Assembly (NCBI GenBank): GCA_029264685.1
Contig: JARHZW010000020.1
Coordinates: forward strand, 1-39,947
Length of the DNA: 39,947 bases
Direction: 5' to 3'
DNA from: Candidatus Limivicinus sp.
GTDB lineage: Bacteria; Bacillota; Clostridia; Oscillospirales; Oscillospiraceae
Positions 1 through 39,947 of this stretch are shown here, in pieces (position 1 is the stretch's first letter; each line of letters begins with the position of its first letter). The notes below the pieces were generated by a model. The model searched no databases. It saw only the letters and a program-made list of their open reading frames with translations, and was not told the DNA's origin. The position numbers were made by a program, and so were the translations under genes.

Positions 1-296
1 TAAATTATCTCTTGGAGAACTGTTGTCGGCGTTAAGAAAACATGCCTGCGGCATGTTTTTAGCCGCAACCGCAGGAGCTTTGCTCCGAGGACGCTCCTCA
101 GTATAAAAAAAGCGGAAGCCGTAATGACTTCCGCATTGTATAAGCGATAATAAATTATCTCTTGGAGAACTGTTGTCGGCGTTAAGAAAACATGCCTGCG
201 GCATGTTTTTAGCCGCAACCGCAGGAGCTTTGCTCCGAGGACACTCCTCAGTGTAAAAAAAGCGGAAGCCGTAATGACTTCCGCATTGTAAATATC
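1..296. repeat. 150-bp tandem repeat containing rpsI 3' end and terminator
   Basis: Two head-to-tail units, 1-150 and 151-about 290, are identical over about 140 bases except at 93/243 and 103/253. Each unit begins with about 20 bases matching the last six codons of rpsI (QFSKR-stop, minus strand), and the intact gene end at 306-323 forms a third, partial copy. Each unit carries two hairpins. One is GCGGAAG/CTTCCGC with a T-run on the minus strand. The other is a perfect 10-bp stem (37-46 with 50-59 in unit 1). The first unit starts at the window edge, so more copies may lie outside. This looks like a local duplication of a gene end plus terminator. Confidence 0.9.
254..284 (-). terminator. 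rplM-rpsI operon terminator (first copy)
   Basis: Read on the minus strand, about 22 bases after the rpsI stop, a 7-bp stem (GCGGAAG/CTTCCGC) is followed by a run of seven T. It is duplicated at 104-134 in the tandem repeat. Confidence 0.85.
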
Positions 297-305
297 GAGA
301 AATAA

Positions 306-716
306 TTATCTCTTGGAGAACTGAGGAGCACGACGTGCGGCTTTGAGACCGTACTTTTTACGCTCTTTCATTCTGGGGTCACGAGTCAGGAAACCTGCGG
401 ACTTGAGGGCAGCACGGTAGCTGTCATCAACAAGCAGCAGAGCACGGGCTACACCGTGACGGATAGCACCGGCCTGACCGGAAACACCGCCGCCGGAAAC
501 AGTTGCCTCGATGTCAACCTTACCCAGAGTGTTGGTGCATACCAGAGGCTGACGAACGATGAGCTTCAGGGTATCGAGACCGAAGTACTCGTCGATGTCA
601 CGGCCGTTGATGGTGATAGCGCCGGTGCCGTTGGGAATGAGGTGAACACGAGCTACGGAGGACTTTCTGCGTCCGGTACCGTACATATAGGGCTTTTTGC
701 ACTTATAAGTTGCCAT
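306..716 (-). CDS. rpsI: 30S ribosomal protein S9
   Basis: Small-subunit ribosomal protein S9, whose basic C-terminal tail reaches the P-site tRNA. The 136 residues match the family length. The N-terminal [12 protein letters not shown] motif, the central [15 protein letters not shown] segment and the C-terminal RRAPQFSKR tail are all family hallmarks. It is the second gene of the conserved rplM-rpsI pair, 14 bases after the rplM stop, and should share the promoter at 1241-1269. Oddly, its last six codons are copied twice more immediately downstream in a tandem repeat. Confidence 0.98.
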
Positions 717-730
717 TATTCTTTACCTCC

Positions 731-1159
731 TTAGACTTCCCAAACTACGGGCTTCTGTGCAGCGTGATTGTGCTCGGAGCCTGCAAAAACCTTCAGGCGG
801 CTGAGCTGCCACTGTGCAATGGTGTTCTTCTGAAGCATACCACGAACAGCAACCTTCACAGCCAGCTCGGGCTTGGTTGCCATGAGGCGCTTGTACTGGG
901 TCTCTTTCAGACCGCCGGGATGACCGGAGTGAGTGCGGTAGTACTTCTGCTCCAGCTTCTTGCCGGTAAGAACAGCTTCCTTGGCGTTGATAACGATGAC
1001 GTAATCGCCGCAGTCAACGTTGGGAGTATAATCGGTTTTAAGTTTTCCGCGAAGAAGGTCGGCGGCGGCAGCAGCGGTCTTGCCCAGGGGCTTGCCTGCT
1101 GCATCGATGACGTACCATTTACGCTCGACGGTCTCCTTGGTTACCATAGTAGTAGACAT
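731..1159 (-). CDS. rplM: 50S ribosomal protein L13
   Basis: Large-subunit protein L13, an early 23S rRNA assembly protein. Typical features are the N-terminal VERKWYVIDAAGKPLG motif, the central YRTHSGHPGG segment and the AVRGMLQKN region. The frame is open upstream to 1198, but the ATG at 1159 is preferred. It is preceded at proper spacing by a strong GGAGGAGA site and gives 142 residues, the family length. Its leader is short and begins with a candidate structured element (1204-1232). It is co-transcribed with rpsI. Confidence 0.98.
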   Translation of the reverse strand: MSTTMVTKETVERKWYVIDAAGKPLGKTAAAAADLLRGKLKTDYTPNVDCGDYVIVINAKEAVLTGKKLEQKYYRTHSGHPGGLKETQYKRLMATKPELAVKVAVRGMLQKNTIAQWQLSRLKVFAGSEHNHAAQKPVVWEV

Positions 1160-1191
1160 AGGGATCTCTCCTCCATATAGAATTAAATGTT

Positions 1192-1220
1192 TTGACAATT
1201 AAGGCGCATGTTGATACAAT
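1192..1220 (+). promoter_or_regulatory. Candidate promoter facing the TtcA-like gene
   Basis: Plus-strand TTGACA (1192-1197), a 17-base spacer and TACAAT (1215-1220), a near-perfect sigma-A promoter. It would give a leader of about 145 bases for the gene at 1371. It lies inside the rplM leader and points toward the rplM promoter, so the two would converge. Confidence 0.55.
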
Positions 1221-1232
1221 ATCCCCAAGCGC
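1204..1232 (-). promoter_or_regulatory. Candidate L13 leader hairpin
   Basis: At the predicted 5' end of the rplM transcript there is a two-tier stem: outer GCGC/GCGC, a five-by-five internal loop, inner GATA/TATC and a 3-base loop. Firmicutes rplM mRNAs are known to carry a small autoregulatory leader. The position and shape fit, but the match to the known family has not been tested. Confidence 0.4.
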
Positions 1233-1240
1233 GCTCTAAT

Positions 1241-1269
1241 TTTATACCACAAAAAAAGGGGTGTGTCAA
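1241..1269 (-). promoter_or_regulatory. Promoter of rplM-rpsI
   Basis: Minus-strand -35 TTGACA (1264-1269), a 17-base spacer and -10 TATAAA (1241-1246). This puts the start near 1234 and gives a leader of about 75 bases before rplM. Confidence 0.8.
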
Positions 1270-1370
1270 CACAGATTTTAATTCTGGTTTTTAAATCTCC
1301 TTATTGCTCTTAAAAGCTCGCTATATCTCACTAATTCTTAATTCCATTTTTATTATTTTCGAGGTATTTC

Positions 1371-2126
1371 ATGGACAAAATTCTAAACGAATTCACAGGC
1401 ACCGTGCGCCGTGCCGTTGACGACTACAACATGATAGAAGACGGAGACACCGTAGCCGTAGGCCTTTCCGGCGGAAAGGACAGCACGGTTCTGCTTCTGG
1501 CATTAAATCACCTTCGCCGTTTTTATCCGAAAAAGTTCTCTCTGGAGGCCGTAAGCGTGAATTTAGGCTTTGAGGATATGGATTTTGAGCCTGTGGCGCA
1601 GCTCTGCCGTGAAATCGGCGTGCCCTATACCTGTCTCAAAACCGACATCAAGGAGATAGTTTTCGATGTACGCAAAGAGGGCAATCCCTGCTCCCTATGC
1701 GCAAAAATGCGTAAAGGCGCCCTGAACGATTACATACGGGAAAAAGGTATAAAAAAGCTTGCTCTGGGTCATCATTTTGACGATGCGGTGGAGACCTTCA
1801 TGATGTCCCTTCTTCTTGAAGGCAGGCTTAACTGTTTCAGACCCGTCACCTATCTTGACCGCTCCGGAGTTACTCAGATTCGCCCCTTGATTTACGCCGG
1901 TGAGCAAAAAATCGCAAATGTGGGGGAAAAACTGGAAATTCCCATTGTCCGTAACACCTGCCCCATGGATAAAACCTCCAAGCGGGCAGAATTTAAAGCT
2001 ATGCTTAAAAACATGAGCGCAGACTACCCCGATATGAAGTCTAAAATTTTCGGAGCAATGCAGCGCCTGCCGCTGCCCGGCTGGGAGCCTAACGAAAACT
2101 GGAGACTGGCCAAAGCCAAAAAATAA
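1371..2126 (+). CDS. ttcA: TtcA-like PP-loop tRNA thiolase
   Basis: Probable tRNA 2-thiocytidine synthetase-like enzyme of the ATP pyrophosphatase superfamily, which adenylates a tRNA base before sulfur transfer. The PP-loop motif SGGKDS is near residue 34. A CSLCAK pair of cysteines lies in mid-protein, followed by the LALGHHFDDAVET segment. A third cysteine sits in NTCPMDKTSKR. This three-cysteine pattern is what TtcA uses to hold an iron-sulfur cluster. The length (251 residues) is slightly short for TtcA. The start follows GAGG at 6 bases. It stands alone, with a terminator downstream. Other PP-loop thiolases of the same superfamily are the alternative, so the exact tRNA target is inferred. 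Confidence 0.8.
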   Translation: MDKILNEFTGTVRRAVDDYNMIEDGDTVAVGLSGGKDSTVLLLALNHLRRFYPKKFSLEAVSVNLGFEDMDFEPVAQLCREIGVPYTCLKTDIKEIVFDVRKEGNPCSLCAKMRKGALNDYIREKGIKKLALGHHFDDAVETFMMSLLLEGRLNCFRPVTYLDRSGVTQIRPLIYAGEQKIANVGEKLEIPIVRNTCPMDKTSKRAEFKAMLKNMSADYPDMKSKIFGAMQRLPLPGWEPNENWRLAKAKK

Positions 2127-2159
2127 CGCCGCAGCTATTTTTATAATAAAATCTTGGTA

Positions 2160-2198
2160 AAAAAAATGAACGGAAAATTTCCGTTCATTTTTTTATCT
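2160..2198. terminator. Bidirectional terminator between ttcA-like gene and pnp
   Basis: A perfect 12-bp inverted repeat (AATGAACGGAAA and its complement) is flanked by A-run and T-run. It can end transcription from either side of this convergent pair. Confidence 0.9.
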
Positions 2199-2203
2199 TA
2201 TTT

Positions 2204-4324
2204 TCAGGCTTCGCCACGTTCACGGAGAGCGTCTTTTCTGGAAATGTTCCAGCGGCCTCTCTCGTCAACTCCGGTGAACTTGACCCAGGTGTGGTCGCCC
2301 ACGTTCAGAACGTCCTCAACCTTCTCGGTGCGCTTGAACTCAAGATCCTTGATGTGGCACATGGCATCCTTGCCGGGAGCAAGCTCTACAAAAGCGCCCA
2401 GGTTGGAGATAACTCTCTTGACCTCACCGTAGTAGAGAGCGCCCACTTCAGGCTCAAACACGATGTCCTCAATGGTCTTGCGTGCGGCACGGCAGGCCTC
2501 AATGTCAGTGGAGGCGATGAAAATGCTGCCGTCGTCGTTTATATCTATCTTGCATCCGGTGTCAGCGGTGATCTTCTGGATAACCTTACCGCCGGAGCCG
2601 ATAACTTCTCTTATCTTGTCGGGGTTGATCTTTATCTGGATCATCTTGGGAGCGGACTTTGCAAGCTCCTTGCGGGGTTCAGGCAGAGCCTTGAGCATAA
2701 TTGCATCCAGAATCTGGAAGCGAGCTTCCTTGGTGATAGCAAATGCTTCCTTTATGATCTCGTGCTTGAGACCGTCGTTCTTCAGGTCCATCTGGATAGC
2801 GGTGATACCGGCCTTGGTACCTGCCACCTTAAAGTCCATCTCGCCGTGGAAGTCCTCAACACCCTGAATATCAATGAAGGTGGTGAAGTCGTCCCCGTCC
2901 TGAATAAGGCCGCAGGAAATACCTGCAACAGGAGCTTTAAGAGGAACGCCTGCATCCATGAGAGCCATGGTGGTGCCGCAGATAGAGCCCTGAGAGGTGG
3001 AGCCGTTGGAGGACAGAACCTCGGAAACTACACGGATAGTGTAGGGGAAATCCTCAACCTCGGGAATAACAGCCTCAAGAGCCTTCTCGACCAGAGCGCC
3101 GTGGCCGTACTCACGGCGACCGGTGCTGCGGCTGGCTCTTGCCTCTCCGGTGGAGTAGGAAGGCATATTGTAGTGGTGCATGAAGCGCTTTTCGTCCTCT
3201 TCCCAGATGGTATCCAGCTTCTGAGCCTCGCTGAGAGTAGCCAGAGTGGCAATGGAGAGAACCTGAGTCTGACCTCTGGTAAAGAGAGCAGAACCGTGAA
3301 CCTTGGGGATGAGACCAACCTCGGTAGCAAGAGGACGGATCTCGTTCATCTGTCTGCCGTCAACACGCTTGCCGGCAAGCAGCCACTTTTTAACAACCAT
3401 CTTCTGAATCTTGTAGAGTATCTCGTCCATATAGTTCATAAGTTCGGGGTGTTCTTCCTCGTACTTGTTCTGAACCATGGTTATCCACTCGTTTACACGG
3501 GCCTCACGGACATTCTTATCGTCGGTGTCCATGCAGTACTCCATGCCCTCGAATTCGTTGTCAACCAGCTTCTGGAACAGCTCCTCGTCAAAGGAAGCGT
3601 GCTCATACTCGAACTTGGGCTTGCCTATCTCTTCCACCATCTTGTCGATAAGATCGAGAACGGGCTGCAAATGCTCGTGAGCCTGAACGATACCCTCGTA
3701 CATAACATCGTCGGGAACCTGATCGGCCTCGGACTCAATCATAACGATCTTTTTGTGGGTAGCTGCAATGGTGGTGATCATGCGGTTGTTCTTGCGCTCT
3801 TCCTCGGTGGGGTTGAAGAGATACTTCTCGCCGTCCCAGCCCAGAACGATACCGGCAATGGGGCCGTTAAAGGGAACATCGGAAATGGAAACGGCAGCGG
3901 AAGCACCGATCATGGCGGTGATTTCGGGTGAGCAGTCTCTGTCAACGGAAAGGACCTCGCAGGCGATGACAACATCGTTTCTCAGGTCAGAGGGGAAGAG
4001 GGGGCGCATGGGTCTGTCAATCAGTCTGGAAGCCAGAACTGCGGGCAGGCTGGGCTTGCCCTCACGGCGCATGAAAGAGCCGGGAATACGGCCTACGGCG
4101 TAGAGCTTTTCGTTAAAATCAACAGCAAGGGGGAAGTAATCAATGCCGTCCTTGGGTCTTGCGGAGGCGGTGCAGGTGACTAAAACGGTGGTTTCGCCGT
4201 ACTTGACCAAAACTGCGGCATTGCACAGCTCTGCCATTTTGCCCACTTCCATGCTCAGGGGGCGGCCTTCATACATGATTTCGTACTTTTTGTAGTTAGG
4301 AAACTGTTTATTGGTAATTATCAT
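2204..4324 (-). CDS. pnp: Polynucleotide phosphorylase
   Basis: Phosphorolytic 3'-to-5' exoribonuclease that acts in mRNA decay. The 706 residues comprise two RNase PH domains joined by a helical linker, a KH domain with its GSGGKVIQKI loop near residue 560, and a C-terminal S1 domain (EVGALYYGEVKRVISNLGAFVEL). This is the standard bacterial architecture with nothing missing. The start has AAAGGAG seven bases upstream. It follows rpsO, the classical rpsO-pnp order, but a terminator-like hairpin and a separate stem-loop leader lie between them. Confidence 0.98.
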   Translation of the reverse strand: MIITNKQFPNYKKYEIMYEGRPLSMEVGKMAELCNAAVLVKYGETTVLVTCTASARPKDGIDYFPLAVDFNEKLYAVGRIPGSFMRREGKPSLPAVLASRLIDRPMRPLFPSDLRNDVVIACEVLSVDRDCSPEITAMIGASAAVSISDVPFNGPIAGIVLGWDGEKYLFNPTEEERKNNRMITTIAATHKKIVMIESEADQVPDDVMYEGIVQAHEHLQPVLDLIDKMVEEIGKPKFEYEHASFDEELFQKLVDNEFEGMEYCMDTDDKNVREARVNEWITMVQNKYEEEHPELMNYMDEILYKIQKMVVKKWLLAGKRVDGRQMNEIRPLATEVGLIPKVHGSALFTRGQTQVLSIATLATLSEAQKLDTIWEEDEKRFMHHYNMPSYSTGEARASRSTGRREYGHGALVEKALEAVIPEVEDFPYTIRVVSEVLSSNGSTSQGSICGTTMALMDAGVPLKAPVAGISCGLIQDGDDFTTFIDIQGVEDFHGEMDFKVAGTKAGITAIQMDLKNDGLKHEIIKEAFAITKEARFQILDAIMLKALPEPRKELAKSAPKMIQIKINPDKIREVIGSGGKVIQKITADTGCKIDINDDGSIFIASTDIEACRAARKTIEDIVFEPEVGALYYGEVKRVISNLGAFVELAPGKDAMCHIKDLEFKRTEKVEDVLNVGDHTWVKFTGVDERGRWNISRKDALRERGEA

Positions 4325-4368
4325 GCTAAAACTCCTTTATATTATTCGGGTTTTCAGCATCTTAGCAC

Positions 4369-4404
4369 TTGAAGCACAGTCTCATGGCTGAGGCAATCCT
4401 TCAA
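4369..4404 (-). promoter_or_regulatory. Stem-loop in the pnp leader
   Basis: Outer stem TTGAAG/CTTCAA and inner stem GTCTCA/TGAGGC (one G-U) lie about 45-80 bases before the pnp start. In E. coli a double-stranded pnp leader is cut by RNase III for autoregulation. This one is a candidate for a similar role by position only. Confidence 0.35.
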
Positions 4405-4445
4405 ATACTAATACACCGAAAGCCCGTGGAATACAACTGAAAAAT

Positions 4446-4480
4446 TCGGGAGGATAATATTAAATTATCCTCCCGAAAAA
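4446..4480 (-). terminator. rpsO terminator
   Basis: A long near-perfect stem (TCGGGAGGATAAT with its complement, 5-base loop) is followed on the minus strand by AATTTTTC, about 30 bases after the rpsO stop. Read-through into pnp remains possible. Confidence 0.8.
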
Positions 4481-4510
4481 AACCTTCATTACCTTCAGAT
4501 ACTGAACAAA

Positions 4511-4777
4511 TTACTTTCTGATGTTCAGCTTTGCGATGATTGCACGGTAACGCTCGATGTCCTTCTTGGCAAGGTAGTCAAGAAGTCTGCGGCGCTTACC
4601 GACCATCTTGTACATACCCAGACGGCTGTGGTCGTCGTTGGGGTGCTGCTTGAGGTGAGCGGTGAGCTCAAGGATACGCTCGCTGAGGATAGCGATCTGA
4701 ACCTCGGGAGAACCGGTGTCACCCTCGTGAGTCATGTTTTCGGAAATAACTTTGGTCTTCATTTCTTTGGTAATCAT
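4511..4777 (-). CDS. rpsO: 30S ribosomal protein S15
   Basis: Small-subunit protein S15, a primary binder of the 16S rRNA central domain. The 88 residues match the family exactly. The motifs [29 protein letters not shown] and KRRRLLDYL are diagnostic. It has its own promoter (4891-4919) and a structured leader of about 107 bases. S15 commonly represses its own translation through such a leader. The ribosome-binding site GAAAGGGG sits slightly far (9 bases) from the ATG. Confidence 0.98.
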
Positions 4778-4784
4778 TAAATTA

Positions 4785-4884
4785 TACCCCTTTCTTATTC
4801 ATACTATACCCGGCGGCTAAGCATAGGGCGGAAAGGCTACCGCAAATGCGGCATGACCCCACAGCTGAGTACGCGGGCGCATAC
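4785..4884 (-). promoter_or_regulatory. Candidate S15 autoregulatory leader
   Basis: The GC-rich 5' UTR of rpsO contains a tight hairpin (CCGCA/TGCGG at 4840-4851) enclosed by GGG/CCC pairing, in an otherwise AT-rich intergenic setting. The identity is inferred from position and structure. Confidence 0.4.
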
Positions 4885-4890
4885 TGTTGT

Positions 4891-4919
4891 ATATTAACAT
4901 TCCCTTTGGAATTAGTCAA
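4891..4919 (-). promoter_or_regulatory. Promoter of rpsO
   Basis: Minus-strand TTGACT (4914-4919), a 17-base spacer and TAATAT (4891-4896). The predicted start is near 4884. Confidence 0.6.
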
Positions 4920-4966
4920 GAGTATTGGCGAAAAAACATGAATTCATATCTGTACGGCTGATTGTG

Positions 4967-5002
4967 CAGCCTGCCGACCGCCGTTTATGCAGCGGCAGGC
5001 TG
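4967..5002 (-). terminator. Strong hairpin after the M20 amidohydrolase gene
   Basis: A perfect 10-bp stem (CAGCCTGCCG and its complement) with a 16-base loop lies just after the stop of the last gene of the catabolic operon. No T-run follows, so this is either an imperfect terminator or an RNA 3'-end stabiliser. Confidence 0.4.
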
Positions 5003-5009
5003 AAGTTGG

Positions 5010-6128
5010 TCAGCTGCACGAAAAAACAATTTTCTCGAAAATTGCAGCTCCCTTTTCAAGCACCGACTCGTCAATGTTGAACTTCGGATGATGGTGAGGG
5101 TAATAATCCTCTGTTTTTGCACCCAGAAACATCATGCAGCCGGGAATGTGCTTTTGATACAGGGCAAAATCCTCTCCGCCGAAAACTCTGGGCATATCAT
5201 ACAAGGCCTCTTTTCCCATTACCTCTTCCGCCGCTTTTCTGGCTATGGCAGCGGCGGTTTCGTCGTTTATCACTGCCGGAGGGCCGAAAAACCATGAGCC
5301 TTCGCATCTGCATGAATAGGCTTTTGCAATATCGCTTACCGTTTGATCCAGCCAGTGCTGTATCTCTTCTCTTATCTCAGGACTGAAGGTGCGGACGGTA
5401 CCGCTGAAATCCACATAGGGAGCAACCACATTATATGCCGTTCCCCCGCATATTCGGCCTATGGTGATTACCGCCGACTCATTGGGGTCCAGACGACGGC
5501 TCACATAGGTCTGCACCGCCTGCACACATGCAGCGGCGGCAGGAATAGGGTCTATGCCTCTGTGAGGCTCGCCGCCGTGGGTGCTCTCCCCCAGTATTCT
5601 GTATGAAAATCTGTCGGCGGAAGCCATTCTGGCTCCTGCTGTTGCGCTTACCTTTCCGCTGTCCAGAGGTGTCCAGAGGTGAATTGCAAATATGGCGTCA
5701 GAGTTCAGAATCTCCGCTTCATTTGCAAACTCTCCCGCTCCTGCCACATTTTCCTCCCCCGGCTGAAAGACCGCCACCACATTGCAGGGCAACTCTTTTC
5801 CCTTTATGGAGCGCAAAAAGCCCAGCATCATTGCCATATGGCCGTCGTGTCCGCAGGCGTGCATCTTGCCCGGATGTCTGGAGCCATACTCCGCTTCCGT
5901 CTCCTCCGTTACATTCAGCCCGTCCATATCTGCACGGAATGCGTAGGTTTTTGCGTCCTTCTTTCCGCAGTCAATGCTAACTATAAAGCCCGTTTGGTTG
6001 ATTTTTCTGTAGCTGAGGCCCATATCGTCCAGTTCATGCTGAATATAGGCGGCAGTTTCCGGCAGCTCCCAGTCTGATTCCGGAATTTCGTGCAGCGCTC
6101 TCCTTGTTTTGATTATATAATTTTCCAT
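5010..6128 (-). CDS. M20 family amidohydrolase
   Basis: Predicted zinc-dependent aminoacylase of peptidase family M20 (subfamily D), cytoplasmic. It releases an amino acid from an N-acylated substrate. Metal-binding motifs are visible: RADMDGL, then HACGHDGHMAMMLG with the conserved Cys and His, then PGEENVAGAGE, and a late FGGEDFALY. The 372 residues are normal for the family. AAGGA precedes the ATG. It is the last gene of the operon behind the symporter, with a hairpin at 6174-6206 between them. Relatives include hippurate hydrolases, N-acetyl-diaminopimelate deacetylase and N-acetyl-cysteine-derivative deacetylases. The neighbouring cysteine desulfidase makes the last group attractive, but the substrate is not proven. 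Confidence 0.85.
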   Translation of the reverse strand: MENYIIKTRRALHEIPESDWELPETAAYIQHELDDMGLSYRKINQTGFIVSIDCGKKDAKTYAFRADMDGLNVTEETEAEYGSRHPGKMHACGHDGHMAMMLGFLRSIKGKELPCNVVAVFQPGEENVAGAGEFANEAEILNSDAIFAIHLWTPLDSGKVSATAGARMASADRFSYRILGESTHGGEPHRGIDPIPAAAACVQAVQTYVSRRLDPNESAVITIGRICGGTAYNVVAPYVDFSGTVRTFSPEIREEIQHWLDQTVSDIAKAYSCRCEGSWFFGPPAVINDETAAAIARKAAEEVMGKEALYDMPRVFGGEDFALYQKHIPGCMMFLGAKTEDYYPHHHPKFNIDESVLEKGAAIFEKIVFSCS

Positions 6129-6173
6129 ATCTATATCCTTCTATATCAGTTTTAAAAATCAGTTTTAAAACAT

Positions 6174-6206
6174 AAGGATAAAGGGACTTACAGCCCCTTT
6201 ATCCTT
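6174..6206 (-). terminator. Intercistronic hairpin between symporter and M20 genes
   Basis: A perfect 12-bp stem (AAGGATAAAGGG and its complement, 9-base loop) lies after the symporter stop. The following T-rich tract (TTTTAAAA) is weak, so partial termination is likely. Confidence 0.55.
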
Positions 6207-6214
6207 AAAAATCA

Positions 6215-7687
6215 TTAAACAGTCTCAAAAGAAGCGTTCTTTACGCTGTCAAACAGTTCGTTCACACGAGGATCGGGCTTGGAAAGAAGAGACACGACCA
6301 CATACACAACGATATTGCAGAACAGGCCCAGAATTCCGGGTGCCCATGAGCCGAAGTGTGCTGCCGCAAAAGCAGGGAACAGTTTAAGAAGGGTAGTGAC
6401 TATAACGCCAACTGCAAAGCCGGACCATGCAGCCTTGCTGTTTCCACGCTTCCAGAGCAGTCCGATAATGTCTATGGGGAATACATTGACAATGTACTCA
6501 AAGGTAAATATGGCTATTTTCTGAAGCATGGGGATCTCGAACATTGCAAGAAAACCGCTTAAAGAAGCAATGCAAATTACAATAATGCGGCTGTACTTTA
6601 TGAGCTGCTCGTCTGTAAGCTTGGGATTAAAGGGTTTAATCAGTGCATCGGCAATAACAAAGCCGCCTGTTACCAGTCCTGAGTCGGCAGAGCTGACCTC
6701 AGCGGCAAGAACTATTATACCCACAAAGCCCAGAAGAACAGGGCCGCCGGTCATTGCGCTGACTGTAAGGAAGCCGGATTCGGGGTCGGCTGCAACGGCA
6801 GGGATAAGGCTGCATCCAACGCCTAAAAGCAGCAGAGCAATATACATAGAAGAGCCGAGAATAGGCGCTCCGGCAGTGGAAATCTTCAATTCTCTGGGGC
6901 TGCGGGCAACAAACATACGGTTGAAAATCTCCATCCAGCAGAAAGAACCGAAAATACCCGCAAGGATAATCGAGGACCAGTAGGAAGCATCGGGAACGGT
7001 AAGAAGCTCCGGAGTTTTAGCCGCTACCTGCTGGAACATGGGTCCAAATCCGCCGAACAGCTTGTTTGCAAGGAAGAAAATAACGCCAAGGCTGCCAAAA
7101 ATCATAACAAGGCCCTGAATAAAGTCACTGGTAACAACGCTCTTCTGACCGCCTCTCAGTGAGTAGGAAAGGATAAATATAACGGAGAGAACAATGCCCA
7201 CATTTACGGGAATGGCGTTATATGTAAGAGAGTGAATCAAAATGCCGAAGGTTTTGAATGCCATCATGTTCCACGGGAAGCCAATGGCAATGGTAAACAC
7301 GGTGACAACTATGGCAAGCTTTTTGTCGTTATAGCGCAGTCTTATAAAATCTGGCAGGTTGTATAGATTGTAAATTTTACCCCATTTCCAGATCTTAGGA
7401 CCGAAGACATACAAAAATACCAGACCTATAACCACCTGTGTGGTATCATAAAGGGCCACAACTCCGAAGGACACTGCATATCCGAAGCCGCCGGTAAAGC
7501 AGCTGCCTGTATACCATGTGGCAAGAATGGTAAACATTACCATGTACCAGGGGAAGCTTCTTCCGCCGACAGCGAAGCCGTCAACATCCCCTGCCGACTC
7601 CAGTTTACTGCGGTGCCGTACATACAGGTTGACCGAAATCATGTATACGGCAATAATGCTTATGGAAATTAAAGCTTCCTTACTCAT
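6215..7687 (-). CDS. Sodium:solute symporter (SSS family)
   Basis: Integral membrane sodium-coupled importer of the SSS/pantothenate-proline symporter family. The 490 residues contain about 13 hydrophobic segments. The family-typical GRSFPWYMVMFTILATWYTG region follows TM1, and a later SSADSGLVTGGFV segment resembles the sodium-site serines. GGGAGG precedes the start by eight bases. The gene overlaps its DUF3311 partner by eight bases, an arrangement common for two-part transporters of this type. The operon context (cysteine desulfidase, two amidohydrolases) suggests it imports an amino-acid derivative. The sequence does not reveal the substrate. Confidence 0.9.
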   Translation of the reverse strand: MSKEALISISIIAVYMISVNLYVRHRSKLESAGDVDGFAVGGRSFPWYMVMFTILATWYTGSCFTGGFGYAVSFGVVALYDTTQVVIGLVFLYVFGPKIWKWGKIYNLYNLPDFIRLRYNDKKLAIVVTVFTIAIGFPWNMMAFKTFGILIHSLTYNAIPVNVGIVLSVIFILSYSLRGGQKSVVTSDFIQGLVMIFGSLGVIFFLANKLFGGFGPMFQQVAAKTPELLTVPDASYWSSIILAGIFGSFCWMEIFNRMFVARSPRELKISTAGAPILGSSMYIALLLLGVGCSLIPAVAADPESGFLTVSAMTGGPVLLGFVGIIVLAAEVSSADSGLVTGGFVIADALIKPFNPKLTDEQLIKYSRIIVICIASLSGFLAMFEIPMLQKIAIFTFEYIVNVFPIDIIGLLWKRGNSKAAWSGFAVGVIVTTLLKLFPAFAAAHFGSWAPGILGLFCNIVVYVVVSLLSKPDPRVNELFDSVKNASFETV

Positions 7688-7913
7688 CTTTTCTGCCTCC
7701 CTCTATTTTTTTATCCACATTCCACAATATAGTAAGAATAACTGCAATCACAATATTTACTACCAAAACATAAAAGACAAGAAACGGCATCCCCATAATC
7801 CACGGGTCTAATTTGTTGAAAAAAGCGTCAAACAGCGGGGGAATAACCAGAGTCAGCATAAGTGCGAAACATATGCTGATTAAAATTGTTCTTAAAATAT
7901 GTAATTTTTTCAT
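7680..7913 (-). CDS. DUF3311-like small membrane subunit of the symporter
   Basis: A 77-residue protein with two hydrophobic segments separated by a PPLFDAFFNKLDPWIMGMPF stretch, typical of the DUF3311 proteins encoded beside SSS symporters. Its presumed job is assembly or stability of the transporter. The frame is open to 7934, but the ATG at 7913 has GGAGG seven bases upstream. Its first bases overlap the stop of the amidohydrolase gene (ATGA), so the two are translationally coupled. Its end overlaps the symporter start. The family assignment rests on size, pattern and neighbour. Confidence 0.75.
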   Translation of the reverse strand: MKKLHILRTILISICFALMLTLVIPPLFDAFFNKLDPWIMGMPFLVFYVLVVNIVIAVILTILWNVDKKIEGGRKDE

Positions 7914-9448
7914 ATTGTTTCCTCCTTTTTCCATACTGTTCTCCCTTTGTAAACAGTTTCTAACACCTGAATACGGTCAAGCTTATCCTTTTCCTGCTCA
8001 AGAGGATTATCCGACAGGATGACAAGGCTTGCCTCTTTCCCGCTCCTGATAGAGCCTCTCACATCCTCGGAAAAGCCTATGTAGGCCGCATCGATGGTGT
8101 ACATTCTGAGTGCCTCCATTACGGAGATCCTTGACGACTCCACGCTGTGGTTCACGGCCCCGTGAATTCCCAAAAACGGGTTAATGGAAGTTACCGGCCA
8201 GTCCGACCCTGCCCCTGCTTTAATTCCGGCTTTAAGTACAGGAGCTAAGGCGCATTTCCAGTCCGCTCTCTCGTCGCCTATGACCGCCGCATACCCCGGT
8301 TTGGGCCAGTAATAGTCAAACACCGGCTGCATCGCCAGAACAACTCCCAGTTTTTTTGCCTTTTCAATTAAATCGGGAGCGCATATTTCAAAATGGTCGA
8401 TACGGTGTCTATGGTCTTTTCTGGGAGTATCCTTCAAAGCCTTTTCATAAGCATTGAGCGCCTGCTCGATGGCTCTGTCGCCTATGGCGTGCATACAGAT
8501 CTGAAGTCCCGCTCTGTTTGCTCTTATGAAGAAATCCTCCAGCTCTTCATCTGTGAAATAAAGCACGCCGCTATTGTCAGGGGCATCGGAATAGGGCTCT
8601 CTGAGAGCCGCCGTGTGAGGGTCTAAGTCCCCGTCCAGTATGCAGTTGAAGCACCCGCCTATTTGCTTTAAGCCTTTGCTGACCACTTCCTCCACATCGG
8701 TGGTCTGATAGCAGATACGGACATCAAATGGCAGTGAATCCCGCAGGGACATAAGCCCCAGAACATCCGGATCATCTTTCGGGGTACGGCCCTCCAGTGT
8801 ATGAACGGCTGTTATTCCGTTTTTGGAGCATTCCTCCAAAATATAATCCAGAGCTTTTTTCTTCTGCTCTCTGTTCATCAGTTTAGGTCCCAGACTGGAC
8901 GCCAGCAGATTGGCTCTGTTTCTCAGCAATCCCTCTTTTTCGTCCTGACTGTCAAGCCTGAAGCCTGCTTTTTTTGCCTCCTCACGGATTATATTCAGCG
9001 CTCTGGTGTTTACCAGAGTGCCGTGGGTACTGGCTGTGCGGAGGATCAGGGGGAAATCAGGAATTGCATTGTCCATTTCCTCCAGCGTCAGATTTCGCTC
9101 CTCTTTGATGGGCATTCCGCCGTACCCGTTTATAAAGAGAACATCTCCTTCCTTCATATTTTGCGACTGCGCCCTGATAAAATCCAGAACCTCCTGAACC
9201 GAGGTACAGGAAAAAACATTGGGCTGAGTCTTATTTTCACCGGCAAAGCTTACATGACAATGAGTATCAATAAATCCAGGCATAAGGGTTTTTCCCTTTA
9301 GTGAGCGCAGTTCCGCTTGAGGAAAGGCTTTTTTTGCATCTGCCAGACTTCCCGTAAAAGCGATCTTTTCTCCGTCAGTTACCACCGCTTCCGGAAACAT
9401 CCGGTCTTCTTCCATGGAAATAATGGTGCCGCCATAATAAATTGTCAT
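7910..9448 (-). CDS. Amidohydrolase family 3 (YtcJ-like)
   Basis: Metal-dependent hydrolase of the amidohydrolase superfamily, YtcJ/N-substituted formamide deformylase type. The 512 residues begin with the small beta domain (GGTIISMEEDRMFPEAVV) and continue into the TIM barrel. Metal ligands appear as PGFIDTHCHV (the HxH motif), HAIGDRAIEQAL, RIDHFEICAPDLI and GSDWPVTSINPF. No signal peptide is visible, so it is cytoplasmic. GAGG precedes the ATG; the gene starts 10 bases after the cyuA-like stop and is coupled to the DUF3311 gene after it. It probably cleaves an amide or imide bond in the compound the operon consumes. The substrate is unknown. Confidence 0.88.
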   Translation of the reverse strand: MTIYYGGTIISMEEDRMFPEAVVTDGEKIAFTGSLADAKKAFPQAELRSLKGKTLMPGFIDTHCHVSFAGENKTQPNVFSCTSVQEVLDFIRAQSQNMKEGDVLFINGYGGMPIKEERNLTLEEMDNAIPDFPLILRTASTHGTLVNTRALNIIREEAKKAGFRLDSQDEKEGLLRNRANLLASSLGPKLMNREQKKKALDYILEECSKNGITAVHTLEGRTPKDDPDVLGLMSLRDSLPFDVRICYQTTDVEEVVSKGLKQIGGCFNCILDGDLDPHTAALREPYSDAPDNSGVLYFTDEELEDFFIRANRAGLQICMHAIGDRAIEQALNAYEKALKDTPRKDHRHRIDHFEICAPDLIEKAKKLGVVLAMQPVFDYYWPKPGYAAVIGDERADWKCALAPVLKAGIKAGAGSDWPVTSINPFLGIHGAVNHSVESSRISVMEALRMYTIDAAYIGFSEDVRGSIRSGKEASLVILSDNPLEQEKDKLDRIQVLETVYKGRTVWKKEETI

Positions 9449-9458
9449 TTTATGCGCC

Positions 9459-10724
9459 TCACTTCGATATTATATCCAGCATTTTTTCGTCAACCAGAGG
9501 AAAGGCTTCTTTGGACAAATAGCCCACATTGGAAATTGTCTCGCCCAGATCTTCGCCCACAAGACCTACAGAGGGCTTGAGTTTAAGGTCTGACAGCGCA
9601 AGATAGGCCGAAACAACAGCCTGATAAGCACAGGTGGAAAGTTTAAGAGCGCAGGTGTCCTTTGCTCCGTCGCAGAGCATACCCGTCAGGTTGGCAAACA
9701 TCATGTTGCAGGCAGCGCTGATTTGCTCTTCATTTCCGCCCAGCATCCATGTAATTCCTGCCGCAGAGCCTACGCCCGCTCCTATGGCACATCCGCACAT
9801 TCCGGACAGCTTTCCCGAGTACATTTTCACAAGCTCATTTATCATATGCCCCAAAACAAGAGCACGGTTTCTCTTTTCTACGGGTATCTCGTTGTCCGAG
9901 GCCACCACCTCAATGGGGATAACCACTCCGATCCCCTGATTTCCGCTTCCGCCGCTTGTCATTATGGGGTACAGTCCACCGCCCATTCGCATATCGGCAG
10001 CTGCGGCAGTAAGAGTCTGAGCCTTCATGCCCTGATTTGCAAAGCAGGGATTATTGGTGATCTCGTTCAGCTTTCTGCCCAGCTCCAGACCGTAGTGTCC
10101 GTTCAGGCCTATTTCGGCCGCTGCAAAATTATACTTTATTCCGTCCTCAACAAAGGCAATCTCATCCTCACTCAGCGTTTCCAGCAGCTCCAGCAAATCA
10201 CCAAGTGTTACTTCCGGTTTTTCATCTGCCGCTCTGCTTTCCTCGTCCATGTGAAAAATCACTTCATCGTTCACCTGAACATGGGTTATACGGTCATGCC
10301 CGCCTGAGAGCCGTACAAGGACCTGAGTCTCATTTCTTTTCGCCTGTATCTCCGCAAACACATCCGGACTTTCAGGGCGAATTTCAAGGCGGATCACGCC
10401 CTTGTTCAAAAGCTCCTTGGCCTTTGAAATCTCTTCGCTCTCCAAGCCGTCAAATACCATCAGCTCTCTGCCCGGATTGCTTCTGGTAAAGCCTATTGCC
10501 GCAGCCAGAGACAGGCCTGCTTCCCCGGTTCCGGGAATGTAAACAGATTTTCCGTTTTTATAAATATTTTTGCTGACATATACCACAGCCTCCGCAGGCT
10601 CTCCACCCAGATATTTTCTTGCCTGAGACGCCAGATAGCCAACTGCTACCGGCTCCGTACAGCCTACCGCCGGCTTAACATTGGCTTTTGCCTTTTCAAA
10701 AATCCACATTTTAGACGACTGCAT
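9459..10724 (-). CDS. cyuA: L-cysteine desulfidase-like protein (UPF0597, CyuA/YhaM family)
   Basis: Iron-sulfur lyase related to L-serine dehydratase alpha chain. Characterised members split L-cysteine into pyruvate, ammonia and sulfide. Over 421 residues the hallmarks are VGCTEPVAVG at the N-terminus, the MCGCAIGAGVGSAAGI segment and the LCDGAKDTCALKLSTCA segment. These supply the cysteines that hold the cluster. A run of glycines (TSGGSGNQG) is also conserved. It lies 50 bases after ridA, whose product clears the 2-aminoacrylate that such lyases release. This supports a genuine lyase role. Serine or another beta-substituted amino acid could be the true substrate. Confidence 0.85.
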   Translation of the reverse strand: MQSSKMWIFEKAKANVKPAVGCTEPVAVGYLASQARKYLGGEPAEAVVYVSKNIYKNGKSVYIPGTGEAGLSLAAAIGFTRSNPGRELMVFDGLESEEISKAKELLNKGVIRLEIRPESPDVFAEIQAKRNETQVLVRLSGGHDRITHVQVNDEVIFHMDEESRAADEKPEVTLGDLLELLETLSEDEIAFVEDGIKYNFAAAEIGLNGHYGLELGRKLNEITNNPCFANQGMKAQTLTAAAADMRMGGGLYPIMTSGGSGNQGIGVVIPIEVVASDNEIPVEKRNRALVLGHMINELVKMYSGKLSGMCGCAIGAGVGSAAGITWMLGGNEEQISAACNMMFANLTGMLCDGAKDTCALKLSTCAYQAVVSAYLALSDLKLKPSVGLVGEDLGETISNVGYLSKEAFPLVDEKMLDIISK

Positions 10725-10774
10725 ATTAAATCCTCACCTTACAGCAGCACTCTTTAGAAGCTGCTTTTCTTTTT

Positions 10775-11149
10775 TTACTTGGCTATGACTTCAATTTCAA
10801 TTCCGGCATTCTTTGGCAAAGCCGCAACCTGAAAAGCACTTCTTGCAGGGTAGGGCTCTGAAAAATACAGCTTATAGATTTCGTTCATCTCGGCAAAATC
10901 CGCTATATCCTTGAGCAGGACAGTAGTTTTTACGACTCTGGACATATCATAGCCCTCCTGTGCAAGGATGTGCTTTACATTTTCCAGAGACATCCTTGTC
11001 TGCTCCTTTATCTCCTCTGACGGAAATTGACCTGTAGCAGGATCAATAGGCAGCTGTCCTGATACAAAAATCAAATCCCCGTCCTTAACCGCCTGAGAAT
11101 AGGGGCCTATTGCGGCAGGAGCGTTCTGAGTAATTACCGGTACTTTCAT
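10775..11149 (-). CDS. ridA: RidA family 2-iminobutanoate/2-iminopropanoate deaminase
   Basis: A small trimeric enzyme that hydrolyses reactive enamine/imine intermediates such as 2-aminoacrylate. The 124 residues match the family. The motifs AAIGPYSQAVKDGDLIFVSGQL, a TTVLLKDIADFAEMNE segment and YPARSAFQVAALPKNAGIEIE, with the conserved Arg, are present. The frame is open to 11194, but the ATG at 11149 has AAGGAGAG upstream and gives the canonical N-terminus. It is the first gene of the catabolic operon, and its promoter lies in the region shared with the divergent regulator. Pairing with the cysteine desulfidase fits damage control for aminoacrylate. Confidence 0.95.
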   Translation of the reverse strand: MKVPVITQNAPAAIGPYSQAVKDGDLIFVSGQLPIDPATGQFPSEEIKEQTRMSLENVKHILAQEGYDMSRVVKTTVLLKDIADFAEMNEIYKLYFSEPYPARSAFQVAALPKNAGIEIEVIAK

Positions 11150-11220
11150 TTGTTTCTCTCCTTTTATAATTTCTCTGTAAAAAAACTTTCTCACATAAAA
11201 GAATGTTAATTTTTTATTTC

Positions 11221-11248
11221 ATTATAATACCTTTTTTCGTATTGGCAA
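11221..11248 (-). promoter_or_regulatory. Promoter of the ridA-cyuA catabolic operon
   Basis: Minus-strand TTGCCA (11243-11248), a 16-base spacer and a perfect TATAAT (11221-11226), followed by a leader of about 65 bases. Confidence 0.75.
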
Positions 11249-11262
11249 TAATTTTTTTGCAT

Positions 11263-11283
11263 GTTGAAAAATTTTTATTCAAC
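11263..11283. promoter_or_regulatory. Candidate operator palindrome between divergent promoters
   Basis: GTTGAA and TTCAAC arms, 9 bases apart, lie between the two divergent -35 boxes. This is a suitable place for the adjacent YheO-like regulator to bind and control both directions. Confidence 0.5.
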
Positions 11284-11295
11284 TCGCTTCATTTA

Positions 11296-11324
11296 TTGAC
11301 ATTTTTTTGTGAATAATATAAAAT
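11296..11324 (+). promoter_or_regulatory. Promoter of the YheO-like regulator
   Basis: Plus-strand TTGACA (11296-11301), a 17-base spacer and TAAAAT (11319-11324). The start is near 11331, downstream of the GTG at 11309, which rules that codon out as the gene start. Confidence 0.75.
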
Positions 11325-11359
11325 ACAGTAAATTTAAAGATTGTACTGGTGGTGTATAC

Positions 11360-12025
11360 ATGAATGACCCGGAGCTGATCAGAGCTTATATTCCTCTGGT
11401 TTCTTATTTAGGTTCAGTTATGGGAAGCAATGTTGAGGTTGTTCTGCACAATTGCGAAAGCCCCAATAAATCCGTCATTGCAATAGCCAACGGCCACCTT
11501 TCCGGAAGAAAAGTCGGCTCTCCGATTACGGACTTTGCCATGAGCTTTATAATGAACGGCCAATACAAAGAGCATGATTTCATTTCAAATTACCGTGCTA
11601 AGGCAAACGGGAAGGTTTTTTCCTCCTCCACTTTTTTCATAAAGGATGCCGTGGGCAATCTGATAGGTATGCTGTGCATAAACAAAGACCTGTCTACTGC
11701 AAAAAACTGTTTAAACACTTTAAGCAGTTTTCTCGATAGTATAAATATGGGAATTGCTCTGAATACCGGCAGTGCCGAAACCATTCAGGAGAATCTGGAT
11801 ATGCCTATTGACTCGCTTGCAAGCTCAATAGTGCAGAAAACCGTAAGTTCCTACAACATATCACCGGAGCGGCTGACCAGAGAAGAGAAGAGGAAAATCG
11901 TTCAGGAACTGGACGAGCAGGGTATTTCAAAAATAAAAGGCGGAGTGTCCGAAATAGCCAGACTTCTGGAGGTTTCGGAGTCTACGGTCTACAGATACAT
12001 AAACCAGAAAGACAGCGATTTATAA
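11360..12025 (+). CDS. YheO/DauR-like PAS-HTH transcriptional regulator
   Basis: DNA-binding regulator with an N-terminal YheO-type PAS-like sensor domain (about residues 5-120; VLHNCESPNKSVIAIANGHL is typical). The C-terminal helix-turn-helix (about 180-220) contains GGVSEIARLLEVSESTVYRYI. The 221 residues match the family. The ATG at 11360 is chosen because the upstream GTG lies inside the promoter. It is divergent from the ridA-cyuA operon, with a palindrome between. Relatives control D-arginine or amino-acid catabolic genes. It most likely senses the operon's substrate or a product and regulates that operon; this is inference. Confidence 0.88.
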   Translation: MNDPELIRAYIPLVSYLGSVMGSNVEVVLHNCESPNKSVIAIANGHLSGRKVGSPITDFAMSFIMNGQYKEHDFISNYRAKANGKVFSSSTFFIKDAVGNLIGMLCINKDLSTAKNCLNTLSSFLDSINMGIALNTGSAETIQENLDMPIDSLASSIVQKTVSSYNISPERLTREEKRKIVQELDEQGISKIKGGVSEIARLLEVSESTVYRYINQKDSDL

Positions 12026-12040
12026 ATTAAAAGTATTATA

Positions 12041-12079
12041 TAAAAATCAGGCTTTGGAATTTTCCAAAGCCTGATTTTT
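12041..12079. terminator. Bidirectional terminator
   Basis: An 18-bp inverted repeat with A-run and T-run flanks lies between the convergent regulator gene and the first peptide-binding protein gene. Confidence 0.92.
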
Positions 12080-12085
12080 TAAAGT

Positions 12086-13978
12086 TTACTGAACGGTGCA
12101 GTGCATAAAGTACTTGTATCCAAGGGGATTTGAGAAGAAGCCCTGAACACTGTCGTCCAGCATATAAATATCGGTGTAGAAGTACAGAGGAACAATACAG
12201 CCTGTATCCATCAGCATATCCTCGGCTCTGTGCATAAGTTCATAGCGCACCTCGTTGTCGGTGCAGCCCTTAATAAGGCTTATAAGGACATCATAGGTCT
12301 CTGCCCATGTTCCGTTTTCCACCTTAACGTCAAAGCCCAGATCTGTCAGGTCAAGGTTGTAGATATTCACACTCTGGTGCTCATCCTTGCCAAACTGAAT
12401 GTCGTTGTTGCCGGAATTGCTGATCCACATATCAAGGAAGCAGATAGGATCGTTATAGTCTGCAACCCAGCCGTTGCGGGCCATGGAATAACCGCCTGAT
12501 TTACGGGTATTCAGGAAGGTGTTCCACTCCTGATTTTCCATGTTCACGGTGATTCCCACGCCTGCCAGAGCACTCTGGACATATTCGCCGATGGCCTTGT
12601 GGCTATCATTGGTGTTGTAGAGGTAGCTAAGGGTGGGGAAGTTTGTAAACTTCATGGTGGCCTCGTCGAAGCTGTAGTACTTCTTCAGAATTTCCACAGC
12701 CTTGTTGAAGTTATTTTCAAAAGCATCCGCTGAAACATCGTAGTAGCCTACATAGTCCTTGCTGTCGCCCGCAGTTTCATAGAACTGGCTGCCGTCAGGG
12801 TTGGTCATACCCATTGCAACAAAGGAGGATGCAGGAACCTGCCCTGCCTGGCCGATTTCCTCAACAATGTAGTTGCGGTCAAGAAGCAGACCGATTGCCT
12901 TGCGGATTTCAGCCTTTGCAGCCTCTGCCTCTGCTCCTGTAAGCTTGCAGTCGGCAGGAAGAATTTCCTCGTTGATATTCCAGCACACATAGTATGTACC
13001 GATCTGTCCTGCAACGACAAACTCGTCGGGATAATCCTGCTTCAAGGTTGCGATTTCATTGGTAGGCACATCGTCGATCAGCTGCCAGTCACCGTTTTTG
13101 AAGTTGGTGAGCATATTGTTTGAATCGTTGGACAGGTAGAAGTTAATGGTATCTATTGTAATGCTGTCCGCATCCACAAAATCGGGATTTTTCTCCAGAG
13201 TTATAATGCTGTTGTGATCCCATTTGGCCATCTTGTATGGGCCGTTGCAGATATATGTGCCTGCATCGGTTGCCCATGCAGCACTTTCGACCACATCCTC
13301 ACGGACAGGGAAATAGGCAGGAAATGCCAGAAGCTCGTTCCAATATGCTACAGGATTTGCAAGGACAACCTCCAAAGTCTTGTCGTCAACTGCGGTTACA
13401 TTAAGTTTTGCATCGGGATTTACAAACTCCTCAACCTCTTTGCCCTCTGCATCCTTCTCTCCTGTGGGCTTGCTTTCCCACATTTTGGCATAGCCGTCAA
13501 TTACCTCAAACATATAGCTGTAGTCAGCTGCAAGCTGGGGAGAAGCGGCACGGTTCCATGCAAATACGAAATCCCCTGCGGTAACGGGCTTTCCGTCGGA
13601 CCATTTAAGTCCGTCACGGAGGGTGTAGGTATAAGTAACGGTTCCGTCCTCATTCTGCACTCCCTCCACCAGCTCTTCAACGGCTGCCGGAACTATAACA
13701 AGCTTGCCGTCCTTATCCTGACTCCATGTGGCCAGACCCTGAAACAGGTGGCTTGTGAGAGTTGCGCCGTCAACTGCGGAGTTGAGGGCAGGGTCAATGC
13801 TGTCCGGCTCGGAAGCAATACATACATTCAGGACACCTGGGCCTGCGGGCGCATCTGCCGGTGCGTCTGCGGGAGTATCGGAGGGCGGAGCTGACGGTGT
13901 TTCTGCCGGCTTTTCGCCGCATGCGGCCAGTGCAAACACCATGCACAGAGCCAGAATAAGAGCAAGAATCTTCTTCAT
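12086..13978 (-). CDS. oppA: Peptide-binding lipoprotein of importer 1 (family 5)
   Basis: Extracellular, lipid-anchored solute-binding protein for an oligopeptide/dipeptide importer. The signal peptide ends in a lipobox with Cys20 (ALAACGEK), followed by a Pro/Ala/Asp linker. The mature protein has family-5 landmarks: LRDGLKWSDGKPVTAGDFVFAWNR near residue 130, EKNPDF, and late WVADYNDPICFLDM. The C-terminus has PLYFYTDIYMLDDSVQGFFSNPLGYKYF in the usual place. The 630 residues are on the long side. It is the last gene of the operon, 52 bases after OppF, and ends at a strong terminator. The ligand is inferred to be peptides. Confidence 0.93.
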   Translation of the reverse strand: MKKILALILALCMVFALAACGEKPAETPSAPPSDTPADAPADAPAGPGVLNVCIASEPDSIDPALNSAVDGATLTSHLFQGLATWSQDKDGKLVIVPAAVEELVEGVQNEDGTVTYTYTLRDGLKWSDGKPVTAGDFVFAWNRAASPQLAADYSYMFEVIDGYAKMWESKPTGEKDAEGKEVEEFVNPDAKLNVTAVDDKTLEVVLANPVAYWNELLAFPAYFPVREDVVESAAWATDAGTYICNGPYKMAKWDHNSIITLEKNPDFVDADSITIDTINFYLSNDSNNMLTNFKNGDWQLIDDVPTNEIATLKQDYPDEFVVAGQIGTYYVCWNINEEILPADCKLTGAEAEAAKAEIRKAIGLLLDRNYIVEEIGQAGQVPASSFVAMGMTNPDGSQFYETAGDSKDYVGYYDVSADAFENNFNKAVEILKKYYSFDEATMKFTNFPTLSYLYNTNDSHKAIGEYVQSALAGVGITVNMENQEWNTFLNTRKSGGYSMARNGWVADYNDPICFLDMWISNSGNNDIQFGKDEHQSVNIYNLDLTDLGFDVKVENGTWAETYDVLISLIKGCTDNEVRYELMHRAEDMLMDTGCIVPLYFYTDIYMLDDSVQGFFSNPLGYKYFMHCTVQ

Positions 13979-14030
13979 TTTTAGTTTTCCTTTCCAATAT
14001 TTTTTAAAGCATACCGCTTTGTTTTCATCC

Positions 14031-15017
14031 TTAATTTATCTCGTTTAACCTGTGGCAGGCTGCGAAGTGGCCTGATGAGACCTCTTTAAATTCGGGAACC
14101 TCTTCTGCGCAGCGTTCGGCAGCATAGGGACAGCGGGTGCGGAAGGGGCAGCCGGAGGGAGCATTCAGCGGACTTGGAATATCCCCCGAAAGTACAATGC
14201 GCTTGTTTGCCCTTGCCACCTTCGGGTCGGGCTGTGGAACCGCCGACATAAGGGATTTGGTATAAGGATGGAGAGGATGGGAGTAAATCTCGTCCGCATC
14301 CGCCAGCTCCACCATTTTCCCCAGATACATAACCGCTATTCTGTCGCTTATATGTCTGACTACAAGAATGTCGTGGGCAACGAAAAGATAGGTCAGACCC
14401 ATTTTTTCCTGCAATTCATCAAACATATTTATAACCTGAGCCTGAATTGAAACATCCAGTGCGGAAACAGGTTCATCGCAGACAACAAACTCAGGCTTCA
14501 GCGCCAAAGCTCTGGCTATGCCGATTCTCTGTCGCTGACCGCCGGAAAACTCATGGGCATATCGGGAGGCGTGCTCGGAGTTCAAGCCCACCTGACTCAT
14601 AAGTTCAAGTATTTTCTCACGGCGTTCCGCCTTGCTGCTATACATTTTGTGAATATCCAAAGGCTCGCCGATTATGTCGGAAACCGTCATTCTGGGGTCA
14701 AGGGATGAGTACGGGTCCTGAAAAACCATGGTGGCCTTCTTGCGGAACTCCTTTATATCCTCCTTTGTAACTATGGGTTTTCCGTCGTAGATTACTTCTC
14801 CGGCGGTGGGCTTATACAGGTGGAGTATGGTGCGGCCCACGGTGGTTTTTCCGCAGCCGCTCTCCCCTACCAGGCCTAATGTTTCCCCCTTTTTTATGGA
14901 AAAAGAAACATCATCCACTGCTTTAAGGGGTTTTGACTTGAACATACCCACGTTTATATTGAAATACTCTTTAAGGTGCTTTACCTCTACAAGAGCCTTT
15001 TCATTATTTTCGCTCAA
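14031..15017 (-). CDS. oppF: Oligopeptide importer 1 ATPase, OppF type
   Basis: Cytoplasmic ATP-binding subunit of importer 1. Walker [10 protein letters not shown] is at about residues 51-59, the Q-loop [11 protein letters not shown] at about 99-109, then signature SGGQRQR, Walker [12 protein letters not shown] and the H-loop. The C-terminal oligopeptide extension has a cysteine set ([14 protein letters not shown]). The 328 residues are normal. It starts at an ATGA overlap with the OppD stop. The Walker A Lys to Q-loop Gln distance is about 42 residues, which makes it the reference for the inserted homologue in importer 2. Confidence 0.96.
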
Positions 15018-16030
15018 GGTCTTTCAACCTCCTTCCCTGCCGGTTCTATTTCGCCCTTTTCTATGCCTTCCTTTACATTCATCCAGCAGGCAGCCTGATG
15101 ATCTTCATTTAGCTGCATACGCTCACAGCGCTGCTTGAGGCATATTTTCATGGCATTGTCGCAGCGTGGGGCAAACGGACAGCCCTGAGGCATATTAAGA
15201 AGGTCTATAGGTGTGCCTGTAATGGGTTCCAGCTTTCGTCCCGCAGTGTCTGCGGTAGGAATGGAGCGCATAAGGCCTTTTGTGTACTCGTGTCTGGGAT
15301 TATAAAAAATTTCGTCCGCCGTTCCCTGTTCGCATATTGATCCGGCATACATAACTATAACCTCGTCGCACATCTGAGCAACCACGCCCAGATCGTGGGT
15401 TATCATTATGATTGCCATTCCCAGCTCCTCCTGAAGGGACTTCATCAGGTCAAGTATCTGAGCCTGAATGGTCACATCAAGGGCGGTGGTAGGTTCGTCG
15501 GCTATCAGGATGTCAGGCTCGCAGGCCAGAGCCATGGCTATCATAACTCTCTGCCTCATGCCGCCGGAAAACTCATAGGGATACTGTTTTATACGCTTTT
15601 CCGGTTCATTCACATTTACAAGCCTGAGCATTTCTATCGCTCTCTCTTTTGCCTCTTTTTTGTTTCGCCCCGTATGGAGCATTATTGCCTCCATAAGCTG
15701 ATGGCCTATGGTATAGGTAGGGTTCAGAGAGGTCATGGGGTCCTGAAATATTATGGATATTCTGTTACCCCTAATGGTTTTCATCACTTTTTCACCGGCG
15801 TCAACCAGCTCCTGTCCGTCAAACTTAATGGAGCCGGAGACTATTTTTCCGGTACTTTCCAATATCTGCATAACTGAATATGCGGTGACGGATTTTCCCG
15901 AGCCGCTTTCGCCCACTATGCCCAGCACCTTACCGTGGTCAAGATTAAAGGACACGCCGTTTACGGCCTTTACCTCGCCTGCGGGGGTGAAAAAGGAAGT
16001 ATGCAGATCTTTAACTTCTAATAGTTGCAT
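15014..16030 (-). CDS. oppD: Oligopeptide importer 1 ATPase, OppD type
   Basis: Partner ATPase of OppF in importer 1. Walker A GESGSGKS is at residues 40-47, Q-loop [11 protein letters not shown], signature [16 protein letters not shown], Walker [13 protein letters not shown] and the H-loop THD. A C-terminal oligopeptide domain has the cysteine cluster [19 protein letters not shown], which in relatives can hold an iron-sulfur cluster. The 338 residues are standard. It begins 16 bases after the OppC stop with AAGGAG upstream, and its stop overlaps the oppF start. Confidence 0.96.
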
Positions 16031-16046
16031 TTGTTATGCTCCTTTC

Positions 16047-17105
16047 TCAGTTTCTGAGCTTGGGGTCAAAGGCATCTCTCAGTCCGTCTCCGAAAAGGTT
16101 CAGGGACAAAACTATAAGAGAAATGACGATTGCCGGAATGACCAGACGGGCCGGATAGGAGCTGAGGCCGTTGAGCGCCTCTGAGGCAAGAGAACCGAGA
16201 GAGGGCATGGGGGCATTGACACCCAGACCGAGAAACGAAAGATAGCTCTCTGTAAATATTGCGCTTGGTATCTGCAAGGCGGTGGAAATTATAACCACGC
16301 TTATGCAGTTCGGAAGCAGGTGCTTTCTGATTACCCAGCTGCCTGTTGCTCCTGCTGCTCTGGATGCCAGAACATATTCCTGCTCACGCAGGGATAAAAT
16401 CTGTCCCCTTATAAGTCTGGACATTGACACCCAGTAAAGAAGGCCGAACACAACGAAAAGGCTTATTATGTTTGCGCCTATCTTTGCAAACACTGTTCCC
16501 TCAATAACCGGCGCAAGAGCCACCTTCAAAACCGTTGACAGCAGAATGACCATCAGCATATCCGGCAGAGAATATATAATGTCAACTATCCGCATTATGA
16601 CAAGATCCACCTTGCCGCCGCAGTAACCGGCTATAGAGCCTATGGTCATGCCTATTATAAGTACAATGATACTTGCGAAAAATCCTACGGCCAGAGAAAT
16701 TCTGGTGCCGTAAACTACTCGTATAAAGTAGTCTCTGCCGGAAGAATCAGTGCCGAAAATGTGGGGGAAAACTTTTTCTCCGTTTTCCATCATTTTGAGT
16801 TCTGTTCTGCCGTATTCAAAGGGCGCCAGATTGTTAAATGACGCATCCACCGGCTTGCCGGGTCTGACGCCAAGCATAGTTTCATACTGGTAAGGCCAGA
16901 ACATAGGAATAAGAATTGCCGAAAGTGTAATCAAAACTATAATAATGAAGCTTACTGTTGCAACCTTATTTTTGAGAAGTCTCTTTACGCCGTCCCTGAA
17001 AAATGTTGAAGAGGGGCGCATCTGCACCATGTATTCCTTTTCTTCTTCGGTGGCGGGTATGAAATCGTCAAGGTCAACATGGAGGCTGAAAGGTTTTTTT
17101 GTCAT
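16047..17105 (-). CDS. oppC: Oligopeptide importer 1 permease, OppC type
   Basis: Inner permease subunit, 352 residues with about six membrane segments. The extracytoplasmic loop after TM1 is short and ends in the family motif HIFGTDSSGRDYFIRVVYG. The cytoplasmic EAA loop is EYVLASRAAGATGSWVIRKHLLPN. The C-terminus is GDGLRDAFDPKLRN. The frame extends to 17126, but the ATG at 17105 has GGAGG eight bases upstream and avoids overlap with the previous gene. It provides a direct size comparison with the propeller-bearing OppC of importer 2. Confidence 0.95.
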   Translation of the reverse strand: MTKKPFSLHVDLDDFIPATEEEKEYMVQMRPSSTFFRDGVKRLLKNKVATVSFIIIVLITLSAILIPMFWPYQYETMLGVRPGKPVDASFNNLAPFEYGRTELKMMENGEKVFPHIFGTDSSGRDYFIRVVYGTRISLAVGFFASIIVLIIGMTIGSIAGYCGGKVDLVIMRIVDIIYSLPDMLMVILLSTVLKVALAPVIEGTVFAKIGANIISLFVVFGLLYWVSMSRLIRGQILSLREQEYVLASRAAGATGSWVIRKHLLPNCISVVIISTALQIPSAIFTESYLSFLGLGVNAPMPSLGSLASEALNGLSSYPARLVIPAIVISLIVLSLNLFGDGLRDAFDPKLRN

Positions 17106-17118
17106 TGTCTCTGCCTCC

Positions 17119-18048
17119 TTATTCAAGGTTAATTCTCGGGTCTACAACTTTATACAGAATGTCACTCACCAGATTCATAACTACGATGAGGCAGGCAAGG
17201 ACAATGGTGCAGCCCATTATAAGAGGATAGTCACGGTTGGTAATACTGTTTACAAAAGCTCTGCCTATACCCGGAACTGCAAAAATCTGTTCTACGACCA
17301 GAGAGCCGGTCACTATATAGGCAAGCATGGGGCCGAAGTAGGTAATAACAGGGATAAGGGAGTTTTTCAGTGCGTGACCGAAGATGATTTTCGACTTTGA
17401 AACCCCCTTGGCCTTGGCTGTTCTGATGTAATCCTGCCCCAGAACGTCAAGCATTGAGGAACGGGTAAGCCTTGTAATATAAGCCATTGGGTAAAGAGCC
17501 AGAGTAATTACAGGAAGGATAAGACCCTGCGTAGTGGCTCCGTTTGCAGGAAGCACTGCAAGTTTGATTGCAAACAGTACCAGCAGCAGCGAGCCCATGA
17601 TAAACGATGGCATAGAAACAAATGCGGTAGTTATAACCATTATTATTTTGTCCGGAATTCGGTTTCGCATAAGTGCAGCGAAGGATCCAAGCACGACCCC
17701 CAAAGCCAGCGCCGCAAACGCAGCAGTAAGGCCAAGCTTTGCGGAGGTTTTCATGCCGTCAGTAATAATGGCGCTGACGGTACGTCCACGCTGTTTGAGA
17801 GAAGGACCGAAATCGTGGTTTACGACTATATCTTTCAGGTAGGTGGTGTACTGCTCAAATTTGGATTTATCCAAACCGAATTTTGCTTCAAGAGCCGCCT
17901 GCGTGGCGGGAGCAACCGCCTTTTCACCCATAAACGGACCGCCGGGTATGGAGTGCATTACGAAAAAAGTCACCGTAATAACCACCCACACAGTCAGCAC
18001 CGCAAGACCGATTCGTTTTAAAATGTAAAGCAGGGTTTTTGAGTTCAT
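17119..18048 (-). CDS. oppB: Oligopeptide importer 1 permease, OppB type
   Basis: First permease of importer 1, 309 residues. It starts MNSKTLLYILKRIGLAV, then an extracytoplasmic loop (about 34-100), the EAA loop DYIRTAKAKGVSKSKIIFGHALKN and the C-terminal DILYKVVDPRI. The frame is open up to 18165, but that ATG overlaps the -10 box of the operon promoter. The ATG at 18048 gives the canonical N-terminus with AGAGGCG upstream. It is the first gene of an operon in the order B-C-D-F-binding protein. Confidence 0.94.
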   Translation of the reverse strand: MNSKTLLYILKRIGLAVLTVWVVITVTFFVMHSIPGGPFMGEKAVAPATQAALEAKFGLDKSKFEQYTTYLKDIVVNHDFGPSLKQRGRTVSAIITDGMKTSAKLGLTAAFAALALGVVLGSFAALMRNRIPDKIIMVITTAFVSMPSFIMGSLLLVLFAIKLAVLPANGATTQGLILPVITLALYPMAYITRLTRSSMLDVLGQDYIRTAKAKGVSKSKIIFGHALKNSLIPVITYFGPMLAYIVTGSLVVEQIFAVPGIGRAFVNSITNRDYPLIMGCTIVLACLIVVMNLVSDILYKVVDPRINLE

Positions 18049-18163
18049 TTTACTACGCCTCTTATCTTCCCAAGGCCCTACCCTTTTTGCGGTCCTAACG
18101 GCAGCAGCTGACACGGCAAGCACTTTGCTCGTGTAAATTGGTAAAACCTTTAATTTGTTCTTC

Positions 18164-18192
18164 ATTGTAATTTATCTAATTAGGAATTTCAA
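18164..18192 (-). promoter_or_regulatory. Promoter of importer 1 operon
   Basis: Minus-strand TTGAAA (18187-18192), a 17-base spacer and TACAAT (18164-18169). The start is near 18157, leaving a leader of about 110 bases before oppB. Confidence 0.75.
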
Positions 18193-18407
18193 TAGCTAAA
18201 TTGTAAAAGTAAACATTTTTGTTAAAAACCGCAATTACCCATAAATCAGGCTATAATCTTTTGTTGCTTTTACACAGTAAACAGCTATGGCTTAAAGCGT
18301 TAAATCGATAACAGTTAAACGGTTTCAGCGGTAAGCCTGTTTTCGGAAAATACTTTGTTCTGTAATTTTTCAAAAAGTCCCATAAAAAGGCAATTATAAA
18401 AACGCAA
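18193..18407. other. AT-rich spacer between the two importer operons
   Basis: No gene is supported here. The stretch lies between the importer 1 promoter and the importer 2 terminator, and its minus-strand reading frame (18251-18529) lacks a ribosome-binding site and any family resemblance. No further repeat or RNA element was recognised. Confidence 0.5.
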
Positions 18408-18438
18408 AAAATCCCCCGGAATAATCCGGGGGATTTAA
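18408..18438 (-). terminator. Importer 2 operon terminator
   Basis: A perfect 10-bp stem (ATCCCCCGGA and its complement, 4-base loop) is followed by TTTTTT on the minus strand, 16 bases after the small membrane protein gene. Confidence 0.93.
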
Positions 18439-18453
18439 ACAGATATAAGCAGC

Positions 18454-18657
18454 TTATAAAAGGCCAAAAAGCCACATAGTAACAAATACAATTACTAAGA
18501 GGATAACAACGCTTGGCAGAAACAACCACAAATAGGCCGTCCAGATCATAGTGAACTTTTCTGAGTTGCTTACTTTGGCCTCTCTGAGTTCTTTTATGCG
18601 TTTCTCCTCTTCCTCACGGCTGATCTTAGGCATTTTACTGGAAAAGGGAAATCTCAT
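18454..18657 (-). CDS. Small membrane protein ending the importer 2 operon
   Basis: Unrecognised 67-residue protein. Residues 10-30 are rich in Glu, Lys and Arg (REEEEKRIKELREAK) and probably helical. Residues 38-67 are almost entirely hydrophobic with one Pro, enough for one long or two short membrane helices. It starts 5 bases after the OppF-type ATPase stop and is followed directly by the operon terminator, so it belongs to the importer transcript. A later ATG at 18633 lacks a ribosome-binding site. It may be a small accessory subunit of the importer; that is inference from position. Confidence 0.65.
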   Translation of the reverse strand: MRFPFSSKMPKISREEEEKRIKELREAKVSNSEKFTMIWTAYLWLFLPSVVILLVIVFVTMWLFGLL

Positions 18658-18662
18658 ATCTC

Positions 18663-20270
18663 TCAGCCTCTCTCTGACTTCTGCTCCATTTTGGGGAGCG
18701 CAAACAGATATTTTCCGTTTTCGTCAATCTTTCTTTCAGGGAAATGGCAGGCAAGGAAGTGACCCGGTTCGACCTCACGAAGCTCCGGAGGAACTCTCTT
18801 GCACTTCTCGCAGGCCATATAGCAGCGGGTATGGAACTTGCATCCGGAGGGGGGCTTTATAGGTGAAGGAATGCTTCCCTCAAGAATAATGCGCTCTCTT
18901 GATGCGGTGTTCACATCCGTAGTGGGAATAGAGCTGAGAAGCGCCACAGTGTAAGGATGTCTGGGATCAGAGAACACGGTAGCCGCATCAGCAAGCTCAA
19001 CAACATTGCCCAGATACATGACGCAGATACGGTCGGAAATGTAGCGGACGACAGACAGGTCATGGGAGATGAACATATAAGTCAGGTGTTCTTTCTCCTT
19101 CAGCTCCTGAAGAAGGTTTATTATCTGAGACTGAATGGACACGTCAAGAGCGGAAACACATTCGTCGCACACAATAAACTTGGGGTTAACTGCAAGGGCA
19201 CGGGCTATGGCAACTCTCTGGCGCTGACCGCCGGAGAACTGGTGAGGATAGCGGTGCAGCATATACTCCTGAAGACCGCACTCAACCATGGTGTTGACAA
19301 TATGCTCACGCATTTTGGGAGAACCGTGCTTATACATATTGTGAGTAAGCAGACCTTCCTCGATTATCTGGCCTATAGTGAAACGAGGGTTAAGGGATGA
19401 ATAGGGGTCCTGAAAAATAATCTGCAAATCACGACGCAGATAGCGCATTTCGCTGTATTTTAAACGGGACAGGTCTATTCCGTCATCTCTGAGAGCCTCA
19501 TATTTCTGGAACTCCTCGTTTGTGGCATAGCTCTTTCTAAGGCTGTCCAGCTCATCATTGAGCTGTTTAACAGCTGCCTCATTCTCGGCATATTTCTTTT
19601 CAAGCTCTTCGATCTCTTCGGTCAGCTTGTTTCTCTTCTCAATTACCTTATCCATATTTTTGGCATCGGTAACAGTGTCAAGGTGCTCCTTTTCAATGCG
19701 AGCCCTGTGCAGCTTATGAGCTGCGGTAACACGCTTAACATTTGCCTCATGTATCTTGAGCATAATGTCTATACCCTTGTTGTCGTCCTCAATGGTATAG
19801 AATCCGCCGAGAATCTTTACAACATGGCTGAGGGTTGTCTGAGCATCGGAAACAGCAAGGTTCTTATCCTGAAGCAGGTAGAAATCTGCGTTCTCTTCGC
19901 CGCCGGCTTCCTCTACTTTTTTGATAAGCTCCTGTGCTTTCTCGTTTGCCTTGTTTATTTTGTGTCTGTACTTGTCCAGATTTTTAAGGGTTTCGGGAAC
20001 ATAATCGCAGGGGAAATCTGCGAGACTGGCGCCGTAGTACATGGTAGTACCGGCAGTCTGGGGATACAGTTGGAGAAGAGTACGGCCCAAGGTAGACTTA
20101 CCACAGCCGCTTTCACCCACTATGCCCAGAGTTTCGCCCTCGTAAATATCAAGGGAAATATCCTCATTTGCACGGACATAAAGCTGCTCTCTCTGCAAGA
20201 CAGAGCTTTTGGCAACGGGGAAGTATTTTTTTAGATTAGTTATTGACAGTAATTTTTTTGTGCTCGGCAC
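18663..20270 (-). CDS. oppF: OppF-type ATPase with large coiled-coil insertion
   Basis: Cytoplasmic ATPase of importer 2, 535 residues against about 330 usual. Walker A GESGCGKST is at 52-60. The Q-loop [11 protein letters not shown] follows only at 286-296, so Lys-to-Gln is 229 residues instead of about 42. The intervening part (about 80-272) is charged and helical, with a strong coiled-coil-like stretch at about 200-260 (KRNKLTEEIEELEKKYAEN). Signature SGGQRQR, Walker B CDECVSALD (Cys replaces the usual Pro after DE), the H-loop SHD and the C-terminal cysteine cluster are intact. It has a GTG start at 20270 with GGAGGTG seven bases upstream, overlapping oppD by 35 bases. Confidence 0.93.
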   Translation of the reverse strand: MPSTKKLLSITNLKKYFPVAKSSVLQREQLYVRANEDISLDIYEGETLGIVGESGCGKSTLGRTLLQLYPQTAGTTMYYGASLADFPCDYVPETLKNLDKYRHKINKANEKAQELIKKVEEAGGEENADFYLLQDKNLAVSDAQTTLSHVVKILGGFYTIEDDNKGIDIMLKIHEANVKRVTAAHKLHRARIEKEHLDTVTDAKNMDKVIEKRNKLTEEIEELEKKYAENEAAVKQLNDELDSLRKSYATNEEFQKYEALRDDGIDLSRLKYSEMRYLRRDLQIIFQDPYSSLNPRFTIGQIIEEGLLTHNMYKHGSPKMREHIVNTMVECGLQEYMLHRYPHQFSGGQRQRVAIARALAVNPKFIVCDECVSALDVSIQSQIINLLQELKEKEHLTYMFISHDLSVVRYISDRICVMYLGNVVELADAATVFSDPRHPYTVALLSSIPTTDVNTASRERIILEGSIPSPIKPPSGCKFHTRCYMACEKCKRVPPELREVEPGHFLACHFPERKIDENGKYLFALPKMEQKSERG

Positions 20271-21249
20271 TCTGTCTCACCTCCTTTTCAGGATAGAAGC
20301 AACGGATAAGCTGTCCATTGCCCATGTCAGTCAGCTTGGGTTCCTCCTCCATGCACTTCTGAGTTGCATATTTGCAGCGTGGTGCAAACTTGCAGCCCTT
20401 AGGCAGGTTAAGAGGATGGGGAACCACACCGGGGATGGGCTCTATCTTGCTGCCTGCATTTTCTATGCGTGGGATAGAGAACATAAGTCCCTCGGTATAA
20501 GGGTGGCTCATTTTGCAGTTTTCAAAAATAGTTCTTGCACAGGCTTTTTCCACAACCTGTCCGCAGTACATAACTGCAACGTCGTCGGCCATCTCATTTA
20601 TAACACCCAAATCGTGGGTAATAAATATAATGGCCGTTCCCTTCTCTTTCTGAAGGTCATTCATAAGGCGCAGAATCTGAGCCTGAATTGTAACGTCAAG
20701 GGCGGTGGTAGGCTCGTCTGCAATAAGGATTTTAGGCTTGCAGGCCAGCGCCATGGCAATCATAACTCTCTGGCGCATACCGCCGGAAAGCTGATGAGGA
20801 TACTGCTTCATAACGGCTTCAGGGTTAGGGATCTGAACGTCATACAGCATACGCAGTGCATTCTCTCTGGCCTCTTTTTTCTTCATCCCCTGATGTATCA
20901 TAAAGGGTTCGCAGAGCTGTCGCTCAACGGTGAAAACAGGGTTGAGCGAGGTCATAGGCTCCTGAAATATAACGGATATTGCGTTTCCACGAATAGCGTA
21001 CATTTCATCCATGGGAAGCTTTGTCAGGTCTCTTCCCTCATAGAGGATTTCACCGGATTCAATATAGCCGTTGTCATCCAGAAGCTGGAGAATACTCATG
21101 GCGGAAACGGACTTACCGGAGCCGGATTCTCCAACTATGCCGATAGTCTTTCCCTCTTCAAGGGAGTAGGACACGTCGTTAACGGCCTTGACTATGCCTT
21201 TTTTGGTTTTAAAGAAAGTTCTTAAATTTTTAATTTCCAACAGTGGCAT
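20236..21249 (-). CDS. oppD: Oligopeptide importer 2 ATPase, OppD type
   Basis: Partner ATPase in importer 2, 337 residues, normal size. Walker A GESGSGKS is at residues 41-48, Q-loop [11 protein letters not shown], signature [16 protein letters not shown], Walker [13 protein letters not shown] and the H-loop THD. The C-terminal oligopeptide domain has [15 protein letters not shown]. The ribosome-binding site GGAGGG is six bases before the ATG, and the gene is 12 bases downstream of the propeller permease. Unlike its OppF partner it has no insertion, so the extra domain is on one side of the ATPase dimer only. Confidence 0.96.
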
Positions 21250-21261
21250 GTCTTTCCCTCC

Positions 21262-23253
21262 TTACTTTTCAACACTGGACTTGGGGTCCATAACATCACG
21301 GAGTGCGTCACCCACAATGTTAATGCAAATTGTGGTGACTGCGAGGAAAATGCCGGTAAACAGCCACTGCCACCAGTAGGTATTGATAATAGTTGCGTTA
21401 TTTGCGCCGTTGAGCATATTACCCCATGTAGGACGGGGGTAAGCAACACCGAAGCCCAGATAGCTGAGAGAGGATTCGGTCAGCATACAGGTACCGAAGT
21501 CAAGCATGAGAGTAACAAGGATAACGCTCATAACGTTGGGCAGGATGTGTTTAAAGGCAATGTTTTTTTCCTTAACACCCATGGCCTTTGCGGCGGTTAC
21601 ATACTCGCTTTCACGGGCAACCAGAACCTGACCTCTGACCAGAACTGCAAGTCCGGGCCAGGACAGCACACCCAAAATACACATTATAATAAATATTCTC
21701 ATGGTCTCTGAGAGAGTCATTCTGCCCATAACGGCCGAAAGGATCATGGCAAAGGGCAGGAAAGGTATGGCACGGAAGATTTCCGCCACACGCATGAGGA
21801 TTATATCCACCTTACCACCGAAGTAGCCTGCAAGGCAGCCTATAATAATACCGATGATGGTGGAGATGATAACGGAGACCGCACCTATTGTCATAGTCAT
21901 GCGTCCGCCGTTGATAATACGCTGGAATATATCGGCGCCGTGTATATCAGTACCGAAAAGGTATCCCTTCAGACCCCATTTATCCAGAAGCTTGCCGTCC
22001 TCACGGACTGCATAGGTCTGGAAGGAGCCTGAGAAGAGCTTATCAACATTTTTGATTTTCTTGGGAGCATCGCACTGGTTCAGGTTATCGGCACCCCATG
22101 AATATACATTGCCCTTATCGGTAATGCCGCTGTAGTGATAGGAACCGCCCACAATATCAACAAAATGCTCGTCAGCAGGCAGTGCAGGTGCATTTATAAC
22201 GCCTCTGGGGAAGTCACCTGCAAAGCAGACGGAACCGTCATCCAGCATAAGAGCCATAGAGGTGGAGGTTGCCACGATCTTCTCGATCTTGCGCTTGCCG
22301 ACGAAATCGCCGATAGCCTCTGTTCTCTGGTCGAGATTAGGTCTGACTACATCGTAGAGTCCACGGGAGCCGGTGTAGATAGTGCGTCTCTTGCCGTTAA
22401 TACCAACAATATAGTTAAGGGTAAAGTCCAGATCGTACATATTGCCTGCGGCAAGGAACAAATCCATGTTAGTGTAGGCGTTCTTATTGCCCCAGAGATA
22501 AAGGGTTCCGTCATCAAGGATGATGGCTGAGGTCTGATAACCGCAGGTAAGCTTCTTGACACGGCTTACATCAATACCGGAGGTTCTGAGAATTTCAGGC
22601 TCGTATGCAATATTGGGGTTAATATCCTGACCGCTTTCACGGGCTTCCTTCTCGGTACCGTACTGACCCAGCTTGTTGCTGCCCCAGCAGTAAACCTTAC
22701 CTGTATCAGCGATTGCAACAATATGGTCTATACCTGCTGCAACCATTTCGATTTTGGAGTCTTTTACCTCCTGAGGAATATCGGCCACATCGATACCGGT
22801 GGTGCCTATCTTGGTTGCGCCCCATACATATACCTTACCGGCATTTGAAAGGCCGACGGTAAATGATCCGAAGCCGTCTATCATCTTCACGTCACCACGA
22901 AGCTCACGGGGAACGGACATCATAGACATTGTTGGCGGAATGCTTTTCTGGGTGACTTCAGTGTAGGCATCGTCATATTTGGGCATCATAAGAGGTCCCA
23001 CAAACATGGTGATAAACATTACGGCCAGCAGGATAAGTGCAAAGACTGCCAGCTTCTTTTCAAGGAAGTTATTAAGTATCTGACGGCCGGGACTGACGAT
23101 TTCTTCAACATCAGCGGCCTTTGCCGCCTCTGCGCCGGTGGCTGAGGGCATTTCATCCGCAAGGGAATTGCTGCCGCCCTTCCACAAACGGCCGACCCAT
23201 GAACCGATTGTTTTAAAGAAGTCCTGAGAGGACTTTTTGAAATTTTTGCTCAT
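21262..23253 (-). CDS. oppC: OppC-type permease with inserted RCC1-like beta-propeller
   Basis: Permease of importer 2, 663 residues, about twice the family size. A cytoplasmic N-terminus (about 1-65) is followed by TM1 (about 68-90) and then about 300 extra residues. These contain repeats of the RCC1 type: VGLSNAGKVYVWGATKIG, VAIADTGKVYCWGSNKLGQYG, AIILDDGTLYLWGNKN, ALMLDDGSVCFAGDF and ITDKGNVYSWGADNLNQ, plus two degenerate ones. That is about seven, enough for one propeller. The chain then resumes with the normal motif YLFGTDIHGADIFQRIINGG, further membrane helices, the EAA loop and the C-terminal GDALRDVMDPK. OppC topology puts the propeller outside the membrane. The start at 23253 has GGAGGAGA upstream. 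Confidence 0.95.
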   Translation of the reverse strand: MSKNFKKSSQDFFKTIGSWVGRLWKGGSNSLADEMPSATGAEAAKAADVEEIVSPGRQILNNFLEKKLAVFALILLAVMFITMFVGPLMMPKYDDAYTEVTQKSIPPTMSMMSVPRELRGDVKMIDGFGSFTVGLSNAGKVYVWGATKIGTTGIDVADIPQEVKDSKIEMVAAGIDHIVAIADTGKVYCWGSNKLGQYGTEKEARESGQDINPNIAYEPEILRTSGIDVSRVKKLTCGYQTSAIILDDGTLYLWGNKNAYTNMDLFLAAGNMYDLDFTLNYIVGINGKRRTIYTGSRGLYDVVRPNLDQRTEAIGDFVGKRKIEKIVATSTSMALMLDDGSVCFAGDFPRGVINAPALPADEHFVDIVGGSYHYSGITDKGNVYSWGADNLNQCDAPKKIKNVDKLFSGSFQTYAVREDGKLLDKWGLKGYLFGTDIHGADIFQRIINGGRMTMTIGAVSVIISTIIGIIIGCLAGYFGGKVDIILMRVAEIFRAIPFLPFAMILSAVMGRMTLSETMRIFIIMCILGVLSWPGLAVLVRGQVLVARESEYVTAAKAMGVKEKNIAFKHILPNVMSVILVTLMLDFGTCMLTESSLSYLGFGVAYPRPTWGNMLNGANNATIINTYWWQWLFTGIFLAVTTICINIVGDALRDVMDPKSSVEK

Positions 23254-23266
23254 TTTCCTCTCCTCC

Positions 23267-24310
23267 TTACTTTGAAACTCTGACTCTGGGGTCAACCAGA
23301 CCGTAAATAATATCTATTATAAGGTTACCAATCAGAGAAACTGCAACATAGAACATCTGCATAAGCAAAACTACATCGTAGTCAGCGGCACGCAGAGACT
23401 GAATCATAAGTCTGCCCATACCGTTTAATGCGAACATATCTTCAATAACCAGAGAACCGGCGAAGATGCCGAGGAACCAGCCCACAACCAGAGTAACAAT
23501 GGGGATAAGAGCGTTGCGCCATGCGTGGGAATAAATAACTGCTCTTTCACGGAGGCCCTTTGCTCTTGCGGTTTTAATGCAGTCCAGAGAAAGAGCTTCG
23601 ATCATGGAAGCACGGACATATCTGGTCATACCGCCAAGTGAGCAGAAGGTCATGGTTATAAGGGGAAGAGCAAGATAATAAAGCTCATCCCAGAATTTTC
23701 TCATGCCCACAAAACTTGAACCCGGGGTCTGCATTCCGCTTGGGGGGAAAATATGGAGCTTTGAACAAAACAGCCATATGAAAAGTATAGATATAAGGAA
23801 GGTCGGCAAACTGTAGCCCACGATGGTAAATATCTGAACACCCTGGTCAAAGTGAGACCCTCGCTTCACGGCACAGTGGATACCGAGAGGTATGGTAATT
23901 CCCAACGCCAGTATGGTGGCGAAAATATTTATCTTTATGGTGTTTTTCATAGGAGGTCCGACAACTTCCAGAACAGGCTTCTGTCTTTCGTAGGACCAGC
24001 CCAGATTTCCCTGCAAAAGACCGTCATAGGAACCGTCGTACAGAGGGGCAACGCCGATCCAGCGCAGATATCTTACAAGCTTATTGTCCGTATCAGTACC
24101 GTATTTGCGCTGATACTCCAGATACAGCTTATCAAAATATTCCTGCTGCTGTCCTTTTGGAATAGTGTTTTTCATAGCCTGTACCTGCGCTTTTGCGTCC
24201 TGATAGGCTCTGTTGGCGGGAACAAGGCTGTAAATCATGAACATGATGAAAGAAAGCAGTATCAAAACTACCAGCATGTACCCTATTCTTTTCAGGCTGT
24301 ATTTTAGCAT
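23267..24310 (-). CDS. oppB: Oligopeptide importer 2 permease, OppB type
   Basis: First permease of importer 2, 347 residues. The N-terminus MLKYSLKRIGYMLVVLILL forms TM1. The outer loop (about 32-123) is some 25 residues longer than in importer 1 and includes a charged, Gln/Lys-rich segment (YQDAKAQVQAMKN). The EAA loop DCIKTARAKGLRERAVIYSHAWRN and the C-terminal DIIYGLVDPRVRVSK are canonical. Two ATG codons occur; 24310 is chosen because GAGG is seven bases upstream. It is 13 bases before the OppC start. A hairpin and a candidate promoter separate it from the binding protein gene. Confidence 0.94.
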   Translation of the reverse strand: MLKYSLKRIGYMLVVLILLSFIMFMIYSLVPANRAYQDAKAQVQAMKNTIPKGQQQEYFDKLYLEYQRKYGTDTDNKLVRYLRWIGVAPLYDGSYDGLLQGNLGWSYERQKPVLEVVGPPMKNTIKINIFATILALGITIPLGIHCAVKRGSHFDQGVQIFTIVGYSLPTFLISILFIWLFCSKLHIFPPSGMQTPGSSFVGMRKFWDELYYLALPLITMTFCSLGGMTRYVRASMIEALSLDCIKTARAKGLRERAVIYSHAWRNALIPIVTLVVGWFLGIFAGSLVIEDMFALNGMGRLMIQSLRAADYDVVLLMQMFYVAVSLIGNLIIDIIYGLVDPRVRVSK

Positions 24311-24380
24311 AGTCATTCCTCATTTCTTGCCTGTTTAAATGGATAAATTACATACCTGCATAAAGCAGACCGTTTTCTAC

Positions 24381-24429
24381 CCTGTATATAAGTAAAAGCT
24401 CCCACCCTTACCTCTTAATTATATACAGG
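24381..24429. promoter_or_regulatory. Separated 11-bp inverted repeat before oppB of importer 2
   Basis: CCTGTATATAA (24381-24391) and its perfect complement TTATATACAGG (24419-24429) are 27 bases apart. The second arm overlaps a candidate minus-strand -10 box, with TTGAAA (24443-24448) at 17 bases. It could be a two-site operator or a leader hairpin controlling the permease genes independently of the binding protein. Confidence 0.5.
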
Positions 24430-24509
24430 CTTTCACCGACAGTTTCAAAACTTTCCGATGATTTTCTTCACTTTTTCAGACAAATTTTTTCACTTTTTTA
24501 CAATGCAAT

Positions 24510-24539
24510 GCGGAAGAGAGGCAAACGCCCCTCTTCCGC
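24510..24539 (-). promoter_or_regulatory. Intercistronic hairpin after the importer 2 binding protein gene
   Basis: Stem GCGGAAGAG/CTCTTCCGC extended by GGC/GCC across one mismatch, with a 4-base loop and no T-run. It probably stabilises the binding-protein mRNA end or partly terminates, which would give more binding protein than permease. Confidence 0.65.
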
Positions 24540-24577
24540 GGCGCCATTATAATTATTCCCCGTTGGGAATACTCATC

Positions 24578-26893
24578 TTACTTGAGCCAGTAAGCATCAG
24601 CCATATCCTTAATGTAGTACTGGCTGTAGGTATCATACTCTGCGGGGTCTATGGTCAGGCTGAAAGCGTAGTCATAGACAGCAGAGGGATAACCGGTTGC
24701 GAAGTTGAAGCAGGTGTACAGAGGTGTACCGCTGTAGAAACCGTAGATGGGAGCCTGAGACAGCTCATCCAGCATGGGGTTGAAGTCACCCAGAGTGTAC
24801 TGGATAACAAAGCCTGCATTCTTCAGGTTGGGATTCTCAAGGAATCCGGTCATCAGCTGGTCGGAAACAGGGTTGGGAGTAGTGCCGTACCAGTTAAGTA
24901 CCAGAGGCATGTAGTAGTCATCGCCGACCTTCTCGGTCTTGTATGCGCCGTCCTTGGAAGCGAAGGTAATGTCACGCTCATCCATTTCGGATGCGGGAAT
25001 CTTCTTGTAACGAACGCCGGAAACATAATCGGAACCGTCAGCTGCATATACCCAGCCGCCTTCCTCCAGAACAGCAATTGCGCTGTCAACGGAGGTAGCG
25101 TAAGCATCAAGCATCATGCCGTCAGCAATAGCCTCTTTGTACATCCAGGAACCGGAGTAGTAAGGACCGTCAACTGCACCGCCGTAACCGCCGGTGAAGT
25201 CCTTGGCAAACTTTGCTCTGTCCATGCAGTAGGCGATAGCCTGACGAACTTCGGTGAACTGAACAGGACCGAAGTCGGCACGGAAGCCCAGCTTACCGTA
25301 GCCTGCACGGCTGTAGTGGGTGTAAACGAACTTATCGGGGTTCTTATCGCAGAGAGCCAGACCCTCGGAGATGCTCTCGCCGCCGTTGATGGTAGCCAGA
25401 ACGTCAACGCCGCCGGACTTCAGGTCCTCAAGCTGGGTTGCGGGAACGATCTTCTTGTAAACGATCTTCTCGATGGAAGGCTTTTTGCCCTCTCTGTTAC
25501 CCTTGTATTCGGGGTTAAGAGTAAGGACTACGGAGTTGTCAGAGTCATTCCACTGGGAAATTACATACTGACCGGAGTAGGGGTAGGTGCTGTCAGAATT
25601 CCATGCGCCCTTGTAGATATGGTCGGCCATAACGTACTTATCGCCGTTCTTTGCATAGAAGTCATCAGTGAAGTAAACGCCGTTGCCGTCGTCCTTGATG
25701 TCTGCATTATTGAGAAACAGAGCCATGGGCTGAGGATCAAAGGCTACATATGTAATAGCGTAGAAATAGGGGATGTACTGGTCGTCAACAGTGACGGAGA
25801 ACTGGTAGTCGCCCAGAAGGCGCAGACCTGCAAACTCCTTGGAGGTCTTCACAACCTGAGGATTGCCGTCAACATCAGTGGTGGGGTTGCCCTCTCCGTC
25901 AAGAACGGGGAGCTCTGCGGGGCAGCCGGGGCCGGTGTAAGCATCAAAGCTCTTGAAGCCCACATACTGCATACCTGCGGAGTGGTCTCTGCCGGCAGCC
26001 TGAGCGCCGACAGGAGTAGAGAACACCATGGGATGTACCAGATAGTTCTTTGCAGTGATGGGAGAACCGTCGGAGAACTTCAGATCCTCGTGAATGGTGA
26101 TGGTGAAGGTCTGGCTGCCGTCCTCGTTAACAACTTCCTTGTGCTCCTTAACGACGGTGGGGTTCCACTCGAAGTTGCCGTCGGGAGTCTGCTCAACGAT
26201 GCCCAGGCCGGTTATAAGCTTCTGAATGTTGCTGTCAGCAGCGTTGGGGCTGTTTGCGCCGAACATGGCGTAACGGAACTTACCGGAAAGCTCGGTAACG
26301 TCACCGAAGATAATGGAGTTATCGGACTTCTCGGAGGTCCAGTCGATGGAAGCCTGAGTAGGAGCCCAGTAGGGGTTGCTGGGGAATTCCTCAACACCCT
26401 TTATCTGTGCGTTGTAGAAATCATAGTACTCATCGGAGTAAAGGGGAATTTCGGGAAGGAGCTGGTTCCAGCGGGTGATGTAAAGTCTCCACCAGTCGGC
26501 GTAGACATCGTTTTCATCTTCCCAGTCGCCGCCCTCGGGGACAGTAGTGTTATAAACCATAGCACGGCTCAGGAAGTCCAGACCCAGAGTGTAGAATTTA
26601 CCGTCACGCTGGATGTAAGCTGTGCCGGTCTCTTCGTCCTCAACGACATCGGCGATAGTAACCTCATCACCGAACTGTTTGTACAGAGAGATATAGTCTG
26701 CACCATACTCTTTGCCGTTGAGAGTCTTAAGCTCTGCGATTTTGGATTCATCAACAGAAACCTCTTCGGCAGGACCTGCGGGAGCATCTGTAGGAGCAGC
26801 AGACTCTTCAGGTGCATCAGCAGGCTTTTCACCGCAGGCTGCAAGAGAGAAGACCATCATAACAGCAAGCAGTAAAGCAATAAGCTTTTTCAT
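24578..26893 (-). CDS. oppA: Long peptide-binding lipoprotein of importer 2 (family 5)
   Basis: Lipid-anchored solute-binding protein, 771 residues, well above the common 500-600. The lipobox Cys is at 20 (SLAACGEK), followed by an Ala/Pro/Asp linker. The usual family-5 start (about residues 218-285: ADSNIQKLITGL, then HEDLKFSDGSPITAKNYL) comes only after about 190 extra residues. Those include RWNQLLPEIPLYSDEYYDFY at 141-160 and then IKGVEEFPSNPYW. This resembles the segment that ordinary members, and importer 1's protein, have at the C-terminus. The C-terminus here ends without it. This suggests a circularly permuted or duplicated-end member. It is the first gene of importer 2, with ribosome-binding site GGAGG. 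Confidence 0.92.
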   Translation of the reverse strand: MKKLIALLLAVMMVFSLAACGEKPADAPEESAAPTDAPAGPAEEVSVDESKIAELKTLNGKEYGADYISLYKQFGDEVTIADVVEDEETGTAYIQRDGKFYTLGLDFLSRAMVYNTTVPEGGDWEDENDVYADWWRLYITRWNQLLPEIPLYSDEYYDFYNAQIKGVEEFPSNPYWAPTQASIDWTSEKSDNSIIFGDVTELSGKFRYAMFGANSPNAADSNIQKLITGLGIVEQTPDGNFEWNPTVVKEHKEVVNEDGSQTFTITIHEDLKFSDGSPITAKNYLVHPMVFSTPVGAQAAGRDHSAGMQYVGFKSFDAYTGPGCPAELPVLDGEGNPTTDVDGNPQVVKTSKEFAGLRLLGDYQFSVTVDDQYIPYFYAITYVAFDPQPMALFLNNADIKDDGNGVYFTDDFYAKNGDKYVMADHIYKGAWNSDSTYPYSGQYVISQWNDSDNSVVLTLNPEYKGNREGKKPSIEKIVYKKIVPATQLEDLKSGGVDVLATINGGESISEGLALCDKNPDKFVYTHYSRAGYGKLGFRADFGPVQFTEVRQAIAYCMDRAKFAKDFTGGYGGAVDGPYYSGSWMYKEAIADGMMLDAYATSVDSAIAVLEEGGWVYAADGSDYVSGVRYKKIPASEMDERDITFASKDGAYKTEKVGDDYYMPLVLNWYGTTPNPVSDQLMTGFLENPNLKNAGFVIQYTLGDFNPMLDELSQAPIYGFYSGTPLYTCFNFATGYPSAVYDYAFSLTIDPAEYDTYSQYYIKDMADAYWLK

Positions 26894-26974
26894 TGTTTTT
26901 CCTCCTTTTATTTTGTGCGGTTTTTAGCCGCTACATTACACATTGCAGGTGGACCTTCAGCATCGCTCTTAAAA

Positions 26975-27007
26975 CTTTGTGTGGCTTACATCGTAAGCCA
27001 CACAAAG
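26975..27007 (-). promoter_or_regulatory. Perfect 15-bp hairpin in the importer 2 leader
   Basis: CTTTGTGTGGCTTAC and its exact complement are separated by 3 bases. On the minus strand the hairpin is followed by TTTTAAG, about 80 bases before the binding-protein start. It could be an attenuator in the leader or a distant typA terminator. Upstream in the same leader there is another hairpin near 27016-27038. Confidence 0.6.
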
Positions 27008-27087
27008 CGGGCCCATCATGTGCCTGCGAGCAGGAGTTCGCAAGGCTGTGTATTGCCGGCTGCACGCCGACAAGTACGTTAGCCTAT

Positions 27088-27116
27088 ATTTTAAGATATT
27101 CAGCGTTATTTTTCAA
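27088..27116 (-). promoter_or_regulatory. Candidate promoter of importer 2 operon
   Basis: Minus-strand TTGAAA (27111-27116), a 17-base spacer and TAAAAT (27088-27093). It implies a structured leader of about 190 bases before the binding-protein gene. The rest of the 308-base gap holds no gene. Confidence 0.6.
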
Positions 27117-27201
27117 TTTCATTGTGTAACAATTATAGATTTTTGTATAAATCTCTAAATCATTAACTCTTTACTGTTTTAAATTTGTGAATAACGTCCA
27201 A

Positions 27202-29022
27202 TCACTTGTTTCGCATTATGTTCTTCATTCTCTGGCCGTGGTCAAGAATACTCTTTCTCAGTCTCAGGTTCTGGGGTGTGACCTCCAAAAGCTCATCATC
27301 AGCCAGAAATTCCAGACACTGTTCAAGGCTCATCTGTCTTGCAGGAACAAGCCTCAGCGCCTCATCGGAGCCGGAGGCACGGGTATTGGTCAGGTGCTTT
27401 GTGCGGCAGACATTAACATTAACATCCTCGCTCTTGGGGCACACGCCAACTATCATGCCGGCGTAAACCTTTGTACCGGGGGTAATGAACATGGCACCTC
27501 TGTCCTGAGCATTCCAGATGCCGTAGGCGCAGGCCTCTCCTGTCTCGAAGGCAATGAGAGAGCCGGTACTGCGTCTTGCGATTTCGCCCTTATAAGGCTG
27601 GTAGTTTTCAAACACGGAAGCCAGAATACCCTCGCCCTTGGTATCGGTCAGAAATTCGTTTCTGTATCCGAACAGACCTCTGGAGGGCACAAGGAACTCC
27701 ATCTTCATGCGGTTGCCCACAGGAGTCATTTCAAGGAACTCGCCCTTTCTTGAGCCAAGCTTCTCCATTACTGAACCCATGTAATCCTGTGGAACATCCA
27801 CGACCACACGCTCTATAGGCTCGCACTTTTTGCCGTCTATCTCACGGTAAAGAACGCGGGGAGGAGACACCTGAAATTCGTAGCCCTCACGGCGCATTGT
27901 TTCTATTAGTATAGAAAGGCTCATTTCACCTCTGCCTGCCACATTGAAGCCCTCGGTGGAATCGGGGATTTCGGTAACTCTGAGGGAAACATCCTTCATG
28001 GTTTCCTTAATAAGTCTGTCCTTTATCTGTCTTGAAGTTACGAACTTGCCCTCACGGCCTGCGTAGGGACTGTCGTTAACGGAAAAGCTCATCTCCACGG
28101 TGGGAGCGCCGATTTTGACAAAAGGCAGCGGCTCTGCAAAGCCCTTTAAGCACACAGTGTCTCCGATGCTTATCTCACCCAGACCGCTCATGGCAATAAT
28201 ATTTCCTGCGCCGGCCTCGGTTACGGGGACCTTGCCCAGACCCTCATACTGGTAGAGAGAAACAGCCTTGCCCTTTCTGGTGGGGCTGTCGGGGTCATGG
28301 TAGTTGCAGACCTCGATTTCCTGATTCTGCTTTATAACGCCTCTCTCAATACGGCCGATTGCAATTCTGCCCACATACTCGTTATAGTCAAGGCTGCTGA
28401 CCAGCATCTGGAAGGGCTTTTCCTCGTCCTGCTCAGGTGCGGGGATATACTCCAGTATAGTCTCAAAAAGGGGTTTAAGGTCAGTGCCCACAACATCGGG
28501 AGAGTAGCTTGCGGTACCGTTTCTGCCGGAGCAGAAGAGCATGGGGGAATCCAGCTGCTCGTCGGTAGCGTCCAGATCCATAAGAAGCTCCAGAACCTCG
28601 TCCACCACCTCGTGAATTCTCTGATCGGGTTTATCTATCTTGTTGACAACCACAATAACTCTGTGGCCCAGTTCAAGTGCTCTGCTCAAAACGAAGCGGG
28701 TCTGAGGCATGGCACCCTCTGAGGCATCCACAAGCAGTATTACGCCGTTTACCATTTTAAGCACTCGCTCAACCTCACCGCCGAAATCGGCGTGGCCCGG
28801 AGTATCAACAATGTTTATCTTGGTATCGCCGTACCAGACAGCGGTATTTTTAGCCATAATGGTAATGCCACGCTCACGCTCCAGATCGCCCGAGTCCATA
28901 ACTCTGTCCACAATCTCCTGATTTTCACGGTATACGCCGCCCTGCTTGAGCATCTCGTCCACAAGAGTAGTCTTGCCGTGGTCAACGTGTGCAATTATTG
29001 CTACATTTCTCAGTTTATCCAT
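27202..29022 (-). CDS. typA: Ribosome-associated translational GTPase TypA/BipA
   Basis: Elongation-factor-like GTPase that binds ribosomes and helps assembly and stress or cold adaptation. The 606 residues are the family length. GTPase motifs are [15 protein letters not shown] (P-loop), RGITIMAKN (switch I), [14 protein letters not shown] (switch II) and NKIDKPDQR. They are followed by domain II, the EF-G-like domains and the BipA-specific C-terminus. Nothing is abnormal. The upstream region has an extended -10 (TGGTAGAAT) promoter. No obvious terminator lies immediately downstream. Confidence 0.98.
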
Positions 29023-29071
29023 ATAATTTTATCACCTTAAATTAAAAACTTTTATTTGAACACAAATTAGA

Positions 29072-29100
29072 ATTCTACCATAAAAGCTCGCAAAGTGCAA
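29072..29100 (-). promoter_or_regulatory. Candidate typA promoter
   Basis: Minus-strand -10 TAGAAT (29072-29077) preceded by TGG (extended -10). The -35 is weak, TTGCAC (29095-29100), with a 17-base spacer. Confidence 0.5.
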
Positions 29101-29214
29101 GGCTTAATTTGTGTAAAAGCCTTGATATTACAGGTAATTCTACCCTTTTTCCCGCATCTGCGGCAATATGGTCAAAGCAGGGACATTATGATACCGAAAA
29201 CCTGCTCAAGACTG

Positions 29215-29243
29215 TTGAAAAGGCCGCTCAAGCGTGGTAAAAT
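29215..29243 (+). promoter_or_regulatory. Promoter of the UPF0291 gene
   Basis: Plus-strand TTGAAA (29215-29220), a 17-base spacer and TAAAAT (29238-29243) with a TGG extension. The start is near 29250, about 22 bases before the ATG. Confidence 0.65.
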
Positions 29244-29271
29244 CATAAAAAAAGAAAAACAAGGAGCCGCC

Positions 29272-29481
29272 ATGAAAGAAGAACGCATTAACAGAATCAA
29301 CGAGCTTGCCCATATAGCCAAAGAGCGCCAGCTTACGGAGGAGGAGCTTCAGGAAAGGGATGTGCTGAGGCGTGAGTACATCAACGCTTTTAAGGAGAAC
29401 GCAAAATCCGTGCTCGACAGCGTTGTAATTCAGACCCCCGACGGAAAAAGGCACAAGCTGCAGAGAAAAGAAGATAAGTAA
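29272..29481 (+). CDS. UPF0291 (DUF896, YnzC-like) protein
   Basis: A 69-residue two-helix cytosolic protein of the UPF0291/DUF896 family. The N-terminus MKEERINRINELAHIAKE and RQLTEEELQERDVLRREYINAFKEN form the typical helical hairpin, followed by a short basic tail. The role is not established; the B. subtilis relative YnzC is associated with the SOS region but has no known activity. The frame is open far upstream, but the ATG at 29272 follows AAGGAG at 5 bases and the promoter lies within that extension. It is a single-gene unit ending at a terminator. Confidence 0.9.
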   Translation: MKEERINRINELAHIAKERQLTEEELQERDVLRREYINAFKENAKSVLDSVVIQTPDGKRHKLQRKEDK

Positions 29482-29488
29482 ATTTATC

Positions 29489-29516
29489 GGTGCGTGGTTT
29501 TACGCACCGTTTTATA
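29489..29516 (+). terminator. Terminator of the UPF0291 gene
   Basis: Stem CGGTGCGT/ACGCACCG with a 6-base loop followed by TTTTATAT. Confidence 0.85.
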
Positions 29517-29601
29517 TCATAGAAGACTCGTTTTTTCTTTCTCCTGTAACTTTTCGGTTTGTTATGTAATAAGAAAGTTTATAAAATTTGGGAGGTAAAA
29601 T

Positions 29602-30381
29602 ATGTCTGAATTTAGTGAAAACAAGATTCTTCAGATAATAACCGCCGGCGAAAAAGAGGCCGCCGAACTCATGCTCAGTGCATCAGAGGTTTTGACCGAG
29701 AAAAAGACCGGCAGGCGGGATGTGGTAACAGAATACGACAGGAAAGTCCAGGAGCTTTTGATGAAAAGGCTGTCGGAAGCTCTGCCTGAGGCAAAGTTTT
29801 TCTGTGAAGAGAACAAGCAGCAGGACGATTTAAACTGCGAGCATCTGTTTATAATCGACCCCATAGACGGCACCATGAATTTTGTTCACGGTTTTAATCA
29901 CAGCTGCATATCTGTAGGATACAGGCATAAGGGAGTCCTCACTGCCGCTGCCGTATACAATCCCTATGTAGACGAAATGTTTACCGCTGTGAGAGGGGGC
30001 GGCGCATATTTAAACGGAAAGCCCATCCATGTTCAGGAGGAAAGCCTTTCTCAAAGTGTTGTATGCTGCGGAACCGCTCCATATGACAGTTCTCTCACCG
30101 ATAAGAGCTTTGAGTTAATGAAAAAAGCCTTCTCGGCCGGTCTCGACATACGCCGTCAAGGCTCCGCAGCCCTTGACCTGTGCTCCGTAGCCGCCGGAAG
30201 AGCAGGAATATATTTTGAACTTCAGGTATCTCTCTGGGACTATGCCGCAGGTATGCTCATAGTTGAGGAAGCCGGCGGCCTGTGCCTTACCGTTCAGGGC
30301 AAAGAGCTTCCCGCCGACGGCAGCAAGCCCGGCATATTGGCAGGCGGAAAGCAGGCTGTGGAGGAGTTTTTAAAGCTTTAA
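29602..30381 (+). CDS. suhB: Inositol monophosphatase family protein
   Basis: Magnesium-dependent phosphomonoesterase of the IMPase/SuhB family, 259 residues. Metal-site motifs are FCEEN near residue 70, DPIDGTMNFVHGF near 90 and WDYAAGMLIVEEAGG near 212. The start follows GGGAGG. It stands alone on the plus strand, convergent with rpsR, with a shared terminator. Family members hydrolyse inositol phosphate, 3'-phosphoadenosine phosphate or fructose-1,6-bisphosphate. The context does not decide which, and the symbol is by family only. Confidence 0.9.
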   Translation: MSEFSENKILQIITAGEKEAAELMLSASEVLTEKKTGRRDVVTEYDRKVQELLMKRLSEALPEAKFFCEENKQQDDLNCEHLFIIDPIDGTMNFVHGFNHSCISVGYRHKGVLTAAAVYNPYVDEMFTAVRGGGAYLNGKPIHVQEESLSQSVVCCGTAPYDSSLTDKSFELMKKAFSAGLDIRRQGSAALDLCSVAAGRAGIYFELQVSLWDYAAGMLIVEEAGGLCLTVQGKELPADGSKPGILAGGKQAVEEFLKL

Positions 30382-30398
30382 AAAGAACGCAGACACAA

Positions 30399-30439
30399 AA
30401 ACAGGCAGCATCGGGAAATTCCTGATGCTGCCTGTTTTA
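30399..30439. terminator. Bidirectional terminator between suhB-like gene and rpsR
   Basis: A long inverted repeat (AAACAGGCAGCATC and its complement around an 11-base loop) with flanking A and T tracts serves both convergent units. Confidence 0.9.
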
Positions 30440-30472
30440 CAGACACCCGTTTAAAAACGGTTAAATTGTCAA

Positions 30473-30712
30473 TCAGTCGGTCACGTAAGGCAGGAGAGCG
30501 ATCTGACGGGATCTCTTGATAGCCTCAGTGAGCATACGCTGATGCATAGCGCATACGCCGGTAGTGCGGCGGGGCAGGATTTTGCTGCGCTCGGACATAT
30601 AGCGGCGGAGCTTAGCGGTATCCTTGTAATCAATGCTGGTTGCCTTATCAACGCAGAACTGACATACTTTTCTGCGTTTACGGTTCTTGGGGTTGTTCTT
30701 ATCGAAAGCCAA
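30473..30712 (-). CDS. rpsR: 30S ribosomal protein S18 (zinc-ribbon form)
   Basis: Small-subunit protein S18, partner of S6 on the platform. The 79 residues include the signature [15 protein letters not shown] and the C-terminal [14 protein letters not shown]. It keeps a CxxC pair (VCQFC) and a later CxxH (VCAMH), the metal-binding version of this protein rather than the cysteine-free form. It is the third gene of the conserved rpsF-ssb-rpsR operon. Confidence 0.98.
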
Positions 30713-30736
30713 AGCTGTATCCTCCTATCAAAATAT

Positions 30737-31243
30737 TTAGAACGGCAGCTCGCCGTCACCGTCATCCAGCTCACTGAAGCTGTTGGGTGCGGGGCTTACC
30801 GCATTGCGGCTGTCATTGTAGCCGCTGTTGGAATTTCTGTTGTAGCTGCCGGAATTGCCGTTATAGCTGTCACGATTGTCGTTATAACTGTCACGGCTGA
30901 AACCGTGATTTTCGCTGTCCCTGCGGCTCTCGCCGAAGTAAATGTTATCAGCAACAACTTCTGCACTGCGACGTTTTCCGCCGTCACGGTCGGTCCAGTC
31001 ACGGAGCTGAAGGCGGCCGGAAACTACTGCCATGCTGCCCTTGTGAAAATACTTGCTGACAAATTCGGCTGACTGACGCCATGCCACACAGTCGATAAAA
31101 TCGGTCTGTCTCTCGCCTCCGTCACGGCCGCTGTAATCACGGTCAACAGCCAGAGTGAAAGATGCGACAGGGGTCTGGGACTGGGTATATCTGAGCTCCG
31201 GATCACGGGTCAGACGGCCCATAATAACAATGTGATTTAACAC
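30737..31243 (-). CDS. ssb: Single-stranded DNA-binding protein
   Basis: Tetrameric SSB for replication, repair and recombination. An N-terminal OB-fold (about 1-110: MLNHIVIMGRLTRDPELRYT, FIDCVAWRQSAEFVSKYFHKG) is followed by a low-complexity Ser/Tyr/Asn/Gly linker with DSYN repeats. The acidic tip DDGDGELPF recruits partner proteins. The 168 residues are normal. It is the middle gene of rpsF-ssb-rpsR and starts 12 bases after the rpsF stop. Confidence 0.98.
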   Translation of the reverse strand: MLNHIVIMGRLTRDPELRYTQSQTPVASFTLAVDRDYSGRDGGERQTDFIDCVAWRQSAEFVSKYFHKGSMAVVSGRLQLRDWTDRDGGKRRSAEVVADNIYFGESRRDSENHGFSRDSYNDNRDSYNGNSGSYNRNSNSGYNDSRNAVSPAPNSFSELDDGDGELPF

Positions 31244-31255
31244 TATAATGCCTCC

Positions 31256-31552
31256 TTATTCAGCACGCAGGGTGATCAGGCGGCGGAGAATTCCGTCGGT
31301 GATACCGAGGATACGGTCCAGCTCTGCGGGGAACTCGGGAGCGCTGGTGAACTTCATGAGAACATAGTAGCCCTCGCTGATGTAGTTGATTTCATAAGCC
31401 AGCTTGCGCTTGCCCATTTCCTCCATCTCATCAAGAGTGGCGTTCTCCTCTACAAGGTTCTTGAACTTCTCAACCACAGCAGCGGTCTGCTCTTCGGTGA
31501 AATTGGGGTTGATGATGTACATTACCTCGTACTTTTCGGTTGCTTTTGCCAT
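31256..31552 (-). CDS. rpsF: 30S ribosomal protein S6
   Basis: Small-subunit protein S6, which binds the central domain as a dimer with S18. The motifs YEVMYIINPNFTEEQ, KRKLAYEINYISEGYYVLM and FPAELDRILGITDGILRRL are diagnostic. The frame begins at 31561, but the ATG at 31552 has GGAGGTG six bases upstream, giving 98 residues. It leads the operon, driven by a consensus promoter and preceded by a hairpin that may be the S6:S18 autoregulatory site. Confidence 0.98.
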   Translation of the reverse strand: MAKATEKYEVMYIINPNFTEEQTAAVVEKFKNLVEENATLDEMEEMGKRKLAYEINYISEGYYVLMKFTSAPEFPAELDRILGITDGILRRLITLRAE

Positions 31553-31578
31553 TACTTGCACCTCCTTTTGGTCTTATG

Positions 31579-31599
31579 GCCCCCGGCACATCCGGGAGC
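31579..31599 (-). promoter_or_regulatory. Candidate S6:S18 leader hairpin
   Basis: In the rpsF leader an 8-bp stem (GCTCCCGG/CCGGGGGC with one G-U) closes a 5-base ATGTG loop about 27 bases before the start. Bacteria commonly control this operon through a leader bound by the S6:S18 complex. The position fits; the consensus was not tested. Confidence 0.45.
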
Positions 31600-31629
31600 A
31601 AGGATGCCTATCCATAGATAAGCTTTATT

Positions 31630-31657
31630 ATTATACCGTTTTTTTCTGCATTGTCAA
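31630..31657 (-). promoter_or_regulatory. Promoter of rpsF-ssb-rpsR
   Basis: Minus-strand perfect TTGACA (31652-31657), a 16-base spacer and a perfect TATAAT (31630-31635). Confidence 0.88.
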
Positions 31658-31682
31658 GGGTTTTATGAGATTTTCCCAAAAG

Positions 31683-31731
31683 AAAAAGCTTATGCCTTAT
31701 GCCTTCTCCGCACAAGGTATAAGCTTTTGAT
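31683..31731 (-). terminator. greA terminator
   Basis: An inverted repeat (AAAGCTTAT and CCTT, matched by AAGG and ATAAGCTTT) lies directly after the greA stop with T-rich flanks, upstream of the rpsF promoter. Confidence 0.75.
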
Positions 31732-32235
31732 TTAAAACCGCATTAAAGGTGCGCTGCCGTCGTCCACAGACTTTTCTATAGAGCGGATCTCTGCCTCATA
31801 GCTGTAGCTTTCGTTCACCTGAACGGTGAATTTATCGCCCACCTTTTTGCCAAGAACCTGCTTCCCGAAAGGCGATTCCTTGCTTATAAGGCCCATTCTG
31901 GGGTCGCAGCGCACAGTAGTCACCACCTGTATAATTTCGGTCTCGTCATCCTCAGGCATATAAATTTCCACCTTGTCGAAAAGACCCACTTCGTCCTCGC
32001 CTGATTTGTCGGAGATAACGTGGGCGGTCTTTATCATGCCCTCCAGATACCGTATCCTGCCCTTATTGTGGTTAAGCTCCCGCTTTGCCGTTTTGTACTC
32101 GTCGTTTTCGCTGAGATCACCGAACTCTCTTGTTCTCTTTACCTCGGCCATAAGCTCAGGCATAAGCCGGATTCTTCGGTATTCAAGCTCCTCACGCATT
32201 TTTTTAATGTCTTCTTTTGTCAGTTCGTCGTGCAT
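31732..32235 (-). CDS. greA: Transcription elongation factor GreA
   Basis: RNA polymerase secondary-channel factor that rescues backtracked complexes by transcript cleavage. An N-terminal coiled coil carries the acidic tip (FGDLSENDEYKTAKREL), and the C-terminal FKBP-like domain includes ISKESPFGKQVLGKKVGD. The 167 residues are slightly longer than the common 157-160. It starts 15 bases after the upstream hypothetical gene and is probably co-transcribed with it. Confidence 0.95.
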   Translation of the reverse strand: MHDELTKEDIKKMREELEYRRIRLMPELMAEVKRTREFGDLSENDEYKTAKRELNHNKGRIRYLEGMIKTAHVISDKSGEDEVGLFDKVEIYMPEDDETEIIQVVTTVRCDPRMGLISKESPFGKQVLGKKVGDKFTVQVNESYSYEAEIRSIEKSVDDGSAPLMRF

Positions 32236-32250
32236 AATTTCTGCCTCTCA

Positions 32251-32658
32251 TTACATATCAATACTTATGGAATTAAGACCGTTCTTATCAAATTCATCCA
32301 GATAATCCTCCATCCGCTCCGCAAGCTCCGTAAAGTCCTCCGGGTCTGAATCCTCAAGCCCCAGATCACGCCTTGCAAGCTCCTCGGCAAGGATGTTGAA
32401 AAACACCGCATCCTCGTAATCCGCAATGGCTTCGTGTATTCCGCCCTCTTCGTAGGCCTTGGAGGGCAGAACGTGGCCCATTGAATAGCGCACCAGAGAC
32501 TGCATACCCCTTGAAGGACTGAGGGAAAAGAGTTTTTCCTGTATCTTGTCGTAATCCTCAAAGCGGTCGGTGCCTCTTGTAGAATTCAATATCCAGTTGC
32601 CTATATATACCATGTCAAGAAGCCGCCTGAATTCCTTGTCTGTAAGTTCGATATTCAT
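32251..32658 (-). CDS. Hypothetical acidic protein upstream of greA
   Basis: Unrecognised 135-residue protein, acidic and probably helical, with no membrane segment or signal. It has two similar acidic stretches: an early TDKEFRRLLDMVYIGNWIL and a late DPEDFTELAERMEDYLDEF. The start at 32658 has GGAGG seven bases upstream; the longer frame to 32685 has none. It sits 15 bases before greA, and a perfect TATAAT (32691-32696) lies just upstream, so it heads a two-gene transcript. Function unknown; it is cytoplasmic by composition. Confidence 0.8.
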   Translation of the reverse strand: MNIELTDKEFRRLLDMVYIGNWILNSTRGTDRFEDYDKIQEKLFSLSPSRGMQSLVRYSMGHVLPSKAYEEGGIHEAIADYEDAVFFNILAEELARRDLGLEDSDPEDFTELAERMEDYLDEFDKNGLNSISIDM

Positions 32659-32838
32659 ATTACCGCCTCCTTTGAGCTTCTTCATAATCTATTATAGCAG
32701 ATTGGCAAGCTCAATTCCACTATATAAAAAATACAAATTTTGCACCCATATATTAAATTATCCTTGTGTTAACAGGGAATATGAGTTATATTAAGATGTC
32801 AGCGTATAAATATTTTTCTTTTTTAATAGGAGATATTG

Positions 32839-33642
32839 ATGGACAAACGACCTGTGGGAATATTTGACTCCGGTTTAGGAGGGCTCACTGCCGTAAAGGC
32901 TTTGCGAAAGCTTCTTCCCGATGAGGATATTATATATTTTGCCGACAGCGCACGGGTTCCCTACGGGGCCAAATCCCCCGCCCTTCTGCGGCGCATAGCA
33001 AAACAGGATCTGGATCTGCTCTCGTCCTTCGGCGTAAAGGCCATTCTTGCCGCCTGCGGCACGGTGTCAAGCAACACGGCAGATATTATAGAGGCCTATC
33101 CCGTACCGGCTATGGGCGTAATAAACAGCGTAGTGAACCTTATGGCCAAAACTCCGGGCAGCGGCCCGCTGGGCGTTATCGCCACGGAGGCCAGCATAAA
33201 AAGCGGTGTCTACCAGAGAGAGCTGGGCAGCTTGTGTCCCCGCAGGGAGATTATCGCTCTGCCATGCCCCGCCTTTGTGCCGCTTATAGAAAGCGGGCAT
33301 ATCGGGCCTGATGACGCCGAACTGAGAAACGCCGTAAGAGCAGCCTTGCAGCCCATGAAAGACGGTGGAATTCAGGCGCTTTTGCTGGGATGCACTCACT
33401 TCGGCATAATCTCCGAGGCTATAGGGCAGTATCTGGGTGAGGACGTTTCCCTTGTAAGCGCCGCAGACAGTGCCGCCGCAGAGCTGGCCTCTTTTCTTAA
33501 AGAAAATTCCCTTACCGGCGGCGGAGGCAGGCTCCGCTTTTTGACCAGCGGCAGTCCGGAGGAGTTTTCCGCCGTTGCGGCGAAATTTCTCTGTACGGCA
33601 GAATTTCCGGTTCCTGAGCAAGTGCCGGTGATGGAGGTGTGA
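32839..33642 (+). CDS. murI: Glutamate racemase
   Basis: Makes D-glutamate for peptidoglycan. The 267 residues have the N-terminal GIFDSGLGGLTAVKALRKLLP, the ADSARVPYG substrate segment and the two catalytic cysteines in LAACGTVSSNTA and LLGCTHF. The first cysteine is followed by Gly rather than the usual Asn of ACNT, a modest departure. The ATG at 32839 follows AGGAG at 6 bases. It is the first of three plus-strand genes, murI, a YwiB-like gene and argS. Confidence 0.95.
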   Translation: MDKRPVGIFDSGLGGLTAVKALRKLLPDEDIIYFADSARVPYGAKSPALLRRIAKQDLDLLSSFGVKAILAACGTVSSNTADIIEAYPVPAMGVINSVVNLMAKTPGSGPLGVIATEASIKSGVYQRELGSLCPRREIIALPCPAFVPLIESGHIGPDDAELRNAVRAALQPMKDGGIQALLLGCTHFGIISEAIGQYLGEDVSLVSAADSAAAELASFLKENSLTGGGGRLRFLTSGSPEEFSAVAAKFLCTAEFPVPEQVPVMEV

Positions 33643-33648
33643 AAAGAT

Positions 33649-34086
33649 ATGAATAATGTTATAATTCAGATAAAAAGCCTGCAAAACTACGGTTTTGATG
33701 ACGAGGACGGCATTGAATTCACCACCGACGGTCAGTATTTCACCGACGGAGACATGGCCTGTATCAGCTATGAGGAAACTGCCGTCACCGGCATGGAGGG
33801 CACTACAACCAGACTTATGGTTGAAGGCCGGCAGGTGGTTCTGGACAGAACCGGACTTATCCGCAGCAGAATGGTGTTTACACCGGGTGAAAAAAACGCC
33901 TTCCAGTATACCACGCCCTACGGCGTGGCAAATCTGGGCATAGATACAAGGGAAGTAACACAGCACTTTGACGAAAACGGCGGCGAAATGGAGCTTATCT
34001 ATGTTGTAAACATGGAGCACGCCGTTGTTACCAGAAACAAATTTCACATTACAGTAAGGCAGATGGGAGAAAATACAAATGGCTAA
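33649..34086 (+). CDS. DUF1934 (YwiB-like) protein
   Basis: A 145-residue beta-rich protein of the DUF1934/YwiB family, predicted to form a small calycin-like barrel in the cytoplasm. Typical segments are DGIEFTTDGQYF near the start, ISYEETAVTGMEGTTT and YTTPYGVANLGIDTREV. The ribosome-binding site GGAGGTG overlaps the end of murI. Its end overlaps the argS start by eight bases, the same arrangement seen in many Firmicutes. Biochemical function is unknown. Confidence 0.85.
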   Translation: MNNVIIQIKSLQNYGFDDEDGIEFTTDGQYFTDGDMACISYEETAVTGMEGTTTRLMVEGRQVVLDRTGLIRSRMVFTPGEKNAFQYTTPYGVANLGIDTREVTQHFDENGGEMELIYVVNMEHAVVTRNKFHITVRQMGENTNG

Positions 34087-35824
34087 TTTGATAGAGAAAG
34101 CTAAAGAACAGATAAACGAAATACTTTTAAACGCATACGAAAAGGCCGCCGAAGCCGGCATACTTCCTCAGGGTGCAGAGCTGAAGGGCACGGTTGAGAT
34201 ACCCAAGGACACCCAGAACGGAGACTACGCCGCAAACCACGCCATGACAGGCGCCAAGGCTCTCCGCATGGCTCCCCGCAAGATTGCGGAAGCTCTGGCT
34301 GAAAACGCTCAGCTCGACGGCACATGGTTTACATCCATTGAAGTGGCAGGCCCCGGCTTTATAAACTTCCGCCTTTCAGACAAGTGGTATGCCGATGTTA
34401 TGGCCGCCGTTGACAGTGAGGGTATGGATTACGGCAGAATAAATGTTGGTCAGGGCCGCAAGCTTATGGTTGAGTTTGTCTCAGCCAACCCCACAGGCCC
34501 CATGCACATGGGCAACGCCAGAGGCGGTGTGCTTGGTGACGCTCTTGCAAGCGTGCTTGACCGTGCCGGATACAATGTGTGGCGTGAATTTTATGTCAAC
34601 GACGCAGGCAACCAGATAGAGAAATTTGCCTCCTCCATTGACGCCAGATACCGCCAGCTGATTCTGGGTGAGGACAAGGTCGAGTTCCCCGAGGACGGCT
34701 ATCACGGCGACGACATCAAAGACCTTGCAAAGCAGTTTTTTGATACCTACGGAGACGAGTACATGGAAAAGACCGTGGAGGAGCGCCATCAGGCCATGTC
34801 CCGCTTCGGTCTGGACAGAAACATTCCTAAAATGCAGTCTGACCTGCGCCGCTACGGTATCGAATACGACAAGTGGTTTTTCGAGTCCACTCTCCACGAG
34901 AGCGGCTATGTTAAGGAGACCGTTGAGCTTCTCACGGAAAAAGGCTTCACCTACGAAAAGGACGGTGCCCTCTGGCTCAAGACCTCCGAAATACTGAAAG
35001 AGCAGCTTTTAGTCTCCGGCAAAAAGGAAGAGGAGATTGAAAAGCTTGAGCTTAAAGATGACGTTCTCCGCCGTGCAAACGGTTTCTACACCTACTTTGC
35101 AGCCGATATTGCCTACCACCGCAACAAGCTTGAGAAGCGTGGCTTTGACAAGGTTATAAACGTCTGGGGTGCCGACCATCACGGTCATGTGGCAAGACTT
35201 AAAGGCGCACTGGATGCTCTGGGTCTCAACGGTGAGGAAAGACTGGACATCGTTTTAATGCAGCTTGTAAAACTGACCAGAAACGGAGAAGTGGTCCGTA
35301 TGTCCAAGCGCACCGGCAAGGCAATCTCCCTCACCGATCTGCTGGATGAGATTCCCGTAGATGCCGCCAGATATTTCTTCAACTCCCGCCCCGAAAGCCC
35401 TGTGGAGTTTGACCTTGAGCTTGCCATCCGTCAGGACAGCGAAAACCCCGTATATTACGTTCAGTATGCTCACGCCAGAATATGCACCATGCTTGCGGCT
35501 CTTGCGGAAGAGGGTCATCCCCTGCCTGAATTTTCCGGTGTTGACCTTTCTCTTCTCTCCACCGATGCGGAGAAGGAGCTTATAAAGCAGCTTGCTGCTC
35601 TGCCCGAGGAAATCCGCCTTGCCGCAAGAGACTATGACCCCAGCCGCATAAACAAGTATGTAACCGAGCTTGCAGCCCGCTTCCACAAGTTCTACACTGC
35701 CTGCCGCATAAAGGGCGCAGAAGAAGGGGTTCTGGAAGCAAGACTTACCCTGTGCGAGTGCGTAAGAAAGGTTCTGGAGCTTTCCCTTAACATCATCGGC
35801 GTTTCCGCTCCCGAAAAGATGTAA
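34079..35824 (+). CDS. argS: Arginyl-tRNA synthetase
   Basis: Class I enzyme that charges tRNA-Arg. The 581 residues have an N-terminal additional domain, the HIGH-like motif HMGNARGG near residue 141, the KMSKS-like loop RMSKRTGKAISL, and the C-terminal DALR anticodon-binding domain (YVQYAHARICTML). All are normal for the family. Translation is coupled to the upstream DUF1934 gene by an eight-base overlap. It is followed by a bidirectional terminator. Confidence 0.98.
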   Translation: MANLIEKAKEQINEILLNAYEKAAEAGILPQGAELKGTVEIPKDTQNGDYAANHAMTGAKALRMAPRKIAEALAENAQLDGTWFTSIEVAGPGFINFRLSDKWYADVMAAVDSEGMDYGRINVGQGRKLMVEFVSANPTGPMHMGNARGGVLGDALASVLDRAGYNVWREFYVNDAGNQIEKFASSIDARYRQLILGEDKVEFPEDGYHGDDIKDLAKQFFDTYGDEYMEKTVEERHQAMSRFGLDRNIPKMQSDLRRYGIEYDKWFFESTLHESGYVKETVELLTEKGFTYEKDGALWLKTSEILKEQLLVSGKKEEEIEKLELKDDVLRRANGFYTYFAADIAYHRNKLEKRGFDKVINVWGADHHGHVARLKGALDALGLNGEERLDIVLMQLVKLTRNGEVVRMSKRTGKAISLTDLLDEIPVDAARYFFNSRPESPVEFDLELAIRQDSENPVYYVQYAHARICTMLAALAEEGHPLPEFSGVDLSLLSTDAEKELIKQLAALPEEIRLAARDYDPSRINKYVTELAARFHKFYTACRIKGAEEGVLEARLTLCECVRKVLELSLNIIGVSAPEKM

Positions 35825-35846
35825 TCAACCTGAAAATGTTCATATA

Positions 35847-35884
35847 AAACAAAACACAGCCCGTTTTGGGCTGTGTTTTGTTTT
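35847..35884. terminator. Bidirectional terminator after argS
   Basis: A long inverted repeat with a GC core (CACAGCCC/GGGCTGTG) within AAAACAAAA/TTTTGTTTT arms and a 5-base loop, shared with the convergent gene at 35887. Confidence 0.93.
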
Positions 35885-35886
35885 AT

Positions 35887-36807
35887 TTATATGCTCTCAC
35901 TATAGCGTTTATTTGCCTTTGATTTTGTATGCTGTTTTCCCGATACAAACGCCGCTTTGTATTCTTCTCTGACTTCTGCCCCGTCATTTTTCAGCAGATA
36001 CAGCATTTTATCATGGGGATTTTCAATTTCAGGCATAATTTCATTGTATTTCCGCCGAATTTCTTCACAGGGGCGTACAGGAAAATGGCCCCCTGCTATG
36101 TGATCCAGCAGAGCCTGCATTTCGTCTGCTCGCTGATTTACCAGCGGAATGTCTGTTGACCGTGTCTTAAAACGCTCCCCGTTAAGGTATACAATCTCAA
36201 TACTGTATGATCTTCTGTCCGGTGATACGCCGTAGTAAACTCCCATTCTGAGTGCAAGCCTTCTGGAAATCAGCAGACCTTCTATGACAGCCCAGTTCTC
36301 ACTGAGCAAAACAGGGATATATTTCTGCAATTCCTCATCTTTGAACTGAACCGCCTCAAATTTTTCTCCTATGAGAAGACTTTGAATTTCTTTTTTAGAC
36401 AGCACTTTGTTTAAAACAGGCACACAGCGGTACGGAGTTTTGATGTACCGCCACGCCTTTCCCGCCGTAAGAGCTGCAACGGCCGCAAAAAGCAGAGTCG
36501 CAAGCAAAAAGTCGGTTTCCCATTCTTTAAAATATGCGGCAGTACCCATAATTGCAATGGAAAAGCAGGCCAGCCACAGCAGACCGATCAGCGCCTTTTT
36601 CAGTGGGAAAAAGCGCATCCATTCCAGCTGACACAGTCTCTTTTTCACGCTCTCTTCCCTGTTATATTCCAAATCCGAAGCATGGAAAGCAAGCTTTTTT
36701 GTAATTGTTCTGTCGATCACCCCCGGAATATTCGCCAGTGCAAACATAGCGGCTATAAACAGCGCCGCAATGGCCAGAGCGCCAAACATAGGCCAAGGAT
36801 TTCTCAT
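35887..36807 (-). CDS. Hypothetical membrane protein, shares N-terminus with 36905-37627
   Basis: Unrecognised 306-residue protein. TM1 is at about 7-26 and two more hydrophobic segments lie at about 73-96 and 101-117. A soluble C-terminal half (about 120-306) follows with beta-like YSIEIVYLNGERF and Arg/Lys-rich ends. GGAGGG precedes the ATG by five bases. Its first nine residues (MRNPWPMFG) and about 50 bases upstream are duplicated in front of the next gene, but the rest of the two proteins shows no evident similarity. Probably a membrane-anchored protein with a cytoplasmic domain; function unknown. Confidence 0.75.
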   Translation of the reverse strand: MRNPWPMFGALAIAALFIAAMFALANIPGVIDRTITKKLAFHASDLEYNREESVKKRLCQLEWMRFFPLKKALIGLLWLACFSIAIMGTAAYFKEWETDFLLATLLFAAVAALTAGKAWRYIKTPYRCVPVLNKVLSKKEIQSLLIGEKFEAVQFKDEELQKYIPVLLSENWAVIEGLLISRRLALRMGVYYGVSPDRRSYSIEIVYLNGERFKTRSTDIPLVNQRADEMQALLDHIAGGHFPVRPCEEIRRKYNEIMPEIENPHDKMLYLLKNDGAEVREEYKAAFVSGKQHTKSKANKRYSESI

Positions 36808-36860
36808 ATTAACCCTCCGAATTTAATTTGCAGCGCCCGTTTATACACAACAGGTCTGTA
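36771..36860 (-). repeat. Duplicated 5' cassette, copy 1
   Basis: About 90 bases covering the leader, ribosome-binding site and first ~12 codons of the 306-residue gene match 37591-37680 with about seven differences, at a spacing of 820 bases. Confidence 0.9.
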
Positions 36861-36904
36861 TACTCTAAAACCGTCATATAAGCTGAGCATCCCCTTTACC
36901 CGTT

Positions 36905-37627
36905 TCAGCGGGTTTTTTCTTTTACTGCCCGAACTATCCATATTATCAGCCACCCAAGCACTACAGGCAGTGAAAATAATGACGCCACAACGGCGCCCGC
37001 TCCCAGCTCCTTAATTGCACCATCAGACCTCACGGCAAAGCACAATATGCCGCCTGCCAGCAGAAAAAAGGAAAACGACAGCCAGAGAAGAAATGCCTTT
37101 CTGCTCTCTTTTGCATCTGCCGGTCCGCCGCAGCTTTCTACTTTCTTTCCCAAATTCGCTTTAAGGCTGTCGCTTAACTGCCTATGCTCCTCAGCCAGCT
37201 GTTCATCCCCGATTTTTTCCGCATATTCCGTCATAACAAGGTGGTAATTCATTTTCTCCACAGCCGTTTTTGCACAGGCTTTCAGTTCCTCCGTCACTCG
37301 TCTTGCCTCTTCAAACCGTCCCTGCTCCATAAGCAGGCTGAAGCGGTTGATCTTCATAACGCTCCGTGAATTCTTTGTAATAGCCCACCTCTGCCATTTA
37401 TCAAGACCTATTTTCAGCTTTTCGGCGTCATGGTCCTCTTTATACTCCTGAATGTACGGGTTGATTTTACCGGCAATCCAATCATCATACTTCATCGGCA
37501 GTATTATCCACGCCGCAAGAACTACAATCACAAACAATACCAGCCCCCACACAGTGGACGGTGAGAATGACATGCAAAGAAAAGCCGTAACGGCCAGAAC
37601 GCCAAACATAGGCCAGGGATTTCTCAT
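36905..37627 (-). CDS. Hypothetical membrane protein with TPR-like middle
   Basis: Unrecognised 240-residue protein. Two hydrophobic segments lie at about 8-22 and 27-46. A helical middle (about 80-160) resembles tetratricopeptide repeats (LMEQGRFEEARRVTEELKA, then a second helix pair). Two more membrane segments occur at about 170-192 and 203-232. The ribosome-binding site GGAGGG is five bases before the ATG. It begins MRNPWPMFG like its downstream neighbour and shares the same leader, so the pair arose by duplication of a 5' end joined to different bodies or by strong divergence. Function unknown. Confidence 0.75.
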   Translation of the reverse strand: MRNPWPMFGVLAVTAFLCMSFSPSTVWGLVLFVIVVLAAWIILPMKYDDWIAGKINPYIQEYKEDHDAEKLKIGLDKWQRWAITKNSRSVMKINRFSLLMEQGRFEEARRVTEELKACAKTAVEKMNYHLVMTEYAEKIGDEQLAEEHRQLSDSLKANLGKKVESCGGPADAKESRKAFLLWLSFSFFLLAGGILCFAVRSDGAIKELGAGAVVASLFSLPVVLGWLIIWIVRAVKEKTR

Positions 37628-37680
37628 ATTAACCCTCCGTATTTAATTTGCAGCGCCCGTTTATACGCAGCAGGTCTGCA
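37591..37680 (-). repeat. Duplicated 5' cassette, copy 2
   Basis: Second copy of the 90-base leader-plus-start cassette described at 36771-36860. Confidence 0.9.
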
Positions 37681-37795
37681 ACTTTTATTTGATAGCTTAT
37701 GATACCATTCCCACCTGATTTTGTACACCGATTTTTGATACAGTTCCTTACTGTACTTTACGGCAGCCGCCCACTGCTGCATCGTTCCTTATTAA

Positions 37796-37835
37796 AAAAT
37801 ATCCGGCTGTCAGCAGACAGTCGGATATTTTCACC
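37796..37835 (-). terminator. Terminator of the pncB-aminotransferase operon
   Basis: Stem ATATCCG and CTGTC with their complements (one mismatch), 4-base loop, then TTTTTTAA on the minus strand, 16 bases after the aminotransferase stop. Confidence 0.88.
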
Positions 37836-37850
37836 TGTATGATCAACTTT

Positions 37851-39032
37851 TTATAAGCCGTATTCCTCCGCCAATGCCTTAAAAGCAGGCATAGAGCGGC
37901 GGATCATATCTGCTGACACGCAGTAAGCCACTCTTACATAGCCCTCCACGCCGAAGTCATCACTGGGCACAAGAAGCAGCTCGTACTTCTTGGCTCTTTC
38001 CGCAAAAGCCTTTGCATCCTTTTCGGGGCTCTTCACAAACAGATAGAATGCACCGTCCGGATATACACACTCAAAGCCCAAATCTTTAAGGCCGTTATAC
38101 AGCAGTTCACGGTTTCCTTTATATACGGAAATGTCAGAAGTGTTTCCTATACACTTTTCGATAACTCTCTGCATAAGACTGGGAGCATTTACATAGCCGC
38201 AGGCTCTGGCCACACCGCAAATCGAGGCGAAAAGCTCCTCCCGCTCCGCCATTTGGGAGCTTAACGCCAGATAGCCTATACGCTCACCTGGCAGGGAGAG
38301 AGACTTGGAGAAAGAGTAGCACATAACAGTGTTATGGTAGTAGTCAAAAACGCAGGGCACGGTTTGTCCGTCATATACAAGCTCCCTGTAGGGTTCATCC
38401 GAGAGAAGGAAAATACTGTGGCCGTACTTCTGCTCTGCCCGTGCCATAATGTCCCCCAGCTTTTGAAGCGTTTCCGCCGTCAGCACTACCCCTGAGGGGT
38501 TGTTGGGAGTATTCACTATGACGGCCTTGGTTTTTTCCGTTATTGCCCTTTCAAATTCCTCAAGGTCAGGCTGAAGGGCTTCGTCCGGCTTTACGCACAC
38601 CAGCTTCCCTCCTGCTCCCTCTGTAAATACCCTGTATTCAGGGAAAAAGGGTGCAAAAGCTATGACCTCTTCATCGGGCATAAGCATTGCCCTAAGGGAA
38701 ATAACCAGTCCCGAGGCAGCGCCGCAGCACACATAGACATAGTCCGGCGAAATCTCAACGCCGCTCTTTTTGTTCAGGTCCTCCGCAATGGCCTTTCTGA
38801 GGGAGGGGAGACCAGTGGCAGGAGTATAGCCGTGAAGAGCGCAGCTGTCCGTATTGAGCAGCTCCCTTATGCTTTCGTTTACGCAGGCAGGCGCAGGCAC
38901 ACTGGGGTTTCCTATACTGAAATCAAAAACCCTGTCCTCACCTATCTGTGCCTTTCTGGCAGTTCCATAGGCCGCAAGCTCTCTTATGCAGCTTTTGCTG
39001 CGGCCCCACGCAAGAGTTTTTTCAGGAAACAT
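37851..39032 (-). CDS. Class I/II pyridoxal-phosphate aminotransferase
   Basis: Cytoplasmic PLP enzyme of the aspartate-aminotransferase fold, 393 residues. It has FDFSIGNPSVPAP near the start, VNTPNNPSGVVL, the cofactor Asp in LLSDEPYRELVYDG and the Schiff-base lysine in SFSKSLSLPGERIGYL. The conserved Arg is in GYVRVAYC. It starts 18 bases after pncB with AAGGAG upstream and ends at a terminator. Aspartate or aromatic amino acids are the likely substrates, but the subgroup cannot be fixed from sequence. Confidence 0.93.
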   Translation of the reverse strand: MFPEKTLAWGRSKSCIRELAAYGTARKAQIGEDRVFDFSIGNPSVPAPACVNESIRELLNTDSCALHGYTPATGLPSLRKAIAEDLNKKSGVEISPDYVYVCCGAASGLVISLRAMLMPDEEVIAFAPFFPEYRVFTEGAGGKLVCVKPDEALQPDLEEFERAITEKTKAVIVNTPNNPSGVVLTAETLQKLGDIMARAEQKYGHSIFLLSDEPYRELVYDGQTVPCVFDYYHNTVMCYSFSKSLSLPGERIGYLALSSQMAEREELFASICGVARACGYVNAPSLMQRVIEKCIGNTSDISVYKGNRELLYNGLKDLGFECVYPDGAFYLFVKSPEKDAKAFAERAKKYELLLVPSDDFGVEGYVRVAYCVSADMIRRSMPAFKALAEEYGL

Positions 39033-39050
39033 GACTTTGCATCTCCTTAT

Positions 39051-39947
39051 TTAAAATTTATTCTCGCCTGTGCTTTCGGCATTTCTTCCGAAATCCTCCA
39101 GCATATTGTCCTTCAGTTCCATAAGTCCGGGGGAAAGGTCAACATAGTATTCGTGGGGATAGTCAAAGCGCTTGACCTCCGGCCAGAGAGTGCTGACCTG
39201 ATAGGCGCAGTTGCGCTTGATATCTTCAAGCTCCGGCAGATTATAAACAAGCTGTCCGTTTTTAAACACCGGCTTCAGCAGCTCCACGGCCTTAAAGTTT
39301 TCCATGAGCTTGCTCTTCCATCTGGCGTCCGGATCGCATATCTCCAAAGGCTTGCTGTCGTCCACCTCTTCGTCTCTCAGGCAGATATAATCCGCCTCTG
39401 CCATGCCGGTGTCCCGATTATAGAAGCGGTATACCTTTTTAAAGCCCGGATTTGTGATTTTACCTACATTTTCGCTTACTTTTATCTTGGGGATAATGTT
39501 CCCCTCTTCGTCCTCAATGGCGCAGAGCTTATACACGCCGCCGAAAACGGGAGAGCTTTTTGAAGTAATCAGCCGCTCGCCTACTCCGAGAGAGTCGATC
39601 TTTGCCCCCTGACGGAGAAGCTCGGTTATGAGCCGCTCATCAAGAGAGTTTGAAACGGTAATGGTGCACTGGGTCCAGCCCGCCTCATCCAGCATTGCCC
39701 TGACTCTGCCCGTAAGGAAGGCCAGATCTCCGGAATCTATGCGAATACCGCATTTTTCTATCCCCATAGGTTTCAGCACATCGTTAAATGCCCGTATTGC
39801 GTTAGGAATACCGGATTTCAAAACATTATAGGTATCTACAAGCAGCACCGCATTGGTAGGATAGGTTTTGCAATAGCTTACAAAAGCGTCATACTCACTG
39901 GGGAACATCTGCACCCATGAGTGAGCCATGGTGCCGATAGCCTTGAC
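39051..39947 (-). CDS. pncB: Nicotinate phosphoribosyltransferase, 3' part
   Basis: C-terminal part of the NAD-salvage enzyme that joins nicotinate to phosphoribosyl pyrophosphate. The reading frame continues off the right edge, and the residues before the first Met are VKAIGT, completing the family motif GTMAHSWVQMFPSEYDAF. LLVDTYNVLKSGIPNAI, IRIDSGDLAFL and GVGERLITSKSSPVFGGVYKL follow, as in the active-site region. At least 298 residues are present of the usual 480 or so. The promoter lies outside. It is co-transcribed with the aminotransferase downstream. Confidence 0.96.
   Translation of the reverse strand, partial: VKAIGTMAHSWVQMFPSEYDAFVSYCKTYPTNAVLLVDTYNVLKSGIPNAIRAFNDVLKPMGIEKCGIRIDSGDLAFLTGRVRAMLDEAGWTQCTITVSNSLDERLITELLRQGAKIDSLGVGERLITSKSSPVFGGVYKLCAIEDEEGNIIPKIKVSENVGKITNPGFKKVYRFYNRDTGMAEADYICLRDEEVDDSKPLEICDPDARWKSKLMENFKAVELLKPVFKNGQLVYNLPELEDIKRNCAYQVSTLWPEVKRFDYPHEYYVDLSPGLMELKDNMLEDFGRNAESTGENKF

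Follow-up and report, generated by a model that had tools for sequence, protein, structure and literature searches.

An Opp/Dpp-type importer of Clostridia was found to carry, almost certainly, a complete seven-bladed RCC1-type propeller nested within one of its permease subunits, OppC. The operon lies in a 39,947-nucleotide stretch of DNA from Candidatus Limivicinus sp., the whole of which is referred to as the window. The system is best read as an oligopeptide importer, i.e., a type I ABC importer for which peptide transport itself is predicted, and it is a transporter of known kind with three linked changes: the propeller in OppC, a long insert in the ATPase OppF and, judged by sequence comparison, a circularly permuted binding protein. 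ABC importers are textbook machines with few parts, and a full propeller in the permease would be a new build of a familiar machine. The function of the propeller is considered below; its use as an outer docking or gating module for the operon's own binding protein, proposed by analogy with a solved relative, has about an even chance of being right.

The propeller within OppC

The oppC open reading frame is real, starting at an ATG at 23253 with an AGGAGG site in front of it. The gene, its parts and its surroundings in the window are as follows.

21262..23253, minus strand: oppC with the RCC1-type propeller inserted, 663 aa
22987..23055, minus strand: TM1 of OppC, within Pfam OppC_N, aa 67-89 (Pfam and model helix)
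21970..22908, minus strand: seven-bladed RCC1-type propeller, three strands per blade, aa 116-428 (Pfam, model and fold comparison)
21946..21957, minus strand: FGTD motif, aa 433-436, followed by the permease core to the stop
23267..24316, minus strand: oppB of the same operon
20236..21249, minus strand: oppD (ATPase)
12086-18165, minus strand: second, ordinary opp operon, directly downstream
11309-12025, divergent: PAS_6/HTH_22 regulator, after the ordinary opp operon

Pfam was run on a 677-aa, TTG-start version of the protein, the numbering of which is 14 above that of the 663-aa version used here. The order along the protein was OppC_N (E 8.1e-07, 29.3 bits against a cut-off of 23.9), RCC1-type repeats and BPD_transp_1 (E 5.6e-32, 111.4 bits against a cut-off of 26.4). 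The repeats were matched by RCC1_2 in three stretches (E 8.5e-25, 86.3 bits, cut-off 22) and by RCC1 (E 3.6e-13, 50.3 bits, cut-off 21.7). The whole-domain model WD40_RLD (PF25390) scored 114.6 bits (E 8.2e-33), below its cut-off of 150, and its match to the relative at L047 (129 bits over aa 76-385) was also below that cut-off. The nearest named OppC model was the Opp4C equivalog NF045476, on which the window OppC scored 286.1 bits, under the curated 350.

An AlphaFold2 model of OppC alone showed, from aa 122 to 427, seven three-stranded blades, with pLDDT of about 90. Blades 4 and 5 look degenerate, and only some of the repeats are recognized by Pfam. Most of the membrane part of the model falls below pLDDT 50, and the TM1 helix is in a region of low or middling confidence; TM1 is supported by the OppC_N match. 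The original prediction, made from the sequence, had placed around seven RCC1-type repeats at about residues 124-430, between TM1 and the FGTD motif, and had proposed that they form a complete propeller inside a single permease subunit; the profile matches and the model agree with it on each point, including the limits. It had also held that the ordinary OppC lacks the repeats, and the OppC of the second operon (16047-17126) indeed contains OppC_N and BPD_transp_1 only.

The FGTD motif leads into TM2 of OppC. As both ends of the propeller lie in the TM1-TM2 loop, with the last strand five residues before FGTD, the propeller should move with OppC. The placement of the repeats in an outer loop, likewise foreseen, is probable by homology, the TM1-TM2 regions of E. 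coli DppABCDF being periplasmic according to the structural study of that transporter (PMC12136057).

The system resembles E. coli DppABCDF and OppBC and M. tuberculosis DppABCD/OppABCD in its five-gene operon, in the OppC_N and BPD_transp_1 domains of its OppC, and in having an SBP_bac_5 lipoprotein and two ATPases with an oligo_HPY C-terminal region (both window ATPases carry ABC_tran and oligo_HPY in Pfam and are of Opp type). The solved OppC and DppC chains (287-302 aa) differ from the window OppC in matching its core only, without the propeller. Compared by fold alone, the propeller is nearest to BLIP-II (1jtd, 3qhy), followed by UVR8, HERC2, RPGR and RCC1, and it differs from RCC1-type propellers in being nested in an ABC permease. 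The expectation that no such importer had been described held for the open-access full texts searched on RCC1 or beta-propellers with transporters, in which no RCC1 propeller in an ABC permease was found. Domain databases may list the architecture uncommented. RCC1-like propeller proteins are known from Hepatoplasmataceae, where the published account (PMC10928387) gives them without fusion to an ABC permease.

Other OppCs of the same genus and order (L034-L042) contain different inserts in the TM1-TM2 loop, of about 200 or 370 aa (for example, the genes at L036:4652-6316 and L039:4012-6069), and the uptake of extra domains seems to be a general property of this loop. Four of these inserts were scanned and had no significant Pfam match, and the operons in question have an OppF without the long insert.

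Distribution, operon and descent

A pattern scan with one genome per species returned 17 relatives, all matched over the full length or nearly so; the record titles of their sources include deer and goat rectum or colon. In profile searches, a threshold of E <= 1e-90 isolated the architecture, and the protein was found in 23/295 genomes of the order, 17/391 of the class and 14/398 of the phylum (these samples overlap, each count includes the window's genome, and contig ends truncate a few of the matches). In a 60-genome sample, eight genomes had full-length matches above 620 bits, and every other match was at or below 260 bits. The propeller importer is spread across several orders of Clostridia and their phylum, and its distribution is patchy within the window's own genus. 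At 17 of 391 genomes of the class, it is common enough to matter for the peptide nutrition of Clostridia if the transport prediction holds. No propeller-bearing OppC was found on plasmids: the search matched 3193 records, and in none of them is 80% of the query covered at a single place.

For comparison of the operons, 55 loci were gathered and a duplicate (L077, identical to L023) was removed, giving 54 distinct loci; a second set comprised 12 more loci without duplicates. Matches in G210, G241 and G634 are outside the locus set, and that in G081 (L131) is outside the analysis. Two of the propeller loci, L119 and L118, come from one-contig genomes and lie on contigs of 3.1 and 1.8 Mb, which makes assembly error unlikely. 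Chance or assembly error as the origin of the architecture was rejected on the Pfam scores, the 54 distinct and 12 further loci, and these Mb-scale contigs.

The order binding protein-oppB-oppC-oppD-oppF on one strand was found in 59/66 loci, and in the other seven (L018, L047, L052, L086, L092, L106, L126) the missing gene is where the contig sequence ends. Neighboring ORFs of at least 150 aa were clustered automatically, with ABC genes and antisense frames excluded, and no regular third gene of the operon emerged among them. The commonest was a gene for an M3-family peptidase (Pfam Peptidase_M3), with strong similarity upstream of the operon in 9/54 loci, on the same strand in L009-L014 and divergent in L084, L087 and L094; weak matches were found in two more loci (L099, L100). 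One example is given here.

L010:2313-3983, plus strand: M3-family peptidase gene

The upstream M3 peptidase suggests oligopeptides as the predicted substrate. None was found upstream of the window operon, and upstream sequence is short in many of the 54 loci. Also beside the propeller operon in the window are genes for an M20 peptidase, a sodium:solute symporter, an amidohydrolase and a serine dehydratase; amino-acid catabolism genes follow the ordinary opp operon, as does the divergent PAS_6/HTH_22 regulator. No RNA element in the window reached the Rfam cut-offs.

A tree of the OppC core, from which the insert had been removed, was built by quick search from 48 rows with the propeller and 16 without it; a further six propeller rows, and four of the seven additional OppC proteins of the genome, were left out because automatic trimming failed on them. 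A single branch (SH-aLRT 98) separates the propeller rows from the rest, which corresponds to one change and fits a single gain of the propeller if the root lies among the non-propeller rows.

The OppF insert and the permuted binding protein

Two further departures from the ordinary importer, both absent from the original prediction, were observed in the same operon. The features concerned are listed here, together with a locus that separates the OppF insert from the propeller.

18663..20270, minus strand: oppF (ATPase) with a long insert
19485..20030, minus strand: OppF insert, about 180 aa, largely helical, aa 81-262, Walker A to Q-loop
24578..26893, minus strand: substrate-binding lipoprotein (SBP_bac_5), 771 aa, circularly permuted by sequence comparison
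26345..26599, minus strand: moved segment of the binding protein, aa 99-183, matching the C-terminal segment of unpermuted binding proteins
24605..26344, minus strand: remaining binding-protein body, aa 184-763, matching positions 35-545 of the unpermuted model
L129:4987-13071: opp operon with the OppF insert and an ordinary OppC, then a gamma-glutamyltranspeptidase gene

The spacing between Walker A and the Q-loop of OppF was 214-257 residues in all 48 propeller operons in which it was measurable (of the remainder of the 54, five run off contig ends, and the frame called in L097 has the insert but no Walker A), and 196-238 residues in 12/12 loci of the second set. In operons with a non-propeller OppC it was 47-51 residues (13/13), with the insert in 0/13, and the ordinary OppF of the window is also without it. 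The converse was addressed by running an OppF model at 1e-125 over the 295 genomes of the order, of which 28 matched. Four of these (G107, G114, G234, G328) matched by the C-terminal half only and were counted as ordinary. The other 24 comprise 22 genomes with a propeller-bearing OppC, together with G286, in which a contig edge truncates the match, and G302 (locus L129), in which an OppF with the complete insert accompanies an ordinary OppC of 303 aa and an adjoining gamma-glutamyltranspeptidase gene. For one of the 22, G259, the match begins only at position 272, at the edge of a contig, and does not show the insert. In G081, the propeller-bearing OppC is at a contig edge and there is no match to the OppF model. 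Wherever it could be measured, the propeller was thus accompanied by the OppF insert, but the insert can occur without the propeller; because of L129, the two are not strictly coupled. It is possible that L129 represents the older setting of the insert.

The helical character of the OppF insert was judged by composition. No clear relative of known structure was found for it, the five matches being weak (E 0.03 to 0.45). As DppC contacts DppF in DppBCDF, according to the same study (PMC12136057), the propeller and the OppF insert would by homology belong to the same half of the transporter. The insert changes even faster than the propeller and shares no variation with it (r -0.06 to 0.05). The idea that the two form one cross-membrane device was weakened by these uncorrelated distances and by L129.

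The binding protein of the window matched SBP_bac_5 at 99.6 bits (cut-off 32.4) and its sequence contains a lipobox-like LAAC. Relative to the binding proteins of sister operons it is, on sequence comparison, circularly permuted. The permuted form was found in 19/47 loci, in the window's subclade, and in 19/19 of these, model positions within 515-618 precede positions within 35-546. In a fold comparison that keeps sequence order, many rows pair residues of about 183-702 of the binding-protein model with OppA residues 1-395 of 517; other rows, from the untrimmed model, reach aa 771 and chain residues 450-501 through a stretch with pLDDT <50. As sequence order is kept, this comparison cannot reveal the moved segment; it agrees with the permutation but does not prove it. 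The permutation counts as two changes on both quick trees; on the tree of OppB, OppC and OppD (47 loci, quick search) this is because L025 stands apart, and a single clade was not rejected (AU p 0.405).

Among the matches seen, solved binding proteins differ from that of the window in not being permuted relative to each other, and the literature search found no earlier case of a circularly permuted SBP_bac_5 protein. The closest parallel is TpMglB-2 (‘Type Ic’), a binding lipoprotein of an ABC importer that also has a circularly permuted topology; as described in PMC4990184, it is a glucose-binding protein of the Type I sugar-binding class, and the window protein belongs to SBP_bac_5, not to that family. 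Two propeller operons had more than one binding-protein gene in front of them: two in L118:7919-12434 (minus strand) and, in L128:4-5559 (plus strand), one whole gene and one in pieces.

Possible roles of the propeller

The closest known counterpart of the propeller is the scoop of DppB. According to PMC12136057, this is a helix-loop-helix in the TM1-TM2 region that reaches into the docked binding protein's cleft and has been proposed to seal the cavity. Both are extracytoplasmic TM1-TM2 insertions in one permease subunit; the scoop contacts the docked binding protein, a contact proposed for the propeller, and in the window the insertion is a propeller of about 310 aa in the C subunit. Homology with DppABCDF would thus place the propeller outside, beside the docked binding protein, as an OppC counterpart of the scoop. 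The scoop region of OppB, taken between two motifs, was 73-98 residues in 47/54 propeller loci, with both motifs found, and 67-77 residues in ordinary operons (9/12). Propeller operons thus show no shortening of this region, which suggests that the propeller supplements the scoop and does not take its place.

In each of the 54 loci, the insert, 268-313 aa long, could be aligned to the propeller. The propeller evolves faster than the OppC core (identity 0.37 vs 0.62), and its best-conserved residues are mostly the Gly, Trp-Gly and Pro typical of such repeats, together with the invariant Gln 393 and 412. With conservation of this kind, no binding face stands out, and no conserved functional face was found from sequence conservation over the loci. 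Cysteines number 0-6 across loci and four in the window, Cys237 being nearly invariant among the 18 nearest relatives, which is a little unusual for an outer domain.

Shared variation was assessed by correlating the distances of the propeller with those of the binding-protein body after subtraction of those of the OppC core, OppB, OppD and the OppF ATPase. The partial r was 0.55 over 44 loci, with 0/2000 permutations as high. It was 0.29 with cubic controls, 0.35 with p-distances and 0.36 when thinned to 32 loci (each 0/500). In the 19 permuted loci r was 0.63 (0/500), and in the 25 unpermuted loci it was 0.10, which is not significant (69/500 as high). For the OppF insert and the binding protein, r ranged from -0.01 to 0.18 over six runs, with a slight link in two (unpermuted loci, r 0.18, 13/500; thinned set, r 0.11, 39/500). 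The suggestion that the propeller recognizes the binding protein therefore gained indirect support from co-variation beyond that of the rest of the operon, but no significant support from the unpermuted subset. These results favor an outer partner for the propeller, the binding protein first, although two outer parts that face the same phages, hosts or solutes could also co-vary without touching.

A scheme consistent with these observations can be proposed. The OppC of a Clostridia Opp/Dpp-type importer would have gained a complete RCC1-type propeller, apparently once, in its extracytoplasmic TM1-TM2 loop. The propeller would serve as a dedicated docking platform, holding the operon's lipid-anchored binding protein over the permease; it may favor the loaded form of that protein and may help to seal the cavity. 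On the cytoplasmic side, the OppF half would carry a separate helical insert. Later, within the subclade of the window, circular permutation of the binding protein would have shifted the lipid-anchored N-terminus of that protein, plausibly as an adaptation to docking next to the propeller. A stronger version, in which the set was rebuilt together, with the propeller as a built-in receptor for the binding protein, the OppF insert relaying or reading the docking state inside, and the binding protein permuted to fit in one clade, is put forward tentatively and is rather less probable than docking by itself. If true, the rebuilt set, which also includes the circularly permuted SBP_bac_5 protein, would be a new way to link a binding protein to its translocator in type I importers. 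The linked changes supply a series of naturally rebuilt versions of one machine, and they make testable the general question of what decides the docking of loaded versus empty binding protein.

Two other roles are unlikely, to a similar degree. The propeller might be a second substrate site that binds peptides, glycopeptides or cell-wall fragments and either hands them on to the binding protein or determines specificity. By homology with the Dpp structure (PMC12136057) it would be beside the substrate entrance, it varies fast, as a specificity domain may, and an M3 peptidase is encoded upstream in 9/54 loci; the distances shared with the binding protein would also be expected if both track one substrate, and Gln 393 and 412 could be ligand residues. 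However, no larger set of invariant polar residues was seen in the sequence, and the titles in the fold list, which are weak evidence, include protein complexes (BLIP-II/TEM-1, UVR8/COP1, RPGR/RPGRIP1, RCC1/Ran) and none noticed with a small ligand. Alternatively, the propeller might bind a third outside protein, whether of the envelope, a rival, a host or a phage, with the importer acting as a sensor, anchor or decoy. BLIP-II, nearest by fold, is a bacterial propeller whose structure was determined together with a protein partner, the ectodomains of the plant receptor kinases ACR4 and CR4 are in the same fold list, the window's genome encodes a further protein in which RCC1 repeats follow an N-terminal hydrophobic segment, and the varied inserts of other OppCs imply that the loop tolerates the display of different domains. 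Against this, no third gene is regular in the operon, the commonest being the M3 peptidase.

A mainly structural role, as a spacer or shield that holds the transporter off the wall or protects it without specific binding, is improbable. It would accommodate the degenerate blades 4 and 5, the variable sequence and the different inserts of relatives at the same place, but not the alignment of the insert to the propeller in every one of the 54 loci, the restriction of the 48 rows to one side of a single core-tree branch or the co-variation of propeller and binding-protein distances. A cytoplasmic position of the repeats, or an ORF that arose as a chimera or through misassembly, is scarcely credible: the few cysteines of the propeller speak for it, and the periplasmic TM1-TM2 region of the family (PMC12136057) and the recurrence at 54 distinct and 12 more loci, two of them on the 3.1 and 1.8 Mb contigs, speak against it.

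The other RCC1-repeat protein of the window's genome, with its N-terminal hydrophobic segment, is apparently split over two contig ends.

L110:2-712, minus strand: piece of the split RCC1-repeat protein, contig C79
L107:1-585, plus strand: piece of the split RCC1-repeat protein, contig C59
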